Assembly (NCBI RefSeq): GCF_001423965.1
Contig: NZ_LMPV01000008.1
Span: 62,001-126,000 of the forward strand
Length of the DNA stretch: 64,000 nt
Reading direction: 5' to 3'
Source of the DNA: Exiguobacterium sp. Leaf196
GTDB taxonomy: Bacteria > Bacillota > Bacilli > Exiguobacteriales > Exiguobacteriaceae
The translations under genes were made by a program, and so were the position numbers. This document shows, one piece after another, positions 1 through 64,000 of this stretch (positions are counted from its first letter, which is position 1; the number at the start of each line of letters is the position of its first letter). The notes beneath the pieces are model-generated. The model saw nothing but the letters and a program-made list of their open reading frames with translations, had not been told where the DNA came from and searched no databases.

Positions 1-508
1 TCTGATCATCGATTTTCTTGACACCGAGTTCATCGAGTTCAGCTTTGCCTGCCATAATTTTATTGGCATTTTTCAAGTCCTGTAAAATGTATGCGTATTC
101 TGCTGCTGTCTTTGGATCAAGTGCACGCTTCCAAGCATAGATGAAATCATCTGCTGTGACGGCTGATCCATCCGACCACTTCGCATCTTTACGTAATTTA
201 AACGTATAGGTCTTTTTATCTTTTGACACTTCGACACTTTCTGCGATTCCAGGTGTCGGCTTGTTATCACCATCGAGTCGATAAAGTCCTTCAAAGACGT
301 TGTTCGTAACAATGATGGAAGTCGAGTCCGTCGTTTTCGTCGGATCAAGCTGAGGTACATCTGTCGTCGAAACGAGCGTGACTTCCTTTTTCTTGTTTTT
401 TGAATCAGATCCGCTTGTGTTTTCATCATTTCCTTGCCCGCATGCAGCGACAGCAAGTAGTGCGATGCTAGATAGTCCAGCAAACGCAATTTTCGATGTT
501 TTATTCAT
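1..508 (-). CDS. oppA: Oligopeptide ABC transporter substrate-binding lipoprotein, OppA-like (partial)
   Basis: Only the N-terminal 169 codons are in the window; the gene continues past base 1. It should be the extracellular lipoprotein that captures peptides for an Opp/Dpp ABC importer. The frame starts MNKTSKIAFAG, has a hydrophobic stretch and the lipobox LLAVAAC, so a lipid-anchored Cys near residue 23, then a charged low-complexity linker (NTSGSDSKNKKKE). The SBP_bac_5 fold begins with TDVPQLDPTKTTD, NNVFEGLYRLD and YTFKLRKDAKWSDG, all typical of OppA. The start is supported by a GGGGGT ribosome site about 9 bases upstream. No partner transport genes are in view, so peptide specificity cannot be judged. 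Confidence 0.88.
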   Translation of the reverse strand, partial: MNKTSKIAFAGLSSIALLAVAACGQGNDENTSGSDSKNKKKEVTLVSTTDVPQLDPTKTTDSTSIIVTNNVFEGLYRLDGDNKPTPGIAESVEVSKDKKTYTFKLRKDAKWSDGSAVTADDFIYAWKRALDPKTAAEYAYILQDLKNANKIMAGKAELDELGVKKIDDQ

Positions 509-617
509 GGAACGATGACCCCCCGAGAGTTAGAGTTAAATATTTCAGAAAAATGTGAACATATTGTTAATTTAAGTGAAAGTGATTAAAAATGCAACAT
601 AAATTTTCAGATAATTC

Positions 618-1301
618 TCACTGATCAAGGTCTATATCCTTAATTCCGAGTGATTTTAAATAGTCATAAAGTAGGAATATGGTCAGTTTATGCGGAGAAT
701 ACATTCGTAATGTCAACCGAACCGGATCTCCTCGCATGCGCATATTCGTAATATGAACACCTTTTCGTTCAAGAGCGAAGATGATTTCAGATGGGTCCAG
801 ATCAGCAGGAAGGAGCAAGTGTGCGACAAGGACGTTCGCTTCGAATCGACTGTTATTAATGCGGCGCATTCCTCGAGTCAATCCCTCTAATAAGAAGAAC
901 AAAAATAAAACAAGAAAAACCGATTCCCATATAAATCCTGCACCGACAGCAATTCCAATTCCACTTGAACTCCATATAATGGCGGCCGTCGTCAATCCAC
1001 TGACGATATCGTGAGGACGACGCAAAATGACACCAGCACCAATGAAGCCGATACCGGCAATGATTTGTGCGACAAGGCGCATCGGATCCATTTGAACATT
1101 CGTCGCCATATCGTGATAGAGTGAAACGGATTTGATGGATACGATGGTTAAAAGACAGCTGATGAGGGTAATTACGAGGCTAGTGCGTATACCGACCGGT
1201 TTATTTTTTATTTCACGCTCGAATCCCATGAAAATTCCAAGGGCAGCAGCCAACAGGAGTTTAAAGAGATCCTCGAGCTGAAATACATGAATCCAGTTCA
1301 T
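618..1301 (-). CDS. MgtC/SapB family membrane protein
   Basis: A 227-aa integral membrane protein of the MgtC/SapB family, whose members are linked to Mg2+ limitation or acid adaptation. The N-terminal half carries the family pattern LGIFMGFEREIKNKPVGIRTS followed by a run of hydrophobic helices with AQIIAGIGFIGAGVILR. The C-terminal third (about 150-227) is a soluble ACT-like tail. The first in-frame start is a TTG at 1310, but AAAGGA lies right against it; the ATG at 1301 has a better spacing of about 10 bases, so I chose that. It is divergent from the amino acid antiporter. No M-box riboswitch is visible upstream, so Mg2+ control is not shown. Confidence 0.85.
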   Translation of the reverse strand: MNWIHVFQLEDLFKLLLAAALGIFMGFEREIKNKPVGIRTSLVITLISCLLTIVSIKSVSLYHDMATNVQMDPMRLVAQIIAGIGFIGAGVILRRPHDIVSGLTTAAIIWSSSGIGIAVGAGFIWESVFLVLFLFFLLEGLTRGMRRINNSRFEANVLVAHLLLPADLDPSEIIFALERKGVHITNMRMRGDPVRLTLRMYSPHKLTIFLLYDYLKSLGIKDIDLDQ

Positions 1302-1415
1302 TCGTCTCAAATCCTTTCTTTACTTTAAAAGGTGATTTGTTATAATGACTTTTGTGTCTTTCGAATGAATATACGTAAGATGTAATAGATATACGGAAAA
1401 AGGAAGTGTCTCATC

Positions 1416-2810
1416 ATGAATCAACAAAAAATCGGCTTCTTTGCTCTCGCAGCAATGGTTATCGGTTCGATGGTCGGTGGAGGTGCCTTTAACCTTCCCG
1501 GTGCAATGGCCCAAAGTGCAAGTGCAGGACCTATTCTCATCGGCTGGAGTATTACAGGAATTGGAATGATCATGCTCGCGCTCGTCTTCCAGCACCTTGC
1601 AAACAGTAAACCCGAACTTGAAGGTGGTATTTATGCCTATGCACGTGAAGGGTTCGGACGTTTCGTCGGTTTCAACAGTGCTTGGGGATACTGGGTATCT
1701 GCATGGATTGGAACGGTTGCGAACATCACACTCGTCTTCAATGCGATTAGTTATTTCTTCCCGATTTTCGCGGCAGAGAATCGGATATTCCTTCTCTTGA
1801 TGAGTATGGTAGTCATTTGGGGATTATTCTGGCTTGTCTCAAGCGGGATCAAGGAAGCGACCCTCGTCAATCTGATTACAACGATTGCAAAGCTCGTTCC
1901 AATCTTGATTTTCATTCTATTGGTTGGGATCGCCTTTAATATCAAAACGTTCAATTTAGACATCTGGGGAGATGGGACAGAACTCGGTTCAATCTTCGAT
2001 CAAGTAAAAGGAACGATGCTCGTCACGCTTTGGGCGTTCGTTGGAATTGAAGGGGCAGTCGTTTTATCGAGTCGTGCTAAAAATCGAAGTGATGTCGGAA
2101 AAGCGACGGTAACAGGACTCGTTGGTGTTTTAGTCATCTATATCTTAATTTCTGTCTTATCACTTGGCGTCCTTAGTCAAGAAAGACTGGCTGGATTAAA
2201 GGAACCGACGATGGCGTATGTATTAGAGGCAGCAATCGGACCAGTCGGCGCGACGATCATCATGATTGGTTTAATCATCTCTCTATCCGGAGCGCTTCTT
2301 GGATGGACGATTTTAGCATCAGAGATTTCATATTTGGTTGCGAAAGATGGTGCGTTCCCGAAAGCATTCGCTAAGACGAATCGAAAAGGGGCACCAGTCG
2401 GAGCACTACTGATTACACAGGTCGCCACACAAATTGTTGCTGGGATTGCGCTATTCTCTGCACAGACGTATCTCGTTCTATCAAGTATTGCAGGGATTTG
2501 TGCGCTCTTACCGTATCTGTTATCAGCCTTGTACAGCATCCGGACTTCGCGGGAAGAGCGGAATCGAAAAATGTTACTCTTCTCGGTCATCGCATCCGCG
2601 TACTCTATTTGGCTCGTCTATGCGTCAGGCGTTTGGTACATCGTCATTGCGGCATTAGTTTATGCGCCAGGCATTTTAGCATATGCGTTAGCGGAACGAG
2701 AACAGCAACGGACAGGCATGTCACGCTACGAGTGGATTGCTAGCATGATTCTTGTTGTCTTAGCCGGAGTGGCTGTTTACGGAATGGTCGTAGGAGAAAT
2801 TCAATTGTAA
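1416..2810 (+). CDS. Basic amino acid antiporter, ArcD/YvsH-like APC family
   Basis: A 464-aa, about 12-helix APC-superfamily transporter. The N-terminus (IGFFALAAMVIGSMVGGGAFNLPG) has the glycine-rich helix-1 substrate motif of the arginine:ornithine/lysine antiporter branch (ArcD, YvsH), followed by YAYAREGFGRFVGFNSAWGYW. It probably exchanges a cationic amino acid across the membrane. An ornithine link would fit rocD 2.3 kb downstream, but that is inference, because the two genes are separated by an opposite-strand gene and a terminator. AAGGAAG lies 9-10 bases before the ATG. An extended -10 (TGTTATAAT, ending at 1346) lies in the divergent region. Confidence 0.85.
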   Translation: MNQQKIGFFALAAMVIGSMVGGGAFNLPGAMAQSASAGPILIGWSITGIGMIMLALVFQHLANSKPELEGGIYAYAREGFGRFVGFNSAWGYWVSAWIGTVANITLVFNAISYFFPIFAAENRIFLLLMSMVVIWGLFWLVSSGIKEATLVNLITTIAKLVPILIFILLVGIAFNIKTFNLDIWGDGTELGSIFDQVKGTMLVTLWAFVGIEGAVVLSSRAKNRSDVGKATVTGLVGVLVIYILISVLSLGVLSQERLAGLKEPTMAYVLEAAIGPVGATIIMIGLIISLSGALLGWTILASEISYLVAKDGAFPKAFAKTNRKGAPVGALLITQVATQIVAGIALFSAQTYLVLSSIAGICALLPYLLSALYSIRTSREERNRKMLLFSVIASAYSIWLVYASGVWYIVIAALVYAPGILAYALAEREQQRTGMSRYEWIASMILVVLAGVAVYGMVVGEIQL

Positions 2811-2825
2811 GAAACGATATGCAAA

Positions 2826-2867
2826 AGAAGTCACGGTGGATAAAAATCACCGTGACTTCTTTTTTTA
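2826..2867. terminator. Bidirectional Rho-independent terminator
   Basis: A 13-bp perfect stem (AGAAGTCACGGTG and its complement) with a 9-nt loop, followed by a T run on the plus strand and preceded by an A-rich stretch. It serves the antiporter gene and probably the convergent EAL gene, whose stop codon begins at 2870. Confidence 0.85.
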
Positions 2868-4895
2868 TTAAGGGGTTAAGAATCTGTTTTCGACATCCTG
2901 TACGGACAGTGGTTCAGAGAAAATGAACCCTTGCATGTACTGGCAATCTGTCGTTTTCAAGTAAGTCAAGGCATGTTCTGTCTCGACACCCTCAGCGACG
3001 AGGTTCAACTCTAGATTGCGACCCAGTTGAATGATAGAATCCAGCAAAGCATGATCGTTCTTTGCTAGTCCATCAATGAACACTTTATCGATTTTTAATT
3101 CATCAATTGGAAACGCGCTGAGATACTGTAAAGAAGAGTAGCCGGTTCCAAAATCATCAATCGATAAGCGGAAACCGAGTGACTTAATGAGGTGCATGCG
3201 TTCGACGGTTCGTTGTGTCTGTAAGATAGCAATATTCTCTGTCATCTCGAGCGTGACGGAAGATGGCGAAACGAGTCGCTCCGTTACGACATGTTGCAAC
3301 GTTCGAATAAAGGAGTCACTTTGGAATTGGTGCGGTGAAATGTTGATCGCCATCGTCAATTCAGGGTCAATCGTTTGTTGCCACTTCGCGAGCTGTTCAC
3401 ATGCTTCGATGATGACCCAGTTGTTGATTGGTGTGATTAGAGAAGCCTCTTCGGCGAGTGGGATGAACTCATCCGGTGGAATATTTCCGAGCGCCGTATG
3501 ATTCCAGCGTAATAACGCTTCGAATCCTTTGACGGCTTGTGATTGAAGCTCGATGATCGGTTGATAAGCAAGGTAGAGCGACTGATCTTCGAGTGCCGTG
3601 AAGAGAGAACGTTCGAGTTGGATTTTACGTGTGAATTGTGTGTCCATCTCGTGTGTTAAGTACTGAATCGTTCCCGTACCAATTGATTTTCCCGCATAGA
3701 GAGCAGTTTCAGAGCGGCGGTATAAATCTTCAAGTGTTTTCGCTTCAGACGGATAGACGGTGATACCGAATGTGCAAGAAACGATGAGTGAATGACCGTT
3801 AATGTAATAAGGACGTTGTAACGCTTGTTGTAATTTTCGAGCATATTGAAAGAGTAGATTACTCGAGGGTGCAGGTAATAGGACACCGAATAAATCACTC
3901 GTCGGATGAAAAGCAAGGACACCCGTCGCATGTTGCAAAAGCCGTGTTGCCATTGCTTGAAGGAGTTGATCCCCGACATGTGTTCCAAACGAATCGTTTA
4001 TGACTTTGAAACGATCGATATCGAACAAAATGAGTGCAATGGGTTCATGTGATGCAGCAGACTGGAACAATGCTTCCCCTTCGCGTAAAAATCCACGTTT
4101 ATTCAATAAATGCGTCATCTCATGGTGATGCACTAAAAAATCAAGTTCTTCTTCAAGCACAGTTGTTTCCGTAATGTCGTTACCGATGAACAGATGCTGA
4201 AAACGCACGCCGTTTGCATCATAAATCGGAATCAATGTCGCTTGAAGATGTTTTCGTTCACCCGTGTGTGAAATGAGACTAAGACGACCAGACCATGCTT
4301 TGCGTTCACGGAGTTGTGTTCGGATTTCTGAGACAGTCGTACTAGTTTGATCGAGAATTACGGACCATGGCTGACCAATAAGCATTTCAGGACAGTAACC
4401 TGTTACATCCATAAGTTGGTCGTTTATATACGTAATTGCACCACGCGCGTCAAATACAGCGACACTGGCGATTTGATCGAACGCCTGACGTAAATCCATC
4501 AAACCTTGAAATAATGGTTTTGTTGTAATCGGTTGTTGAGCAGACGGAATACAGCAAACGAAAGCAGCAATGGCATTGCCTACTTCATCAAGTAGAGGAG
4601 ACAGTAGCAATGTTGAGGTCATGGGAGTACCAGACTTATGGAATAAGGAGGCATTCGGCAATTGGACCGATTGACGGCGTTCCAGAAAGGAATGCCAAAT
4701 CTGATGGCTGAATGCCATATCTTCCTGGTCAAGTAAAGGAACGATTTGGCCGACGATTTCCTGTTGTGTCCATCCCCAATGCTGTTCTGCTAACTCGTTC
4801 CAGGAACGAATGGTCAAATCGATATTTAAGATGAAAGACGGTAGTGGAAACTCTTGAATGACGACTTCGTAGGAATCAATGGTCGAACGATCCAT
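2868..4895 (-). CDS. PAS-PAS-(degenerate GGDEF)-EAL cyclic-di-GMP phosphodiesterase
   Basis: A 675-aa cytoplasmic signalling protein. PAS-like regions cover about 5-115 and 135-245, a GGDEF-family domain about 270-420 and an EAL domain about 430-670. The EAL part keeps the residues expected of an active c-di-GMP phosphodiesterase: GFEALLRW, INISPHQF, LEMTEN, IDDFGTGYSS, LKIDKVFI, AEGVET and a final QGFIFSEPL. In the cyclase domain the signature is replaced by PTSDLFGV, though DIDRFKVIND upstream is kept. It should therefore be catalytically dead and at most a GTP-sensing module. No transmembrane segment is seen. I prefer the ATG at 4895 behind AAAGGAG (spacing about 13) over a TTG at 4967 that has no ribosome site. 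Confidence 0.9.
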   Translation of the reverse strand: MDRSTIDSYEVVIQEFPLPSFILNIDLTIRSWNELAEQHWGWTQQEIVGQIVPLLDQEDMAFSHQIWHSFLERRQSVQLPNASLFHKSGTPMTSTLLLSPLLDEVGNAIAAFVCCIPSAQQPITTKPLFQGLMDLRQAFDQIASVAVFDARGAITYINDQLMDVTGYCPEMLIGQPWSVILDQTSTTVSEIRTQLRERKAWSGRLSLISHTGERKHLQATLIPIYDANGVRFQHLFIGNDITETTVLEEELDFLVHHHEMTHLLNKRGFLREGEALFQSAASHEPIALILFDIDRFKVINDSFGTHVGDQLLQAMATRLLQHATGVLAFHPTSDLFGVLLPAPSSNLLFQYARKLQQALQRPYYINGHSLIVSCTFGITVYPSEAKTLEDLYRRSETALYAGKSIGTGTIQYLTHEMDTQFTRKIQLERSLFTALEDQSLYLAYQPIIELQSQAVKGFEALLRWNHTALGNIPPDEFIPLAEEASLITPINNWVIIEACEQLAKWQQTIDPELTMAINISPHQFQSDSFIRTLQHVVTERLVSPSSVTLEMTENIAILQTQRTVERMHLIKSLGFRLSIDDFGTGYSSLQYLSAFPIDELKIDKVFIDGLAKNDHALLDSIIQLGRNLELNLVAEGVETEHALTYLKTTDCQYMQGFIFSEPLSVQDVENRFLTP

Positions 4896-5029
4896 TACGT
4901 GCGCACGCTCCTTTATGATGAAAAGAGATGACGGTTCACTTGTCTTGTCTTTTCCCAATATATTCAATTCTTACGCATCCCAATCCTCTAGGTTATACAT
5001 TTTTTAGATGAAGATTACACAAGAAAATC

Positions 5030-5057
5030 TGCTATAATGATTTTGAAAGCGTTTTCT
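5030..5057 (+). promoter_or_regulatory. Extended -10 promoter with overlapping cre for rocD
   Basis: TG-C-TATAAT (5030-5038) is an extended -10 element; no good -35 is visible. At 5043-5057, over the expected transcription start, TTGAAAGCGTTTTCT matches the CcpA consensus WTGNAANCGNWNNCW at every fixed position. A cre at +1 normally means glucose repression. Confidence 0.75.
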
Positions 5058-5081
5058 AAAGAGCTATAAGGGGGAATCTCG

Positions 5082-6284
5082 ATGAATCAAACAGAGAAAA
5101 TCATTCAACAGACAGAACAGTTCGGAGCACATAACTACCATCCACTCCCGATCGTCATTTCAGAAGCAGAAGGTGTCTTCGTCACGGATCCGGAAGGACG
5201 TCGTTATATGGATATGTTGAGTGCTTACTCAGCCGTCAACCAAGGACATCGTCATCCGAAAATCATCGAAGCTCTAAAACGACAGGCGGATAAGATCACT
5301 TTGACGTCACGTGCCTTCCACAATGATCAACTGGGCTTTTTCTATGAAAAAGTAGCACAATTGACGGGTAAAGACATGGTATTACCGATGAATACAGGTG
5401 CGGAAGCTGTCGAGACAGCAGTGAAAGCAGCACGACGCTGGGCATATGAAGTGAAACAAATCCCAGGTGATGCTGAAATCATCGTTTGTGAAGGAAACTT
5501 TCACGGTCGAACGATGACAGCCGTCTCCATGTCGACGGAGGCAGAATATCAACGAGGATTTGGACCGCTTCTTCCTGGAATCAAGACGATTCCATATGGC
5601 GATCTGGAGGCACTAAAACAGGCAATCACTGAAAATACAGCGGCATTCATCTTGGAGCCGATTCAAGGCGAAGCAGGAATTTTAATTCCGTATGATGGCT
5701 TCCTAAAAGATGCACAAGAAGTTTGTCGTGCGCAGAATGTTTTGCTCGTATCGGATGAGATTCAATCTGGACTTGGTCGTTCCGGTAAATGGTTTGCTTC
5801 TGATTGGGACGAGGTAACACCAGACATGTACATTCTTGGGAAAGCACTGGGTGGTGGGGTATTCCCAATCTCATGTGTTGCCGCGAATAAAGATGTCCTT
5901 TCTGTCTTCAATCCAGGTTCACACGGCTCGACGTTCGGTGGTAATCCACTCGCTTGTGCCGTATCGATTGCTTCACTTGAAGTATTAGAAGACGAAAAGT
6001 TACCGGAACGTTCACTCGAACTCGGTACGTACTTCATGGAAAAATTAAAACAAATTAACAACCCGATGATCAAAGAAGTACGTGGTCGTGGATTGTTCAT
6101 TGGTGTTGAACTAACAGAAGCAGCTCGACCATATTGCGAAGCGTTGAAAGAGAAAGGCTTACTCTGTAAAGAAACACACGAGACAGTCATTCGCTTTGCA
6201 CCACCGCTTGTCATCACAAAAGAAGAGTTGGATTGGGCGTTCGAACGGATTGAACAAGTGTTAGGCGTTTCCGTCGCCCAGTAA
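5082..6284 (+). CDS. rocD: Ornithine aminotransferase
   Basis: A 400-aa PLP enzyme that transfers the delta-amino group of ornithine to 2-oxoglutarate, giving glutamate semialdehyde, in arginine/ornithine catabolism. Length and sequence match bacterial OAT (class III aminotransferase). Visible motifs are [17 protein letters not shown], the [13 protein letters not shown] segment, LVSDEIQSG with PLP-binding Asp225, and the Schiff-base Lys254 in LGKALGGG. The ATG sits 8 bases after AAGGGGGA. It is a single-gene unit with its own terminator and a perfect cre over the start of transcription, which fits CcpA control of a catabolic gene. No rocA or rocF is adjacent. Confidence 0.95.
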
Positions 6285-6302
6285 ATGAATACATTCAAAT
6301 CG

Positions 6303-6338
6303 AATAACAGTGAACAAGATGTTCACTGTTATTTTTGT
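6303..6338 (+). terminator. Terminator of rocD
   Basis: A 13-bp stem (AATAACAGTGAAC) with a 5-nt loop, then a T-rich tract. Confidence 0.85.
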
Positions 6339-6369
6339 TTGGATGAGTGTCGGTATGGATACAGGAAAT

Positions 6370-6394
6370 GTTTGAAATTCAGTCATACGGGAAC
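6370..6394 (+). promoter_or_regulatory. SigB-type promoter for csbD
   Basis: GTTTGA, a 13-bp spacer and GGGAAC match the Bacillus SigB consensus GTTTAA-N12-14-GGGTAT at most positions. It lies 45 bases before the csbD start. B. subtilis csbD is SigB-controlled, which supports the reading. Confidence 0.6.
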
Positions 6395-6438
6395 ATACAA
6401 CTATCGCAAAAAAAACTTTTTAAATGGGGGTAATGGTT

Positions 6439-6636
6439 ATGTCAAATGACAGTGGTCTCAATAAAAAAGCAGATGGTCTTGTTGATAAAGTAGCGGGTAA
6501 AGCAAAAGAAGCACTCGGTAAAGCAACAGGAGATAAATCGACAGAGCGCGAAGGTAAAAAAGATCAATTAAAAGGTGACGCCAAGAAAACCGTAGGAAAC
6601 GTTCAACAAAATTTTGAAGATACAACTCGTCGTTAA
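6439..6636 (+). CDS. csbD: CsbD family stress protein
   Basis: A 65-aa highly charged small protein of the CsbD family, abundant in general stress regulons; the molecular function is unknown. The family core is clear: GLVDKVAGKAKEALGKATGDKS followed by KDQLKGDAKKTVGNVQ, an amphipathic Lys/Ala/Gly-rich repeat. Three in-frame ATGs exist (6424, 6433, 6439). Only the last has a ribosome site (GGGGG) at the right distance, 8 bases, so MSNDSGL is taken as the N-terminus. It is monocistronic, with a terminator directly after it and a SigB-like promoter before it. Confidence 0.9.
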   Translation: MSNDSGLNKKADGLVDKVAGKAKEALGKATGDKSTEREGKKDQLKGDAKKTVGNVQQNFEDTTRR

Positions 6637-6665
6637 GACCGTGGGAATTAATGGGAATTAAATAG

Positions 6666-6703
6666 AAAAACCGGACTGGAGGATTACTCTAGTCCGGTTT
6701 TTA
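6666..6703 (+). terminator. Terminator of csbD
   Basis: AAACCGGACT paired with AGTCCGGTTT across a 13-nt loop, followed by T residues. Confidence 0.85.
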
Positions 6704-6756
6704 GTGTTTGCTATAATGAATTTTTATACTAATAAAAAAGATAGTGAATAATTTGT

Positions 6757-6816
6757 ATAAAGGTCTAGTCATTTAGATATTTATATGGAATAATTAAAAA
6801 CGTAAAAGCGTTTACA
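6757..6816 (+). promoter_or_regulatory. Regulatory region of the PTS gene: cre and possible NagR half-site
   Basis: At 6803-6816 TAAAAGCGTTTACA fits the cre consensus with one mismatch. At 6761-6770 AGGTCTAGTC resembles the NagR/DasR operator core (TGGTCTAGACCA) in its left half only, so that part is weak. A dedicated promoter was not assigned with confidence. Confidence 0.45.
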
Positions 6817-6858
6817 TTGTTCTGTCATTATCGTTTTATTCAGGAAAGGGTGAAAGGG

Positions 6859-8367
6859 ATGTTGCAGTTTCTACAACGAATTGGTAAGGCTTTGATGTTA
6901 CCAATCGCAGTATTACCAGCTGCCGGAATCGTACTTCGATTAGGTTCGGCGGATATGCTAGATATTCCATTGATGGTAGCAGCAGGAGGGGCAATTTTTG
7001 ATAACCTTCCATTGATATTTGCCATTGGTGTCGCAATCGGTCTATCGATTGATGCGAGTGGGGCAGCGGGTCTTGCCGGAGCCATCGGGTATCTTGTCTT
7101 AAAAAATGGCGTCGACTCGATGAACAAGGATTATTCCAGTGCACAGATTCAAGCAAAATATGATGCGATTGCGGCGATCGTCAATGATTCCTCGACCAAG
7201 GTCGATGGCGCGACACTTGGTTCGATTGCGAACCAGGCGACGCTCGGTTCAACCGTCAATATGGCAGTATTCGGTGGGATCATTGCGGGTATCGTTGCCG
7301 GTCTTCTATACAATCGCTTCTACAATATTAAGTTACCGGATTGGTTGGCATTCTTCGGAGGCCGTCGTTTTGTTCCAATCATTACCTCAGCTGTCATGCT
7401 CGTACTTGCTTTCATCTTTGGTTATGTTTGGCCGTTCATCGAGCAAGGTATCAACGGTGCCGGTGAATGGATGGTCGGTCTTGGCGCAGGAGGCGCTGCT
7501 TTGTTTGGATTCTTTAACCGTCTCCTGATTCCTGTCGGCTTGCACCATGTTTTAAATAATATTTTTTGGTTTGTTTTCGGTTCATACGAAAAAGCAGATG
7601 GTACGGTAGCGAACGGGGATATTGCGCGTTTCTTCGCTGGAGATCCAACAGCGGGGATTTATCAAGCTGGCTTCTTCCCGATCATGATGTTTGCCTTGCC
7701 AGCTGCAGCCTTTGCCATCGTCATGGCTGCGCGTAAGGAAAATCGAAAAGCCGTTGCTGGAGCGATGATTGGTCTTGGACTGACATCCTTCCTGACAGGA
7801 ATTACGGAACCAATCGAGTTCTCGTTCATGTTCTTGTCACCTGTTTTATACGTCATCCATGCTGTACTAACGGGTCTATCGATGGCCATCGTTAACTTAC
7901 TCGGTATTTTACATGGCTTCTCCTTCTCGGCTGGTTTCATTGATTACGCCTTGAACTTCGGGATTGCGAAAAAACCATTGTTGATCATCCCGGTTGGTCT
8001 CGCGTTCGCGGTCGTCTACTACTTCCTGTTCTACTTCATGATCACAAAATTTGATCTGAAGACACCAGGTCGTGAAGATGAATCGCTCGTTACAGACACG
8101 GGAGTCGTTTTGACGGACTCAGACGATAAATATGAACAACAAGCAGCTCAAATTTTTGCTGGATTGAAAGGAACAGAAAATGTCACGTCGATTGACAACT
8201 GTGCGACACGTTTACGTCTTCAAGTCAAGGATCCAAGCATCATTGATGAAGCGGCGATTAAAGCGGCTGGAGCAAAAGGTGTCATGAAGATGGGGGCGAC
8301 TAGTGTTCAAATCATCATAGGCACAGATGTCGAATTCGTTGCAGATGCGATGAAGCGACAGAAGTAA
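6859..8367 (+). CDS. nagP: PTS transporter EIICB, N-acetylglucosamine type
   Basis: A 502-aa sugar phosphotransferase permease that imports and phosphorylates its sugar. The EIIC domain spans about 1-400 (LQRIGKALMLPIAVLPAAG, the LLIPVGLHHVLNNIFW loop, and GITEPIEFSFMF with the substrate-site Glu). The EIIB domain (about 420-502) carries the phosphorylated Cys448 in DNCATRLRL. There is no fused EIIA, as in NagP of B. subtilis, so a separate EIIA must serve it. The EIIC sequence and length fit GlcNAc permeases better than glucose ones, but the sugar is an inference. The ATG at 6859 follows GGAAAGGG by 8 bases; a TTG at 6817 would extend the protein without a ribosome site. Confidence 0.85.
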   Translation: MLQFLQRIGKALMLPIAVLPAAGIVLRLGSADMLDIPLMVAAGGAIFDNLPLIFAIGVAIGLSIDASGAAGLAGAIGYLVLKNGVDSMNKDYSSAQIQAKYDAIAAIVNDSSTKVDGATLGSIANQATLGSTVNMAVFGGIIAGIVAGLLYNRFYNIKLPDWLAFFGGRRFVPIITSAVMLVLAFIFGYVWPFIEQGINGAGEWMVGLGAGGAALFGFFNRLLIPVGLHHVLNNIFWFVFGSYEKADGTVANGDIARFFAGDPTAGIYQAGFFPIMMFALPAAAFAIVMAARKENRKAVAGAMIGLGLTSFLTGITEPIEFSFMFLSPVLYVIHAVLTGLSMAIVNLLGILHGFSFSAGFIDYALNFGIAKKPLLIIPVGLAFAVVYYFLFYFMITKFDLKTPGREDESLVTDTGVVLTDSDDKYEQQAAQIFAGLKGTENVTSIDNCATRLRLQVKDPSIIDEAAIKAAGAKGVMKMGATSVQIIIGTDVEFVADAMKRQK

Positions 8368-8368
8368 A

Positions 8369-8404
8369 AAAACGACCTTTCCTGAGCTCAGGAAAGGTCG
8401 TTTT
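8369..8404. terminator. Bidirectional terminator overlapping a coding end
   Basis: An almost loop-free perfect inverted repeat (AAAACGACCTTTCCTGAG and its complement) flanked by A and T runs. Its centre holds the last codons and TGA stop of the minus-strand DMT gene, so it ends both convergent transcripts. Confidence 0.85.
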
Positions 8405-9290
8405 GCTGTACGTTCGCAACAGGTGCTGTTTTGCTCGAGCGATAGATCGGATAAAAGATTCCAATCAAGATGATGACGATCCCAATCCATTGAGAGCTCA
8501 TCAGATGTTCACCTAAAATTAACACGGAACAGATGACCGCTGTCGGTAGTTCAGCTGCTCCAAGCAAAGAAACGCTTGCTGGGGAGAGGTGAGGCGCGCC
8601 CGCAGCAAATAAGAGCGGTGGTAAAATTAACGCGAACAGACCAAGCGGAATCGCGTATAACAGAAGTCCATTTTCGAAGTTCGCAGAGGATAAGAACGTC
8701 GTCGGTGGATACATCGTCATGACGAAAGCAAGACCACCTGTCATCATGTAAAAACTCTTCTTGATGACGGGTAAATGATTGGCGATGCGTCCACTAGCGA
8801 GTAAGAAAATTGAGAAGCTGACAGCCGCTCCAAGACCGAATAATGTTCCACGGAAGTCAAGTGGACTCGAGTAAGCGGCACTCGCAAGAATGGCTCCGCC
8901 AATCAACAGAATCGCAGACAGGAAATGCGCGCGAGATGGTAAACGTCTGAATGCGAGCGCATCGATGATGACACCAATCCAAGTGAATTGGAATAAGAGA
9001 ATGATTGCAACGGATGCCGATACGGTCTGAAGACTTTGATAGTACAGATAACCAGTTGTACCACTAGAGATACCGATCAACATGAGAAGACCAGCTGTCT
9101 TAAGATCGAGACGAAGATTTTTCGTAAATAAGGCAAGACTGAAAATCATCAGCCAACCGAAGAAAAATTGACTCCCAGAAACGGCTGCTGAGTTAAATCC
9201 AGCTGCATAAGCGAGTTTGACGATCGTTGAGAGGACACCATAACTGATAGCGCCAATGAGAACGAATAAGGTTGCTTTTGAGCGATGCAT
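8388..9290 (-). CDS. DMT superfamily (EamA) transporter
   Basis: A 300-aa membrane protein with ten predicted helices in two EamA repeats (about 5-135 and 150-285), typical of drug/metabolite exporters. The second repeat shows PASVSLLGAAELPTAVICSVLILGEHL, a common EamA signature. The substrate cannot be inferred. GGAGGG lies 9 bases before the ATG at 9290; longer in-frame starts would run into the upstream hairpin. The C-terminal codons (NDLS plus stop) form one arm of the shared terminator at 8369-8404. Confidence 0.88.
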   Translation of the reverse strand: MHRSKATLFVLIGAISYGVLSTIVKLAYAAGFNSAAVSGSQFFFGWLMIFSLALFTKNLRLDLKTAGLLMLIGISSGTTGYLYYQSLQTVSASVAIILLFQFTWIGVIIDALAFRRLPSRAHFLSAILLIGGAILASAAYSSPLDFRGTLFGLGAAVSFSIFLLASGRIANHLPVIKKSFYMMTGGLAFVMTMYPPTTFLSSANFENGLLLYAIPLGLFALILPPLLFAAGAPHLSPASVSLLGAAELPTAVICSVLILGEHLMSSQWIGIVIILIGIFYPIYRSSKTAPVANVQQNDLS

Positions 9291-9330
9291 GAATAATTTC
9301 CCTCCATTTTTAGTAAAAACCACACAAAAA

Positions 9331-9383
9331 AGGTTGCAACGGGGCCTTGTCCAGGTTTTTTGGACAGGGTTTGGTTGCAACCT
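9331..9383 (-). terminator. Compound two-stem terminator
   Basis: On the minus strand an outer 10-bp stem (AGGTTGCAAC with GTTGCAACCT) encloses an inner stem (CCTGTCCA with TGGACAAGG) and is followed by TTTTTT. The outer arms are themselves palindromic (GTTGCAAC). It lies between the YkyA gene and the DMT gene and may act as terminator or attenuator. Confidence 0.7.
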
Positions 9384-9390
9384 GTGTGAT

Positions 9391-10032
9391 TTATTGAGTT
9401 GATGTGTCGAGCAAACGATACAGCCGGGTTTTCGTTTGGTTGTACTGAACGGTCAGCGTGTTCCACTTCTTTAATGACGCGGTAGCTTTCCGTGTTAAAC
9501 GATTTAAATCCGCTGTTGACTCATCAATCTTAACGAAATCCGGTTTTTTAGTCAAGCGTGAAAGCACTTTCTTTTCAGCGTCCATCGCTTGTCGATACGT
9601 TTTAGAGAACGTTTGAAACGTCTGCTGGCGTTCCTTGATGATTGCCACTAAGGCAGTTCCTTCCGTTTTTGCTTTACCATCAAGTTTGTTTACAGCATCC
9701 TTCAATTCTTCAAGATCAAGTTCAGCGTACGTTTCCTTACGTAACGTTTCTTCTTGTTTCAATAAAGAAAGCCGTTCGTCATTTAAGGCTTCTAGTTCCT
9801 CCCGTTCATTTTGAGAGCGTTTGATTTCTTCAGCACCTGCATCAAGAACGGCTTGGTACGTATTAACTGAAATTTCGTCCTTACGAGCACGTTGATCAGC
9901 TAGCATGAATGCCTTTTCTTCACCTTTGACTTGTTGCTCTAGCTGTTCATGAAGAGAGGCTGGTGAATCGTTGGAGCAGGCAGCGAGTCCGAAGCTCGAC
10001 AGGAACAGTACTGCTACGAATGATTTTTTCAT
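9391..10032 (-). CDS. YkyA family putative cell-wall-binding lipoprotein
   Basis: A 213-aa lipoprotein. The signal peptide MKKSFVAVLFLSSFGLAAC ends in a lipobox, giving an anchored Cys near residue 19. The rest is almost entirely charged alpha-helix and coiled coil (KRSQNEREELEALNDERLSLL, LDLEELKDAVNKLDGKAK), as in the B. subtilis YkyA family (putative cell-wall-binding lipoprotein). The exact role is not known. AAGGAGT is 10 bases before the ATG. The stop of the upstream deacetylase is only 15 bases away, so the two genes are co-transcribed, which suggests an envelope function. Confidence 0.8.
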   Translation of the reverse strand: MKKSFVAVLFLSSFGLAACSNDSPASLHEQLEQQVKGEEKAFMLADQRARKDEISVNTYQAVLDAGAEEIKRSQNEREELEALNDERLSLLKQEETLRKETYAELDLEELKDAVNKLDGKAKTEGTALVAIIKERQQTFQTFSKTYRQAMDAEKKVLSRLTKKPDFVKIDESTADLNRLTRKATASLKKWNTLTVQYNQTKTRLYRLLDTSTQ

Positions 10033-10047
10033 CTAGATAGTAACTCC

Positions 10048-10893
10048 TTATAAATTCGAGTATTGCACGAAGTTGTACGGAATATGGAAATCTTCATCAT
10101 AAATCGCGAACTGATAGCCCTTTTTCTGAAGTCCGGCAACAATGGCCGGAAGGGCCTTGATAGCTTGTGGTTGTTCATGCAAGAGAATGATTTCAAATGG
10201 ACGCTCTGCTCGCCGAATGACCGTATTAGCCACTTCTTTTGCACTATCTTTGTAATACCAGTCCATTGAATCGATCGACCAGTCCCATACTCGGAAGTCT
10301 GCAGCGTGGATGGCAGATGCCATCTTTTTCGTAATGCCAGGATCAGATCCGTAAGGTGGTCGTGTCAAATGTGGTGTCAGTTTTGTTAAATCATAAATTT
10401 TTTTCTGAACACTTTTCATTTCTGAGACGTACTGTCCTTTTTTGTACAATGTATCGTAATCGTGTGTTTCACCGTGTAAGCCGATGTAATGTCCGGCTTT
10501 CGCAGCAGCTTTAACTTCTTTTGGAAAAACATCTACCTGTGATCCGAGATAAAAGAAAGTAGCGCGAGTATGAAGGTGATCTAATGTTCGAAGTAACTCT
10601 GATGTTAATGCGGATGGTCCGTCTTCAAAGGTTAAATAAGCGACTTTTTTTGTCACACCATTCCATTTTTCGACGCGTGCTTTCTCCATGTTGACGACAG
10701 GAACTTTGGTAATGGACTTACCGGTAGTGATTGACTGTTGTTCAGGTGTGAAGACGTATCGATAAGCAATATACCCTCCGACTCCAAGAAAAACGAGTAT
10801 AAGAAGTAAGAAAAATCGAGGGAAGAACTTTCTTTTTTTTGTCCGCGGTCGTGGACCGAGTTCGCTAGCGTGGCTTGAGGTAAATGGATCCAT
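10048..10893 (-). CDS. Membrane-anchored polysaccharide deacetylase (NodB domain)
   Basis: A 281-aa protein: a basic cytoplasmic N-terminus, one transmembrane anchor (about 25-45, FFLLLILVFLGVGGYIAY) and an extracellular NodB domain (about 85-260). It would remove acetyl groups from peptidoglycan or another surface glycan. Motif 1 is TFEDGPS rather than TFDDGPS, so the usual first Asp is Glu. Metal ligands in motif 2 (HGETHDY), motif 3 (RPPYG), motif 4 (WDWSIDSMDW) and motif 5 (ILLHE) are present. The Asp to Glu change occurs at the proposed catalytic base, so activity may be altered. It is followed 15 bases later by the YkyA lipoprotein. Confidence 0.85.
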   Translation of the reverse strand: MDPFTSSHASELGPRPRTKKRKFFPRFFLLLILVFLGVGGYIAYRYVFTPEQQSITTGKSITKVPVVNMEKARVEKWNGVTKKVAYLTFEDGPSALTSELLRTLDHLHTRATFFYLGSQVDVFPKEVKAAAKAGHYIGLHGETHDYDTLYKKGQYVSEMKSVQKKIYDLTKLTPHLTRPPYGSDPGITKKMASAIHAADFRVWDWSIDSMDWYYKDSAKEVANTVIRRAERPFEIILLHEQPQAIKALPAIVAGLQKKGYQFAIYDEDFHIPYNFVQYSNL

Positions 10894-11042
10894 CGTTGTC
10901 TGTCGCTCCTTGTGTCAAAAATATCATATACAGATAATGTAACATTTTAATTGTTTCTTTTGTAACAAATAGATGACAAAAAGATGACGGGAGATCGATT
11001 TTTCTAAAAATATCAACTTAATTAGAAATAGAGTATATAAAA

Positions 11043-11076
11043 ACAAAAAAACAACCACTGAATAAGTGATTGTTTC
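11043..11076 (-). terminator. Terminator of the YhfH-like gene
   Basis: On the minus strand AACAATCACT pairs with AGTGGTTGTT (one mismatch) over a 5-nt loop, followed by seven T residues. Confidence 0.75.
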
Positions 11077-11084
11077 ATGTGTTA

Positions 11085-11231
11085 TTAGTGTTCTGTTACA
11101 GCACACTCATCGCATTCCGTTTGATAGGATTCACATTGTTCATCCATCTCTTTTCCGCAATGGGCACACGTCTTGACGGGAAGCTCACGATAGAATGCAG
11201 CAGATGCTTCTTGGTAAAGGGGTTGTTCCAT
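11085..11231 (-). CDS. yhfH: YhfH family small zinc-ribbon protein
   Basis: A 48-aa open frame starting MEQPLYQEASAAFYRELP. It has four Cys in a zinc-ribbon arrangement (CAHCGK at 22-27 and ECDEC at 39-43) and a DEQCESY stretch between them, matching the small YhfH family of Bacillales. Function is unknown; a structural zinc is expected. A very strong GGAGGAA site sits 9 bases before the ATG and a terminator follows directly after the stop, so it is a real monocistronic gene. Confidence 0.85.
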   Translation of the reverse strand: MEQPLYQEASAAFYRELPVKTCAHCGKEMDEQCESYQTECDECAVTEH

Positions 11232-11415
11232 GTGTTTTTCCTCCTTCAAAATAAACGCAATGGTCTTTTTCTTGTTTTTATTGTATTAGTACAGAAGTTT
11301 AATGTCAACTATTGTTTTATAACAGTAAATTCGTTTGAAGTATTGATAGAGGACAATAAAAAAGAGACATGCTACGATATCTAAGTAATCTGATAATAAT
11401 AAGGGGGATTTACAC

Positions 11416-12042
11416 ATGACACAGGCAACACTTGATACAATGCGTGTCTTAACAGAAAGACGTTCCGTTCGTCATTACGACGAAACGTTCAAACTTTCAA
11501 AACAGGAAGTGGAAGAACTATTAGAATGGACGACAGCGGCGCCGAGTGCTTGGAATTTGCAACACTGGCATTTCACGGTCTTCCATTCAGAAGAAGCGAA
11601 GCAACAGCTTGCACCGATCGCATACAATCAGCCGGCTATCACTTCGGCTTCAGCAATCATTGCGATTCTAGGGGATGTTCAAGCCAATCGAAACTACAAT
11701 CCGGTTTATGGTCCGGCAGTAGAAGCGGGTGGTATGACAGAAGAATTGTTCGATTCGATTAAAGAACAAGTAGAAGGCGCTTATCAAAGTGAAGCGTATG
11801 GTCGCGACGCGGCAATGTCGAATGCGAGTCTTGCTGCGATGCAATTGATGCTTGCGGCAGAAGCGCGTGGATTATCAACACTCGCAATGGGTGGATTTGA
11901 TCATCAACGTTTTACGGAAACGTTTATTACCGAGTCACGGTATGTACCGGTCATGTTAATTGCTGTCGGTAAAGCGGTCGAAAATGCAAAAAAACGTCCA
12001 GCACTCCGTTTACCGATCGATCGAGTATCAACCTTCCTGTAA
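11416..12042 (+). CDS. Nitroreductase family protein (YodC/YdgI-like)
   Basis: A 208-aa FMN-dependent oxidoreductase of the nitroreductase superfamily. The N-terminal RRSVRHYDETF and TAAPSAWNLQHWHF are the FMN-phosphate and isoalloxazine contact segments; ARGLSTLAMGGFD and the C-terminal VPVMLIAVGKA complete the fold. It would use NAD(P)H to reduce quinones or nitro compounds; the natural substrate is unknown. GGGGGA lies 9 bases before the ATG. It is a single-gene unit with its own terminator. Confidence 0.88.
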   Translation: MTQATLDTMRVLTERRSVRHYDETFKLSKQEVEELLEWTTAAPSAWNLQHWHFTVFHSEEAKQQLAPIAYNQPAITSASAIIAILGDVQANRNYNPVYGPAVEAGGMTEELFDSIKEQVEGAYQSEAYGRDAAMSNASLAAMQLMLAAEARGLSTLAMGGFDHQRFTETFITESRYVPVMLIAVGKAVENAKKRPALRLPIDRVSTFL

Positions 12043-12049
12043 GTCATTC

Positions 12050-12093
12050 AAAATGGAGGAAGCGGGGGGCAATTCCTCCATTTTAATTTTTTT
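12050..12093 (+). terminator. Terminator of the nitroreductase gene
   Basis: AAAATGGAGGA pairs with TCCTCCATTTT around a G-rich loop, then a T tract. Confidence 0.8.
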
Positions 12094-12113
12094 ATTTTTT
12101 TTCGGAAAAAGAC

Positions 12114-12142
12114 TTGTCAGCCTTTTAGTTTCTTGATATATT
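12114..12142 (+). promoter_or_regulatory. Promoter of the first tRNA-Val
   Basis: TTGTCA (12114-12119), a 17-bp spacer and TATATT (12137-12142), about 40 bases before the tRNA. Confidence 0.6.
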
Positions 12143-12181
12143 AATACATGTCCTAGCAAGTACATTACGTACTGCAAACAT

Positions 12182-12254
12182 GATTCTGTAGCTCAGCTGG
12201 GAGAGCGCTACCTTGACAGGGTAGAGGTCGCTGGTTCGAGCCCAGTCAGAATCA
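12182..12254 (+). tRNA. tRNA-Val (anticodon GAC), copy 1
   Basis: A 73-nt cloverleaf: acceptor arm GATTCTG with CAGAATC, D-arm GCTCAGCTGGGAGAGC, anticodon stem CTACC/GGTAG with loop TTGACAG (anticodon GAC), and T-arm CTGGTTCGAGCCCAG. The discriminator is A and no CCA is encoded. It stands alone with its own promoter and terminator and is identical to the copy at 22261. Confidence 0.95.
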
Positions 12255-12262
12255 TACCGAAA

Positions 12263-12298
12263 GCCCGCTTCTCCTTTATAGGAAAAGCGGGTTTTTTT
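12263..12298. terminator. Terminator shared by tRNA-Val and the convergent YdhK gene
   Basis: CCCGCTTCTCC paired with GGAAAAGCGGG, followed by seven T residues on the plus strand. It abuts the end of the minus-strand gene at 12300. Confidence 0.8.
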
Positions 12299-12299
12299 A

Positions 12300-12851
12300 T
12301 TATTTCTTTATCTCATCCTCGGTGACCCATTTATGATTTTTCACCATCTCTCCACCGTCCGTTGGTTCATAGTTCACCATGTAGACAGTCGTTTCTTTTA
12401 CTTCATCAATCGTCGCTTTAGCTCCATCCATACCTTTCATATGATCTGCCTTGACAGTCGTTTCATCACCAACTTGCAGTGGCTTAGTTGGAACTGGATC
12501 AAGTTCTTCCTGAATGACCCATTTGTGATTTTTCACCATCTTTCCACCAGTAGTCGGTTTATAACTGATCGCATAGACGACAGTATCATAAGCACCGGCA
12601 ATCGTTGCTTTTGCTCCGTTCATTCCGTCCATATGATTCGTCGTCAAAGTGACATTACTGCCTCTCGGATAAGTCGGATCACTAGCTTTCTTTAAACCAG
12701 ACGGTACCTTTCCGTCACTCGAATGCATCATATCTCCATGTGACATGTCGTGTGAGTCACTATTACTTCCATCGTTATTAGCGGATCCACATGCACCGAG
12801 CCAAAGCGTAGAACTAAGAGCAAGTACAGTTAACGTCAATGATTTTTTCAT
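12300..12851 (-). CDS. ydhK: YdhK family lipoprotein (tandem DUF1541)
   Basis: A 183-aa lipoprotein with signal peptide and lipobox (TLWLGAC, Cys21). A Met/His/Asp-rich linker follows (SHDMSHGDMMHSSDG, about 32-47), then two DUF1541 repeats (about 65-120 and 128-182). Each repeat contains a HMxGMxGAKATI core and a VKNHKWV end. The Met/His-rich stretch looks like a soft-metal ligand region, so copper or silver binding is possible but not shown. AGGAGG is 9 bases before the ATG. It is divergent from a two-component system starting 150 bases away, which may regulate it. Confidence 0.85.
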   Translation of the reverse strand: MKKSLTLTVLALSSTLWLGACGSANNDGSNSDSHDMSHGDMMHSSDGKVPSGLKKASDPTYPRGSNVTLTTNHMDGMNGAKATIAGAYDTVVYAISYKPTTGGKMVKNHKWVIQEELDPVPTKPLQVGDETTVKADHMKGMDGAKATIDEVKETTVYMVNYEPTDGGEMVKNHKWVTEDEIKK

Positions 12852-13000
12852 ATTAAAACCCTCCTGAAGTCATTAGTCTTCTTTACTATACCCAGCGTAT
12901 GTGCAAATCGTGTGCAGATGAGGTGACAGTTTCGTTTGTCTGCATCGATCGCGTTTTTTTTTAGCTATACTAAAAGTGGAGAGAAAAAGGAGGAATCGTC

Positions 13001-14350
13001 ATGCGTCGTATTTCATACTCAGTTGGAGGAATCGTGCTTGCGGCATTTTTAATTTGTGGCAGTGTGTTGTTCGGGACATTGTATTATCAGTTGTCTCAAA
13101 CACGAACGCAGGAAGTAGTAGACGGTTTACTGAACCGAGGAAATACACACCGTGATGTCCTTGTCGATTCCTATGACCAAACGACGATGCGCCATGTCAG
13201 CATGATGGAAGCAGATTCATCGTTTACTGTGGTGATCACTGATGCAGATGGAAAACAACTTGAAGCGTCACGACCTTTGTCGAATGAGATGAAGAGCATG
13301 TTAGAGCATACGGATTTTGATTACCGTCAACAAGGAAAAATCGTGACGATGCGTGACTTTTTAATGACGGACAGTCCCATCACCATTAACGGGGAACATC
13401 GTGGTCATGTATTCATGTTCGCTTCTAAAGAAATCGTAGATCACGTACTTGATCCGTTGAAACAGCAGTTTTTCCAAGTTGGTCTGCTTGCACTTTTATT
13501 GGCAGGTGCTGCAAGCATTTGGACGACCCGAATCATTTCTCGTCCGTTGATTCAGATGGAAAAAGCGACGGCGCGTCTATTGGATGGGGAAAGTGGAGAG
13601 TTGCCAATTGATCGAAAAGACGAACTGGGACAATTGGCGCGTTCGATTCAGCAGTTAAAACAGGATCTCGATTTTTTAAATCGGGAACGATCCGAATTTT
13701 TAGCAAGCGTATCTCATGAACTACGAACACCATTGACATATATAAAGGGATATGCGGATATTCTCAAACGCCAAACATTGACACCGGATGAACAACGACG
13801 CTACATCACGATCATTCGAGAAGAAAGTCAGCAAATGAATGAATGGATTGAACAACTATTTTGGCTAGCACGAATTGATGCCAATGCTTTTATGATGGAA
13901 CGAAAACCTGTCGATGTCGAAGACTTGATTCATCAAGTGATACGATTGATGCGTCTAGACATCGAACAAGAAAATATTTCTTTTGAGATAGAAGGTGAGC
14001 CATTACAAGTGATGGGTGACGTTCAGCAACTCCGTCAGATGATTGTAAATATCATTGAAAATGCACGTCGACATACGACGTCGGGAACAATCATCGTTCG
14101 TTATGGTGTCAACGCAGTAGGGGCTTTCATTCAAATCGAAGATACAGGAGAAGGGATTGCTGCAGACTCTTTACCTCATGTAACGAAACGGCTCTACCGA
14201 ACGGAAACATCGCGTTCTCGAAAACATGGAGGAACTGGAATCGGACTCTCCATCGTTGAAGCAATTGCGCAGACACATGGAGCTGAATTGAACATCAAGA
14301 GTCAACTTGGACATGGAACACAAGTGACACTGCAGTGGAGGGAGAAATAA
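13001..14350 (+). CDS. Membrane sensor histidine kinase
   Basis: A 449-aa kinase with two transmembrane segments (about 7-29 and 157-177) enclosing a 125-residue extracytoplasmic sensor. A HAMP linker (about 178-230) follows, then HisKA with the phospho-acceptor His239 in SHELRTPL. The HATPase_c domain has N box NIIENARRH, G1 DTGEGI and G2 GGTGIGLSI. It would autophosphorylate and pass phosphate to the response regulator 1 base downstream. The order kinase then regulator is the reverse of the usual Bacillales layout. The signal is unknown; the divergent Met/His-rich YdhK lipoprotein suggests envelope or metal stress, as inference only. Confidence 0.9.
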   Translation: MRRISYSVGGIVLAAFLICGSVLFGTLYYQLSQTRTQEVVDGLLNRGNTHRDVLVDSYDQTTMRHVSMMEADSSFTVVITDADGKQLEASRPLSNEMKSMLEHTDFDYRQQGKIVTMRDFLMTDSPITINGEHRGHVFMFASKEIVDHVLDPLKQQFFQVGLLALLLAGAASIWTTRIISRPLIQMEKATARLLDGESGELPIDRKDELGQLARSIQQLKQDLDFLNRERSEFLASVSHELRTPLTYIKGYADILKRQTLTPDEQRRYITIIREESQQMNEWIEQLFWLARIDANAFMMERKPVDVEDLIHQVIRLMRLDIEQENISFEIEGEPLQVMGDVQQLRQMIVNIIENARRHTTSGTIIVRYGVNAVGAFIQIEDTGEGIAADSLPHVTKRLYRTETSRSRKHGGTGIGLSIVEAIAQTHGAELNIKSQLGHGTQVTLQWREK

Positions 14351-14351
14351 A

Positions 14352-14999
14352 ATGCCGCATGTATTGATTGTAGATGATGAACCGAGAATGCTTGAACTGT
14401 TAAAACTGTATATTCAGCCGTATGGGTACACGTGTCAGCTTGTGGATTCTGCGCAACAAGCTCTTGAGCTCTGCTGTCAGAACGTATTTGATCTTATTTT
14501 AATGGATGTCATGATGCCAGATATGGACGGATGGACATGTTGTCGTCTCATTCGAAAACACACTAACATCCCGATATTGATGGTTACGGCACGGAATCAG
14601 CGGGAAGACATCATTCGGACACGGGAAGTAGGGGCGAATGATTACATATCAAAGCCGATTCAAGAAGGAGAACTGATCGGACGAATGGAAGTTTTATTAC
14701 AGCAGCGGCATGCTGGTCTATCCTATGACCGGGAAGGCTATCGTTGTTGTTACCTCCAACAAACGATTTCGTTAACGAAGACGGAGTTTGAATTGTTAGG
14801 TGTATTTTTAGATTCTCCACGACGTGTTTGGACGCGGAATCAGCTGACGACGATGTTATGGGGAGCGGAAGCGTCTGTAGACGAGCGGACAATCGACTCG
14901 CATATCAGACATTTAAGAGAAAAACTACGTGTTTGCGGTTTTCCAATCGAACAGCATCTGGAAACGGTTCGCGGAATCGGATACCGCTGGATACACTAG
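14352..14999 (+). CDS. OmpR/PhoB family response regulator
   Basis: A 215-aa two-domain regulator. The receiver domain (1-115) has the acidic pair DD at 8-9, phospho-acceptor Asp52 in LILMDVMMPD, Thr in MVTA and Lys in SKP. The winged-helix DNA-binding domain (about 125-215) contains LTKTEFELL and TIDSHIRHLREKL. Its start codon follows the kinase stop by 1 base and its ribosome site (GGAGGGAG) lies inside the kinase coding end, so the genes are translationally linked. It lies 18 bases before the phosphatase gene, probably in the same transcript. Confidence 0.92.
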   Translation: MPHVLIVDDEPRMLELLKLYIQPYGYTCQLVDSAQQALELCCQNVFDLILMDVMMPDMDGWTCCRLIRKHTNIPILMVTARNQREDIIRTREVGANDYISKPIQEGELIGRMEVLLQQRHAGLSYDREGYRCCYLQQTISLTKTEFELLGVFLDSPRRVWTRNQLTTMLWGAEASVDERTIDSHIRHLREKLRVCGFPIEQHLETVRGIGYRWIH

Positions 15000-15017
15000 T
15001 AAGAAGGAGATTCAAAC

Positions 15018-15584
15018 ATGACGACACTCTATTTCGTACGGCACGCACATTCGACATACTCACCGGATGAACGGAGACGTCCACTTTCCGATAAAGGACA
15101 GGCAGATGCAAGACGTTTACTTGAAACGTTTCAAGAAATTCCAATCGACAGATTCTATAGTAGTCCGTATCAGCGGGCGATCGAGACGGTTGCACCGCTC
15201 GCGGAGGCACGTCGACAACCAATTATTGAGGTAGAAGAACTAAGAGAGCGATTACTAGCACCTGGAGAGCTTGACGGTTTTCAGGAGGCGGTTATGTATG
15301 TATGGCAACATCCGAACGATAATCCATTCGGGGGCGAAACGAACAAAGAAGCAGCGCAACGCATTCGGCAATTCATCGATGAACTGGTGGAGAAGCATTC
15401 CGACGAAATAGTTGTTCTTGGAACACATGGAAACATCATGATGTTACTTCTCGAAACATTCGATCCGACATTTGATTATACATTTTGGAAATCCTTACCG
15501 ATGCCAGCCGTGTGCCGGTTGGAAGTGAAATCAGGAGGAGAGGTAGATATTCACGTCGTACCACTTTTGACGAATGTAAAGTAA
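15018..15584 (+). CDS. Histidine phosphatase family protein
   Basis: A 188-aa phosphoglycerate-mutase-like phosphatase. The catalytic His is in the N-terminal RHAHS motif (8-12). A further active-site Arg is in SSPYQRAIET, the acid residue is in the region of EVEELRERLL, and the second His is in LGTHGNIM. Such proteins remove phosphate from small molecules or proteins; the substrate is unknown. AGAAGGAGA precedes the ATG by 8 bases. It begins 18 bases after the response regulator and ends in a strong terminator, so it is the third gene of that operon. Confidence 0.87.
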   Translation: MTTLYFVRHAHSTYSPDERRRPLSDKGQADARRLLETFQEIPIDRFYSSPYQRAIETVAPLAEARRQPIIEVEELRERLLAPGELDGFQEAVMYVWQHPNDNPFGGETNKEAAQRIRQFIDELVEKHSDEIVVLGTHGNIMMLLLETFDPTFDYTFWKSLPMPAVCRLEVKSGGEVDIHVVPLLTNVK

Positions 15585-15629
15585 AAAAAGAGGCGGAACT
15601 GATGAGTAAATCAGTTTCCGTCTCTTTTG
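15583..15629. terminator. Bidirectional terminator
   Basis: A long stem (AAAGAGGCGGAACTGAT with ATCAGTTTCCGTCTCTTT, one mismatch) and a 6-nt loop, with A and T flanks. It lies between two convergent genes. Confidence 0.85.
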
Positions 15630-15643
15630 TAATCAAAGAAATC

Positions 15644-17131
15644 TTAAGGCGTAGGAATAGCACCTTCATGTTTTCGGATCAAATCAGCTGTTAATTGACC
15701 GGATAAGGTGACCATTGGCACACCGCCGCCTGGGTGTGTAGAACCACCAACGAAATAAAGTCCTTCGTATAACTCGCTCTTCGATGGAATCTTGAATCCA
15801 CCATTTTTCTTCCGATCAGCTGCGACACCATAAATCGATCCACCGTTTGGACCATATAAGTCCTTCAGATCTTCTGGGGTGAAGCGATATTCAAACTCGA
15901 TTGATTCCCGAAGACCGTAAAGTCCCATTCGTTCGAGTTTATCAAGAACAACTTCACGATAAGCATCCCAGTCGACCTCACCTTTTTGGAGTGTTAGAGG
16001 AGGGACATGCGTCAAGACGAACAGATTATCTTTTCCATCGGGCGCTTGCGAAGCATCAGATTTCGACGAGACCCCGACATAAATCGTCGGATCCTCAGGA
16101 GGCGTTCCTTCTTTGAACATTTGAGCGAATTCGCGCTCTGGATTTTCTGAGAAAAAGAAGTTGTGATGTGCTAGTCCACTATACTCACGGTTCACACCAA
16201 GTAATAATACGAGTCCAGAAACAGAGGGAGCAAACGATGCCTGTAATTTTTTTGCCTGCTTCCGGGCTTTTTTCTCAGGTACGATTCGTTCGTAAGTCGG
16301 GATGACCTCAAGATTTGAGACGACGATGTCGGCTGCATGGAACGTACCATTCGAAAGGACACCAACTGCTTTTTTATTTTCAAGGACGATTTGTTCAACC
16401 GGTGAGTTGAGATGCACCGTGACGCGGAGCTCGTCAAGCAATCGTTTCATAGCACGCGCGATTTGATACATCCCGCCTTTAACATAATAGATGCCAAGCC
16501 CCATCTGTACATAAATCATTTGATTGAAGACGGCTGGCGCTTGATAAGGGTTGGAACCGACATACATGACCATGTAGTTGAACAGCTGTTCGAGATACGG
16601 ATTATTGAGGTGTTTTTTTGTTCCGGTCGCGACGGTGTTCATCGGGTCCATCTTTAATAAATCAGACATCGTATGGTATTTTTTTAAGTCCTTTAAATCT
16701 TCGAGACTGTATTTATAAAAGCTGTCGAGACATAAGTCATACATTTGTTTTGAGTACCGGAACAATTCGACGAAATCCGCTCGTGACGAAATTTGCTCGA
16801 CTTCTTCAAGCATTCCAGGTAAGTCACCTTTGACGTCGATTTTTGTTCCATCTTCAAAAAAAGTACGCCATTGCGGTTCAATGCGTTCGATTTCTAAGTA
16901 ATCATCTAAGTTACGATGAACACTTGAGAAGAGTTGTTCGAGTACCCAAGGCATCGTTAAAATCGATGGACCAGTATCAAAAGTAAATCCTTTCCCGCTG
17001 CGCTGATTTAGTTTCCCACCGACGTTTGCATTTTTTTCAAGCATCGTGACTGCGTAACCATCTCCAGCTAAACGAATGGCAGCAGACATACCGGCAAGAC
17101 CAGCTCCAATGACGATTGCACGTTTCTTCAA
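15644..17131 (-). CDS. Carotenoid desaturase/oxygenase family protein (CrtN/CrtP-like)
   Basis: A 495-aa FAD enzyme of the phytoene-desaturase family. The Rossmann motif KKRAIVIGAGLAGMSAAIRLA is at the N-terminus, followed by EKNANVGGKLNQ and FDTGPSILTMP. The C-terminal FVGGSTHPGGGVPMVTLSGQL resembles the diapolycopene/diaponeurosporene oxygenase branch (CrtP/CrtNb) more than the first-step dehydrogenase CrtN. It probably oxidises a C30 carotenoid. The start is a TTG at 17131 behind AAAGGAG (spacing 11). An ICMT-like methyltransferase gene lies 17 bases upstream in the same operon. No crtM or other carotenoid genes are in the window. Confidence 0.85.
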   Translation of the reverse strand: MKKRAIVIGAGLAGMSAAIRLAGDGYAVTMLEKNANVGGKLNQRSGKGFTFDTGPSILTMPWVLEQLFSSVHRNLDDYLEIERIEPQWRTFFEDGTKIDVKGDLPGMLEEVEQISSRADFVELFRYSKQMYDLCLDSFYKYSLEDLKDLKKYHTMSDLLKMDPMNTVATGTKKHLNNPYLEQLFNYMVMYVGSNPYQAPAVFNQMIYVQMGLGIYYVKGGMYQIARAMKRLLDELRVTVHLNSPVEQIVLENKKAVGVLSNGTFHAADIVVSNLEVIPTYERIVPEKKARKQAKKLQASFAPSVSGLVLLLGVNREYSGLAHHNFFFSENPEREFAQMFKEGTPPEDPTIYVGVSSKSDASQAPDGKDNLFVLTHVPPLTLQKGEVDWDAYREVVLDKLERMGLYGLRESIEFEYRFTPEDLKDLYGPNGGSIYGVAADRKKNGGFKIPSKSELYEGLYFVGGSTHPGGGVPMVTLSGQLTADLIRKHEGAIPTP

Positions 17132-17148
17132 ATGGATCACTTCTCCTT

Positions 17149-17694
17149 TTAATAGATGAATGGAATCAAACGTTTTCGTTTTGCAGCCCACATCGTATAG
17201 GCAGGTCCGAAACCTTTTGTCAACATCGCTTCCTCGATCCGGATTCGATAGAGTAGGAAAAAGAACATGAGCACTCCAGCGAAAGCGAATAGGACCATTT
17301 GTCCCGTGAACAGAGGAAAGCTGATCGTGATCAACAATAATCCACTGTACAATGGATGGCGCAAGAAACGATAAGGACCACTACTGACAAGCTTGTCATC
17401 AGCTGCGACGACGACGTGACGAGTGAATTGTTGTTTTAAGTGGAGAATTCCCCAAAGGCGTAAAGCGACTCCACTCCACAACAGCAGGCAGGAAGTGATG
17501 CGCAACCAGGGAGAAACACTTTCGTCCGCAAAGAGGAAAGAGCAGACGATCGTTCCACTCAAGACAAGGAAAATCAAATAAAAACTTACTTGTTCTGCGG
17601 CGCCCGACCGGGAATCGGATCGATTCCGAAAACGAATCATTTCACTGATCCAACAGACGCTACCAATGCTGAAGATCCATTCCCACAATGTCAC
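17149..17694 (-). CDS. Isoprenylcysteine carboxyl methyltransferase-like membrane protein
   Basis: A 181-aa membrane protein with about five helices. It has the ICMT/phospholipid-methyltransferase signature near the C-terminus: SSGPYRFLRHPLYSGLLL (SAM-binding RHPxYxG) and the downstream Glu-containing RIRIEEAMLTKGFG. Family members methylate a carboxyl group on an isoprenoid lipid. Coupling to the carotenoid enzyme 17 bases downstream makes methyl-ester formation on a carotenoid acid a reasonable guess, not shown here. The start is a GTG at 17694 with AAAGGAGG 7 bases upstream; a longer frame from 17742 has no ribosome site. Confidence 0.8.
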   Translation of the reverse strand: MTLWEWIFSIGSVCWISEMIRFRNRSDSRSGAAEQVSFYLIFLVLSGTIVCSFLFADESVSPWLRITSCLLLWSGVALRLWGILHLKQQFTRHVVVAADDKLVSSGPYRFLRHPLYSGLLLITISFPLFTGQMVLFAFAGVLMFFFLLYRIRIEEAMLTKGFGPAYTMWAAKRKRLIPFIY

Positions 17695-17907
17695 GTACGC
17701 TCCTCCTTTCTGTTTCAGAACTTGTTTCGAAAGCGCATTCAACGTTATTTACCCATTGCAATTCACCCTTAAGCTACATTTAGAAAACTTCAGAAATACT
17801 TCATTTTCATGACAAGCATTCCGAATGAACCCTGTTTGAAAAAAATAATGGTATTCTAATCTAAAACATGGATGCAGATCCTCATGCATAAAGGAGATAC
17901 ACGATTC

Positions 17908-18735
17908 ATGAAATACATCAAGACACTCATCACGACATTGGCATTGACGGTAGCCTGTACGTCGACTTATATATCAGAAGCTGAGGCGGCGACTTCTTCT
18001 TATCGTCAAGCCAAGACATCCCTTCATTTACGTCAAGGGACATCAGTCGAGCAACCGAGTATTGCAGTCATTCCGACAGGGATTTATGTAACAGAACTAT
18101 CAAAAATCGGTACGTGGTCCAAAATACAGTACGGAACGAAGATTGGCTATGCGAGTACGAAATATCTGTTAACGGATGAACAAATCGGTGGGAAACGTAT
18201 TGGCAAGACACTCATCGCGAATAAGAACTTAGCACTCCGTTCGACGTACGCTCTTGGAGAGAATCAGCAAGCGCGTGCAGCTTTTGAGAAAATGCGCTTG
18301 GCAGCAAAAAAAGAGGGGATTACGCTGGTCGCATTTAGTACATACCGTTCGTACGCTTACCAAAAGGCATTGTTTGATAAATATGTCGCGCGAGATGGAT
18401 ATGAAAAAGCGAGTACTTATAGTGCGGAGCCAGGAAAAAGCGAACATCAGACAGGACTCGCTTTTGATATAGGGGGAGCAGATTCTTCTAAATACGCGAT
18501 GTTCAGTTTTGCGAAGACGAAAGAGGCGAAATGGCTGTTCGCGAATGCGCACCGGTATGGTTTCCATCTTCGTTATCCATCTGGTAAAGAATCGTGGACA
18601 GGTTATACGTATGAAAGCTGGCACTACCGTTATGTAGGGGCGACGCTTGCTGCTCGCCTGAAACTCAGTGGGTTGACAATGGAAGAGTATTTTCATCTTG
18701 CTCCTTGGAAACCAGTAAAGACTTCGACATCTTAA
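17908..18735 (+). CDS. SH3-domain D-alanyl-D-alanine carboxypeptidase (VanY family)
   Basis: A 275-aa secreted peptidoglycan hydrolase. A signal peptide ends near ISEAEA; a bacterial SH3 domain (about 30-95, LHLRQGTSVEQPSIAVIPTG) should bind the wall. The VanY/peptidase M15B domain (about 105-260) has zinc ligands in SEHQTGLAFDIG (His and Asp) and in ESWHYRYVG (Glu and His). It would trim the terminal D-Ala from stem peptides. The ATG at 17908 follows AAAGGAG by 11 bases; an in-frame ATG at 17884 lies in front of the ribosome site and is rejected. No typical terminator follows directly. Confidence 0.88.
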   Translation: MKYIKTLITTLALTVACTSTYISEAEAATSSYRQAKTSLHLRQGTSVEQPSIAVIPTGIYVTELSKIGTWSKIQYGTKIGYASTKYLLTDEQIGGKRIGKTLIANKNLALRSTYALGENQQARAAFEKMRLAAKKEGITLVAFSTYRSYAYQKALFDKYVARDGYEKASTYSAEPGKSEHQTGLAFDIGGADSSKYAMFSFAKTKEAKWLFANAHRYGFHLRYPSGKESWTGYTYESWHYRYVGATLAARLKLSGLTMEEYFHLAPWKPVKTSTS

Positions 18736-18768
18736 AACATGATAAATAGAGGGTGTTGGATTCATCTA

Positions 18769-18878
18769 TTATTCGTCTTGAATGAAAGAGATGGACTGTT
18801 TGACAATGACCGGCATGCTGATTGGTAGCTGAACATGACGGTACATTGGAGCAGACGGATGAACCGTTGGAATCATAA
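18769..18878 (-). CDS. Possible 35-aa small protein, unrecognised
   Basis: A 35-codon frame beginning MIPTVHPSAPMYRHVQLP and ending QSISFIQDE, in a gap between two genes on the same strand as swrC. It starts 13 bases from the terminator stem of swrC. The ribosome site is poor (GAGG only 3-4 bases from the ATG). It is His/Pro/Met-rich and resembles nothing I recognise. It could be spurious. Confidence 0.3.
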
Positions 18879-18890
18879 GCCTCACACTAT

Positions 18891-18926
18891 AAAAAGCCCA
18901 TCGCAATCCAAGCGATGGGCTTTTTT
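18891..18926 (-). terminator. Terminator of swrC
   Basis: AAAAAGCCCATCGC pairs perfectly with GCGATGGGCTTTTT across a 7-nt loop. It lies directly after the swrC stop on the minus strand and has T runs in both directions. Confidence 0.85.
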
Positions 18927-18935
18927 GATGTTCAC

Positions 18936-21900
18936 TTAATTGGTTGTTCGTTCTTTTTTCGCTTTTTTGAAGAAGAACAGTTCATAGACGACTGGAACAA
19001 TGATGAGTGTTAACAACGTAGATGTCGTTAACCCCCCAATAACTGTTAGGGCGAGACCTTTTGAGATCAATGTCCCTGAAGAAGTTGTTAATGCGAGTGG
19101 TACCAATGCCATGATCGTTGCGAATGCGGTCATCAGGATTGGACGCAATCGTGTTTTACCCGCTTCAATCAATGATTCGCGAATTGGCATACCACGACCA
19201 ACGTTTTGACCAATACGGTCGACGAGAACGATGGCATTCGTGGTGACGATACCAATTAACATCAAGAAGCCGATCATGACACTGACCGATAATGGTTCAT
19301 TTGCAAAGAAGAGCGTGACGAGTGAACCGATTGGAACAAAAATCAGTGAAGACAAGATGATGAACGGAATTCGTGCTTTTCCGAACGTAATCAGCATCGT
19401 CAGGTAAACAAGCCCGATTGCAACGACAATCGCGATTCCGAGGGACTGGAAGATTTCGACTGTATCATCATTCCCACCACCACTTGTCAACGAGACACCG
19501 TCTGGTAAATTAATTTTTTCGACCTCTGTTTTTACAGCATTAGAAACGTTTTGTACGTCGTCTCCTTTAACTTGTCCGGAAACGCGAGCATATACTTTTC
19601 CGTCGAGCTTCTGAATTGATGTGAAGGTCTCAACTTCTTTGACGGTCGCGACATCTTTTAGAGCAACAGGACCGTTTGCTGAGAACAGTTGGACGTCTTC
19701 GAGATCTTTCTTCGAAACGAGTCCTTTTTCATAAGACAATTGTACATCTTGATCTTTATTATCAAGATTCAACGTGCCAACAGTAACAGGCTTCGTTTGA
19801 TCATTGACGGTCCCGAGGATCTGGAAGCCGGATAGTCCACGATCACTTGCTTTTTCAGGATCGATTTCAACGAGGAATTGCTTTTGTTTTTCGCTGAAGT
19901 TGTTTGTGATATATTTTAAATCACTATTTTTGGACATATTATCCTCGACTAATTTCGCAGCTTTTTGAAGCGCTTCGAGATCGTTCGAGAACAGGTCGAC
20001 ATCGACGTTGTTGTTCGACGGAGGACCACCTGTTGATAATTCAGCTACGCTGATTTTGACATTGACGTTTTCCTCTTGAGCGATGTCCTCCATCTGTGTC
20101 TCAAGTGATTTGATCGTTTTCTCAACGTTCGCGCCGTCCTTCAGGTTCAAGAAATAACTTGCTTTATTATCGAGACGTAAGCCTGTCGTAAAGTCTCGTG
20201 CTCCGACAGACGTCGTGACGTCAGCGATTGCTTGTTCTTTATCAAACATCTTTTCCATCTCAAATGAGACGTCGCTCGTTTTCTCGAGCGATGTGGCAGC
20301 CGGAAGTTCAAGCGATGCCGTTAGTGTCTTTGAGGCTTCGTTCGGAATGAACGTAAAGCCGAGACGTGGAACGATCGCTAGAGAACCGCCGAGAAGAATG
20401 AACGATACAATTAAGATCGTCGCCTTATGCGAGAGTGACTTTTCAATCAGCTTGCCATACCACCGTTGAAGAGCACCTTCTTTTTCTTCTGCTGGAACCT
20501 TCTTAAAGGCAAATTTCGCAAGAATCGGTACGATCGTGATCGCAACGAGTAGTGAAGCAAGTAATGAGAAAATAATTGTCAAAGCAAACGGTAAGAAGAA
20601 CTTACCAGTGATTCCACCGACGAATCCGATTGGCAGGAAGACGACGACGGTCGTTAGCGTCGATGACGTGATTGCTTTTAAAATCTCTTTTGTCGATTGT
20701 TCGATGATCTCATCCGTCATACCGGATTCGGATTTTCGAACACGCCGGAAGATGTTCTCGATAACGACGATACTATCATCAACGACACGACCGACCGCAA
20801 CGGCCATCCCGCCAAGTGTCATGATGTTCAGAGAAATATCTTGCCAGTTCAAGAAGATAGCAGCAATGAGTAACGATAAAGGAATCGAGACGATGGCAAT
20901 AATCGTTGCGCGAATATTTCGTAAGAACAAGAGTACAGCGAGAGAGGCAAAGAGGGCACCAAGTAATCCTTCTTTGACGAGTGTCGCGACGGATTCCTCG
21001 ATATCCTTCGCTGAATCGATCCCAATCGTATAGTCGACTTGATCGTCATATTTATTAAGGATCTTCGTGACTTCATCTGCGATTTCGACCGTATTGGCAT
21101 CTTGTTTTTTCGTGATTGCCATCGATAAGGAATCTTTTAAATCGTAACGTGTTTTTTCGCTTTGTTGCGAGACTGCTTCGATTTTTGCAATATCTTCTAG
21201 ACGAATCGGTTCTGCAGGTTCAGACGCCTGATCTGTAGCTGCTCCACCTGTTGTACTTGGTGGTCCTTGTGTTGCACCTTGTGGTGGACCGCCAGCAGAT
21301 GAACCACCTGTTTGATCGCTACTAGCTGAACTAGTCGCACCTGCAACGGGTGTCAATTGTAGATTTTTTAGTTTATCTAGATTTTCTAGTTTTTCCTCAA
21401 CGCGAATCGGTATTTTTGAATCGTTTTCTGATAGCTGACCAGATGGGAACGAGACATACTTTCCGTTGATTTGTTCCTTGATACTTGAGAGCGAGAGTCC
21501 TGCTTCTGTTGCTTTCTGATTATCGACGGTGATTTGAACGAGATCATCTTTGTAGCCACCAACGGAAACGCTATTGATTCCTGGAATCTTATTAAGTTCA
21601 GGTTCGATATCGTCCTTGAGGATTTTTTCGATGTCTTTACCATCCTTACTAAAGAAAGAGATATTATAGATTGGGAACGATCCAAAGGACAGACGATTTA
21701 ATTTCGTTGTTGCTTCCTCTGGTAGATTCGCATTTTGGATTGCAGCATCAATCTGTTGTTCGACTTTATCCATATCAGTATCGAACGGGAATTCGATGTT
21801 TAAGATACCGATGCTTTCATAAGAAGAGCTTGTCAGCTTAGTAGCTCCTTCGATTCCTTTCAAGGCAGTTTCAAGCTTCGAGACGACTTGTTTATCGACA

Positions 21901-22076
21901 TCGTCGGGCGAAGCACCAGGATATACTGCTTCAACAGAGATTTGAGGAAATTCGATTTCTGGGAACTGATCGACTTTTAATTTCGAGAAAGAATAGACGC
22001 CTCCTAAAACTAAAAGAATGGCGATGATGAAAACAGCCACCGAATTCTTTAAACTGAATCGGGTTAAAAAGTTCAT
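18936..22076 (-). CDS. swrC: RND efflux transporter, SwrC/AcrB-like
   Basis: A 1046-aa inner-membrane RND pump, full length for the Gram-positive SwrC type that confers surfactant resistance. It shows the AcrB topology: helix 1 (about 12-30), a large porter domain, helices 2-6 (about 370-540), a second extracytoplasmic domain and helices 8-12. The proton-relay Asp-Asp pair is probably in GRVVDDSIVVIENIF. The first porter loop contains a Ser/Gly/Pro/Thr-rich insertion of about 45 residues (about 245-290) unlike the rest. AAAGGAGT precedes the ATG by 8 bases. No membrane fusion partner is adjacent. Confidence 0.92.
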   Translation of the reverse strand: MNFLTRFSLKNSVAVFIIAILLVLGGVYSFSKLKVDQFPEIEFPQISVEAVYPGASPDDVDKQVVSKLETALKGIEGATKLTSSSYESIGILNIEFPFDTDMDKVEQQIDAAIQNANLPEEATTKLNRLSFGSFPIYNISFFSKDGKDIEKILKDDIEPELNKIPGINSVSVGGYKDDLVQITVDNQKATEAGLSLSSIKEQINGKYVSFPSGQLSENDSKIPIRVEEKLENLDKLKNLQLTPVAGATSSASSDQTGGSSAGGPPQGATQGPPSTTGGAATDQASEPAEPIRLEDIAKIEAVSQQSEKTRYDLKDSLSMAITKKQDANTVEIADEVTKILNKYDDQVDYTIGIDSAKDIEESVATLVKEGLLGALFASLAVLLFLRNIRATIIAIVSIPLSLLIAAIFLNWQDISLNIMTLGGMAVAVGRVVDDSIVVIENIFRRVRKSESGMTDEIIEQSTKEILKAITSSTLTTVVVFLPIGFVGGITGKFFLPFALTIIFSLLASLLVAITIVPILAKFAFKKVPAEEKEGALQRWYGKLIEKSLSHKATILIVSFILLGGSLAIVPRLGFTFIPNEASKTLTASLELPAATSLEKTSDVSFEMEKMFDKEQAIADVTTSVGARDFTTGLRLDNKASYFLNLKDGANVEKTIKSLETQMEDIAQEENVNVKISVAELSTGGPPSNNNVDVDLFSNDLEALQKAAKLVEDNMSKNSDLKYITNNFSEKQKQFLVEIDPEKASDRGLSGFQILGTVNDQTKPVTVGTLNLDNKDQDVQLSYEKGLVSKKDLEDVQLFSANGPVALKDVATVKEVETFTSIQKLDGKVYARVSGQVKGDDVQNVSNAVKTEVEKINLPDGVSLTSGGGNDDTVEIFQSLGIAIVVAIGLVYLTMLITFGKARIPFIILSSLIFVPIGSLVTLFFANEPLSVSVMIGFLMLIGIVTTNAIVLVDRIGQNVGRGMPIRESLIEAGKTRLRPILMTAFATIMALVPLALTTSSGTLISKGLALTVIGGLTTSTLLTLIIVPVVYELFFFKKAKKERTTN

Positions 22077-22204
22077 ATGAACACTCCTTTCGTTTATATG
22101 TGCTTATTTACATAGTAGAGGACACTCATAGAACCCGCAACTTTAAAACTGTTTTATTCAAAAAGATCTTTTTGAAAAAAGATAATTTTTTTTGTTAAAA
22201 AGGC

Positions 22205-22232
22205 TTTACACCTTTCGATATGCTGCTATAAT
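22205..22232 (+). promoter_or_regulatory. Promoter of the second tRNA-Val
   Basis: TTTACA (22205-22210), a 16-bp spacer and TATAAT (22227-22232), 28 bases before the tRNA. Confidence 0.65.
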
Positions 22233-22260
22233 AAAAATATACCCAGTAACAACACAGCAT

Positions 22261-22333
22261 GATTCTGTAGCTCAGCTGGGAGAGCGCTACCTTGACAGGG
22301 TAGAGGTCGCTGGTTCGAGCCCAGTCAGAATCA
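22261..22333 (+). tRNA. tRNA-Val (anticodon GAC), copy 2
   Basis: Base-for-base identical to the tRNA at 12182-12254, including loop TTGACAG and no encoded CCA; the identity continues a few bases into both flanks (catg before the second base region, ataccgaaa after). It has its own promoter and terminator. Confidence 0.95.
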
Positions 22334-22338
22334 TACCG

Positions 22339-22371
22339 AAATCGTTCCTTTTCGAAGGAACGATTTTTTTT
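22339..22371 (+). terminator. Terminator of the second tRNA-Val
   Basis: AATCGTTCCTT pairs with AAGGAACGATT over a TTCG tetraloop, then a run of T. Confidence 0.9.
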
Positions 22372-22430
22372 GCATTAAAAAAACTATTCCCGAAATCAAT
22401 CAGGAATAGTTGGAAGGTAGAGATATTATT

Positions 22431-23444
22431 TTATTGGATTTCGAGATGAAGATCGCCACGCTTCGTCCAGCCTGCGACAGTCGTCAATCGATAGAAGACG
22501 AGTGTCAAGACGCCAGGTAAAACGACACCAGTCAAGAAGAAGATAAGGAACGCCTGAGGACCTTGGTTGACGAAGATATTGAGTGGCGCAATCATCGAAT
22601 TTAAACCGAGTCCAGCGAGTTCATATGGTACTTTCAAAGAGAGAAGAAGCGTCGCTACAGGAGCTGAAATCATCGCTGCGAGAAACGGTGCAACGACAAG
22701 ACGTGGATTTTTAACGATATTCGGGAATTGTACTTTAGGTGTGACAAAGAAAGAAGCAATCAAACCACCGGGATCCGTCTGACGATATGCCATCAATGTG
22801 AAGCCAACGAATTGAGCGGAACAGCCAATGAGTGCAGCGGCACTTGCTACAGGATCAAGCTGCAAAGCGATAGCGAGTGCAGCGGACGAAGCGGGAGACA
22901 TCAATAAGACACTAAAGATGAGTGCAATGACAAGAGATGTAGCAATAGGAGACGATTCGACTGAAGCGGTGATCATAGCGCTGAATTTTGTAAGGAGTGG
23001 TGTCGTTACGGCAGCAGCACCGATACCAGTGATACCACCGGCAAGCACAGCACTCATCGGGATGACCATCATGTCAAATTTCGTTTTTCCAGTCATGCGT
23101 TTTCCGACATATACAGCGACCGCAGCTGCGAGTAATGCACTGATTGGCTGACCGGGGGCAAGAACGAGTCCAGAAGCAGTCGATTGAAGCGCAGCACCAC
23201 CAATCGTCGCTGCGATCATCGCGCTGAACAGGACAAGTGTGTTTCCTCCGAGCTGAAAGGCGATACCGGCACCGAGTGCAGGAGCAAGCAGTACTTTTGC
23301 GACGCCGCCAATCGTCAGTAGCATTTGGATATGTAAAAAATTGCCGAGCGTCTCAATCAGGAGTCCGACACCGAGTGTTACAAGAACGGCATTCGCCATT
23401 CCAGCTGATACTTTTACCATTCGATCCATCGCATATTCTTTCAA
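22431..23444 (-). CDS. PTS EIIC_2-type membrane permease
   Basis: A 337-aa, glycine/alanine-rich membrane protein of the PTS_EIIC_2 family (putative PTS-like IIC without fused EIIB or EIIA). About ten helices are visible, with LAPGQPISALLAAAVAVYVGKRMTGK, LAGGITGIGAAAVTTPLL and FVNQGPQAFLIFFLTGVVLPG. The substrate is unknown. The start is uncertain: a TTG at 23444 has AGAGAGG at good spacing, whereas the ATG at 23453 touches that site. It follows a structured leader with a terminator (23470-23692), so expression is probably attenuated in response to some signal. Confidence 0.78.
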   Translation of the reverse strand: MKEYAMDRMVKVSAGMANAVLVTLGVGLLIETLGNFLHIQMLLTIGGVAKVLLAPALGAGIAFQLGGNTLVLFSAMIAATIGGAALQSTASGLVLAPGQPISALLAAAVAVYVGKRMTGKTKFDMMVIPMSAVLAGGITGIGAAAVTTPLLTKFSAMITASVESSPIATSLVIALIFSVLLMSPASSAALAIALQLDPVASAAALIGCSAQFVGFTLMAYRQTDPGGLIASFFVTPKVQFPNIVKNPRLVVAPFLAAMISAPVATLLLSLKVPYELAGLGLNSMIAPLNIFVNQGPQAFLIFFLTGVVLPGVLTLVFYRLTTVAGWTKRGDLHLEIQ

Positions 23445-23469
23445 CGTTGTCATCCTCTCTCTATCTATC

Positions 23470-23692
23470 TCTATTTTTTGCCATGAAAAAAGCCTATCCA
23501 TTTTTGGGATAGGCGCCACTCATTCTGTGCGGGCGCCTCATTCGATGCATCGAAAGGAGGGCCCAAAAATCATTTCCGTTTCATCATCGGAAAAGTTTTC
23601 AGTCCCTCATGCATAGAATAATCAGTCGTCCGGCTTGGTTAAATGGCTGTTGCGTCGGAATCATTCAATCGTGCCCCTCTCTGTGAATTTTT
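23470..23692 (-). promoter_or_regulatory. Structured leader RNA with attenuator, class unknown
   Basis: About 220 nt before the EIIC_2 gene can fold into several hairpins. The last is a Rho-independent terminator (GCCTATCC/GGATAGGC, then TTTTTT; 23492-23514). A preceding stem (AGGCGCC/GGCGCCT; 23511-23538) shares four bases with it, so the two are mutually exclusive, as in riboswitch or attenuator switches. Further upstream are a stem using ATGCATGAGGG with CCCTC...ATGCAT and a TTTCCG/CGGAAA hairpin. I could not match it to SAM, T-box, TPP, lysine, c-di-GMP or c-di-AMP consensus patterns. The remaining gap up to 23815 shows only AT-rich sequence and the ribosome site of the next gene. Confidence 0.5.
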
Positions 23693-23815
23693 CTAAGCCT
23701 AACATGCTTCTGATCAATAATCAATATTTTCTGACAATTTATTTTTTCTCTAAATCTAATAGGAATTCACGCTATCATCGGGAAATCCTAATGTACTAAC
23801 AATGGAGGCGTTTAC

Positions 23816-24550
23816 ATGAAAGTAATGATTTTTGCAGATATTCACGGGAATGCTTCAGCATTGCGTGCCGTGTTGTCCTATCTCGATCAGTCTTCAGACA
23901 TCGATGCTATATATTGCCTCGGTGATCTCGTCGGTATCGGACCTGAACATAATGAGGTCATCAATTTGTTAAGGCAGCGACCTGATATTCAGACGATTTC
24001 AGGAAACCATGATGAATGCGTCCTTGCTTTGATTCATGGGGATGTCTATCCCGCTAGTTACCAACATGCGAAAGAGCATCACCAATGGATTGCAGATTCA
24101 TTGACGCAGGAGAATCAGAGTTATTTGGAGCGTTTACCGCGTGTATTGAATGTCACCCATCAGGAACAAATGATGTATCTGACACACTATGCCTATGCCG
24201 ATCAGACGAAAAAAATCGGTGAGGAGCCCTTAAAGCCAGCAGTGGATGGAACGAAAGAAAACTTACCCGTCCTTTTTTCCGGAAATGAGGCGCGAATCAT
24301 TGGCTTTGGTCACCACCATCCAGCACAACAAGTTGAGACGGATCAAACGCTGTACATCAACCCTGGAGCGGTCGGGTGTCAGGAAACAGCTCTTGCCCCA
24401 GTAGCAATCCTCACTTTAGAAAAAGGACAAATACGTTCGGAGATTCTGACGATTCCATATGATGATCGACCATTTCTAAATGTACTCAATGCAACAGAAA
24501 TGCCGGAACGTGAATTGATGCGTCGTCTCTTCTTCGGTAATAGATCATGA
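23816..24550 (+). CDS. Calcineurin-like metallophosphoesterase
   Basis: A 244-aa protein of the YfcE/prpE-like metallophosphoesterase superfamily. All five metal motifs are visible: Asp8 and His10 in FADIHGN, GDLVGIGPEHN, GNHDE, the central His in LTHYAY, and GFGHHHPAQQ. Two divalent metals are expected; the substrate is unknown. AATGGAGGCG lies 8 bases before the ATG. The hairpin after it has no T run on the plus strand, so transcription may read further. Confidence 0.87.
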   Translation: MKVMIFADIHGNASALRAVLSYLDQSSDIDAIYCLGDLVGIGPEHNEVINLLRQRPDIQTISGNHDECVLALIHGDVYPASYQHAKEHHQWIADSLTQENQSYLERLPRVLNVTHQEQMMYLTHYAYADQTKKIGEEPLKPAVDGTKENLPVLFSGNEARIIGFGHHHPAQQVETDQTLYINPGAVGCQETALAPVAILTLEKGQIRSEILTIPYDDRPFLNVLNATEMPERELMRRLFFGNRS

Positions 24551-24579
24551 AAAAAACCTTCATGAATAGTTCATGAAGG
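24551..24579 (-). terminator. Terminator of the small membrane protein gene
   Basis: CCTTCATGAA pairs with TTCATGAAGG over a 3-nt loop; on the minus strand it is followed by seven T residues. Confidence 0.8.
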
Positions 24580-24586
24580 AAGTCGA

Positions 24587-24865
24587 TCAAGCAGACAGTT
24601 TCGTCATGATTGAGACGAGACAGACGATAATCAGTAACAGGATGCCGATATTTCGTTTCAACGAGTGACGTGACCAGTAGAAGAATAGTGCAAGGACAGG
24701 GGCTACGAAAAAGGCAAGAACAAGACTGATCAGTGTTGCAAGAAATAAAACAAATATCCAGAGCTTGCTCGTTGTCCGGTAAACCTGCCACATGTCGTAA
24801 AGCGACATAAGTGTATAAGCGAGTAATACAAAGATGATTCCGGTCGATAAACTCAAAACGATCAT
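24587..24865 (-). CDS. Small membrane protein, unknown function
   Basis: A 92-aa protein with about three hydrophobic helices (about 3-25, 35-63 and 73-90) separated by short basic loops (DMWQVYRTTSK, SRHSLKRN). I do not recognise the family. AAGGA sits 7 bases before the ATG at 24865, and a GTG at 24868 is an alternative start. It has a dedicated terminator. Convergent with the phosphoesterase gene. Confidence 0.6.
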   Translation of the reverse strand: MIVLSLSTGIIFVLLAYTLMSLYDMWQVYRTTSKLWIFVLFLATLISLVLAFFVAPVLALFFYWSRHSLKRNIGILLLIIVCLVSIMTKLSA

Positions 24866-24989
24866 CACTCCATTCCTTTTTTAGTATAAGGGAAGGAGCA
24901 AAGATGACTATATGTCTTGCAGGAAAAAACGTGACGAATCGATGAACGTACGACTAAACGCTGTAATGAAGGAAAAGGAGAGGACATTC

Positions 24990-25282
24990 ATGTCAAATGT
25001 ATATCGCCGTTTTTTTCTGTTTCCAGATACTTTAATCATGCTTGTATTACTGATCGGAATAAGTGGATAGATCATCGCACAACCATTCAGTTGGTCCATT
25101 TTGCTATTCTTTTGCAACGGATTGATCGTCATGTTGCTTGCTTACGAGTGGAAGCATTATGTGGCACATGTTCTGCTAAAGCCGAGAACACGCTTTGGGA
25201 AATGGATGAAAAAACAGTCTTATCCAGCCAAGCGACACGTGATTTAGAAAAAGAATTGAATAATAAAAAAACGCCGATCCAT
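24990..25282 (+). pseudogene. Decayed fatty acid hydroxylase/sterol desaturase family gene
   Basis: From an ATG behind GGAGAGG the frame reads MSNVYRRFFLFPDTLIMLVL and meets TAG at 25068. Beyond it the same frame continues IIAQPFSWSILLFFCNG and YEWKHYVAHVLLKPRTRFGKWMKK to a stop at 25247. The second part resembles the C-terminal region of bacterial fatty acid hydroxylase-superfamily proteins. The His clusters normally lying between these segments are missing, so an internal deletion is likely. A neighbouring frame contains SSQATRDLEKELNNKK, a plausible original C-terminus, implying a frameshift too. It ends where the IS is inserted. Family assignment is from memory of motifs. Confidence 0.55.
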
Positions 25283-25368
25283 TGGGCTAACCTAAAATTT
25301 TGAGACAATATAAAACACCTTCGGAGTGGTACACTTTTAAAAAGTACTAACATCGGAGGTGTTTTTGC

Positions 25369-25711
25369 ATGGGCAAAAACGTATATTCAAGTGAAGTGAA
25401 GTGAAGTGAAGTGAAGTGAAGCGAAATGGGCAGTAGTAAAAGATAAGCTGAGTGGTAAGTTAACGACGAAAGAGATTATGGAGAAGTACGGAATCAAAAA
25501 TGAATCTCAAATTAAAACATGGATGAGATGGTATCGTGCTAACGAACATTATCGATTTGATCAGCCGATTGGAAAACAATATACCTATGGACATGGTCCA
25601 GATTCTGCAAGTGAGGATGATAAGAGAGAACGACAAATGTCTCATCTGAAGATGGAAAACGAAATCTTAAAAAAGTACATGGAGATCGAAAGAGAGTTGA
25701 GAAAGAAGTAG
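25369..25711 (+). pseudogene. IS orfA, frameshifted by a 5-bp tandem repeat
   Basis: It starts at an ATG behind GGAGG (MGKNVYSSEVK) and stops at TGA 25402 because GTGAA is repeated six times, plus one GCGAA unit, at 25391-25425. Comparison with the sequence context implies two units in an intact gene (SSEVKWAVVKDK). With seven the frame is shifted. The rest reads on in another frame: KEIMEKYGIKNESQIKTWMRWY, an IS3-type helix-turn-helix, and a coiled-coil end (MENEILKKYMEIERELRKK). The AAAAAAG slip site is at 25669-25675. Confidence 0.85.
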
Positions 25712-26556
25712 TCATAAAAATTGTAGAGTTTCTTCGGGGAAAGTATACAATCACCGCTATTCTTAGCGTTTTGAATGTACCGAGAGCAAACTATTACCGT
25801 TGGATTAAAGAATCTGTGAAAGCACCCTCGGTGCTCGAAAAAGCCATCATTGGACTAAGTAAGCAGACGAAGTATCGGAATGGACATCGAAAAATAAAGG
25901 CATTATTACAGCAAATTTATCAGTTGAAAGCCAATCGGAATACCGTGCAGAAAATCATGCGAAAACACCATCTCCAATGCCGGATCAAGCCGAAACGAAG
26001 ATGGAAGTCTCAAGGTGAGCGCATCGTAACGGCACCGGATCTCATCAAGCGCGACCTCACAGCAAGTAAACCGATTTCGTTATTGAATAAGTCCATGATA
26101 GTTGAAAGATATTTCGTCGTGCTGCCGTATTAAATATAAGTGATATCCGTCACCCACTTCTGAATCATCGCCTACAAGTTATACGAGCATCAACAAACGC
26201 CTCTTGTGATCGATACGTTGAAGATAGCGCTTGAGAACCGAAACTATCCCGAAGGGGTCATCCTTCATTCGGACCAAGGCAGTGTCTATACGTCATATGC
26301 CTTTCAAAAATTCGTTAAGAGCAATCACCTAATAAGTAGAATGTCTCGTAGAGGAAACTGTTGGGACAACGCAGTTATTGAATCGTTCCACTCTAATTTA
26401 AAGTCCGAGGAGTTCCAGTACGTCAAATTTAACTCGCTAAGAGACCATGAGGTCTCTGAACGCGTTATTAATTACTTAAACTACTATAACGAAGAACGAA
26501 TCCAAGAAAAATTAGGCTACCTGACACCGAAAAGATACGGTGTACTGGCAGCCTAA
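25681..26556 (+). pseudogene. IS orfB (DDE transposase) broken by internal inversion
   Basis: The -1 frame reads through EFLRGKYTITAILSVLNVPRANYYRW and RKIKALLQQIY and then goes wrong after LTASKP, stopping at 26131. Frame is regained at YEHQQTPLVIDTLK and includes HSDQGSVYTS (second Asp) and VIESFHSNLKSE (catalytic Glu). Reverse-complementing 26075-26164 restores KWVTDITYI-stop-YGSTTKYLS and joins both halves in frame. The first catalytic Asp is thus on the inverted segment, and one Gln codon has become TAA. Confidence 0.85.
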
Positions 26557-26621
26557 TCAAGGTGTTTTATATTGTCTCAAAATTTTAGGTTAGCCCAATC
26601 CATTGATCAGCGGTTTTTTAT

Positions 26622-27176
26622 TCACAGAACGCGCAACATGGCACGTCGAATCGTATCGAGTTCAAGTGGACGCGCAATCGATGGCCATTCGGCGATCAAC
26701 GCGATATACGTTCGAAAGATCAGGAAGGCCGTGACATCGACCGGTATGTCGCGATCGTCTTGACCAAGACGAGTCTCAAGTAATGTCTTGATATATTCGA
26801 CGACATGTCGTTCAATCCGCATCCGTAATTCCTGCATCTCTTGTAATTTTAAGTTGCGTGTTTCTTCGATGATTTGAAGAATGAATAAGTGTTGTTGCTG
26901 ATGATAGACGATGGCGTCGATCATTGCTTGTTTATTTTCTTCTACGGTCGCCTGTTCGACGTAAGCGCGTTCTGCTTCTTCTTTCATCTCTTGCAACACA
27001 CGTGTTACGAGTGATTCAAACAGATTGAGTTTACTTTCGAACAATTGATAGACGGTTGGTTTTCCGACATGAGCGCGTCGGGCGACACGCTCGATCGTCG
27101 TTCCCTTATAACCGAGTTCTGAAAAGCAAGCCATTGCTGAGTCGAGTATCAAAGTTTCTTTATCAGACTGTGTCAT
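26622..27176 (-). CDS. TetR/AcrR family regulator (YhgD-like)
   Basis: A 184-aa repressor. The N-terminal TetR helix-turn-helix (about 8-55) reads ILDSAMACFSELGYKGTTIERVARRAHVGKPTVYQLFESK; the rest is a ligand-binding helical domain. Its ATG overlaps the end of the yhgE-like gene by 14 bases, and no strong ribosome site is seen, so translation is probably coupled. The pair yhgE-TetR parallels yhgD/yhgE in B. subtilis. A 29-bp palindrome in front of the operon (29499-29527) is a likely autoregulatory operator. Its natural terminator is interrupted by the IS. Confidence 0.85.
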   Translation of the reverse strand: MTQSDKETLILDSAMACFSELGYKGTTIERVARRAHVGKPTVYQLFESKLNLFESLVTRVLQEMKEEAERAYVEQATVEENKQAMIDAIVYHQQQHLFILQIIEETRNLKLQEMQELRMRIERHVVEYIKTLLETRLGQDDRDIPVDVTAFLIFRTYIALIAEWPSIARPLELDTIRRAMLRVL

Positions 27177-29481
27177 GTTGTTTTCGTCTCGCTTTCGTTG
27201 AGAGTAGAATCCGTTTGGCTCCGAGCCCTCCAACGAAGCTGATGATTAATGCGACGACTAATATGGTCGCAAGGACTTGACTATTGGATACGAGGGCATC
27301 CGTCACACCGAGTCCAAGCGCTTCGCGGAATCCACCGACCGAATATGTCATCGGTAAGAAAGCGTGAATCGCTTGGAAGAACCCTGGCGTCATTTCGACA
27401 GGGAACGTTCCACCACTACCACCGATTTGAAGAAGGAGTAGTAAGAAGGCAAGGAACTGTCCGACGCGACCGAGTAGCATCGCGAGCGTGAACAGAATGG
27501 TAATGAACGTCATACCTGTCAAGGCAGCGAATCCATACAGCGCAGGGACACTCGCGACATCAGCATCCAGCACATAGACGATTGCTGTGGCCGCTGCGAC
27601 ACCTTGTAATGCGCCAATCGGTAAGATAAGTGATAATTTACCGACGAGGAAGCGCCATGTCAGACTCTCACCATGTTCGGGACGAATCTGATAGACCGAA
27701 GAGAACATCAAGGCACCTGCGAACAAGGCAATACTAAGGATATAAGCTGATAAACCAGAACCGTAATTGTTGACAGTCGAATAGTCATGTTCTTTTAAGA
27801 CGACGGGTTCTGCTAGCATATTATCCCGCTCTTTTGTCGGCTTGACCGTCGCGTCTTTAGCTCCTTTGCTGAGCTCATCCTTCAGTGTTTTAGCTCCATC
27901 TTCAAGTTTCGTGTTGGCATCCGCGATTTTTGAAGCACCCTCGGTCGTTTTGCCGATACCATCTGTAATCGTAGAAGAACCAGATGCCAATTGTCCTAAT
28001 CCGTTATTCAACGCGCTAGCCCCAGCTTGAAGTTGATGTGTACCATCTGACAGTTGGTTCGCGCCGTCAGCTAGTTGGGCACCGCCTGTTGCGGCTTTAT
28101 GCACACCCGCAGTATACTGACCGAGTTTTTCATTGAACGTCTGTTGTCCACTAGCTAATTGTTGTGCGCCAGACTCGACTTGTTTCGCACCATCGACGAG
28201 CTTCAATTGTCCAGCGTTTAGTTGCGATACAGCAGACTGGACTTGCTGACCACCTGCGGCGAGTTGACCGATTTTCTTCGTTGCATTTGTTGCTTGAGCA
28301 AGACTCTGATCAATTGCACCTTCTTGGGCAGCAAGACTTTGAATATTTTCTTCTAATGAACCAATAGAACCGAGTAATGTTTGTTTTTCTTCATCTGATA
28401 ACTGTTCAGAAGCAGAAATAACTTCTTTTAGTTGAGCGACGTTTGCCTCAAGTGCTTGGCGACGGGCCCGTAAGTCCTGTTTCGCCTGTTCAGCATCTTG
28501 ATTGAGTTGTGTTAAAAAGGCATTCGCAGCTTGTGCTTTTTCATCCAGTTGATTTAATCCGTTCGTCAACTGAGGAATTTTTTCATTAAGCTGAGCAGTA
28601 CCCGCAGCCAGTTGTTCTGCCCCTTGGCGTACCTGTGTTGAGCCACCGCTGAGTTTTGTTGCGCCTTCTTGAAGTTGCGCGGCACCTGCCTGTAAATTGC
28701 CACCGTTTTCATCGAGTGTGTTCAATCCAGAAGATAGCTCACCCGTTTTTTGAGCGAAGAGGGTGGTCTTTTCGTCGAGTGTCGTGACACCATCACTCAG
28801 TTTTTTCGAACCTTGATTCGCTTCCCCGAGTTTTTCGGACAGTGTCAGACTGCCATCTGCGAGTTTTCCAAGATTTGTTGCTAGTGTTCTAGCGCCATCC
28901 GCTGTTTTATGGTTACCGTCCTCGAGTTTAGAGGAACCGTCCGACGCTTTTTCCATTCCGTTTGCGATTTTCTTTAACGCACCGAATATAGCACTACTAT
29001 ATTGTTTCGTAACGGATTTTCGGATTTTTTCGTTTAACTGTTTTGCGGCAGTACTCGAAATTTGTGTTCCCGAGTAGTTTTTCGCTGGATTCAAGTAATA
29101 TTCTAACTCAATCTTCTTCGGGTGATCATCGAGTAGTGTCGTTGCATTTTTAGAAAAATTCTTTGGAATGACAACTGTCATGTAGACTTTTCCGTCACGC
29201 AATTCTTTCTCTGCCTTATCCTGAGACAAGAACTGCCAATCAAAATCATCATTTTTTTTGAGTTTATCGACGAATTGATCCCCGATGTCGACTTTCTCTC
29301 CTTTAAACTTTGTCGCCTGATCTTCGTTGACGATAGCAACCTTAATATCTTCTGTACGACCGTACGGGTCCCAGAATGCAGATAAGAAGATGGAGTTGTA
29401 AAGAAACGGTACGAGGATGAGGGCGAGAATAACGACGATCATCATCGGACTCTTCAATTTCTTCCATTCTGAGCGAAACAT
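27163..29481 (-). CDS. yhgE: YhgE/Pip family membrane protein
   Basis: A 772-aa protein of the YhgE/Pip (phage infection protein) family, related to ABC-2 membrane domains. One N-terminal helix (about 12-32) is followed by a long extracytoplasmic region (about 40-570) and a C-terminal block of about five helices (575-755). The middle contains many 11-14-residue repeats of the QLxxGxxQLxxG type, predicted as long helices, plus a charged coiled coil (about 340-400). Function in export or envelope integrity is unsettled. AAAGGGGA lies about 9 bases before the ATG. It is co-transcribed with the TetR gene. Confidence 0.87.
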   Translation of the reverse strand: MFRSEWKKLKSPMMIVVILALILVPFLYNSIFLSAFWDPYGRTEDIKVAIVNEDQATKFKGEKVDIGDQFVDKLKKNDDFDWQFLSQDKAEKELRDGKVYMTVVIPKNFSKNATTLLDDHPKKIELEYYLNPAKNYSGTQISSTAAKQLNEKIRKSVTKQYSSAIFGALKKIANGMEKASDGSSKLEDGNHKTADGARTLATNLGKLADGSLTLSEKLGEANQGSKKLSDGVTTLDEKTTLFAQKTGELSSGLNTLDENGGNLQAGAAQLQEGATKLSGGSTQVRQGAEQLAAGTAQLNEKIPQLTNGLNQLDEKAQAANAFLTQLNQDAEQAKQDLRARRQALEANVAQLKEVISASEQLSDEEKQTLLGSIGSLEENIQSLAAQEGAIDQSLAQATNATKKIGQLAAGGQQVQSAVSQLNAGQLKLVDGAKQVESGAQQLASGQQTFNEKLGQYTAGVHKAATGGAQLADGANQLSDGTHQLQAGASALNNGLGQLASGSSTITDGIGKTTEGASKIADANTKLEDGAKTLKDELSKGAKDATVKPTKERDNMLAEPVVLKEHDYSTVNNYGSGLSAYILSIALFAGALMFSSVYQIRPEHGESLTWRFLVGKLSLILPIGALQGVAAATAIVYVLDADVASVPALYGFAALTGMTFITILFTLAMLLGRVGQFLAFLLLLLQIGGSGGTFPVEMTPGFFQAIHAFLPMTYSVGGFREALGLGVTDALVSNSQVLATILVVALIISFVGGLGAKRILLSTKARRKQHDTV

Positions 29482-29498
29482 AAATACAAATCCCCTTT

Positions 29499-29527
29499 CT
29501 AAAACTCAAAACTAATTTGAGTTTTAG
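29499..29527. promoter_or_regulatory. Palindromic operator of the yhgE-TetR operon
   Basis: Perfect 12-bp arms CTAAAACTCAAA and TTTGAGTTTTAG around a 5-bp centre, between the ribosome site of yhgE and a TATAAT-like sequence upstream. TetR proteins bind such repeats, and the TetR gene is the second gene of the operon. Confidence 0.7.
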
Positions 29528-29589
29528 GTTTTGATGAGATTTACTTTACTCTCTTCATTATAAAAAATCAATCGATAATTCCAATTTCA

Positions 29590-29618
29590 CACAAAAAAAC
29601 GACTCACGGAGAGTCGTC
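29590..29618 (-). terminator. Terminator of the quinone oxidoreductase gene
   Basis: ACGACTC pairs with GAGTCGT over 5 nt; seven T residues follow on the minus strand. Confidence 0.8.
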
Positions 29619-29630
29619 TCTAGAAAATGA

Positions 29631-30596
29631 TTAAGGAATTAACAGTAACTTTCCTGTACTACGTCGGCTTTCTAAAAAGTCATGCGCTGCTTTTCCATCA
29701 GATAAAGCAAAAATTGTCGGAGAGGACAGGTTAAGGTGACTAGATAAAATCCAATCAAACAGCTCACCCGATCTGCGGATGCGTTCCTCAGAAGACGTTA
29801 ACACATTCCAAAGGTCGCCACCTGTTAATGTTTTGGACGTATCCATTAAAAAACGTGGATCGACAGGTGCGGGATCACCGCCTGCCATACCATAGAAGAC
29901 GACGGTCCCATGTACTTTCGTTACATGGAAACTGTCCATTAGCGTAGAACCGATAGACTCATAAACGACATCGACCCCTCTACCAGAAGTTTGTGTAAGC
30001 ACTTGCTCGACCCAGTTCTCTGAGTACAAATAGACAGACTCACAACCGGCAGTTTTTGCGATCTGTGCCTTATCGGGAGAAGAAGTTAAGCCAATCGGAG
30101 TTGCACCAAGTAAACGAATGAGTTGTGTCAGTAATTGCCCCACGCCACCGGCAGCAGCGTGAACTAAGACGGTATCTCCTGGTTGAACGTGATAACTGTC
30201 GCGAGTCAAATAATGTGCCGTCAATCCTTGTAATAAGACAGAAGCTGCTGTTTCGTATGAGATACCGTCAGGAAGCGGAATCAATTTATCAACGGGTGCC
30301 GCCACGTACTCAGCGTTCGCAAGCGGAACGTCCGCAAAAGCAATCCGTTGACCTACATGGAACGTTGAAACGGCTGCACCGATTGCGGTGATGACTCCTG
30401 CTCCTTCGTAACCTAAAATATAGGGAGGCTGTCCTTCTAAATGATAGTTTCCTTTTCGACGATAAATATCTGCAAAATTCAGACCGATCGCTTTCATTTC
30501 AATCAGAACTTCCTGTTCGCTGATTGTTGGCGTTGGCACGTCTTCGAAGCGTAATACATCAGAACCTCCGAATTCGTGGAATGTTAATGCCTTCAT
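29631..30596 (-). CDS. Zinc-independent quinone oxidoreductase (QOR/MDR family)
   Basis: A 321-aa medium-chain dehydrogenase/reductase. The N-terminal GroES-like part has GLNFADIYRRKGNY and GYEGAGVITAIG; the NADPH Rossmann motif is VLVHAAAGGVGQLLTQL. The Cys/His zinc ligands of alcohol dehydrogenases are absent, as in quinone oxidoreductases. It would transfer hydride from NADPH to quinones or enones. AAGGATG lies about 10 bases before the ATG. Monocistronic. Confidence 0.88.
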   Translation of the reverse strand: MKALTFHEFGGSDVLRFEDVPTPTISEQEVLIEMKAIGLNFADIYRRKGNYHLEGQPPYILGYEGAGVITAIGAAVSTFHVGQRIAFADVPLANAEYVAAPVDKLIPLPDGISYETAASVLLQGLTAHYLTRDSYHVQPGDTVLVHAAAGGVGQLLTQLIRLLGATPIGLTSSPDKAQIAKTAGCESVYLYSENWVEQVLTQTSGRGVDVVYESIGSTLMDSFHVTKVHGTVVFYGMAGGDPAPVDPRFLMDTSKTLTGGDLWNVLTSSEERIRRSGELFDWILSSHLNLSSPTIFALSDGKAAHDFLESRRSTGKLLLIP

Positions 30597-30700
30597 CTCA
30601 ACACATCCTTCTTTTAAATCTGCTTATAGTATAAAGCAGAACATCTGAAAATGATGGACAGATGCGTTACACTAGAAAAAAAGAAGAAAGAAGGGACGTT

Positions 30701-30985
30701 ATGAAACGTGTCTTAATGGGAGGCATTCGCTTTTATCAAAAAGTCATTTCTCCCATGAAACCAGCCACATGTCGATTCTATCCGACGTGTTCCCATTACG
30801 GGATGGAGGCAATTGAACGTCATGGTGCAGTAAAAGGGAGTTATTTGACGACACGCCGTTTGCTCCGTTGCCAACCGTTTCATCCAGGAGGTCTCGATTT
30901 CGTTCCAGAACCTGATCAGTTTAGTTGGAAAGCGCCGTTACAGCGCGAAAATCCCCGTGAGAAGGTCGAAGTCACTGTGGAATAA
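30701..30985 (+). CDS. yidD: Membrane protein insertion efficiency factor YidD
   Basis: A 94-aa member of the YidD family, a peripheral membrane protein that helps insertase YidC. The pattern [33 protein letters not shown] and [17 protein letters not shown], with three conserved Cys, is diagnostic. The ATG at 30701 is preceded by AGAAGGGA. A longer frame from an ATG at 30662 lacks a ribosome site. In many Bacillales it is also an isolated gene away from yidC. Confidence 0.92.
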
Positions 30986-31026
30986 GTCATGTTAGGATTT
31001 ATGTTAATAGTTTAATGAATGAAGAA

Positions 31027-31075
31027 AAAGGGGGGGTGTGTTACCGGAAATCATCGGTAACACACCCCCCCCTTT
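31027..31075. terminator. Strong bidirectional terminator
   Basis: A stem of about 17-20 bp: seven G residues, TGTGTTACCG, an 8-nt loop and the full complement ending in eight C residues, with A and T flanks. It separates convergent yidD and the tautomerase gene. Confidence 0.85.
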
Positions 31076-31097
31076 AATTGTTTCATTTGTTGAACGC

Positions 31098-31487
31098 TCA
31101 TAGTTTACCTGTTAAAAACTGTGCTTCACCGAGACCGAAACTCCAGTCCGCCGCATCATTTTCGACGATTGAAACCATTAAATCAGTCGGAGCAAGTCCA
31201 CAATTTGCTTCTAATCGTTCAGCGAGCAATTGATAGAGACGTTGCTTCTTCTCTTTCGTCCGCGTTTTACTTGTCACACTGATAAGGACGATATCTTTAC
31301 TCCGCTTAAAACCAAGACCTGTATCTTGAATGACCATTTCGTGAGCTTTGTGTGTATGCACGATTTGATACCGATCACGTTCCGGCACGTCGAATGCTTC
31401 GACCATCGCGTCATGTGCAGTGTTGAGTAACACGTTCAACTCTTCTTCAGAACGTCCTTCAATGACGTCGAATCGTAATAATGGCAT
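31098..31487 (-). CDS. Tautomerase family protein (YusQ-like)
   Basis: A 129-aa protein of the tautomerase superfamily, Tautomerase_2 type. The catalytic Pro follows the initiator Met ([15 protein letters not shown]), as in 4-oxalocrotonate tautomerases. It shows [12 protein letters not shown] and [25 protein letters not shown]. The substrate is unknown. AAAAAGGAGC lies about 9 bases before the ATG. It follows the aldehyde dehydrogenase gene on the same strand with a weak hairpin between them, so partial co-transcription is possible. Confidence 0.85.
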
Positions 31488-31516
31488 AACCGTTCAGCTC
31501 CTTTTTTAAGTATGTA

Positions 31517-31539
31517 GAGCAGGGAAGAGTTCCCTGCTC
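31517..31539 (-). terminator. Weak terminator after the aldehyde dehydrogenase gene
   Basis: GAGCAGGGA pairs with TCCCTGCTC over 5 nt, but no T run follows closely on the minus strand, so it may let transcription pass into the tautomerase gene. Confidence 0.5.
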
Positions 31540-31547
31540 TCGATTAT

Positions 31548-33032
31548 TTATTCAAAGAATGGTTTGTATTGGCGGCGATCATGCATGACGGACAACCATT
31601 GTACAGTTGAGAATTCTTCAAGTACCCATTCACCGTTAAAGCGACCAAGTCCTGAATCTTTTTCACCACCAAATGGCATATGTGGCTCATCGTTGACCGA
31701 TTGGTCGTTGATGTGAATCATACCTGTCTCGACTTCCAGTGCAAAAGCGGTCGCACGTTCAATAGATGAACCGTGCACTGCACCACTCAATCCGTATGGA
31801 AGAGAGTTTGCGATTTCAAGTGCCTCTTCATCTGTATCGAATGGGATGATGACTGCAACTGGTCCAAAGATTTCATTTTTAGCAAGCGGCATATCGTTCG
31901 TGACGCCTGTGACGACAGTTGGCGCAATGACGTTGTCTTTTGCTTCTCCACCTACACGAACGGTTGCACCGGCAGCTTTTGTTTTTTCAAGATCTTCAAG
32001 GATGCGTTCGACTTGTGATTGATTGATGAGTGGTCCGACTTGTGTCCGGTCATGTGATGGATCACCATACTGTAATTCTTTCACACGAGCAACGTATTTT
32101 TCGACGAACTCATCATGAATCGAAGAAGCGACAAGAATTCGGTTCGTCGACATACAGATTTGACCTTGATGATAGAACTTGCTGTAGACAGCAGATTCAA
32201 CCGCACGATCGAGATCAGCATCATCAAGTACGACGAAGACGTTGTTTCCGCCAAGTTCAAGCGCTGTTTTCTTCAGGTGTTTACCGGCAAGTTCTCCGAT
32301 GTGGCGACCGACTTCAGTTGATCCTGTAAAGGAAATCAAGCGTGGAACAGGGTGTTCGACGATGGCGTCACCGATTTCTGAACCACGACCGACGATAACA
32401 TTTAAAACACCTTTTGGTAATCCAGCTTTTTCAAACAGGCTAGCGAAAATTAAACCGCCTGAGACAGGTGTGTCTGTTGCCGGTTTAACGACGACTGCAT
32501 TCCCAATAGCGATAGCAGTAGCGATTGACCGCACAGCTAAGTGGAACGGGAAGTTCCATGGACTGATGACACCGATGACGCCAAGTGCTTTACGATAGAT
32601 TCGGTTTTCTTTGCCTGGTACGACCGATGGACGAATTTCACCGTGCATCCGTAATGGGAAGGTAGCAGCTTCTTTTACGATCAAGACTGAGGCGAGGAAT
32701 TCACCTTCCGCTTTAATACGTGTACTTCCTGACTCTTTGATTAGCCAATCGATGATAGTCTCTTTTTCTTCGTACAACACCTTCAGGAAGTTTTCGATGA
32801 GACCTTGGCGTTTTAAGGCAGGAACTTTCGCCCAGTCTTTTTGAGCAACTTGAGCCGCTTCATACGCATCATCTAAATCTTGTTGGTTCGCGGCAGAGAT
32901 CGTAAAGAGCTCTTCTCCAGTGAATGGATTTGTGTTCGTCATGTTGCTGTCACTTGCGCCTGTGCGCCACTGACCGTCAATATAAATCTTCGTAAAATCC
33001 GTATGCAATGTAGCTTCGTTTTGTTGAGCCAT
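31548..33032 (-). CDS. Aldehyde dehydrogenase family protein
   Basis: A 494-aa NAD(P)-dependent aldehyde dehydrogenase of full family length. Visible are the active-site segment with Cys293 (GQICMSTNR), the general base Glu259 (LELGGNN), the coenzyme-site PWNFPFH and FTGSTEVG, and the C-terminal HMPFGGEKDSGLGRF. It resembles the vanillin/aromatic aldehyde dehydrogenase group (YfmT-like), but the substrate is an inference. GGAGGATG lies about 9 bases before the ATG. The 279 bp to the next gene hold an imperfect hairpin (around 33209-33231) and AT-rich promoter DNA. Confidence 0.88.
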   Translation of the reverse strand: MAQQNEATLHTDFTKIYIDGQWRTGASDSNMTNTNPFTGEELFTISAANQQDLDDAYEAAQVAQKDWAKVPALKRQGLIENFLKVLYEEKETIIDWLIKESGSTRIKAEGEFLASVLIVKEAATFPLRMHGEIRPSVVPGKENRIYRKALGVIGVISPWNFPFHLAVRSIATAIAIGNAVVVKPATDTPVSGGLIFASLFEKAGLPKGVLNVIVGRGSEIGDAIVEHPVPRLISFTGSTEVGRHIGELAGKHLKKTALELGGNNVFVVLDDADLDRAVESAVYSKFYHQGQICMSTNRILVASSIHDEFVEKYVARVKELQYGDPSHDRTQVGPLINQSQVERILEDLEKTKAAGATVRVGGEAKDNVIAPTVVTGVTNDMPLAKNEIFGPVAVIIPFDTDEEALEIANSLPYGLSGAVHGSSIERATAFALEVETGMIHINDQSVNDEPHMPFGGEKDSGLGRFNGEWVLEEFSTVQWLSVMHDRRQYKPFFE

Positions 33033-33311
33033 CTCATTTCATCCTCCATTCGTTATTATAACAATTAAGTTATTCACGTTATGAAAAGAAGTAAAACACA
33101 TCCATACACTTCTACCAAACATATTGCTCAAAATCAGTCAGTCAAGCGGGTTTTAAAGAACTTTAAACCAGGAATTTAACCAATATAATGCTATAAAAAT
33201 GAGTGGGATCGTTCTTTTTTAGAAGGACGATTGAAACAAGCGCTTGATGAAACCTTTGCCTCTTCACGTTCGTAATAAAAGCAAGAACTTTAGAAGAAGG
33301 GAGGGATGGAA

Positions 33312-33794
33312 GTGACAATTTTATTATGGAGTCTAATCGTCGTGTGTTTTCTCGTCGCTTTTGCAGGACTCGTATATCCGATCATCCCAAGTGCGCCGAT
33401 TTTAGTAGTAGGCTTTTTGATTTATGGATTCGGATTCGGTTTCTCTGAATTATCAATTAGTTTTTGGGTGATTCAAGCGATTTTCATCATTCTCTTGTTC
33501 ACACTGGATTATCTCGTCAGCGCCTACACTGTTGATCGACGGGGAGGATCTCAAGCGGCTAAAATCGCGACGACAGTGGGATTGATTGCTGGACCGTTTA
33601 TTTTACCAGGAATCGGACTATTGATTTTCCCGTTCGTCTTTGCCATCTTGACGGAAAAAATCATTAGTAAAAAAACATGGCAAACAGCCGTTTCAGTAGG
33701 GATCGGTACGGTTCTCGGTATCTTATCAAGCGCGTTGTTAAAGGGAATCGCGATGTTGCTCATGATTGTAATCTTCATCCTATACGTGGTCTGA
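33312..33794 (+). CDS. DUF456 family membrane protein
   Basis: A 160-aa protein with four to five helices. The DUF456 family pattern is visible: LVGFAGLVYPIIPSAP-like start (CFLVAFAGLVYPIIPSAPIL), LDYLVSAYTVDRRGGSQAA and AGPFILPGIGLLIFPF. Function unknown. The ATG at 33306 directly touches AGGGAGGG, so the GTG at 33312 (spacing 6) is the better start. Confidence 0.8.
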   Translation: MTILLWSLIVVCFLVAFAGLVYPIIPSAPILVVGFLIYGFGFGFSELSISFWVIQAIFIILLFTLDYLVSAYTVDRRGGSQAAKIATTVGLIAGPFILPGIGLLIFPFVFAILTEKIISKKTWQTAVSVGIGTVLGILSSALLKGIAMLLMIVIFILYVV

Positions 33795-33865
33795 CCGATT
33801 GAAATCGTGTCTTCAAGTACACATTTTGCAAAAGTTCCGTTATAGTATGAATATGAAAAAGTAAG

Positions 33866-33895
33866 GAAGCTTTGAAAGAATAAAGCTTCTTTTTG
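33866..33895 (+). terminator. Terminator after the DUF456 gene or leader attenuator
   Basis: GAAGCTTT pairs with AAAGCTTC over 8 nt, followed by five T residues. It stands 100 bases before the next start, so it could also act in that gene's leader. Confidence 0.65.
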
Positions 33896-33905
33896 CTGTA
33901 AACGA

Positions 33906-33968
33906 CCAGATGCCTTTGCATCTGGCTTTATATTAATGGAGGTGAATCCCCTTTCTTCGGGGAAACGA
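33906..33968 (+). promoter_or_regulatory. Leader with hairpin between ribosome site and start codon
   Basis: A hairpin CCAGATGC-CTT-GCATCTGG (33906-33925) precedes a full GGAGGTGA ribosome site (33939-33946). TCCCC/GGGGA then forms a hairpin (33947-33964) that ends 4 bases before a TTG. Folding would bring the distant ribosome site into reach of the TTG. Confidence 0.45.
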
Positions 33969-35324
33969 TTGGACAGTACACACTCAATGGAGACATTCGA
34001 CACGACGACGATCATTATTCGACTACTCGTCATTGCACTACTCATCATTTTAACCGCTTTTTTTGTTGCCGCCGAATTTTCGGTCGTCAAAATGCGAATG
34101 TCTCGAATCGATCAGTTGATTACAGAAGGAAGCAAGACTGCGAAAGTAGCGAAAAGGCTGCTTGAGAATTTGGATTATTATTTATCAGCCTGTCAACTTG
34201 GAATTACCGTGACAGCGCTTGGTCTCGGGTGGTTAGGAGAATCGACGGTAGGTGCGATTCTCAGTATGTTGTTCGAAGAAATCGACATCCCAAACTCCGT
34301 TTCGACGATCATTTCGTTCGTCCTTGCATTCTCAATTGTAACGTTTCTTCATGTCGTGCTTGGAGAACTAGCTCCTAAGTCCTTGGCTATTCAAAAGACG
34401 GAAGCCATCACGATGTTACTCGCACCACCGCTTTATTGGTTCGGTAAGGTCATGAAACCTTTCATTTGGACATTGAACGGTTCAGCCCGGGTCATTCTTC
34501 GTTTGTTTGGTGTTGAACCTGCTGGTCACGAAGAAGTTCACTCGGAAGAAGAAATTAAAATCATCATGACGCAGAGTTACAAGAGTGGAGAAATCAACCA
34601 GACCGAACTTTCCTACATGCAAAATATCTTCTCGTTCGATGAGCGGATCGCGAAAGACATCATGTTACCGCGGACAGATTTAATCACGATTTCGAACGAT
34701 GCATCGATGGAGGACATTATTCGTCTCGTTGAAGAGTATCAGTTCACACGTTATCCGGTAGCGGAAGAAGGAGATAAGGATAAAATCCTTGGCTTCATCA
34801 ATGCAAAACAATTATTTACGGACCATATGGCGAACAAAGGGAAAGCATTAAGTTATTACATCCATAACTTGCCGATCGTATCCGAGTATTCACCGCTTCA
34901 AGACGCGATGCTGAAGATGCAGGTGGAACGGACGCCAATGGCACTCGTCATTGATGAATACGGAGGGACAGCTGGTGTCATCACGATGGAAGACATATTG
35001 GAGGAAATCGTCGGAGAAATCCGAGACGAATTCGATAAAGATGAGAAAGCGGATATCGAACAGATTCATGAGCGATTATACCGGATTTCAGGTCGTGTCT
35101 TAATTGATGACTTAAATGAACGCTTTAACCTAGGTATTGAAGAAGAAGATATTGATACGATTGGTGGTTGGGTCATGGCACAGGATACAGAAGTATCAAG
35201 TGGTCAAGAATTCCGCTATCAAGCGTATACGATCAAGGTCATGGAAGTCGATAACCACCAAGTGAAGTCGATTTATCTTCAATTGCCTGATCAAGAAGAA
35301 GTTGCAACAGAGGATATCGGATAA
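33969..35324 (+). CDS. CNNM/CBS-domain membrane protein (hemolysin C/CorC family)
   Basis: About 451 aa: an N-terminal CNNM (DUF21) domain with three to four helices (about 8-190, [23 protein letters not shown]), a paired CBS module (about 205-330, [10 protein letters not shown] and [22 protein letters not shown]) and a CorC_HlyC domain (about 345-430). Members are linked to Mg2+ or other cation export. The start is uncertain: TTG 33969, ATG 33987 and ATG 33936 are all in frame. I favour 33969 because a ribosome site and hairpin point to it. Confidence 0.85.
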
Positions 35325-35337
35325 AATAGCAAAATCA

Positions 35338-35372
35338 AAAGACGATGGACATTAAGTTCATCGTCTTTTTTC
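35338..35372 (+). terminator. Terminator of the CNNM/CBS gene
   Basis: AAAGACGATG pairs with CATCGTCTTT around a short loop, followed by T residues. Confidence 0.8.
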
Positions 35373-35500
35373 GTTATTGAAAGAATGGCAGGGTAAAGGG
35401 ATTGAACACTCCTTGTGTTTATCTCCGCCAGCGACGGGTATTACTGTTTATGTGGCAAAAAAGTCTTTTTTTAATTCAACAGGAAAAGGGGTTTTCTATC

Positions 35501-35935
35501 ATGTCAAACGTCATTCTTACTTCACGCGCATCTGCAGTCGGTGGTCGCGACGGGAAAGTCGCTTCAGATGATAACGTCATTAATCTTGATTTAGTCATGC
35601 CTGGAACAAAAGGCAAAGAAGACATTCCGACATCAAACCCGGAACAGTTATTCGCAGCAGGATATGCCGCTTGTTTTGATGGTGCCTACAATTTGATGGC
35701 GCGCCAAGCGAAAAAACGAGTCGAGACGCGGACGAATTCAGAAGTCAGCCTCTTACAGGACGAAGCGGATAACGGTGTGAAAATTGCGGCGAAACTCGTC
35801 GTCGAAGTCGTTGGGGTATCGCAAGAAGAAGCAGAAGAACTACTTGAGAAGACACACAATTTCTGCCCGTATTCAAAAGCGACTCGTGGCAACATCGATG
35901 TTGACCTTTCTGTTAAAGTCGTCGATTCGTTATAA
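35501..35935 (+). CDS. ohr: Organic hydroperoxide resistance protein, Ohr
   Basis: A 144-aa OsmC/Ohr peroxidase that reduces organic hydroperoxides with thiols. Both redox cysteines are visible: Cys58 in AACFDGAYN and Cys122 in NFCPYSKATRGN, together with TSNPEQLFAAGYA. AAAAGGGG lies about 9 bases before the ATG at 35501. A longer frame from 35402 lacks support. No OhrR gene or clear OhrR box is adjacent. It may be co-transcribed with the small charged protein 26 bases downstream. Confidence 0.92.
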   Translation: MSNVILTSRASAVGGRDGKVASDDNVINLDLVMPGTKGKEDIPTSNPEQLFAAGYAACFDGAYNLMARQAKKRVETRTNSEVSLLQDEADNGVKIAAKLVVEVVGVSQEEAEELLEKTHNFCPYSKATRGNIDVDLSVKVVDSL

Positions 35936-35961
35936 GAATACATCCTTAAGGAGGGTTTTCG

Positions 35962-36135
35962 ATGGCACCAAAAGAAACCGATCGTCCAAATGAAAAATTG
36001 GAAGATGAACGGGATCGTCTGTCTGATAAAGAACGGAAACTGACAGAGGAGCAGCAGAAGGAAATCCTAAAAGGGAAAAACGAGATGCCAGATGATCCGG
36101 TTTCTCCACGAGATCGCGGAGAAGATCCGATTTAA
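35962..36135 (+). CDS. Small highly charged protein, unknown function
   Basis: A 57-aa frame starting MAPKETDRPNEKLEDERD and ending SPRDRGEDPI. More than half of the residues are charged, there is no hydrophobic segment, and it is probably helical or disordered. I do not recognise the family. AAGGAGGG lies about 8 bases before the ATG. It fills the space between ohr and the DJ-1 gene with 26-27 base gaps, so it is probably a real operon member with a stress-related role by association only. Confidence 0.7.
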   Translation: MAPKETDRPNEKLEDERDRLSDKERKLTEEQQKEILKGKNEMPDDPVSPRDRGEDPI

Positions 36136-36162
36136 ATTCAAATAACTTGGGAGATGAATCAC

Positions 36163-36675
36163 ATGTCTAAAAAAGTAGCAGTCGTACTCGCCGATCATTT
36201 TGAAGATGTAGAATTCACTGGACCGGTTGATGCGTTAAAAGAAGCGGGGCACGACATTACTGTCATTGGTGCCAAAAAAGGTGCAGAGCTTGTTGGTAAA
36301 CAGGAAGATGCAAAAGTAACCGTTGATCTCTCAATTGATGAGACATCGGCGGCAGACTATGATGCCCTTTTGATACCAGGTGGATTTTCACCAGATTTAC
36401 TACGCGAAGATGAGCGTTTCGTCTCATTCGTCGAAGAATTCGATATGTCAAAAAAACCGATCTTCTCGATCTGTCATGGACCTCAGTTGATGATTAACGC
36501 CAAAATCGTTAAAGGAAGAAAAATGACAGGTTATAAATCAATTCGCATCGACCTAGAAAATGCTGGAGTAGATTTCGCGGACGAAGAAGTCGTCGTTGAT
36601 GATAATTTTATCTCAAGTCGACAACCGGATGACATTCCTGCATTCAATCGAGAAATCGTTGCAAAACTCGGCTAA
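36163..36675 (+). CDS. DJ-1/PfpI family protein (YfkM-like general stress protein)
   Basis: A 170-aa DJ-1/PfpI superfamily protein, type 1 glutamine amidotransferase-like. The nucleophile elbow SICHGPQ places Cys104, with acid partner Glu14 in DHFEDVEF and ALLIPGGFSPD as the oxyanion loop. Relatives act as deglycase-, protease- or chaperone-like stress proteins. The ATG at 36163 follows GGGAG by 9 bases; an ATG at 36154 lies too close to it. It ends in a bidirectional terminator and probably belongs to the ohr transcript. Confidence 0.88.
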   Translation: MSKKVAVVLADHFEDVEFTGPVDALKEAGHDITVIGAKKGAELVGKQEDAKVTVDLSIDETSAADYDALLIPGGFSPDLLREDERFVSFVEEFDMSKKPIFSICHGPQLMINAKIVKGRKMTGYKSIRIDLENAGVDFADEEVVVDDNFISSRQPDDIPAFNREIVAKLG

Positions 36676-36687
36676 TCGTATAAAACA

Positions 36688-36724
36688 AAAATCAGCACTG
36701 CGTTGTCGCAGTGCTGATTTTTTT
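36688..36724. terminator. Bidirectional terminator
   Basis: AAAATCAGCACTGCG pairs perfectly with CGCAGTGCTGATTTT over TTGT, T run on plus, A run on minus. It touches the stop codon of the convergent gene. Confidence 0.9.
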
Positions 36725-37133
36725 ATGAGTTCTCTGGATAATCACAGAGTTCCGTGATAACCCCATGTGAATGACGAGGGTTCATATAAATCAGTCGTCG
36801 TCCAAACGGCGTCGTTCGATACGTATCTTCTAAAAATGTTAAGCCTTGTTGTTTTGCTTCGGCGATTGCTTGATCTAAATCATCAACACGGTAGGCAATG
36901 TGATGGACTCCTTTTCCACGTTGTTTTAAAAAACGAGCGATTGGACTATCCTGGCTAGTTGGTGTCAACAGCTCGATATGCGCATCATCGAACTCGATGA
37001 CGGCGATGTTGGAAGCGACACCAGGTGCGGGGTTTGAGTACTCTTTTGTTAATGTTCCACCAAGTACTTTTGTATAAAATGAGATTGCTTCTTGCATATC
37101 GCGAACGGCGATGCCGGTATGATCTAGTTTCAT
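36723..37133 (-). CDS. VOC family protein, methylmalonyl-CoA epimerase-like
   Basis: A 136-aa vicinal-oxygen-chelate protein. The metal ligands fit the epimerase pattern: His in MKLDHTGIAVRD, Glu in DDAHIELLTP, His in GVHHIAYRVDDL and a final Glu in VITELCDYP. Methylmalonyl-CoA epimerase is the closest family I recognise, but no methylmalonyl-CoA mutase gene is nearby, so a related lyase is possible. The ATG at 37133 follows GGAGGG by 9 bases. Confidence 0.78.
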   Translation of the reverse strand: MKLDHTGIAVRDMQEAISFYTKVLGGTLTKEYSNPAPGVASNIAVIEFDDAHIELLTPTSQDSPIARFLKQRGKGVHHIAYRVDDLDQAIAEAKQQGLTFLEDTYRTTPFGRRLIYMNPRHSHGVITELCDYPENS

Positions 37134-37243
37134 CTGATGTTTCCCTCCATTCGCTTCAGTTTCCCAAAAATGAATCAAAGTTGCAATGGGAAGCTGTTTT
37201 CCATCATTTTCTATTACATAGAAGAGGAACAATTTATTTAAAA

Positions 37244-37288
37244 TGAAATATCACTGAAATATTATGGAAGAGGAATGAATGCTATAAT
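37244..37288 (+). promoter_or_regulatory. WalR-like box and extended -10 promoter of the first M23 gene
   Basis: TGAAAT-N5-TGAAAT (37244-37260) is a direct repeat with the 11-bp period of WalR boxes (consensus TGTWAH-N5-TGTWAH, one mismatch per half). A 22-bp gap leads to TATAAT (37283-37288) preceded by TGC. No good -35 is seen, as expected for an activated promoter. Confidence 0.6.
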
Positions 37289-37397
37289 CAAAAACGTTCC
37301 TATAAATAAGAAAAACTATTATAGAATTTAATTTTAACGTAACTGTTATTCCATATAATTCATCGACATACTACTAGAGAAAAAGAGGGAATACTAC

Positions 37398-38873
37398 ATG
37401 AAAAAAACGTTCGCGTCGCTCATCGTTTCCGCACTAGTTCTTTCATCAGCACCTCATTTTGCAGCAGCTGACGATTTAAGTGAACAGAAAGCTAAAAACG
37501 AACAACAGCAACAAGACAATGCTAAAAAACAAAAAAACTTAGAGTCTTCCGTTAATCAGGAGGGTCAAAAAATTTCTAAGACGCAACAAGAAGTCAATCG
37601 ATTAGACGAAGCCTTGAATGAAAAGATCTTTGCTGTCGAAACGAAAGATCGTCAAATTAAGGCGACGGAACGAGAAATCGCTCAACTTGGAAAGGAAATC
37701 GAAAAGTATAAAGCGAAATTAAAACGCCAAGAAAAACTACTTGGGGATCGTCTTCGTGTCATGCAAGAAAATGACGGGAACTCGATTAAATGGGAAGAAG
37801 TCATTTTTGGGGCAAAAAACGTCGGTGACCTCGTTAGCCGTGTCATGGCCGGAAAATCGATTTCAAAGCAAGATGATAAAATGATCACGGATTATCAAAA
37901 TACGCAAAAGCAATTAGCGGATGCACAACAAGAAGTGAAAGACAAGAAAGCACAATTGGTTGTTGAAAAGCAAGAATTGAAACGCCAACAAGCAGAACTT
38001 GAATCGCAATTAAAAGAGCGAAACAAACGCTTAAAAGAATTACGTAAGAAAAAAGAGAAATTTGAAACACAATTGATGGATGCAAAAGAAGTCCAGCAAA
38101 TTCTGATTGCTCAAGAAAAAGCGATTGCAGCTGAAAAGGCAGCACGTGAACGTGAAGCACGTATCGAAAAAGAGCGTCAAGCTCAAGCAGCACGTGAAGC
38201 AAAAGCGCGAGCAGAAGCTGAAGCAGCTCAAGCAGCGGCTCAAAAAGAAGCTGAGCAACAAGCAGCTAAAGAAGCAGCGGCTCAGCAGGCAGCACAAGAG
38301 AAAGCGTCGCAAGCCGCGAAACCTTCTGGTTCGACGAAACAATCGACTCCAAAAGCATCTACACCTGCGCCAGCACCAGCTGCGCCAGCACCAGCTGCGC
38401 CAGCACCAGCTGCGCCAACACCGTCAGCACCTGCGACACCTAAACCGTCACCATCATCCGGTGGTCTGTTCATCCATCCAACGGTTGGGGCTGTCACGCA
38501 AGGCTATGGCTCAGCAGGTGGAGAAAACGGTTATACGTTCCATAACGGGATCGACTTTGGTGGTCCGGTTGGAACTCCAATCGTTGCAGCTGCAACAGGA
38601 ACAGTCATTACAGCATCAGGTGGTGGTCCTTACGGAAACCACATCATGATTGCTCACCAATTAAACGGTAAAACGTACACAACATTGTATGCTCATATGA
38701 GCGCACTCAATGCTCACGCAGGTCAACGCGTCAGTCAAGGTGAACAAATCGGTTTACGTGGAAGTACTGGGAATTCAACTGGTCCACACTTACACTTTGA
38801 AATCCACGTCGGTGGATACAGCTATAGTGCAACTGGTCCAGCTAGCTCAGTGAACCCAATGACGATGTTTTAA
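37398..38873 (+). CDS. Secreted M23 peptidoglycan hydrolase with PcsB/CwlO-like coiled coil (first copy)
   Basis: A 491-aa secreted hydrolase. Signal peptide ends at about 24 (PHFAAA). A long coiled coil of the PcsB/CwlO type (about 25-245) contains the segment RLRVMQENDGNSIKWEEVIFG. An Ala/Glu/Lys-rich helix (245-315) and an Ala/Pro repeat linker (PAPAAPAPAAPAPAAP, about 325-355) follow. The LytM/M23 domain (about 365-491) has zinc ligands in HNGIDFG and HLHFE. Such coiled coils dock on FtsEX in relatives. GAGGGA lies 9 bases before the ATG. A paralogue lies directly downstream. Confidence 0.9.
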   Translation: MKKTFASLIVSALVLSSAPHFAAADDLSEQKAKNEQQQQDNAKKQKNLESSVNQEGQKISKTQQEVNRLDEALNEKIFAVETKDRQIKATEREIAQLGKEIEKYKAKLKRQEKLLGDRLRVMQENDGNSIKWEEVIFGAKNVGDLVSRVMAGKSISKQDDKMITDYQNTQKQLADAQQEVKDKKAQLVVEKQELKRQQAELESQLKERNKRLKELRKKKEKFETQLMDAKEVQQILIAQEKAIAAEKAAREREARIEKERQAQAAREAKARAEAEAAQAAAQKEAEQQAAKEAAAQQAAQEKASQAAKPSGSTKQSTPKASTPAPAPAAPAPAAPAPAAPTPSAPATPKPSPSSGGLFIHPTVGAVTQGYGSAGGENGYTFHNGIDFGGPVGTPIVAAATGTVITASGGGPYGNHIMIAHQLNGKTYTTLYAHMSALNAHAGQRVSQGEQIGLRGSTGNSTGPHLHFEIHVGGYSYSATGPASSVNPMTMF

Positions 38874-38879
38874 ACAGTA

Positions 38880-38913
38880 AAGAATCGTTGCTTATGCAGC
38901 GGTTCTTTTTTTG
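38880..38913 (+). terminator. Terminator of the first M23 gene
   Basis: AGAATCGTTGC pairs with GCAGCGGTTCT (one wobble) over 4 nt, then seven T residues. Confidence 0.85.
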
Positions 38914-38960
38914 CGATTTTCAAAAAATAAATGATTATATTACAAAAAAACGTTTTCATT

Positions 38961-39005
38961 TGAAATGTAAATGAAATTTTTTTGAAACGATTAGGGTGCT
39001 ATAAT
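38961..39005 (+). promoter_or_regulatory. WalR-like box and extended -10 promoter of the second M23 gene
   Basis: TGAAAT-N5-TGAAAT (38961-38977), a 22-bp gap and TATAAT (39000-39005) preceded by TGC: the same repeat, spacing and -10 type as in front of the first gene. Confidence 0.6.
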
Positions 39006-39075
39006 CTATTTCAGATATGAGAGAAACTTGAATACTATAATAAAATATGAAAAACATAAGTGAGGAAAACGATAT

Positions 39076-40353
39076 ATGCTAAAAAAACTAATTTCTACCA
39101 TTGTTTTAGGAGCATTACTTATAACAGGAACACAACCAATTGCAGCAGCAACGATCAAAGAAAAAAAGGCTGAAAATGCCGCAGAACAACGTAAATTAGA
39201 AAAAGCAATTAAAAAACAAGAGTCGAAAATTTCGAAAGAACAACGTCAAATCAATCGAATCGATGCAGCGATCAACGAAAAGATTTTTCAGATTTCCGAA
39301 AAAAATAAACAAATCGAGAAATTGAATTTGCGAATCGATGAATTAAAAGCGGACATCGTTCGCTACGAAGAGATGTTGAAAAAACAAGAAGAACTACTCG
39401 GTGATCGTCTACGTGTCTTCCAAGAAAACGATGGAAACTCAATCAAATGGGAAGAAGTCATTTTTGGATCGAAGGATTTAGGTGATTTATTTAGTCGTGT
39501 CATGGCAGGGAAAAAAATCGCGGAGCAAGATGATAAAATGATTTCGGATTACATCGCAACCCAACAAAAGCTAGCGGAAGCAAAACAAGCGCTCGTTGAA
39601 AAAAAGGCGGAGCAGGTTGAAGAGAAGAAAACATTAATCGAACAAAAAAAAGCGTTGAAAGTTCAAATGAAAGAACGCAGTGCTACGCTTAAAAAATTAC
39701 GAAAAGGTAAGACGAAGTTTACGACAGAACTTCTAGACGCGAAAGAACTACAAACCACACTTGAAGCTCAAGAACGTGCGATTGCGGCAGCGAAAGCAGC
39801 AGCTAAAGTAGCGGCTGAAAGAGCAGCAGCCGAGAAAGCAGCAGCTGAAAAAGCCGCTAAAGCGAATGCTCAAGCAGCAAAACAAGCAGGTAAGAGTTCA
39901 GAATCACCTACTTCAGTTGCCCCACCCGTTGTTTCGAGCGGTGGGAAATTCGTTCGTCCATCTTCTGGTGGCGTATCACAAGGGTTTGGACCAGCAAGCG
40001 GTGCGAACGGCTATACGTTCCATAATGGTGTCGATTTCAGTGGTTCGGTCGGCTCACCAATCGTCGCAGCAGCAGCTGGAACGGTCATTACAGCTTCAGG
40101 TGGTGGGCCTTATGGAAATCACGTCATGATTACTCACTTCCTTGACGGGAAAGTCTATACGACAGTCTACGCTCATATGAGTTCATTATCTGTTCATGCA
40201 GGACAAACAGTTTCTCAAGGTCAGCAAGTTGGAACACTTGGTAGTACTGGGAATTCAACAGGACCACACTTGCATTTCGAACTACATGTCGGAGGCTATC
40301 AGTACAGTGCCTCTTCTCCTCTGAATGCAGTTAATCCATTAGCATACCTATAA
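39076..40353 (+). CDS. Secreted M23 peptidoglycan hydrolase with PcsB/CwlO-like coiled coil (second copy)
   Basis: A 425-aa paralogue of the preceding gene. It has a signal peptide to about 25 (PIAAA), a coiled coil (about 26-235) with the near-identical block RLRVFQENDGNSIKWEEVIFG, an Ala-rich helix (235-280) and a short Ser/Pro linker without the Ala-Pro repeats. The M23 domain (about 295-425) has HNGVDFS and HLHFE. The paralogues are most alike in the mid-coiled-coil block and the catalytic domain. GTGAGGAAA lies about 9 bases before the ATG. It has its own promoter and terminator, so both genes are separately expressed. Confidence 0.9.
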   Translation: MLKKLISTIVLGALLITGTQPIAAATIKEKKAENAAEQRKLEKAIKKQESKISKEQRQINRIDAAINEKIFQISEKNKQIEKLNLRIDELKADIVRYEEMLKKQEELLGDRLRVFQENDGNSIKWEEVIFGSKDLGDLFSRVMAGKKIAEQDDKMISDYIATQQKLAEAKQALVEKKAEQVEEKKTLIEQKKALKVQMKERSATLKKLRKGKTKFTTELLDAKELQTTLEAQERAIAAAKAAAKVAAERAAAEKAAAEKAAKANAQAAKQAGKSSESPTSVAPPVVSSGGKFVRPSSGGVSQGFGPASGANGYTFHNGVDFSGSVGSPIVAAAAGTVITASGGGPYGNHVMITHFLDGKVYTTVYAHMSSLSVHAGQTVSQGQQVGTLGSTGNSTGPHLHFELHVGGYQYSASSPLNAVNPLAYL

Positions 40354-40356
40354 TTC

Positions 40357-40381
40357 AAAACGAGCTTCGGCTCGTTTTTTT
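40357..40381 (+). terminator. Terminator of the second M23 gene
   Basis: AAAACGAGC-TTCG-GCTCGTTTT with a T run. Confidence 0.9.
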
Positions 40382-40422
40382 CTTGCCGCTATGCTACAGT
40401 TAAGGCGAAATGAATACTTGAG

Positions 40423-40516
40423 CAACTAGGGGAGCTGGAGGAATCCGGCTGAGAGGAAAACCAATCTGTTTTCGACCCTATTACCTGAACTGGATAATAC
40501 CAGCGTAGGAAAGTTG
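40423..40516 (+). promoter_or_regulatory. TPP riboswitch (THI element)
   Basis: The conserved parts are all present: ACTAGGGGAGC, CGGCTGAGAGG, GACCC, ACCTGAACTGGATAATACCA and GCGTAGGAAAGT, closed by CAACT/AGTTG. It controls the thiD-thiM-thiE operon and should lower expression when thiamine pyrophosphate is plentiful. Confidence 0.96.
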
Positions 40517-40558
40517 AGCCGAACGGATACCGAAATGGTTGGATAACGATTTCGTATA

Positions 40559-40597
40559 GCGTCGACTGCTTTTTTACAGCGGTCGACGCTTTTTTTG
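40559..40597 (+). terminator. Expression-platform terminator of the TPP riboswitch
   Basis: GCGTCGACTGCT pairs with AGCGGTCGACGC over 7 nt and is followed by eight T residues, before the thiD ribosome site. It is the likely off-switch. Confidence 0.85.
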
Positions 40598-40643
40598 TCG
40601 GTAACAACTCCCTTACATTGCTCGATGGAAAGGTGAGAAAAAT

Positions 40644-41447
40644 ATGAAACATGTATTGACGATTGCGGGATCTGACTCCGGTGGTGGAGCTGGAATTCAG
40701 GCAGATTTAAAGACATTTTCGGCATTGGGCGTTTATGGGATGAGTGTTTTGACGGCGGTAACGGCTCAAAATACACTGGGCGTTCAAGCAGTAGAAGAGT
40801 TATCATCGGAAATCGTTGATGCCCAATTAGCTTCAATCTTTTCAGATATTCGTGTGGATGCTATCAAAATCGGTATGGTCTCGAATGCACAAACGATTCA
40901 CGTCATTGCAACACATCTTCGCAAACAGACAGTTCCGATCATACTAGACCCTGTCATGGTCGCAAAAGGCGGGCATGCCCTATTGCGGACGGAGGCAGAG
41001 GAAGCACTAATCGCGGAGTTACTGCCACTTGCGACACTCGTCACACCAAATTTACCGGAAGCAGAGCGCTTAACAGGGCAGTCAGTTACTAATCTAGAGG
41101 AGATGCGACTGGCGATGCATCAGTTGGCTATGAAGACTGGAGCCGTCTTGCTAAAAGGTGGACATCTACCGGGAGCTGCCACGGATTTATTATGGGACGG
41201 GCAAGAGGAATACCGTTTCACATCAGATCGGTTAGATAATCAACATACTCATGGAACAGGCTGTACCTTATCTGCAGCGATTGCGGCACGGATGGCACTT
41301 GGAGAAGCTTTACCGGACAGTGTACGTCAGGCCAAGAAGTATGTTACAGAGGCGATTCGTCATGGATTTGCTCTCGGACAAGGGATTGGACCGACACATC
41401 ATTTTCATTCACTTTGGAGGGATACACATGTTTACGACCATTCTTAA
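40644..41447 (+). CDS. thiD: Hydroxymethylpyrimidine/phosphomethylpyrimidine kinase
   Basis: A 267-aa ribokinase-fold enzyme that phosphorylates HMP and HMP-phosphate for thiamine synthesis. Motifs: AGSDSGGGAGIQADLKTF (substrate-binding N-terminus), DPVMVAKGGHALL, TPNLPEAERLTG and the anion-hole HTHGTGCTLSAAIAA with the catalytic Cys/Asp region. AAAGGTGAG precedes the ATG. First gene of the operon behind the TPP riboswitch. Its end overlaps thiM by 20 bases. Confidence 0.95.
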   Translation: MKHVLTIAGSDSGGGAGIQADLKTFSALGVYGMSVLTAVTAQNTLGVQAVEELSSEIVDAQLASIFSDIRVDAIKIGMVSNAQTIHVIATHLRKQTVPIILDPVMVAKGGHALLRTEAEEALIAELLPLATLVTPNLPEAERLTGQSVTNLEEMRLAMHQLAMKTGAVLLKGGHLPGAATDLLWDGQEEYRFTSDRLDNQHTHGTGCTLSAAIAARMALGEALPDSVRQAKKYVTEAIRHGFALGQGIGPTHHFHSLWRDTHVYDHS

Positions 41448-42195
41448 ACACAAACCACTCATTCATCATTTGACGAACACAGTCACGATCAATGATTGCG
41501 CCAATGTCACACTCGCCGTTGGCGCATCTCCAGTCATGGCGGAGGATATTCGCGAAGTGGAAGAGATGGTTCGACTTGCGCAAGCTCTTGTCTTGAACAT
41601 TGGAACAATTGATGCAGACATGCAAGCAGCTCAACGACTCGCCGCAAGCGAAGCGAGACGCTTGAACGTTCCGATCATCCTTGATCCAGTTGGAGCGGGA
41701 GCTACATCATTGCGTACGTCCTTTTCAAAAGAATTGAGTAGACTCGGATGTACGGTCGTTAAAGGAAATGCTTCAGAAATCAAGACATTGCTTGGGGAGA
41801 ATGGACGAACAAAAGGAGTCGATGCTGCTAGTGATGAGATCATGGATCGAGAAATCATTCGTGCATTCGCTCGTAAACAAAAGTCCGTCATTGTCGTCAC
41901 AGGTCCAATCGACTACATCACGGACGGCATGCGCGAAGTGGAACTACAAGTAGGTACGCCGCGTCTCGGAGACGTCACAGGTACGGGGTGTATGACAGCT
42001 TCTTTGATTGCGAGTTTTCTTGGTGCAGGATATTCTGCGTTTGAGGCAGCAGTCCACGGAACATTTATCATGGGAAAAGCAGGAGAACAGGCAGCATCAG
42101 AAAAAGGTCTAGGTAATTTCAAACGAGAGTTGTTCAATGCAATCAGTCTGATGACGGAGCAAGATTTGATGGAGGTGGTAGAACATGTCAATTGA
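41428..42195 (+). CDS. thiM: Hydroxyethylthiazole kinase
   Basis: A 255-aa kinase that phosphorylates the thiazole alcohol in thiamine salvage. It has HLTNTVTINDCANVTLAVGASPVM, LDPVGAGAT, the KGNASEI segment and the nucleotide/anion-hole motif GDVTGTGCMTASLIA. The ATG at 41428 lies inside the thiD end behind TTGGAGG; overlap of 20 bases means coupled translation. A longer in-frame stretch upstream lies entirely in thiD and is rejected. Overlaps thiE by 11 bases. Confidence 0.95.
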   Translation: MFTTILKHKPLIHHLTNTVTINDCANVTLAVGASPVMAEDIREVEEMVRLAQALVLNIGTIDADMQAAQRLAASEARRLNVPIILDPVGAGATSLRTSFSKELSRLGCTVVKGNASEIKTLLGENGRTKGVDAASDEIMDREIIRAFARKQKSVIVVTGPIDYITDGMREVELQVGTPRLGDVTGTGCMTASLIASFLGAGYSAFEAAVHGTFIMGKAGEQAASEKGLGNFKRELFNAISLMTEQDLMEVVEHVN

Positions 42196-42823
42196 TTATT
42201 CCATTTATGCGGTGACAGATCGTCGATATCATCCGGGAGTTGCAATCGAAACGGTCGTTGAAGAAGCGATTTTAGGTGGTGCAACGATTATACAATTACG
42301 GGAAAAAACAGCGCAGGGAAAGGAATTCTTCGAACAGGCAGTCCGGTTAAAGAGATTGACGGATCGTCATGATGTTCCTTTGATTATCAATGACCGAATT
42401 GATATTGCGTTACTTGTCGGAGCTGGTTTGCATATCGGACAAGAAGATATTCCTCTAACCGCAGCGCGACGTCTCTTACCGAACACTGTGATCGGCGTAT
42501 CGGTAGCAACCGTCGCGCAAGCGATTGAAGCAGAACGAGATGGAGCATCTTATTTAGGTGTAGGTTCTCTATTTGCGACGTCATCGAAAGCAGACGCCGA
42601 CTCGATGTCACACACGATGCTTCAAGCGATTCGCGAAGCCGTGCGCTTACCTTTAATCGGCATTGGTGGAATTACGGCAACGAATGTCGCTTCTCTTCCT
42701 ATCCCATTAGAAGGATATGCGGTCATCTCGGAAATTTTTGCTAAAGAAGATCGACGACGTGCTGCACAACATATGACAGATGCTGTATGGGAATGGCATC
42801 AATCTCTTCAGAACAGGGTATAA
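42185..42823 (+). CDS. thiE: Thiamine-phosphate synthase
   Basis: A 212-aa TIM-barrel enzyme joining HMP-PP and thiazole phosphate to thiamine phosphate. Motifs: YAVTDRRYHPG, IIQLREKTAQGKEF, LIINDRIDIAL, LHIGQEDIP, YLGVGSLFATSSKADAD and LIGIGGITATN. A strong GGAGGTGG lies in the end of thiM. Third gene of the TPP-controlled operon. There is no thiazole synthesis gene here, so this locus is salvage-type. Confidence 0.95.
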   Translation: MSIDYSIYAVTDRRYHPGVAIETVVEEAILGGATIIQLREKTAQGKEFFEQAVRLKRLTDRHDVPLIINDRIDIALLVGAGLHIGQEDIPLTAARRLLPNTVIGVSVATVAQAIEAERDGASYLGVGSLFATSSKADADSMSHTMLQAIREAVRLPLIGIGGITATNVASLPIPLEGYAVISEIFAKEDRRRAAQHMTDAVWEWHQSLQNRV

Positions 42824-42843
42824 TCCGTTCAGAGGTGATTGTA

Positions 42844-43278
42844 TTGAAATGGCAGACGATCCGTTTTCGGGGCTATTGGATCCGGTATCGATTGGAACCA
42901 CAAATCATTCGCGTGGATAATCGGGGGATCTACCATTTGGGGAAAATTTTATTTCCGCGTCCTAATCGTGTATCTTATGAAATGGCTCTCTTGCTGAAGG
43001 AAAAGTATGAAAGACGCTACAAACGTCCGTTGTATATCAAGACAAGTTCGATCGCTACAGAAATTTGGGGACACACCCACTTAGACATCTATTATCGAAT
43101 ACTGCTTCGTCTCCCGATTCCTGCTCGATTACGTAAGCGTTATAGGAATCGATTGGAGAGTACGAAGATCATCGATATCGGTGTACGTGCGGTCGATCAA
43201 AATCGAATCGTTTGGGATATCGGTGATTACGTAGGGGGATGGTTTGTATTTTGGCTCATTCGTAGGCGGATGCGCTGA
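42844..43278 (+). CDS. Hypothetical basic protein, unknown function
   Basis: A 144-aa protein rich in Arg, Tyr, Trp and Ile (KWQTIRFRGYWIRYRLEPQ, RLPIPARLRKRYRNRLE, VGGWFVFWLIRRRMR). I recognise no domain. There is no signal peptide, though the C-terminal WFVFWLI is hydrophobic. The start is a TTG at 42844 with AGAGGTGA 6 bases upstream; an ATG at 42787 lies inside thiE. It begins 20 bases after thiE, so it probably belongs to the thi transcript, but a thiamine role is only guilt by association. Confidence 0.6.
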   Translation: MKWQTIRFRGYWIRYRLEPQIIRVDNRGIYHLGKILFPRPNRVSYEMALLLKEKYERRYKRPLYIKTSSIATEIWGHTHLDIYYRILLRLPIPARLRKRYRNRLESTKIIDIGVRAVDQNRIVWDIGDYVGGWFVFWLIRRRMR

Positions 43279-43336
43279 ACTTGCAAATGTCCTGTTTCTC
43301 ATGGTGCAATATAGAAATAGAAACGAGGTGACGGAC

Positions 43337-43705
43337 ATGGACATTCCCCGTTGTGAAACGATTGCTATTGATGAACAGCGTGCGTCTGAGATTGGACAAG
43401 TCGTTGATACGATTCCGACGCTTGAAATCGGAAAATTATTTAAGATCCTTTCAGATGCGACACGACTACGAATCGTTTATGCGTTGACGATCGAAGAGGA
43501 ATTGTGCGTTTGTGACGTCTCTGCTTCTGTCGACTGCTCGATTGCGACAGCATCTCATCATCTTCGCTCCCTGTTGAAACAAGGGCTCGTCAAGTTTCGT
43601 AAAGATGGAAAAGTCGTGTATTATTCTTTAGATGACCATCATGTGTCGTCGCTTGTTCATATGGCGATGGAGCATGTACAAGAGGGAAAAGCAGTATCTG
43701 AATAA
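43337..43705 (+). CDS. ArsR/SmtB family metal-type regulator (CadC-like)
   Basis: A 122-aa winged-helix repressor. The DNA-binding core is SDATRLRIVYAL, then ELCVCDVSASVDCSIATASHHLRSLLKQGLV and a KDGKVVYYSL wing. The ELCVCD motif (Cys57, Cys59) in the alpha-3 helix, plus an N-terminal Cys6, matches the metal-sensing site of CadC/ArsR types that detect Cd, Pb or As. No metal exporter gene is next to it, which is unusual. GAGGTGA lies 7 bases before the ATG. It stands at the end of the thi gene series before a strong terminator. Confidence 0.87.
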   Translation: MDIPRCETIAIDEQRASEIGQVVDTIPTLEIGKLFKILSDATRLRIVYALTIEEELCVCDVSASVDCSIATASHHLRSLLKQGLVKFRKDGKVVYYSLDDHHVSSLVHMAMEHVQEGKAVSE

Positions 43706-43710
43706 TTTTT

Positions 43711-43756
43711 AGAGTAAACGAAAAGCGCAGCTTTGGCTGCGCTTTTCGTTTACTCT
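43711..43756. terminator. Long bidirectional terminator
   Basis: A perfect 21-bp stem (AGAGTAAACGAAAAGCGCAG and complement) with a TTTG loop. The stop codon of the convergent minus-strand gene lies inside its right arm. Confidence 0.85.
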
Positions 43757-44388
43757 AAGGACGATTCGTCTGACTTGTTAGGTGCGAACCGGTGGGAAAA
43801 AAAGATCGTCGCACTAATTAATAAAAAGGACAGAATAGAGAGACTGAGACACATCCATTTATATGTAGCGACTAAAGTATCTGATTGTTGTAATTTTGCT
43901 TGAAGTGTCTTATACAAATCATCTTTCACACGAGATAAGTCCTCGAGAATCGTTTGTGTCGTTTGCGTCGTTTGTTTGGCAAGGCGCTTTGCTGCCGTTG
44001 GACTCTGACGCTCATAGACGACGAATACTCGTTCAATCTCGGACTCCCAGACATTATTGCGACGTAGTAAATCCTTGATTGCTCCTGGCGTGGTCGACGA
44101 TTGATTTAGACTGTTTCGTAAATCATGAATTTTAGAAGTAGAAAAGTAATACTGTTCGAGATAACGACTATCTTCATACAATAAAAGACCACGCACCGCA
44201 TTGGCACGATCTCGGTTATGTTCAACCAACTGGTCCACTTGATTGATTAACGGTATGTCATGATCCTTCATTTGCTCTGTTATCGTTGCAATCGTCCGAT
44301 AACCGGATAGGGCGTAAATGATTGGGATAGAAGCGAATAAACTGATCAAAAGGATCAGCAGAATACGCTGACGCCAAAGTGAGTGCAT
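43750..44388 (-). CDS. Orphan membrane sensor domain (4-helix-bundle, CHASE3-like)
   Basis: A 212-aa protein: transmembrane helix 1 (about 8-28), an extracytoplasmic all-helical domain (about 35-175) with a heptad-like pattern, transmembrane helix 2 (about 176-198) and only 14 residues after it. The fold looks like the periplasmic four-helix-bundle sensor of chemoreceptors and CHASE3 proteins, but no HAMP, kinase, GGDEF or MCP output domain follows. It may be a partner subunit or regulator; function unknown. AAAGGAATG is about 8 bases before the ATG. Confidence 0.65.
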   Translation of the reverse strand: MHSLWRQRILLILLISLFASIPIIYALSGYRTIATITEQMKDHDIPLINQVDQLVEHNRDRANAVRGLLLYEDSRYLEQYYFSTSKIHDLRNSLNQSSTTPGAIKDLLRRNNVWESEIERVFVVYERQSPTAAKRLAKQTTQTTQTILEDLSRVKDDLYKTLQAKLQQSDTLVATYKWMCLSLSILSFLLISATIFFSHRFAPNKSDESSLE

Positions 44389-44559
44389 GCAATCATTCCT
44401 TTAAATAAATAGACATGTCATAAGCTTAACTACTATCGCAAAAAAAGTGAAGCCTGTCCATTTTTTGAATAGGGAGAAGAAAGTAAAAAAATCAGTATTC
44501 CTAATAAAAAAGCAGGAAAGCTGGTGCAATACGAGAAGCTGTTTTAAAGTAAACGAAAT

Positions 44560-44585
44560 AGAAAAAGCACAGCTAGGCTGCGCTT
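44560..44585 (-). terminator. Terminator of the YitT gene
   Basis: On the minus strand AAGCGCAGC pairs with GCTGTGCTT (one wobble) over 3 nt, followed by T residues. Its flanks resemble the terminator at 43711. Confidence 0.7.
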
Positions 44586-44589
44586 GAGT

Positions 44590-45456
44590 TTAAAACGAAT
44601 ACGAATGTTCCTTATAATTCCCAAAAACAGTATGGATTTCTGAGAACGTAACGAACGCGTTAGGTTCGACAGAAGAAACGATTTCTTGCAAACGGACGAT
44701 TTCATTATTTTGAACGACGACATAGACCATTTTCTTCGTTCGGTTGGAGTATCCTCCCCGTGCATCAAGGATCGTCACACCACGACCAAGTTCTTTTGTA
44801 ATGACTTCATTTATTTCATCCGCCTTTTCGCAAATAATGATACATTGCTTAGAAGCGGAATAAAAACTGTAAACCGTTTGAAGAGCTTTGGCGCGAACGA
44901 AGCTCATGATAAGAGCATACATAACGTGTTTCAAATCGAAGACCCACCATACCAAGATATAGATGACGAGATCTTGCATCAGAAATATGCGAGGAAGTGG
45001 CCAATTATGAAAACGAGCAAAGAAAAACTTTCCAAGAATATCGAGTCCACCTGTCGATGCGCCACCAAAGAAAATCAATGCCATTGCAAGACCAGAGACT
45101 AGACCGGCAAAGATGGAGGCAACAAGCGGATCATTCAACGACTCGGGAACGATCTGAGTCGGAATCCAGTCGATTAAAAAAGAAGAGGCAACGACAATGA
45201 TGCCAGATAAGAACATGAATCGCTTTCGTAAGAAACGGAAACCTAAAAGGAAAAGGGGAATGTTTAAGAGCAATTGGGTTAATCCGATTGGAGTGTGGAA
45301 AAGCTCTTGAATGACAAGCGTGATCCCCATGATACCACCTGATCCGATATCATTTGGAGATAGTAGTAAGCTGATGTACAGGGAATACAGCAACGTACCT
45401 ATGATTAAAAAACTGATTTTTTCAACTCTCTTTTTCTGTGGGTGTGTTGTAGTCAT
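44590..45456 (-). CDS. yitT: YitT family membrane protein (DUF161 + DUF2179)
   Basis: A 288-aa protein with five to six helices (about 15-195), family signature GSGGIMGITLVIQ and FFGGASTGGLDILGKFF, and a C-terminal cytoplasmic DUF2179 domain (about 205-285, ELGRGVTILDARGGYSNRTKKMVYVVV). Function is unknown. The ATG at 45456 has no ribosome site of its own within reach. It overlaps the stop of an 8-codon frame that does (see 45453-45479), so its translation is likely coupled. Confidence 0.85.
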   Translation of the reverse strand: MTTTHPQKKRVEKISFLIIGTLLYSLYISLLLSPNDIGSGGIMGITLVIQELFHTPIGLTQLLLNIPLFLLGFRFLRKRFMFLSGIIVVASSFLIDWIPTQIVPESLNDPLVASIFAGLVSGLAMALIFFGGASTGGLDILGKFFFARFHNWPLPRIFLMQDLVIYILVWWVFDLKHVMYALIMSFVRAKALQTVYSFYSASKQCIIICEKADEINEVITKELGRGVTILDARGGYSNRTKKMVYVVVQNNEIVRLQEIVSSVEPNAFVTFSEIHTVFGNYKEHSYSF

Positions 45457-45479
45457 GGCATTATGATGAGTGACCTCAT
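45453..45479 (-). CDS. 8-aa leader peptide coupled to yitT
   Basis: ATG behind AGAAGGAGG reads MRSLIIMP and ends in TGA, which overlaps the yitT start as ATGA. It supplies the only good ribosome site in front of yitT. Confidence 0.5.
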   Translation of the reverse strand: MRSLIIMP

Positions 45480-45592
45480 GCTCCTCCTTCTGTGAGTATC
45501 TGCCTGCAAGGGTACGCCCATATGCATAAAATTTCAACCCTTCTTATGAAAAAAGATGAAAAAGGGTAAGTTTTTTTAGGAAGGTGATGAAA

Positions 45593-46195
45593 ATGAAGAA
45601 AACATTCTTGATTATAGGCTGTATTTGTTTAGGCGTATTGGTGGGGATTCGTCTTTTTCAACAACCAGACGAAGAAAACCAACGATCTATTTGGCATGAT
45701 GGTGATCTCGTAGCGAGACAAGTCGGTGCTTCCATGATGAATACGGTAGCTGTTCGCCAATTAGCTGAACAACTCCCGTTTTCATCAGAATTAAAACAGA
45801 TAGATATCGAAGGAGAGTCGTTACGTCTCGCTTATGACGTCACAGGCAAAGAGCGGCGTGCTTGGATCGGGACCGATACTGGTACATTACAAGTGAATCA
45901 GGATTTCTTGAACGCTCGCTTATCAAAAGTACTTATGCATCATACGCTCGTTTTATTTTCGACGATTCCTGACTTGACCAATCTTGAAATTCACTATACC
46001 GATCCCTATTCGAAAGCTGATTTTAAGATAGATCGTAGCGCGTTCGACATCTATACACCATCTGACATCGAACGCGCTACGTCATCGTCTGGACGTTTTA
46101 ATCGTGTCGTCATCGATGGATATGTGCTTGATGCCTCCAGACGACAAACCTTTTTCGAGCGTTTCGCATCAGGATTTTCGATTCAAACTAATTAA
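45593..46195 (+). CDS. Membrane-anchored hypothetical protein
   Basis: A 200-aa protein with an N-terminal transmembrane or signal segment (about 3-20, TFLIIGCICLGVLVGIRLF) and an extracellular part. That part includes ARQVGASMMNTVAVRQLAEQLPF, a beta-rich centre (LEIHYTDPYSKADF) and no Cys. I do not recognise the family. Three start codons exist; the ATG at 45593 has the best spacing (8) from AGGAAGG. No terminator is evident; the following 183 bp hold the Rex box of ywcJ. Confidence 0.6.
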   Translation: MKKTFLIIGCICLGVLVGIRLFQQPDEENQRSIWHDGDLVARQVGASMMNTVAVRQLAEQLPFSSELKQIDIEGESLRLAYDVTGKERRAWIGTDTGTLQVNQDFLNARLSKVLMHHTLVLFSTIPDLTNLEIHYTDPYSKADFKIDRSAFDIYTPSDIERATSSSGRFNRVVIDGYVLDASRRQTFFERFASGFSIQTN

Positions 46196-46340
46196 TTGTA
46201 TAAAGCAAGAAAAGGCATTTTTCACAATCTCGACACAATGATATCGTTTACATCTCGTTCTTTTATGAAAACGATAAAACAGGTCGATTCAAGACTTGAA
46301 CATCTCTTAAGATGGAAGTATCATAATAAATGAATAAACA

Positions 46341-46358
46341 TTGTGAAGTGTTGAACAA
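46341..46358. promoter_or_regulatory. Rex box of ywcJ
   Basis: TTGTGAA-GTGT-TGAACAA matches the Rex operator TTGTGAAN4TTCACAA at 12 of 14 fixed bases. It lies 21 bases before ywcJ. Rex senses NADH/NAD+ and controls ywcJ in B. subtilis. Confidence 0.7.
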
Positions 46359-46378
46359 AAGAAAGAGAGGTTTCTACA

Positions 46379-47215
46379 ATGAACGAGGTAGAAGCATTAG
46401 AAGGATTACGGAATAAAGCAATCAAGTCGACACGTATGCTACAACTGCGTCCTCTCGAATACTTAGTTCGTGCCATGTTAGCGGGGATATTCATTGGATT
46501 TGCAATCATTTTTACCTTAAAAGCAATTAATGGGCTGTATATGGCAGAATCACCTGTCGCGACACTTGTCGGTGGATTGACGTTCGGAGTGGCACTCGTC
46601 TTGATCGTTTATGGCGGTGCAGAACTGTTTACAGGGAATACGATGTACTTCACGACGGCAACGATGCGCGGCTATACAACGAATATGGATACGATGAAGG
46701 TCTGGCTGGTTTGTCTGATCGGAAATGGTCTTGGAGGATTAGCATTCGCACTACTCTTCTCTCAAACAGGTATCTTACAGGAACTTGGAATGAACAATTG
46801 GTTGTTTGCTGTATCGGAAACAAAAATTCATCATTCGACGTGGGAAATCTTTACTCGGGCAATCTTCTGTAACTGGATGGTCTGTTTAGCAATTTTCATT
46901 CCGAAGAACATGAAGAATGAGTTAGCGCAAATCATGATGATGATGGTACTTGTCGCAGTCTTCTTCGCATCAGGATTTGATCATGTCATCGCAAATATGG
47001 CATTGTTCTCTATCGCATTAATCGTGCCACATCCGGATACGATTACGTTTGCAGGAGCCATGCACAATCTTTTACCGGCTTTAGCTGGGAATATCATCGG
47101 TGGAGCAGTCTTCATGGGAATGATTTATACGTGGTTGAATAAAGAAAAACTAGAAATAGATGAATCACGTCAATCTACGGCACCGGTTCATATCGCTTCT
47201 AAACAAAATGCATAA
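46379..47215 (+). CDS. ywcJ: Formate/nitrite transporter family channel (YwcJ-like)
   Basis: A 278-aa FNT-family membrane protein with six helices forming pentameric anion channels for formate, nitrite or similar. The FNT motifs are visible: GGAELFTGNTM in the first repeat and RAIFCNWMVCLAIF with FDHVIANMALF (central His) in the second. AAGAGAGG lies 9 bases before the ATG. A Rex-type operator precedes it, fitting induction when NADH builds up during oxygen limitation. Monocistronic, with a palindromic terminator. Confidence 0.9.
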   Translation: MNEVEALEGLRNKAIKSTRMLQLRPLEYLVRAMLAGIFIGFAIIFTLKAINGLYMAESPVATLVGGLTFGVALVLIVYGGAELFTGNTMYFTTATMRGYTTNMDTMKVWLVCLIGNGLGGLAFALLFSQTGILQELGMNNWLFAVSETKIHHSTWEIFTRAIFCNWMVCLAIFIPKNMKNELAQIMMMMVLVAVFFASGFDHVIANMALFSIALIVPHPDTITFAGAMHNLLPALAGNIIGGAVFMGMIYTWLNKEKLEIDESRQSTAPVHIASKQNA

Positions 47216-47217
47216 TG

Positions 47218-47247
47218 AAAAAGCAGCTGTCGCGACAGCTGCTTTTT
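47218..47247. terminator. Palindromic bidirectional terminator
   Basis: AAAAAGCAGCTGTCG followed directly by its complement, a 30-bp perfect palindrome, between convergent genes. Confidence 0.85.
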
Positions 47248-47250
47248 CAT

Positions 47251-47670
47251 TCATTCCATATGTTGAAAGCGATCAACATCTGCGGCGAGTTCTTCGTAAA
47301 TCGTCTCGACGATTTGTGCGTCATCAAAGAGTCCGAGGACGTTATCGTCCGGTAAGGCGTCAACAGGAGACGTAAAGTACAGAACTGCCGTTAGCAATAA
47401 TTGTTCTTGCTCCGCATGCATCTCGAATTTTTTCTGATAGAGGGCACGAAGCATTTCGAGTAGTTGTTTTAATTGGAAATAAAGGACGAGTTCTGCCTCG
47501 CGTTCGATATCAGAACTTTCCGTAGACGCGATATCTTGTGTCAGATGTGCGAGTCCGATTTCTGCTCGAATCAACAATTCTTGTTGTGCTTTTTCATCAC
47601 CGACGAGATCGAGTGCCTGTCGGTGAAAATACGTATAAGCTGATTTAAAATCTCCGGGTGTGAATTCCAT
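47251..47670 (-). CDS. DUF1232 (YkvA-like) protein
   Basis: A 139-aa soluble protein, mostly helical and acidic. The C-terminal part (about 95-125), LLLTAVLYFTSPVDALPDDNVLGLFDDAQIV, matches the DUF1232/YkvA signature (S-P-x-D-x-x-P-D ... D-D). Here the usual short hydrophobic domain is preceded by about 90 extra helical residues. Function unknown. AGGAGG lies 7-8 bases before the ATG. Confidence 0.75.
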   Translation of the reverse strand: MEFTPGDFKSAYTYFHRQALDLVGDEKAQQELLIRAEIGLAHLTQDIASTESSDIEREAELVLYFQLKQLLEMLRALYQKKFEMHAEQEQLLLTAVLYFTSPVDALPDDNVLGLFDDAQIVETIYEELAADVDRFQHME

Positions 47671-47768
47671 GATGATGCCTCCTTCTCTTCTCTTTCTAGT
47701 TTCGCCTTATTTCTTGCAAAATTGCAACTATTTCGTGAAAATAAAGATACAAGAAAGGGGATTACATA

Positions 47769-48992
47769 ATGCCGACACAAGCAGAATTACAACAGTACGC
47801 GTCTTTAGCAGTGCGTACCGGGATCAATCTACAGCCAGGACAACAACTTGAGGTGCGAGCGGGAATCGAGAACTTACCACTTGTTCGCGAAATCACACGT
47901 GTAGCATATGAAGTAGGTGCTACGCAAGTATATGTACAATGGTCAGATGATGAGATGACGAAAATCCGTTATTTTGATGCACCAGAAGACTCGTTTGATA
48001 CATTCCCGGATTGGTTAAAAGCACGTTACGATCAGCTTGCAGAAGAAAAAACAGCATTCTTATCGGTCGTCAGCGAAGATCCAGATTTATTAAATGGTGT
48101 TGATTCAAGTCGAATCGCGCGTGCGAATAAAGCAGCTGGTATTGCTCTCGCCAATTGGCGAAAGTTCGTCATGAGTGACAATGTCAGCTGGTGTGTCGTA
48201 GCAGCACCTTCTGAAAGCTGGGCGAAGAAAGTATTCCCTGATGCAGAGGAACCGATTGAGGAACTGTGGGCAGCTATTTTGAAGGCAACACGTGCTGATC
48301 AAGCGGATCCGGTTGCTGCATGGGCGGATCATGATCATAATCTGCGTTCAAAAGCGAAATTCCTGACAGAGAAGAAATACAAAACATTGCATTATACAGC
48401 GCCAGGAACAGAGTTATCAATTGAATTACCAGAACGTCACGTTTGGTTAGGTGGCGGTGGTCCGAATGCAGATGGTGTTGATTTTATCGCGAATCTGCCG
48501 ACTGAAGAAGTGTTCACATTACCGAAGAAGACAGGTGTTAACGGTCATGTCTCGAGTACGAAACCACTCAGCTACAGTGGTAACTTGATTGATGAATTTA
48601 CTCTTTGGTTCGAGGACGGAAAAATCGTCAAAGCGGAAGCGAAACAGGGGCAAGAAGCATTGGATGATTTAATTTCACTCGATGAAGGTGCCCGGTATCT
48701 CGGAGAAGTCGCGCTCGTACCACATCGTTCTCCGATTTCTGATTCAGGTATTTTATTCTACAATACGTTGTTTGATGAGAATGCTTCGTGCCACTTAGCG
48801 ATTGGTCGTGCGTACTCGACGTGTCTTGAAAATGGTCCCAGTCTTTCAGCGGAAGAACTAGAAGCACAAGGTGCGAACGACTCGATGACGCATGTCGACT
48901 TCATGATTGGATCCGCGGATCTATCAATTGAGGGAGAACTTGCAGACGGGACGCGTGAATCAGTCATGCGTGACGGAAACTGGTCGATCTAA
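47769..48992 (+). CDS. M29 family aminopeptidase (AmpS/PepS)
   Basis: A 407-aa metalloaminopeptidase of family M29. Metal ligands can be placed in FTLPKKTGVNGHV (EEVF..), LGEVALVPHRSPI (Glu and His), FDENASCHLAIG (Glu, His) and the final THVDFMIGSADLSIEG (His, Asp). Length is typical. It acts in cytoplasmic peptide turnover. AAGGGG lies 9 bases before the ATG. Monocistronic with a strong terminator. Confidence 0.92.
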   Translation: MPTQAELQQYASLAVRTGINLQPGQQLEVRAGIENLPLVREITRVAYEVGATQVYVQWSDDEMTKIRYFDAPEDSFDTFPDWLKARYDQLAEEKTAFLSVVSEDPDLLNGVDSSRIARANKAAGIALANWRKFVMSDNVSWCVVAAPSESWAKKVFPDAEEPIEELWAAILKATRADQADPVAAWADHDHNLRSKAKFLTEKKYKTLHYTAPGTELSIELPERHVWLGGGGPNADGVDFIANLPTEEVFTLPKKTGVNGHVSSTKPLSYSGNLIDEFTLWFEDGKIVKAEAKQGQEALDDLISLDEGARYLGEVALVPHRSPISDSGILFYNTLFDENASCHLAIGRAYSTCLENGPSLSAEELEAQGANDSMTHVDFMIGSADLSIEGELADGTRESVMRDGNWSI

Positions 48993-48998
48993 ACGAAT

Positions 48999-49033
48999 AA
49001 AAAGGTGAGTCCGAATACTGGGCTCACCTTTTC
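48999..49033. terminator. Terminator of the M29 aminopeptidase gene
   Basis: AAAAGGTGAG pairs with CTCACCTTTT over a 12-nt loop; T and A flanks allow use in both directions. Confidence 0.8.
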
Positions 49034-49047
49034 TGATTAGATTATTA

Positions 49048-49962
49048 TCATACTTCTTCCCCAATGATTTTTACTTCTGTCTCAAGTAAAATACCGAATT
49101 TTTCTTGGACGGTTTCTTGTACATGGCGAATGAGTGCAATGTAGTCAGATGCTGATGCGTTTTCGACGTTGACGATAAAACCGGCGTGTTTCTTTGATAC
49201 TTCAGCACCACCGATGCGTGTTCCTTGGAGTTCACTATCTTGAATCAATTTACCCGCAAAATAGCCTTCTGGACGTTTGAAGACACTACCACAAGAAGGA
49301 TATTCGAGAGGCTGCTTTGTTTCTCGTTTATGCGTTAGATCATCCATGACTTCCTTGATCAATGCTGGATCACCCTCCGTCAAAGCAAATCGTCCTTCGA
49401 GAATGATGTATTCTTTCTTTGAGAAACAACTCGTCCGGTATCCCAGTTCGAGTTCATCATGCGAAATGTTCAACAGATCCCCTTGTCGTGTCAAAACAGT
49501 GGCGCTATGAAGGCAATCTTTGACTTCTCCACCGTAGGCGCCCGCATTCATGATCAACGCGCCACCAATCGTTCCCGGAATCCCGCAAGCGAATTCAAGA
49601 CCACTCAGTTGATGCGCATACGCAACACGAGACGCCTCGATGATTGCTGCGCCACTTTGAGCGACGAGTTCATGTCCTTCGACCGAAATGTCGGTTAACT
49701 TTTCAAACGAAAGAACGATACCGCGAATACCGCCATCACGTACGACGAGATTCGATCCGTTCCCGAGCAATGTCAAAGGGATGCCTCGTTCGTAAGCATA
49801 TCTTACGACAAAAGCCGTTTCTTCATAAGACGTTGGGATGATGAAGAGATCAGCGATTCCTCCCATTTTTGTATACGTATGATATTTTAAAGGTTCATTG
49901 ATCAGTACAGATTCTTTTGAAATGCCTTCATATAGCCCTGTCATTACTTGTTCAGTCATCAT
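49048..49962 (-). CDS. murB: UDP-N-acetylenolpyruvoylglucosamine reductase
   Basis: A 304-aa FAD enzyme that makes UDP-MurNAc in the cytoplasmic steps of peptidoglycan synthesis. Motifs: NEPLKYHTYTKMGGIAD, the FAD-binding LLGNGSNLVVRDGGIRG, EFACGIPGTIGGALIMNAGAYGGE, the catalytic Ser in YPSCGSVFKRP and the Glu near the end. It is the type II MurB (GYRTSCFS then EYIILE). The ATG at 49962 follows AAAGGA by 8 bases; an ATG at 49980 (MKRTET) is also possible. It stands alone, not in a mur cluster. Confidence 0.94.
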   Translation of the reverse strand: MMTEQVMTGLYEGISKESVLINEPLKYHTYTKMGGIADLFIIPTSYEETAFVVRYAYERGIPLTLLGNGSNLVVRDGGIRGIVLSFEKLTDISVEGHELVAQSGAAIIEASRVAYAHQLSGLEFACGIPGTIGGALIMNAGAYGGEVKDCLHSATVLTRQGDLLNISHDELELGYRTSCFSKKEYIILEGRFALTEGDPALIKEVMDDLTHKRETKQPLEYPSCGSVFKRPEGYFAGKLIQDSELQGTRIGGAEVSKKHAGFIVNVENASASDYIALIRHVQETVQEKFGILLETEVKIIGEEV

Positions 49963-50207
49963 GGTCTCAGTCCTTTTCATAAATTCCTATCCAGCGCTTA
50001 TGCGCTCAAAATATATTTTAACATTAATTGTGCAGTCGTTGTTCAACATACTGTTCCCAAAATACCGACTTATGCCGGGAATTGCAAGCACTAGAGAGTG
50101 AATGTCATCGATTAGTAATGAAAAACATCGCACAGGTAGAATAATAGGGAAGAGGAATGAAGGGAAAAGAACTCGGGAAAAGAAACATATAGAAGGAGGC
50201 GATGAGG

Positions 50208-50723
50208 ATGGAAAGTGAACGATTATGGATGCGACCATTCGAAGAAGCGGATTTCAGCTTTTACAAGTCACTTGTTCAAAATGAGCAAGTCATGCGCTAT
50301 ATCAATGGTGGCGTTGCTCTGAGTGAAGATGAGGCACGAGAATGGTTCGATCGACAATTGGAACGATACTCGGATGAACGACAAACTGGTTTTTTGCTGT
50401 TATTCAAAAAAGAAACGAATGAACCAATCGGTTTCGCTGGATTATTGATGCAGGAAGTGGATGGAAAAGAAGAATTAGAAGTCGGTTATTGGCTCGAACC
50501 GAAGCACTGGAAAGTCGGTTATGGTCGTGAAGCAGCGAAACGTCTAATGATGGAAGCGTTTAATCGAGGGCATGATCGAATCATCTCGATCATTCATCCC
50601 GATAATCGTTCTTCTCAAAATGTCGCTCGCGCAAACGGTCTGAACTGGGAAAAAGATACGATTTTTAAAGACATTCCGGTCACGATCTATGCTGGACAAT
50701 TATCACGACTTTGTCGTAACTAA
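50208..50723 (+). CDS. GNAT family acetyltransferase (RimJ/RimL-like)
   Basis: A 171-aa acyl-CoA N-acyltransferase. The GNAT core is ELEVGYWLEPKHWKVGYGREAAKRLMMEAF (acetyl-CoA motif A) and PDNRSSQNVARANGL (motif B), typical of the RimJ/RimL ribosomal-protein or small-molecule acetyltransferase group. Substrate unknown. GGAGG is 8 bases before the ATG at 50208. Followed after 14 bases by a second GNAT gene. Confidence 0.86.
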   Translation: MESERLWMRPFEEADFSFYKSLVQNEQVMRYINGGVALSEDEAREWFDRQLERYSDERQTGFLLLFKKETNEPIGFAGLLMQEVDGKEELEVGYWLEPKHWKVGYGREAAKRLMMEAFNRGHDRIISIIHPDNRSSQNVARANGLNWEKDTIFKDIPVTIYAGQLSRLCRN

Positions 50724-50737
50724 AGAGGAGAGTTTTT

Positions 50738-51223
50738 ATGTACGCATTCGCATTTGAGTCTTTTCATCACATGACACCCGATACGTTATATGCATTGTTG
50801 AAATTACGAATGGATATTTTCGTCGTTGAGCAGGAGTGTGCATATCCGGAACTAGATGATCAAGATCAACAAGCCACACACCTGATCGTACGTAACGAAA
50901 GCGGTCAAATCGTTGGATGTCTTCGGATATACAACCATCCGACAAAAGGATTAGCGATTGGCCGGGTTGCCGTTCATCGTACTCACCGATCAGTTGGATT
51001 GGCAAAACAAATGATGGAGAAAGCGATGGATTATTTGCAGGAAAAAGCTACGATCTACTTACAAGCGCAAGCGCACTTAGAAGGGTTTTACGGGTCATTT
51101 GGTTTCGAAACTGTATCCGAACCTTATTTAGAGGATGATATTCCACATGTAGATATGCAGTTTTACGCAAAGGATTCTAAAAAAGACTTCACGTCGTCGA
51201 AGGATAAACCGATGAATAAGTAG
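50738..51223 (+). CDS. GNAT family acetyltransferase (ElaA-like)
   Basis: A 161-aa protein of the ElaA branch of GNATs: LYALLKLRMDIFVVEQECAYPELDDQDQQATHL is diagnostic. AIGRVAVHRTHRSVGLAKQMMEKA is the acetyl-CoA loop and EGFYGSFGFETVSEPYLEDDIPHVDM the C-terminal motif. A Lys/Ser/Asp-rich tail of about 18 residues is added. Substrate unknown. GAGGAGA precedes the ATG by about 6 bases. It is in one operon with the GNAT before it and the small secreted protein after it. Confidence 0.88.
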   Translation: MYAFAFESFHHMTPDTLYALLKLRMDIFVVEQECAYPELDDQDQQATHLIVRNESGQIVGCLRIYNHPTKGLAIGRVAVHRTHRSVGLAKQMMEKAMDYLQEKATIYLQAQAHLEGFYGSFGFETVSEPYLEDDIPHVDMQFYAKDSKKDFTSSKDKPMNK

Positions 51224-51252
51224 AATGAACTTTTCTCGGAGGTGGATCAGTC

Positions 51253-51612
51253 ATGAAGAAAGTGCTGGTCATTTGCGCGCTTAGTTTAATCGGTATCCTC
51301 TCTTTAGGAGTCGGTATTTCGTATGCTCAATTGCAAGGGAATTACCGTGATTCTGAGCAAGAATTGATGACGATTTTAGAGCGACAACATGATTTATCGG
51401 CTTCCTCCTTTCTTGAAGTGCATGCCTCCTTTTCTTTACAGCATCGGCAAATCATACACGTCCGCCTTCGTGGCGAGCCTGCCATCACATACGAATTCAT
51501 CCAACCAAAGGATGAAATCGAATATTATGGATCTGTCGGAACAAGTGTTGAAAAGACAGGGAAGCACGATGACGTCTTTCGAAATGCTCATCTAAAAGTC
51601 GGGGAAAAATAA
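51253..51612 (+). CDS. Small secreted or anchored hypothetical protein
   Basis: A 119-aa protein with an N-terminal hydrophobic segment (about 3-24, LVICALSLIGILSLGVGISYA) that is a signal peptide or anchor. An alpha/beta extracellular part of about 95 residues follows (IHVRLRGEPAITYEFIQPKDEI). Family not recognised. GGAGGTGG precedes the ATG by about 8 bases. Third gene of the GNAT operon, with a strong terminator behind it. Confidence 0.65.
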   Translation: MKKVLVICALSLIGILSLGVGISYAQLQGNYRDSEQELMTILERQHDLSASSFLEVHASFSLQHRQIIHVRLRGEPAITYEFIQPKDEIEYYGSVGTSVEKTGKHDDVFRNAHLKVGEK

Positions 51613-51658
51613 AAAAATGGAGGATTTTCCGGAAACAACGGAAGATCCTCCATTTTTT
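51611..51658 (+). terminator. Terminator of the GNAT operon
   Basis: AAAAAATGGAGGAT pairs with ATCCTCCATTTTTT around an imperfect inner stem (TTCCGG..CGGAA). Confidence 0.85.
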
Positions 51659-51725
51659 GCTTTTAAGACGATCGGATATTGCGTACACTACGAAGAGATA
51701 CTGGAATGAGGAGGTCGAGGGAATT

Positions 51726-52661
51726 ATGTGGAAACCCTTTACGAAAAATCAATCAATTGCTCCGGCGTTGCAAGCCTTTCGGGAACTTGACGTTGAGATG
51801 TTTCGGACGCACGTTGCTCAACTGAACGATGCGGAACAACGTGCCTTACAATTCATTAAACGATCGCTAGAGCAGGATTCACCTGCTCATTTAGAACTAG
51901 CACTGGAGATGAAACAACCGTTCAGCGAAATCGATCGTCTGTTCCAAACGCTTGTCGCGTGTCAAAATCGTCAGCAGTTACTCGAGATGCTATTAGCGCA
52001 CGGTCTTGACGTCAATCAAGTCTACACACTTGAGGGTCATCGCTCCATCGTCCGGCAGCCGCTTCACTTTCCTGTAGGTCTTTATGCGGCGCGTCATCCA
52101 GAGCTATGGACACTTGTCGCTACAAAATTGGACGTTACCTACACAATGCATCTTCAACGCAGTGATCAATTCATGGAGACGCATGAATTAAATCTGCTTG
52201 ATCTCGTCTTATTACTTGATATCGAAGAAGAATTGACGATTCGAGTGCTGGATCAGCTGAGCGAATGCAAAGCGACCGTTGGGCTAGCAGAACGATTACA
52301 GCGTCCGACTTCACCGTTGTTGTTCAAAACAATTGAGGCAAATGCCTATCTTCCGACGTTCGTTTATGCGAAACATTACTTTCCATTCTATGCGTTGATT
52401 GGACGGCAAACGACGCTCTTTCCATCTTTATTAAAACGTGTGATGCAAGAGCCTGTTGCATCTGAAATCTGTAAGGATGCCTTGCTTGCTTTCCATAACC
52501 ATCACCCTGGACTTGCTATGACAATGGGAGACGTCTATATCGAACAGTTATTCGGGATGGGTCTGGTGCTTCGTAACGTGGGGCACGTTGATTTTAGAAA
52601 AATGGATGCGGAGTATGTGTTACCTGAATACAGAGAGGTCGTCGATCGGTTAAACGATTAA
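51726..52661 (+). CDS. Hypothetical helical protein, unknown function
   Basis: A 311-aa cytoplasmic protein with no signal or membrane segment, rich in Leu, Gln and His, and probably an all-helical repeat fold. Segments such as QQLLEMLLAHGLDVNQVYTLEGH and LNLLDLVLLLDIEEEL look ankyrin- or HEAT-like. I do not recognise a family. GAGGG lies 5 bases before the ATG at 51726, with AGGAGG further up. Its end overlaps the convergent GNAT gene by 12 bases, and no terminator separates them. Confidence 0.6.
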   Translation: MWKPFTKNQSIAPALQAFRELDVEMFRTHVAQLNDAEQRALQFIKRSLEQDSPAHLELALEMKQPFSEIDRLFQTLVACQNRQQLLEMLLAHGLDVNQVYTLEGHRSIVRQPLHFPVGLYAARHPELWTLVATKLDVTYTMHLQRSDQFMETHELNLLDLVLLLDIEEELTIRVLDQLSECKATVGLAERLQRPTSPLLFKTIEANAYLPTFVYAKHYFPFYALIGRQTTLFPSLLKRVMQEPVASEICKDALLAFHNHHPGLAMTMGDVYIEQLFGMGLVLRNVGHVDFRKMDAEYVLPEYREVVDRLND

Positions 52662-53489
52662 CGGGGGATGATCTGTACTAAATGTATGCCAATAAGAGGT
52701 TAACTGGATATCGCAAAACATCGTGGGACGATATAGTCGTAATACGTCTTGCTGTGTTGAAAGAAAAAAGACTTCAAACGTTTGAATGTTCGAACGTCGT
52801 AGTTTTTCCTGAAACGTATGGAGTATGCGACTTCCGTAGCCTTGACGTCTCAGCCCAGGTAGACAGGTGATTTCAAGAAGACGAATGTTCGGACCGAGTT
52901 TTTGAAATAAGAGTGTACCAACGATCAATTGCTTATCATAGACTAAATAAGGAACAGCTTTTCGTCTGATTAACTTTTCTAAATCAGCAACACTGTGAGG
53001 GAAGAAGTGGGTGGATCCTTTGAGGGCATCGTTACGAAGAGCCAGATACGTATCTTGATTGCGTTCATGAACAGCTTTCAAACGCAATGTGGCAGGTTGT
53101 CCGTCTGATAATCCGATCAAACGAAATTGTTCGGCATATAAACTGTAGCCAAGCTCTTTCCAAATCGAGGTTACAGAAAGGTCATGTGGTGGAGAAACTT
53201 GTACGTGAATTTGTCGACACCCTTGCCGAAGGGCATGTGTGTGTAATGAAATGGCGAGACGACGGAAGGCTTGAATATCATGAAAAGCTCCGTTCGTTAA
53301 ACGAACGACATCATGTACGACATGATAGCCAAGTGTCGCCTGGATCTGACCAGACTCGAGGTAAATCCATTGACACTCTTCAAGAGGCTGAAAAAATGAA
53401 ACATCATACGGCTGTTGATGAGAATGTAGAAGTTGATGGACGTGTCGTCTTTGAACATGAGACAATTGACCGTAATACACGATAGGCAA
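52650..53489 (-). CDS. GNAT family acetyltransferase with two GNAT-like halves
   Basis: A 279-aa protein. The C-terminal half (about 140-279) is a recognisable GNAT domain with RLLEITCLPGLRRQGYGSRILHTFQEKL as the acetyl-CoA loop. The N-terminal half (about 1-135) has the size and pattern of a degenerate second GNAT (LTNGAFHDIQAFRRLAISLHTHALRQG, SIWKELGYSLYAEQFRL). Substrate unknown. The start is a TTG at 53489 with AAAGGAGG 8 bases upstream. It overlaps the preceding convergent gene tail to tail by 12 bases. Confidence 0.78.
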   Translation of the reverse strand: MPIVYYGQLSHVQRRHVHQLLHSHQQPYDVSFFQPLEECQWIYLESGQIQATLGYHVVHDVVRLTNGAFHDIQAFRRLAISLHTHALRQGCRQIHVQVSPPHDLSVTSIWKELGYSLYAEQFRLIGLSDGQPATLRLKAVHERNQDTYLALRNDALKGSTHFFPHSVADLEKLIRRKAVPYLVYDKQLIVGTLLFQKLGPNIRLLEITCLPGLRRQGYGSRILHTFQEKLRRSNIQTFEVFFLSTQQDVLRLYRPTMFCDIQLTSYWHTFSTDHPPLIV

Positions 53490-53629
53490 ATTAAATTCCT
53501 CCTTTAAGAAAGTGAAGATGGTTGCATCTCACTTTTATTTTACAGGAAATAAAAGGTATTTATATCTTTTGTTTCAAATAAAAAGTAGATGGATTCCTGA
53601 AGATAAGAAAGAATCGAGGCAAAAATATC

Positions 53630-53893
53630 ATGAAGTATTTTTGGATCATCATTGGGTTATCAGGATTTCTAATCAGTGCGGATACATTGACAGTAGAAGC
53701 ACGTGATTACGATGAACCGGGCGTGAGTAGTTCGACGACGTATGGTAATTATGGAACGGAAGACCATATCATCGTTGATCGAAAAGAACCAATTTATGAA
53801 GGATTCGATTCACCAAACGATATGGCATTTTTATTTGCCTGTATTGCTTTACTGGCAACGGTTGGACTTGGAATCGTTAATGCTTCTGATTGA
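53630..53893 (+). CDS. Small membrane or secreted hypothetical protein
   Basis: An 87-aa protein: N-terminal hydrophobic segment (about 3-19), a polar Asp/Tyr/Ser/Thr-rich middle (ARDYDEPGVSSSTTYGNYG) and a C-terminal transmembrane helix (about 65-84, MAFLFACIALLATVGLGIV). Not recognised. The ribosome site is weak (GAGG 11 bases away). It has its own terminator, which supports expression. Confidence 0.55.
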   Translation: MKYFWIIIGLSGFLISADTLTVEARDYDEPGVSSSTTYGNYGTEDHIIVDRKEPIYEGFDSPNDMAFLFACIALLATVGLGIVNASD

Positions 53894-53921
53894 GATGAAT
53901 CTGCTCTGAGCCACGAGAATA

Positions 53922-53960
53922 CAAAAAAGCAAGTGACGCTGTCCGTCACTTGCTTTTTTG
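53922..53960. terminator. Bidirectional terminator
   Basis: AAAAAAGCAAGTGACG pairs with CGTCACTTGCTTTTTT over a short CTGTC loop, between convergent genes. Confidence 0.9.
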
Positions 53961-53992
53961 TATAGTATGAGTGGTTAGGAAGAGAAGGATCC

Positions 53993-54904
53993 TTAAAAAT
54001 GAATACGTTTTTTACGTCCGACGCGCTCTATACGATCATGCTCTTGTTCTAGTCCAGCGCGCTCGAGGAGGTCGAGATAATAACGAAAAGGAGTCGAACG
54101 ATGCGAAAAGTAAGGAATATATTCTGTGAACAGCATTGTCTCCGCTCGTTCTAAGGCTCGTAGTGAAATCAGGGCATGCAACTCTGCAAAGCGAATTTCT
54201 TGATAAGTGGATAAAGCATCTGCATCGATTCGGACATGTGACTGTAGTTTTTTTGCATGCACGTTCAAGCAATTGATATAGGCTTCTTGGTGTTCTGCTG
54301 TCTCACAGTGGGCAAGTACGGCAAGTAAAAGATCACTGCGTTCGGTATCAACGTCCATTGGAACTTTCAAGGCAGTATAGAGCGCGCGTTCCATCCACTC
54401 GATGCCATGACTATCATTTTTATAATAACCGACTAATTCTTGAAAAAAATCGACTTGTGAGACTTTTAATAGTCGAAAAGGATCGTTACTTAAAAATAAA
54501 GGTTCTTCTCCGGCAGCTGACGAAAGAAGAAAGAAAAACTCCTCAAAGGCAATCTGGGTTCCATTTTTGCGATGTGCATAATGGCGTAAATGCTTCAGCA
54601 AACGTTTTGCGGTAATATACCAATTCTTTTGTTCGCGAAGCGGTACGATTGGGTTTGGCTCAAGGTACTGTAAGTCGTATGCCAATTGGATGAACCGATC
54701 TGTCTGTGCGATGGTTTGTTCGACGGTCGGTTGTTCCTGTTCTTTTTGCAAATCCTTATACTTCACGAACTGTGTCAACATGGCGTCAAACTCTTTCTCT
54801 TCGATGACTTGTCTCGGAAGTTGACGATAGATTTCGACGATGATATCGCGAAGGGTCGTATCGCCATACTGTTCCAATAAAAGACGTAGTTTCCGTATTC
54901 TCAT
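53993..54904 (-). CDS. Hypothetical helical protein, unknown function
   Basis: A 303-aa soluble, mainly helical protein (MRIRKLRLLLEQYGDTTLRD start; ERAETMLFTEYIPYFSHRS near the end) that may form TPR-like repeats. There is no catalytic motif and no membrane segment. I do not recognise a family. GAAGGAGG lies 7 bases before the ATG at 54904. Monocistronic. Confidence 0.6.
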   Translation of the reverse strand: MRIRKLRLLLEQYGDTTLRDIIVEIYRQLPRQVIEEKEFDAMLTQFVKYKDLQKEQEQPTVEQTIAQTDRFIQLAYDLQYLEPNPIVPLREQKNWYITAKRLLKHLRHYAHRKNGTQIAFEEFFFLLSSAAGEEPLFLSNDPFRLLKVSQVDFFQELVGYYKNDSHGIEWMERALYTALKVPMDVDTERSDLLLAVLAHCETAEHQEAYINCLNVHAKKLQSHVRIDADALSTYQEIRFAELHALISLRALERAETMLFTEYIPYFSHRSTPFRYYLDLLERAGLEQEHDRIERVGRKKRIHF

Positions 54905-55047
54905 GATCGACCTCCTTCGCCAAAAAAGCACAGTACAACACTATTCATTTCCCGCTTTTTTCATAAACCGAACCTCTTCATTTGCGCTTTTTAGTCAGAG
55001 ACGACTATCTTAAATAAGAAGACTATTACAGAAGGGGACAATTACTC

Positions 55048-55794
55048 ATGAATGAAACCATTCAACATTTACTCAACCACCGGTCAGTCCGGAAATTTAA
55101 ACAACATCAATTAGACGAAAAGACAATCGAGACACTTGTTAAAGCAGCGCAGGCTGCATCGACATCTTCTTATCAGCAAGCCTATGCGATTATCGGTGTC
55201 GAAGATGAAGAATTGAAACGACAACTAGTCGACGTTGCAAGTGGTCAACAATACGTGGCAGAAAATAGTTATTTCTTTGTATTTTGTATGGATTACCACA
55301 AACACATGTTAGCAGCAGAACTAGCAGGGGGGGATGTAAGTCGGACGATCGAGACGACAGAAGCACTTGTTGTGGGGGCTGTTGATGCGGGACTCGCTGC
55401 TCAAAATTTAGTCGTAGCTGCCGAGTCGCTCGGATATGGAACAGTCTATATCGGTTCACTGCGTAATGATGCCCGTCGTGTCAGCGAGCTCTTACAACTT
55501 CCTGATCACGTCGTACCATTATTCGGAGTCGCAGTTGGTCTTCCGGATCAGCAACCTGGTAAAAAACCCCGCCTTCCGATGGATGCGGTCTTCCACCGGA
55601 ATACGTATACTGATGACGATACGATGCGTGACTTACTGGCACAATACGAAGAGTCGACGTCATCGTATTACGGAGAACGGACCGGTGGTCAACGGACAGA
55701 AGGGTGGGTCAAACAGATGGCTGCCTCGATGCACGAACCGAAACGGACGTATCTCCGCGAATTCTTGAAAGAGAAACAAATCGCAAAAGATTGA
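55048..55794 (+). CDS. NADPH-dependent flavin oxidoreductase (NfsA/NfrA-like nitroreductase)
   Basis: A 248-aa FMN enzyme of the NfsA/FRP branch: HRSVRKFKQHQLDEKTIETLVKAAQAASTSS (FMN contacts), EALVVGAVDAGLAAQNLVVAAESLGYGTVYIG and the C-terminal LFGVAVGLPDQQPGKKPRLP. It reduces FMN, nitro compounds or quinones with NADPH. GAAGGGGA precedes the ATG. Followed after 15 bases by the LCP gene, so possibly co-transcribed. Confidence 0.9.
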   Translation: MNETIQHLLNHRSVRKFKQHQLDEKTIETLVKAAQAASTSSYQQAYAIIGVEDEELKRQLVDVASGQQYVAENSYFFVFCMDYHKHMLAAELAGGDVSRTIETTEALVVGAVDAGLAAQNLVVAAESLGYGTVYIGSLRNDARRVSELLQLPDHVVPLFGVAVGLPDQQPGKKPRLPMDAVFHRNTYTDDDTMRDLLAQYEESTSSYYGERTGGQRTEGWVKQMAASMHEPKRTYLREFLKEKQIAKD

Positions 55795-55809
55795 TACGGA
55801 GGTATCTGA

Positions 55810-57015
55810 ATGGCAGAACATCAACCACAGCGCTCCCGCTTGGAGCGACGACGCTTAGAACTAGAAGAGCAAGCAAAAGAAGAGGCATTTTCGTCGGAAG
55901 AGTCGATTGCTCATGAACCACTTAAGGGACAGCAGGGAACAGAAACGTACCATCGATATGTTGAAGAGCAACGACGGGACCCAAAAAGTACATCGCGTCG
56001 TTCTAAAAACAGCGTACTGAAACAGGTCGTACAGATGATCGGGAGCGCAGGCTCGCGATTGTTTTCTAATCAAGAACGCTCGAGACGTTCGAGAAAGACT
56101 GGGCGATCAGAGCAATCCGTGCAAAAAAAACCTGACGTATCTTCAAAAGAAGCCTATCCTAAAAAAATCAAGAAAAAACGTCGTTTTAAACGAAAGCTTC
56201 TTGGATTGTTTTTGCTGTTGCTCATCGCATTCGTTCTTTTTGCCTCACAACCCTTCACGTTTTTGTTGATCGGTAGTGACGCACGACCTGGAGAATCGTT
56301 ACGCGGGTCACGTTCAGACTCCCTGTCGGTTATGCAATTCATTCCACTTTCTCGAACGATTCAGTTGACATCGATTCCTCGGGACACGTATACACCGATT
56401 TCCTGTGAGAATGGAAAGAAAGATAAAATCACACATGCTTTTGCCTTCGGTGGAGAAGAATGTACACAAGATGCCGTTTCTGGTCTACTCGATGAAGACA
56501 TCGATGGAAAGATCGTCATCTCCTTCGATAGTTTCATCGGATTAGTTGATCAAATCGGCGGAATCGATCTTGTATCGACAGGAACGTTCTCCGAGCAGGA
56601 TGCAAGTGGGAAAGCAAATCAGTATTCATTCCAGAAAGGAAAGGAATACCATATGGATGGTGCAATGGCACTTGCCTATTCGAGACACCGTAAAACGGAC
56701 AATGACGGGGCACGCGCCAATCGTCAGTCGGAAGTCATCCAAGCCGTCGCGACGGACTTGTTGAAGCCAACTGGATGGTCGAAAATTCCGGCAGCGCACA
56801 CGTATATGAAAGAAGAGATGAACCTCGATTTAAGTGTTCGTGAGATGGCAACAGCAGGTTTATCGATCGCCTTGATGTCAGAACGGAAACACTATGAAAT
56901 TGAAGCCGTCAGTCAGCGATTGAATGGTATTTTCTATGACTTACCGAATGAGAAGGCACTGCAAGAACTACGTGATCGTCTCGATACGACGTTTTATGGT
57001 ACCTTGAAGAACTAA
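55810..57015 (+). CDS. LytR-CpsA-Psr (LCP) family protein with long basic N-terminus
   Basis: A 401-aa membrane protein that likely ligates teichoic acid or another glycopolymer to peptidoglycan. A cytoplasmic N-terminus of about 125 residues is unusually long and rich in Arg, Lys, Glu and Gln (SRLERRRLELEEQAKEE, RRSRKTGRSEQ). One transmembrane helix (about 130-147) and an extracellular LCP domain (about 150-395) follow. It shows LIGSDARPGE, GSRSDSLSVMQFIP, SIPRDTYTPI, FDSFIGLVDQIGGID and YSRHRKTDNDGARANRQ with the catalytic/pyrophosphate Arg residues. Ribosome site ACGGAGGT at 8 bases. Confidence 0.9.
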   Translation: MAEHQPQRSRLERRRLELEEQAKEEAFSSEESIAHEPLKGQQGTETYHRYVEEQRRDPKSTSRRSKNSVLKQVVQMIGSAGSRLFSNQERSRRSRKTGRSEQSVQKKPDVSSKEAYPKKIKKKRRFKRKLLGLFLLLLIAFVLFASQPFTFLLIGSDARPGESLRGSRSDSLSVMQFIPLSRTIQLTSIPRDTYTPISCENGKKDKITHAFAFGGEECTQDAVSGLLDEDIDGKIVISFDSFIGLVDQIGGIDLVSTGTFSEQDASGKANQYSFQKGKEYHMDGAMALAYSRHRKTDNDGARANRQSEVIQAVATDLLKPTGWSKIPAAHTYMKEEMNLDLSVREMATAGLSIALMSERKHYEIEAVSQRLNGIFYDLPNEKALQELRDRLDTTFYGTLKN

Positions 57016-57171
57016 AGGGGAGGGGTTTCCTTCCGGTCATTGCGGGTATAAATTGATGTACGTTGCTCCTTTGGTGGATCGTGTTAGGTCATCTCCGAAA
57101 GTAACGATTTTTGGACATGACATCATGACATTCCACGAAGGTGACTAACTTATCGAGGAGGGACCCCCCAT

Positions 57172-57882
57172 ATGAAAGTACTAGTTGTAGGTGCATCCGG
57201 TACGATTGGAGCGCGCGTCGTCAAATCGCTTGCCAAGGGTCATCAGGTCACGGTCATCGTTCGTCACGAACATCTGGTGGAACGATTCGAAAAACTCGGT
57301 GTCAAGGCACATTACGTCGATATTGAAACAGAACTCGAAAAAGTCATTGAACATGGAGTCGCAGGACAGGATGCAGTCATTTGTGCGGCGACCGCAGGAG
57401 TAGACGGCGAAGCAACGGAAATTGAACTGCTGGATCGGACAGTTGCCTTAAAAACGATCGATGCAGCTAAAAAAGCGCGTGTACGTCATTTCGTACTATT
57501 AAGTGCGTACGGTGCAGATCGACCTGAGCAATTTAAAAAGGATGTCTATCCGTTCTATGCTGCTAAGAATGCGGCTGAAGAGCAGATTGAACATAGCGGT
57601 TTGACGTATACGATCATTTGTCCCGTTGCCATCACGACTGGTGAAGGGCGCGGTTTGATTGAGGCAGATGAAGATTTGAAAGATACAAAGGATGCAACGA
57701 TTTCGGAAACAGATGTCGCATCGATTCTCGTTGCTTCCGTTGATAATCGGTCAGTATTCAATCGACGTCTAGAAGTCAAGGAAGGGAAGACATCCTTGAA
57801 TGAGGCCTTAGGCGGAACCGAGGCAGTCGGTAGCGTCAAAGATAACCGTCAAGTCAAAAAACAATTACCACGTTTTAACTAA
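57172..57882 (+). CDS. Atypical SDR/NAD(P)-binding protein (NmrA-like)
   Basis: A 236-aa extended or atypical short-chain dehydrogenase-fold protein. The N-terminal dinucleotide motif VLVVGASGTIGARVVKSL is clear, followed by AVICAATAGVDG, FVLLSAYGAD and YPFYAAKNAAEEQIEHSGLTYTIICP. The Tyr-x3-Lys pair (YAAKNAAE) is present but the family often lacks dehydrogenase activity. GAGGAGGGA precedes the ATG. The 156 bp before it contain no terminator after the LCP gene that I can see. Confidence 0.85.
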   Translation: MKVLVVGASGTIGARVVKSLAKGHQVTVIVRHEHLVERFEKLGVKAHYVDIETELEKVIEHGVAGQDAVICAATAGVDGEATEIELLDRTVALKTIDAAKKARVRHFVLLSAYGADRPEQFKKDVYPFYAAKNAAEEQIEHSGLTYTIICPVAITTGEGRGLIEADEDLKDTKDATISETDVASILVASVDNRSVFNRRLEVKEGKTSLNEALGGTEAVGSVKDNRQVKKQLPRFN

Positions 57883-57911
57883 TCATTTAAAGAGCGTATC
57901 TAAATAAAATG

Positions 57912-57956
57912 AGGCGAACTCTTTTCTGTTTACAAAACAGAAGAGTTCGCTTTTTT
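57912..57956 (+). terminator. Terminator of the SDR gene
   Basis: GCGAACTCTTTTCTGTT pairs with AACAGAAGAGTTCGC (one bulge) over a short loop, then six T residues. Confidence 0.88.
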
Positions 57957-58023
57957 GTTGATAAAAGAAGACGGTCGAAAAGAGGAAGTCTGCTACACTT
58001 AACGAAGAAGGAGGGGATTAGAT

Positions 58024-58569
58024 GTGAAAAAAATGTTGATCTATCTGATCCTAGCGATCGCTATCATCGGCATTGCCTATCAAGGTTATCAAACATACGA
58101 TGCGAAGCAAAAGAAAGTAGAACAACAACAAAAACAAGCATCACAAGGTGGTCTAGAGGTAGGGATGAAAGCCCCGAATCTATCCTTGCGTCAAGAAGGA
58201 AAAACAATCGATCTAGACGAAATTAATCATGATGTCTTTGTTATTAATTTTTGGGCGACGTGGTGTCCACCTTGCAAACAAGAAATTCCAGAACTAAATG
58301 CCTTTGCACGACATACGAATATACCTGTTTATGGCATCAACGTCACGACATCGGAGCGGCGTGTTTCAGATGTTGCCGATTTTCTGAAGCAGACACCTGT
58401 TGAATATTCCGTGTTGTATGATCGAACAGGAAATTCAGAAGACGCCTATCGTCTCGTAGCAATGCCCGCAACCTATGTATTAGATCGTAAAGGAACGATT
58501 CTTGCAAAACATGTCGGTCCTGTGACGGAACAGATGTTAAAAGAGATGGTGAAACGAACAGGAGGATGA
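58024..58569 (+). CDS. ResA/TlpA-like membrane-anchored thioredoxin
   Basis: A 181-aa thiol-disulfide oxidoreductase. An N-terminal anchor (about 4-19), a Lys/Gln-rich linker (28-42) and a TlpA/ResA domain (about 45-180) with the redox site WCPPC (Cys81 and Cys84), cis-Pro in AMPATYVLD and GLEVGMKAPNLSL. ResA relatives reduce cytochrome c apoproteins outside the membrane; this one may act more generally, as no ccs genes are here. The start is a GTG with AGGAGGGG at 8 bases. Its stop overlaps an ATG for the next gene. Confidence 0.88.
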   Translation: MKKMLIYLILAIAIIGIAYQGYQTYDAKQKKVEQQQKQASQGGLEVGMKAPNLSLRQEGKTIDLDEINHDVFVINFWATWCPPCKQEIPELNAFARHTNIPVYGINVTTSERRVSDVADFLKQTPVEYSVLYDRTGNSEDAYRLVAMPATYVLDRKGTILAKHVGPVTEQMLKEMVKRTGG

Positions 58570-58571
58570 CA

Positions 58572-59024
58572 ATGGAACTCCTATGCGACAACTGCTCCTT
58601 TCAACAAACATTTCAACTCGGTCAACTAGATGGGTGGCCGACGTTTCCTGCTGTCTTGACGCAAGGAGTTGAAGCGTTCATGACAGGTCTGCCGCTTTGG
58701 TTCGTACCGTCGATGCATGAACCGGTCTTACAGCGGACGTATGTGGACGACTGGAATCGTTTTCGTTTAATCCAATACTATCAGCTACATCAAGCAGAAG
58801 TAGCGGATGATTGGGTACCGTACCAATTAGACTTATATCATTGTCCAACATGTCACCAGTTTTCAAATCGATTTTGGTGTGCTTTATTTTTGCAATTGGA
58901 TGTCGTACAGCCACAGTATGTGTGTCCAAACGATCAAACAATATTAGAACGAATCGAAATATCTGATGTCCATCAGTACCCTTGTCCGTCGTGTAGTCAC
59001 CATTCCCTATATGTTCGTCGTTAA
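58572..59024 (+). CDS. Zinc-ribbon-containing hypothetical protein
   Basis: A 150-aa cytoplasmic protein with three CxxC pairs: CDNC (7-10), CPTC (about 97-100) and CPSC near the end (about 138-141), plus CPND. It is rich in Trp, Tyr and Phe. I do not know the family; it probably binds one or two zinc ions. AGGAGG, inside the end of the thioredoxin gene, lies 6 bases before the ATG at 58572, so the two are translationally coupled. Confidence 0.65.
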   Translation: MELLCDNCSFQQTFQLGQLDGWPTFPAVLTQGVEAFMTGLPLWFVPSMHEPVLQRTYVDDWNRFRLIQYYQLHQAEVADDWVPYQLDLYHCPTCHQFSNRFWCALFLQLDVVQPQYVCPNDQTILERIEISDVHQYPCPSCSHHSLYVRR

Positions 59025-59028
59025 AGCG

Positions 59029-59107
59029 AAAAAGCCATTCGTTTCATGAAGGACTGATGAGAGAAATTTTTCTCTATAGTCGATGCATGATACCGAATGG
59101 CTTTTTA
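59029..59107. terminator. Long-range hairpin between convergent genes
   Basis: AAAAAGCCATTCG (59034-59046) pairs with CGAATGGCTTTTT (about 59092-59105) across a 45-nt loop that holds its own GAGAGAAA/TTTCTC hairpin. It can work as a terminator in both directions. Confidence 0.65.
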
Positions 59108-59114
59108 TCGATCA

Positions 59115-59324
59115 TCAGCCCATTTGCCGAAACGAAAACGTTTGAAAGGAAGAGGGTGATGAATTGCTGACATCTAACGTATAAGTCGTACCGTCAAAAA
59201 TAATTGTATCGCCTAATCTTGCTTCAGGTGGTAAATAACGTCGTGGAATGAAGCTTGAACCATTTTCCCACAGTAGAACGGCATATTTACCATCAAGTCG
59301 CTCCAGCGTACCACGTTTGATCAT
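59115..59324 (-). CDS. DUF3006-like small protein
   Basis: A 69-aa beta-rich soluble protein. KRGTLERLDGKYAVLLWENG followed by FIPRRYLPPEARLGDTIIFDG matches the pattern of DUF3006 proteins (small predicted OB-like or beta-barrel fold). Function unknown. The ATG at 59324 has GGGAGGAG about 6 bases upstream; a longer frame to 59393 has no ribosome site. The 257 bp beyond its start are AT-rich with no further gene seen. Confidence 0.7.
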   Translation of the reverse strand: MIKRGTLERLDGKYAVLLWENGSSFIPRRYLPPEARLGDTIIFDGTTYTLDVSNSSPSSFQTFSFRQMG

Positions 59325-59533
59325 ATTAACTCCTCCCACAATTACATCGAAGTCGTTCCTCGATCGAACAGGAACGTACTCTTTCTCTATCATTCTCTGT
59401 AATTTTTATTCTTATGTTTGGTATATTCCCAGTTCGTTTCATCTTTACACATAATTCTTTAAAAAAACGTGATTCCAAGCCGTTTTCGTCGTAATTCGGA
59501 CGTAATTAACTGGAAATAAAAGCGATAGTGGCA

Positions 59534-59566
59534 GAAAAAAAGATCCGATATGTCATATCGGACCTC
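59534..59566 (-). terminator. Terminator of nhaC
   Basis: TCCGATATG pairs with CATATCGGA; seven T residues follow on the minus strand. Confidence 0.8.
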
Positions 59567-59581
59567 TAATATGAAATAGAC

Positions 59582-60958
59582 TTAAGAAGCGAGGGACTGT
59601 TTCGTTTCGACTTTAGTCGGACGAAGAAAAGCAAGTAAGAACGTAAACAATGGTGAAAGAAGTAAAAAGAATGCGAACGGGATGTATTCCGTTACCGGAA
59701 CACCTAGTGTTGAAGCGAAGAATGCTCCGGAAACTCCCCACGGAATGAGTGGATTGACGAGTGTTCCTCCATCTTCTAGTGAACGAGAAAGGAAACGTGG
59801 ATCAATCTGACGTTCTTCAAAAACCCGTTTAAATGCTTGTCCTGGCAATAAAATCGACAAGTACTGTTCTCCAGCCATCACGTTGACACCGATGGAAGAT
59901 AAGGCAACAGCAGAGATGATACTTCCATCGCGTTTGAGTCGTGAAACGGTCCGTTCAATGATGACATCGATGACACCGATGCCGCGTAAAACACCACCGA
60001 AAGCGAGTGCGAGCATGACGAGGGAAACGGACCACATCATTGATTGCAAGCCACCCTTACTGATGATTGCTGCGACGGTTTTACTAGAAGATTCTAGTTT
60101 TAAACCGTTTTGAATGACGGCCATCCAATTTGAAACGTCCCAATTTCCTTGAACGAGACCTGTTAACAATAGACCACTTAAGACACCAGCTACAAGTGTC
60201 GGGATGACCGGCATCTTACGCAATGCTAGAACCATGACAAGTAAAGGAGAAAGTAGCGTCCATGGTGATAGATGGAACAAGCGGGCTAATTCCTCTTGTG
60301 TCGTTTGAACAGCAGGTGAATCGACCGTGCCACTGCTACGTCCAAAGATGAAGAACAAAATAAATGTGATCGTGATGGCAGGAATCGTCGTTCCCATCAT
60401 GAAACGAATATGATCAAATACGGTAACGTTGACGATTCCCGGTGCAAAGTTCGTCGTATCTGACAAAGGTGACATCTTATCTCCAAAACATGCGCCACTG
60501 ATGATAGCACCTGCTGCAAGTGCGGGATTGACACCTAACGCGATTGCGATTCCCATTAAGGCAACACCAACCGTACCGATCGTCGTAAATGAACTGCCTG
60601 TAAAGGTCGAAACGACCATCGCAATGAGAAGGGCGCTCGGTGCGAACCAAGTCGCCGAAAGAGTGGATAAACCAAAATGAAGAAGGGTCGGCACTGCGCC
60701 ACTCATCATCCAGACTGCGATCGTTATGCCGACGAGTAACATGATTAAGATTGGTTTAATCGCTTCCCGAATACCTTGAATCATATGATGTTCAACGTCT
60801 TCGAACTTAAATCCACGATAAACAGCATATCCTGAGACGAAAATAAGACTGGATAAGATGGCAAGATGCGGTTCGGCTTTAGCACCGAATAACGCGGACA
60901 ATAAGATGATGATGCTGATTCCTAGGATAGCTGCGGATTCACGGAATGACATGCGCAT
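59582..60958 (-). CDS. nhaC: Na+/H+ antiporter, NhaC family
   Basis: A 458-aa membrane protein with about 12 helices in the NhaC family. STFTGSSFTTIGTVGVALMGIA, GAIISGACFGDKMSPLSDTTNFA and GGTLVNPLIPWGVSGAFFA are family hallmarks. It exports Na+ in exchange for protons; some relatives carry malate/lactate or other solutes (MleN-type). AAGGAGGTGG precedes the ATG. Monocistronic. About 170 bases upstream a weak cre-like sequence (61129-61142, two mismatches) was noted. Confidence 0.9.
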   Translation of the reverse strand: MRMSFRESAAILGISIIILLSALFGAKAEPHLAILSSLIFVSGYAVYRGFKFEDVEHHMIQGIREAIKPILIMLLVGITIAVWMMSGAVPTLLHFGLSTLSATWFAPSALLIAMVVSTFTGSSFTTIGTVGVALMGIAIALGVNPALAAGAIISGACFGDKMSPLSDTTNFAPGIVNVTVFDHIRFMMGTTIPAITITFILFFIFGRSSGTVDSPAVQTTQEELARLFHLSPWTLLSPLLVMVLALRKMPVIPTLVAGVLSGLLLTGLVQGNWDVSNWMAVIQNGLKLESSSKTVAAIISKGGLQSMMWSVSLVMLALAFGGVLRGIGVIDVIIERTVSRLKRDGSIISAVALSSIGVNVMAGEQYLSILLPGQAFKRVFEERQIDPRFLSRSLEDGGTLVNPLIPWGVSGAFFASTLGVPVTEYIPFAFFLLLSPLFTFLLAFLRPTKVETKQSLAS

Positions 60959-61211
60959 GCTTCCACCTCCTTAAAAGAATATGGATAGATGATAGTCCTC
61001 TGTTGCTAACACGCTTTTATGCATGAAAGCAATGAACAAACGTAATCTTAACGAATAATAACGTTGGCGTCAACTATAAGAGATTCGCCAATGAATTAGA
61101 AAAGAGTATAAATGTGACGATTTTTTGTCGTAAACGCTTTCCTTTTTTCTTTAAATCTTGCACAATAGGAAGTATCAGATGACATTTTTGTGAACGATGA
61201 GGAGGATACAT

Positions 61212-61307
61212 ATGTTTACAATGATTTTTGTAGTAGTCGTTGCGATCATGGGTGCAGGCGTATTTGGGATCGATCATCTCGTAGCACAACGTGCTGAAAA
61301 GCGTTAA
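61212..61307 (+). CDS. 31-aa small membrane peptide
   Basis: A 31-codon frame: MFTMIFVVVVAIMGAGVFG, then IDHLVAQRAEKR. One hydrophobic helix and a basic tail give a typical small single-span membrane protein. GAGGAGG lies 7 bases before the ATG and a terminator follows 15 bases after the stop, so expression is very likely. Family not recognised. Confidence 0.75.
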   Translation: MFTMIFVVVVAIMGAGVFGIDHLVAQRAEKR

Positions 61308-61321
61308 ATGAGTGAATATAA

Positions 61322-61378
61322 AAGAAGTGTTGAAGGGGCTGTCTTATAGAAGACAATCACTTCAACGCTTCTTTTTTG
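61322..61378 (+). terminator. Terminator of the 31-aa gene
   Basis: AAGAAGTGTTGAAG pairs with CTTCAACGCTTCTT around an inner TGTCTT/AAGACA hairpin, then T residues. Confidence 0.8.
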
Positions 61379-61384
61379 CATAAA

Positions 61385-61407
61385 AACTAATAAAAATTCA
61401 ATTGACA
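61385..61407 (+). promoter_or_regulatory. ARG box (AhrC/ArgR operator) and -35 of the arg operon
   Basis: AACTAATAAAAATTCAAT (61385-61402) matches the B. subtilis ARG box CATGAATAAAAATKCAAK at 15 of 18 positions and runs into the -35 TTGACA (61402-61407). A second AT-rich half-site (TATAAATATACATATG) follows in the spacer. Arginine-dependent repression is expected. Confidence 0.7.
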
Positions 61408-61465
61408 GTATAAATATACATATGTTTAAATCGGTATAACATTCTTTGAAGGGGAGCGTACAGTT

Positions 61466-62497
61466 ATGAAATGTACCATCATCGGAGTAACAGGATACAC
61501 CGGAATTGAGCTATTAAGGCTATTAGAAGCACATCCTTCATTTGAAATCGTTTGTTTGATGAGTGATTCGATGGCAGGACAATCGATGAATGAGTTATTC
61601 CCATTCATGAATAAAAAAACGTATTCATTATTATCTTCCTTTTCCGTAGAACATTTAACGGAAACAGAGACAGACATAGTGTTCTTAGCGACACCGAGTG
61701 GAGTCTCGAAACAATACTTAGAACAACTTCAAAATTGGTCCGGTTACGTTATCGATTTAAGTGGTGATTTACGACTACCGTCTGAATCGTATGAAGCTTG
61801 GTATGATAAGGAACCAATTGATGCCCAGTTACAACAAAAAGCGACGTATGGTTTATCGGAATGGAATCGTCAAGCAATCAAAACGAGCAGATGGATTGCG
61901 AATCCCGGTTGTTATGCGACAGCGGTCCTTCTTGGACTAGCACCATTCGTAAAAGAGAAAAAAATCGATCCCTCTCAAATCATCATCCAAGCATCTTCTG
62001 GTCTAACGGGAGCAGGAAAGACGTTGACAACACAGACTCATCATGTCCATTCCAGTGAAAACGTTCGTTTATATAAAGTAAATCAACACCAACATATTCC
62101 AGAAATTGAACAGGCACTTTTGGAATGGACCGGTTCATCGTATCCGATCACGTTCTCGACGCAATTATTACCGATCAATCGAGGCATCATGGCGATCATG
62201 ACGGTCCAGCCGTTCCTTGATCAATCAGAAGCAGAATGGCGATCCTGGTTGACGGAACAGTATGCAACGGAACCGTTTATACGTGTACAACACAGCGATC
62301 CGGAGATTAAGTCCGTCGTGGGTAGCAACCACTGTGATTTGACCGTCTATAAGGATGAACGGACAGGGCGCGTTACCATCGTTTCGGTCATCGATAATAT
62401 GCAAAAAGGTGCTGCCGGACAGGCCGTTCAAAATGCCAACATTCTAGCAGGATTTGATGAAATGTCTGGTTTGACCCAACAACCGATCTTTATTTAA
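61466..62497 (+). CDS. argC: N-acetyl-gamma-glutamyl-phosphate reductase
   Basis: A 343-aa NADPH enzyme, third step from glutamate to ornithine. The N-terminal Rossmann motif IIGVTGYTGIELLRLLEAHP, FLATPSGVSKQY and the catalytic Cys149 in ANPGCYATAVLLGLAP identify it, with HHVHSSENVRLYKVNQHQHIPE in the substrate region. AAGGGGAG lies about 9 bases before the ATG. First gene of an argC-argJ-argB operon under an ARG box. Confidence 0.95.
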   Translation: MKCTIIGVTGYTGIELLRLLEAHPSFEIVCLMSDSMAGQSMNELFPFMNKKTYSLLSSFSVEHLTETETDIVFLATPSGVSKQYLEQLQNWSGYVIDLSGDLRLPSESYEAWYDKEPIDAQLQQKATYGLSEWNRQAIKTSRWIANPGCYATAVLLGLAPFVKEKKIDPSQIIIQASSGLTGAGKTLTTQTHHVHSSENVRLYKVNQHQHIPEIEQALLEWTGSSYPITFSTQLLPINRGIMAIMTVQPFLDQSEAEWRSWLTEQYATEPFIRVQHSDPEIKSVVGSNHCDLTVYKDERTGRVTIVSVIDNMQKGAAGQAVQNANILAGFDEMSGLTQQPIFI

Positions 62498-62527
62498 ACA
62501 CTTGGAGACGAAAGAGGAGGAACGCCT

Positions 62528-63745
62528 GTGTGGCAAGTACAAGTAGAGACCCCATTGACGATCACGACACCGAAGGGATTTCAAGCATCAGGGGTACACG
62601 TGGGGCTAAAGCGAAAGCGAAAGGATCTTGGTTTGATTTGGTGTGAGGAAGGAGCAAGTGCCGCAGCTGTCTATACGACGAATCAGGTGCAAGCAGCACC
62701 GATTACTGTGACGAAGCAAGCGATTCAGGCGTCACAAGGACGCATTCATGCCGTCCTCGTCAACAGCGGGAACGCGAATGCCTGTACGGGAGAACTTGGT
62801 CTATCACATGCGTATACATCACAACAAGCGTTAGCGACACATTTCGGGATCGCTCCTGAACAAGTTGTCATCGCTTCGACTGGGATCATCGGTCAACCGT
62901 TAGCCATTGATACGTTACTGGCAGGTATTCCACAGCTGATTCCTACAAATGACAAGGATGCCGCGAGTGATTTCGCCCATGCGATCCTGACAACCGATAC
63001 CGGTACGAAATCAGCTGGTCAACAATACATGCAAGGGGATGTCCAAATTTCAGTATGTGGTGTAGCGAAAGGATCAGGGATGATTCATCCGAACATGGCG
63101 ACGATGCTTGGGTTCTTGACGACCGATGCAACGATTGAACCGGATGTCTTACAGACACTATTGCGCCGGACGATTCATCGGACGTTTAACTGCATTACCG
63201 TAGATGGAGACAGTTCGACAAATGACATGGTCATGATTTTAGCGAGTGGAGCTGCAGGGGGAGCGCCGATCGTTGAAGGTACGGACGAAGCATTCGCATT
63301 CGAACAGGCCATCGAAACGGTTTGTCAAGATTTAGCGAAACAAATTGCGCGGGACGGGGAAGGTGCGACGAAGTTAATCGAAGTGACGGTAAAGGGAACA
63401 CAAACCGATGAAGTAGCGCGGATGGTCGCTAAACAAGTCGTCGGATCGTCTCTCGTCAAAACAGCAATCTTTGGGGAAGATGCGAACTGGGGACGAATCA
63501 TCGCTGCTGTCGGAAGTATCAAGGAGCCGCTTGATGTATCAAACGTTGATATTAAAATTGGTTCGCAGTGGGTGTTACAACAGAGCATGCCTATTTTATT
63601 TGATGAAACAATCGCATCGCAGGACCTTGCGCAACAAGACGTCCGAATTCATATCAATTTGAATGATGGAGTAGGACAAGGACACGCCTATGGTTGTGAC
63701 CTGACGTACGATTACGTCAAAATCAATGCGAGTTACCGGACATGA
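62528..63745 (+). CDS. argJ: Bifunctional ornithine acetyltransferase/N-acetylglutamate synthase
   Basis: A 405-aa self-cleaving enzyme that recycles the acetyl group between acetylornithine and glutamate. The autocleavage site is Thr192 in KGSGMIHPNMATMLGFLTTD, giving alpha and beta chains. VLVNSGNANACTG (oxyanion region) and GDSSTNDM are also conserved. Whether it also makes N-acetylglutamate from acetyl-CoA cannot be decided. The start is a GTG with GAGGAGGAA about 8 bases upstream. Its stop overlaps argB as ATGA. Confidence 0.95.
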   Translation: MWQVQVETPLTITTPKGFQASGVHVGLKRKRKDLGLIWCEEGASAAAVYTTNQVQAAPITVTKQAIQASQGRIHAVLVNSGNANACTGELGLSHAYTSQQALATHFGIAPEQVVIASTGIIGQPLAIDTLLAGIPQLIPTNDKDAASDFAHAILTTDTGTKSAGQQYMQGDVQISVCGVAKGSGMIHPNMATMLGFLTTDATIEPDVLQTLLRRTIHRTFNCITVDGDSSTNDMVMILASGAAGGAPIVEGTDEAFAFEQAIETVCQDLAKQIARDGEGATKLIEVTVKGTQTDEVARMVAKQVVGSSLVKTAIFGEDANWGRIIAAVGSIKEPLDVSNVDIKIGSQWVLQQSMPILFDETIASQDLAQQDVRIHINLNDGVGQGHAYGCDLTYDYVKINASYRT

Positions 63746-64000
63746 CGAAACGAAAAGTTATCAAACTGGGTGGTAGTGTATGGGAGCAATTGGATGCGCA
63801 GTATTTCGAGGAATGGAAAGCGTGGGTCGAAACCGGTAACGAACTATTGATCGTCCATGGGGGTGGCCCACTTCTATCGAGTTACTGTGAACAAGAGGGA
63901 ATCAAACCCGTGTTTCGAGATGGTGTCCGTGTGACGACGGATGGTGTGTTACTCGGGGCGCGACGGATCTTAGCAGGGGAAGTCCAATCCGGGATCGTCC
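63742..64000 (+). CDS. argB: Acetylglutamate kinase (partial)
   Basis: The first 86 codons are in the window. It phosphorylates N-acetylglutamate, second step of ornithine synthesis. KRKVIKLGGSVW (ATP site), LLIVHGGGPLLSSY (substrate Gly-rich loop) and FRDGVRVTTDGVL are typical. The ATG overlaps the argJ stop (ATGA), so translation is coupled. The rest lies beyond base 64000. Confidence 0.92.
   Translation, partial: MTKRKVIKLGGSVWEQLDAQYFEEWKAWVETGNELLIVHGGGPLLSSYCEQEGIKPVFRDGVRVTTDGVLLGARRILAGEVQSGIV

What the first reader, a model, noticed from the sequence alone, without database searches (positions are those of the whole stretch)
26075..26164. A 90-bp inversion inside the IS transposase removes the first catalytic Asp
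The orfB frame breaks after LTASKP and returns at YEHQQTP. Reverse-complementing exactly 26075-26164 restores the missing KWVTDITYI...YGSTTKYLSTIMDLFNNEI block in frame with both sides. The ends carry the short inverted repeat GAT/ATC. Micro-inversions in a single IS copy are rarely noticed because gene callers just report a truncated transposase. The block also holds CAA-to-TAA, so damage came in at least two steps.
Basis: partly seen in the sequence, partly recalled or inferred. Interest (0 to 1): 0.72.

Follow-up and report, generated by a model that had tools for sequence, protein, structure and literature searches.

The report
A 90-bp flip in a dead transposon
One copy of a bacterial jumping gene carries a 90-base stretch turned back to front, most likely a DNA-copying slip that, with other damage, left the element dead; it is a well-documented example of a rarely seen kind of mutation, not a new system.

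Summary
Window 26075-26164 is the reverse complement of the matching 90 bp in all 19 other full or near-full copies of this IS3-family element found in the genus (Exiguobacterium). In 79 of 79 further loci, mostly other genera, the block also lies the usual way round. The left junction occurs in 1 of 19 genus genomes, this one. The block carries the first DDE aspartate. The end repeat is 4 bp here (chance about 2%) but 2-3 bp in relatives. One junction base departs from a clean inversion, which fits template-switch copying slightly better than cut-and-paste. The genome has no Ku match. The copy also has a 25-bp expansion in orfA, a CC-to-TT change giving the stop, and a right end identical to its left end. 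A same-species genome has the empty site. No other micro-inversion turned up in 221 kb compared with it. Best reading: replication template switching, a known kind of mutation. A side result may matter more: this IS group sits in intrinsic terminators (15 of 19 Exiguobacterium sites against 4.5% of random sites).

The parts
25283..26597 (+). IS3-family element, only copy of this IS found in the genome
   Evidence: own-genome search finds only this locus and its own terminal repeats; 18 relatives measured are 1290-1291 bp; NCBIfam transpos_IS3 and Pfam rve on the orfB of relative L007
25283..25321 (+). left terminal repeat (IRL), 39 bp, same as in relatives
26559..26597 (-). right terminal repeat, now an exact copy of IRL; with 2 bp of flank the identity is 41 bp
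   Evidence: in relatives IRR differs from IRL
25369..25711 (+). orfA, disrupted
   Evidence: 25-bp expansion changes the frame; 9 of 10 relatives translated have an open orfA
25398..25422 (+). 25-bp expansion, five extra AGTGA-type units
   Evidence: absent from 7 of 7 aligned relatives
25651..26556 (+). orfB (DDE transposase), disrupted by the inversion
   Evidence: frames; open orfB in 10 of 10 relatives translated; Pfam HTH_21 in the left piece and rve, rve_2, rve_3 in the right piece
26075..26164 (-). inverted 90-bp block carrying the WVTDITYI motif with the first catalytic Asp (named from general knowledge of IS3 elements); coding sense now on the minus strand
26073..26076 (+). left arm GATT of the 4-bp inverted repeat at the junctions
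26163..26166 (+). right arm AATC; base 26164 is the one junction base not predicted by a clean inversion of the relatives aligned
26130..26133 (-). CC-to-TT change that makes TAA inside the block
25257..25282 (+). left half of the intrinsic terminator split by the IS
   Evidence: joined flanks fold as a terminator-like hairpin; uninterrupted terminator in G011
26598..26625 (+). right half of the same terminator, including a target duplication of 4-6 bp (length ambiguous)

Best explanation
The feature is a real, derived micro-inversion in a single IS copy. Most likely, while the IS was being replicated, the growing strand left its template at the left junction, copied the opposite strand backwards for about 90 bases, and returned at the right junction (two template switches in one fork). 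The result is a 90-bp inversion whose junction is off by one base. It took the first catalytic aspartate, and most of the NQKW stretch found in the relatives, out of the transposase frame. The same copy has an orfA and a right end with lesions that also look like copying errors. Shown: the inversion, its absence from the relatives searched, its direction, and the other lesions. Inferred: the polymerase template switch, that the copy died recently, and whether the flip came before or after this insertion and the other lesions.
For: Opposite orientation in 19 of 19 genus copies and in 79 of 79 further loci (four are the same E. antarcticum copies). The left-junction pattern occurs in 1 of 19 genus genomes, this one (the right junction was not searched). 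Base 26164 is not what inversion of the aligned relatives gives; a copying model with unequal switch points (one A skipped, one A copied twice) explains it without an extra mutation. No Ku match in the genome, while the control search rings in B. subtilis, 1 of 14 control genomes. The same copy shows a tandem expansion and a right terminal repeat made identical to the left one; arm homogenisation and spacer inversion are reported together for template switching between inverted repeats (PMC8604942, passages). G011, same species, has the uninterrupted site, and differences private to the window copy are 19 synonymous, 11 missense and 1 stop, both of which fit a recent death.
Against: In the probable ancestor the repeat at the breakpoints is only 2-3 bp, and 2 bp or more is found in 16% of random segments. 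The spacer inversions in PMC8604942 had arms longer than 9 bp and spacers with 2-5 substitutions. The authors of PMC8755829 doubt that two jumps can occur within a 3-4 nt repeat. The odd junction base could be an independent substitution. No other inversion was found in 221.4 kb aligned to G011, so the process is not frequent here. In the two relatives folded, no hairpin joins the two breakpoints.
Confidence: 0.6

Rival explanations
1. Repair of a double-strand break inside the block by microhomology-mediated break-induced replication, as proposed for human-chimpanzee micro-inversions.
For: PMC8755829 (passages) reports 59 micro-inversions of 17-33 bp, each flanked by inverted repeats of 3-75 nt, and proposes this route for short or imperfect repeats; the window repeat is 4 bp.
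Against: It predicts much the same product, so the sequence alone does not separate it from fork template switching; this segment is longer than those reported.
Confidence: 0.22
2. Cut-and-paste inversion: two breaks, the 90-bp piece religated backwards by end joining, plus one independent substitution or an imprecise join.
For: Length is conserved at 90 bp; repeat use at the ends is minimal.
Against: No Ku match in the genome, with a working control; a loose 90-bp fragment is unlikely to be kept; a clean join needs a separate A-to-T change at the junction, while 4 of 27 private coding substitutions outside the block are transversions.
Confidence: 0.08
3. A reversible DNA switch (intragenic inverton) driven by a site-specific recombinase.
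For: The block is bounded by an inverted repeat.
Against: The repeat is 4 bp, far below the recombination sites of known invertases (recalled); 98 rows for other copies, 94 distinct, are in one orientation; the copy carries other lesions that no flip undoes.
Confidence: 0.03
4. Assembly or amplification artefact.
For: The genome is in 13 contigs, reads are not available here, and several structural oddities fall in one element.
Against: The IS is single copy in this genome, so there is no second copy to confuse; the block carries 4 private substitutions, so it is not a mis-copied piece of a searched relative; the flanks are collinear with G011 at 98.5% and 99.4%.
Confidence: 0.05

Closest known systems
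Micro-inversions between human and chimpanzee (PMC8755829, passages seen)
   Same: Short, near-clean inversion with an inverted repeat of a few bases at the ends
   Different: Those are 17-33 bp in ape genomes; this one is 90 bp in a bacterial IS and has only 2-3 bp of repeat in relatives
Template-switch mutations, four-point model (PMC7954356, passages seen)
   Same: The product can be written as one local switch: left fragment, reversed middle, right fragment
   Different: The statistical model of that paper was not run here; the pattern is an inversion, not the majority patterns that create single inverted repeats
Template switching between short inverted repeats in yeast (PMC8604942, passages seen)
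   Same: Spacer inversion and arm homogenisation; both kinds of mark are present in this IS copy
   Different: Their inverted spacers are a few bases long with arms over 9 bp; here the spacer is about 90 bp with arms of 4 bp or less, and the homogenised arms are the IS ends 1.2 kb apart
Spontaneous inversions in Salmonella (PMC3411829, passages seen)
   Same: Inversion at short inverted homology in a bacterium
   Different: The deduced cut-off for true inversions there was 12 bp or more of junction homology

Membership tests
IS3 family (element) | orfB with DDE integrase core and HTH | tested here: met
   relative L007: NCBIfam NF033516 287.7 bits, Pfam rve and HTH_21; the window pieces hit HTH_21 and rve separately
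IS3 family (element) | two overlapping ORFs with orfB in the -1 frame | tested here: met
   orfA and orfB in different, overlapping frames in relatives; an A6G run lies at 25669-25675, but frameshifting itself was not tested
IS3 family (element) | terminal inverted repeats and 3-5 bp target duplication (range recalled) | tested here: met
   12 of the 18 copies scored show a 3-4 bp duplication, 1 shows 2 bp and 5 show none; of those 5, one has its flank swapped with another copy and one is part of a tandem pair; the window copy is ambiguous, 4-6 bp
IS150-like group of IS3 | placement by a tree or ISfinder comparison | not tested
   no such comparison was run; 'IS150-like' in my notes is recalled
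micro-inversion | relatives share the opposite orientation, flanks collinear | tested here: met
template-switch mutation | inverted repeat at the switch points | tested here: inconclusive
   4 bp in the window, 2-3 bp in relatives
template-switch mutation | polymerase switch at a fork | not testable with these tools
   needs a mutation assay
site-specific inverton | recombination-site-sized inverted repeats | tested here: not met
   4 bp only; usual site size recalled
site-specific inverton | both orientations in the population | not testable with these tools
   no reads; 98 rows for other copies (94 distinct) show one orientation

The most novel reading that the evidence does not exclude
All structural lesions of this copy (the 90-bp inversion, the right end rewritten from the left end 1.2 kb away, and the pentamer expansion) stem from one template-switching episode, favoured because this IS group lives inside terminator palindromes. 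Living in hairpins would then make these elements prone to self-destruction by replication errors.
Probability: 0.12. Interest if true: 0.5.

Novelty: new member of a known kind. Interest (0 to 1): 0.33.

Why it matters
It is a clean, polarised bacterial micro-inversion of 90 bp with almost no repeat at its ends, in a genome without a Ku match, so it is a useful case for asking how such flips form when classical end joining is absent. It also shows that a truncated transposase can hide an inversion. The side result, an IS3 group that inserts into intrinsic terminators in Exiguobacterium and in five other Bacillota species, is directly testable and bears on how an IS finds a conserved, low-cost target.

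Tried and rejected
A second copy in the same genome: none. The left inverted junction in 19 genus genomes: only this one. An exact 18-base junction match in a viral contig is taken as chance: the IS matches that locus only over those 18 bases and orfB does not match it. Phage records: no match to the IS. Plasmids: 28 records with partial matches, none covering 80% of the query. A hairpin joining the two breakpoints: folding of relatives L005 and L007 pairs the right breakpoint region with a site outside the left breakpoint, not with it, so I dropped a simple stem-loop origin. In that same script the motif search hit the wrong place in L020b and L033, whose folds are empty, and the L005 and L007 segments were cut one base short; redid the breakpoint repeats, not the folds, for all ten. 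Mutation spectrum inside against outside the block as a clock: 4 against 27 changes, too few. Genome-wide rate: only contig C8 was compared (222.9 kb, 221.4 kb aligned, 110 mismatch clusters of 4 or more, 0 inversions); only clusters of equal length could be tested, so inversions with indels would be missed. Literature: searches in the open library. Where hits exceeded the rows shown I saw only the top 12-20 (for example 20 of 972, 12 of 357); among the rows shown I saw no report of a micro-inversion inside an IS, nor of IS3 elements targeting intrinsic terminators. Passages of PMC9208149 concern regulatory motifs inside IS copies, not terminator targeting. Subscription papers are mostly not held.

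Full report
What is there. The window holds one IS3-family element at 25283-26597, the only copy of this IS found in its genome. In the genus, 19 full or near-full copies lie in three of the 18 other genomes searched (G002 ten, G004 five, G016 four); one of the five in G004 is only 79% identical and one lacks its right end. G004 has a contig of the same length as one of E. antarcticum DSM 14480 (815985 bases) and G001 one of the same length as an E. acetylicum plasmid record (133106), so the genus is Exiguobacterium. Of ten relatives translated, ten have an open orfB of about 300 codons and nine an open orfA; the first element of a tandem pair has a one-base deletion early in orfA. The orfB of relative L007 scores 287.7 bits for the NCBIfam IS3 transposase.

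The inversion. The segment 26075-26164 aligns to the opposite strand in 19 of 19 other copies. Aligned as three separate pieces against seven relatives, the left flank is 93.5-95.2% identical, the re-oriented block 86.7-94.4% and the right flank 89.7-93.9%. To the G004 copies the block is about as close (92-94%) as its flanks; to the G002 and G016 copies it is less close (87-88%) than its flanks (94-95%). This fits a block turned in place, though the second comparison is weaker support. In the ten relatives measured the canonical block is exactly 90 bp. Of 190 relatives found in named genomes 79 loci were kept, mostly from other Bacillota and four of them the E. antarcticum copies; the block is canonical in 79 of 79 and no minus-strand piece of 13 residues or more was found. 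A 22-base left-junction pattern with up to 3 mismatches occurs in 1 of 19 genus genomes, this one; the right junction was not searched. The block holds the WVTDITYI motif with the first catalytic aspartate; naming it the first D of DDE rests on general knowledge of the IS3 family.

Direction and age. G011, a genome of the same species, has an uninterrupted terminator at this place and is collinear at 98.5% over 25 kb to the left and 99.4% over 37 kb to the right. This insertion is therefore younger than the split of the two strains, or was lost cleanly from G011. Because a dead element can be moved by another copy's transposase, the flip could be older than the insertion. Differences private to the window copy in coding positions are 19 synonymous, 11 missense and 1 stop. 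No neutral expectation was computed, and some of these changes may lie on the branch leading to the relatives; I read the excess of silent changes as selection acting until recently. Other lesions of the copy are a 25-bp expansion of an AGTGA-type repeat that breaks orfA, the CC-to-TT change that gives the TAA, and the right terminal repeat, which is an exact copy of the left one over 39 bp plus 2 bp of flank, whereas in relatives the two differ. By contrast the 18 copies measured are all 1290 or 1291 bp long.

Ends and mechanism. In the window the junctions carry a 4-bp inverted repeat, GATT/AATC; 2.0% of random 90-bp segments of this IS have as much. In relatives the repeat at the same places is 2 or 3 bp, and 16% of random segments of L007 have 2 or more. 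One base at the right junction (26164) is not what a clean inversion of the aligned relatives would give. Either an A-to-T change came before or after, or the product was made by copying with unequal switch points, one A being skipped at the left and one used twice at the right. The second needs one event instead of two; an imprecise end join could also give it. Private transversions are few in this copy (4 of 27 private coding substitutions outside the block). The genome gives no match to the Ku family, and the control search rings in B. subtilis (1 of 14 control genomes), so classical end joining is unlikely. I therefore favour a two-switch template-switching event, with microhomology-mediated break-induced replication as a close rival that sequence alone cannot exclude.

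How common. Contig C8 was aligned to G011 over 221.4 kb, with 110 clusters of four or more differences; none of the equal-length clusters is an inversion. The event is thus rare in this genome at this divergence, though only one contig of 13 was compared and inversions with indels would be missed.

What is known. Passages of PMC8755829 describe 59 human-chimpanzee micro-inversions of 17-33 bp, all flanked by inverted repeats of 3-75 nt. Passages of PMC8604942 describe spacer inversion and arm homogenisation as products of template switching in yeast. Passages of PMC7954356 give the four-point model, and passages of PMC3411829 describe spontaneous inversions in Salmonella with longer homology. 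This case is a new member of that kind: bacterial, 90 bp, with very short repeats.

Side result: where the IS sits. The IS splits an intrinsic terminator between a putative small membrane-protein gene (no family search was run on it) and a TetR-type regulator gene. With one test, 15 of 19 Exiguobacterium insertions (17 single copies, one tandem pair, the window) lie inside a terminator-like hairpin, against 272 of 6000 random sites in 260 kb of G011. The test is crude: it accepts some weak hairpins (L018, L119) and rejects L115, L118, L120 and L122, of which L115 looks like a hairpin by eye. Two copies in G002, L018 and L120, about 25 kb apart and in opposite orientation, appear to have swapped flanks: pairing the flanks crosswise gives two terminator hairpins, one with a 4-bp target duplication, which suggests that recombination between them inverted the stretch in between. 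In five other species of Bacillota, picked from those with several copies, 14 of 20 copies pass the same test; one N. rhizophilus copy with masked flank (L105) and one A. pseudofirmus copy (L096) were left out, other multi-copy species were not tried, and no random control was run there. The G016 copy L032 sits, by the look of its flanks, in the orthologous terminator, shifted by one base. The nearest reports I saw are IS1397 and ISKpn1 in REP palindromes (PMC1525189, passages) and IS1272 replacing stem-loops (PMC5678879, passages); in PMC6211511, on a Firmicutes IS3 group, a term search found 'terminator' only in the reference list.

Noticed in passing
25257-26625; L005, L006, L007, L018, L019, L020, L031, L032, L033, L114, L116, L117, L119, L121; L041, L063, L101 and others: This IS3 group inserts inside intrinsic-terminator hairpins: 15 of 19 Exiguobacterium sites against 272 of 6000 random sites, and 14 of 20 copies in five other Bacillota species, without a random control there.
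   Followed up: partly
26559-26599 and 25281-25321: Right terminal repeat plus 2 bp of flank is an exact 41-bp copy of the left end; in relatives the two ends differ.
   Followed up: partly
L032 against window 25257-25282: A different genome (G016) has an apparently independent insertion of the same IS in what looks like the orthologous terminator, shifted by one base.
   Followed up: partly
L018 and L120 (G002): Apparently swapped flanks between two copies about 25 kb apart in opposite orientation, as after an inversion by recombination between IS copies. L069 and L071 also look swapped by eye.
   Followed up: partly
L020 (G004): Two copies of the IS in tandem, the first lacking its right end; the outer flanks of the pair form one terminator-like hairpin.
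   Followed up: partly
24990-25247: Putative small membrane-protein gene next to the IS has TAG where G011 has TAT, plus a one-base difference just upstream of its ATG.
   Followed up: no
12181-12255 and 22260-22334: Two tRNA-Val (gac) genes about 10 kb apart.
   Followed up: no
27163-29481: YhgE/Pip-family membrane protein next to a TetR-type regulator gene.
   Followed up: no
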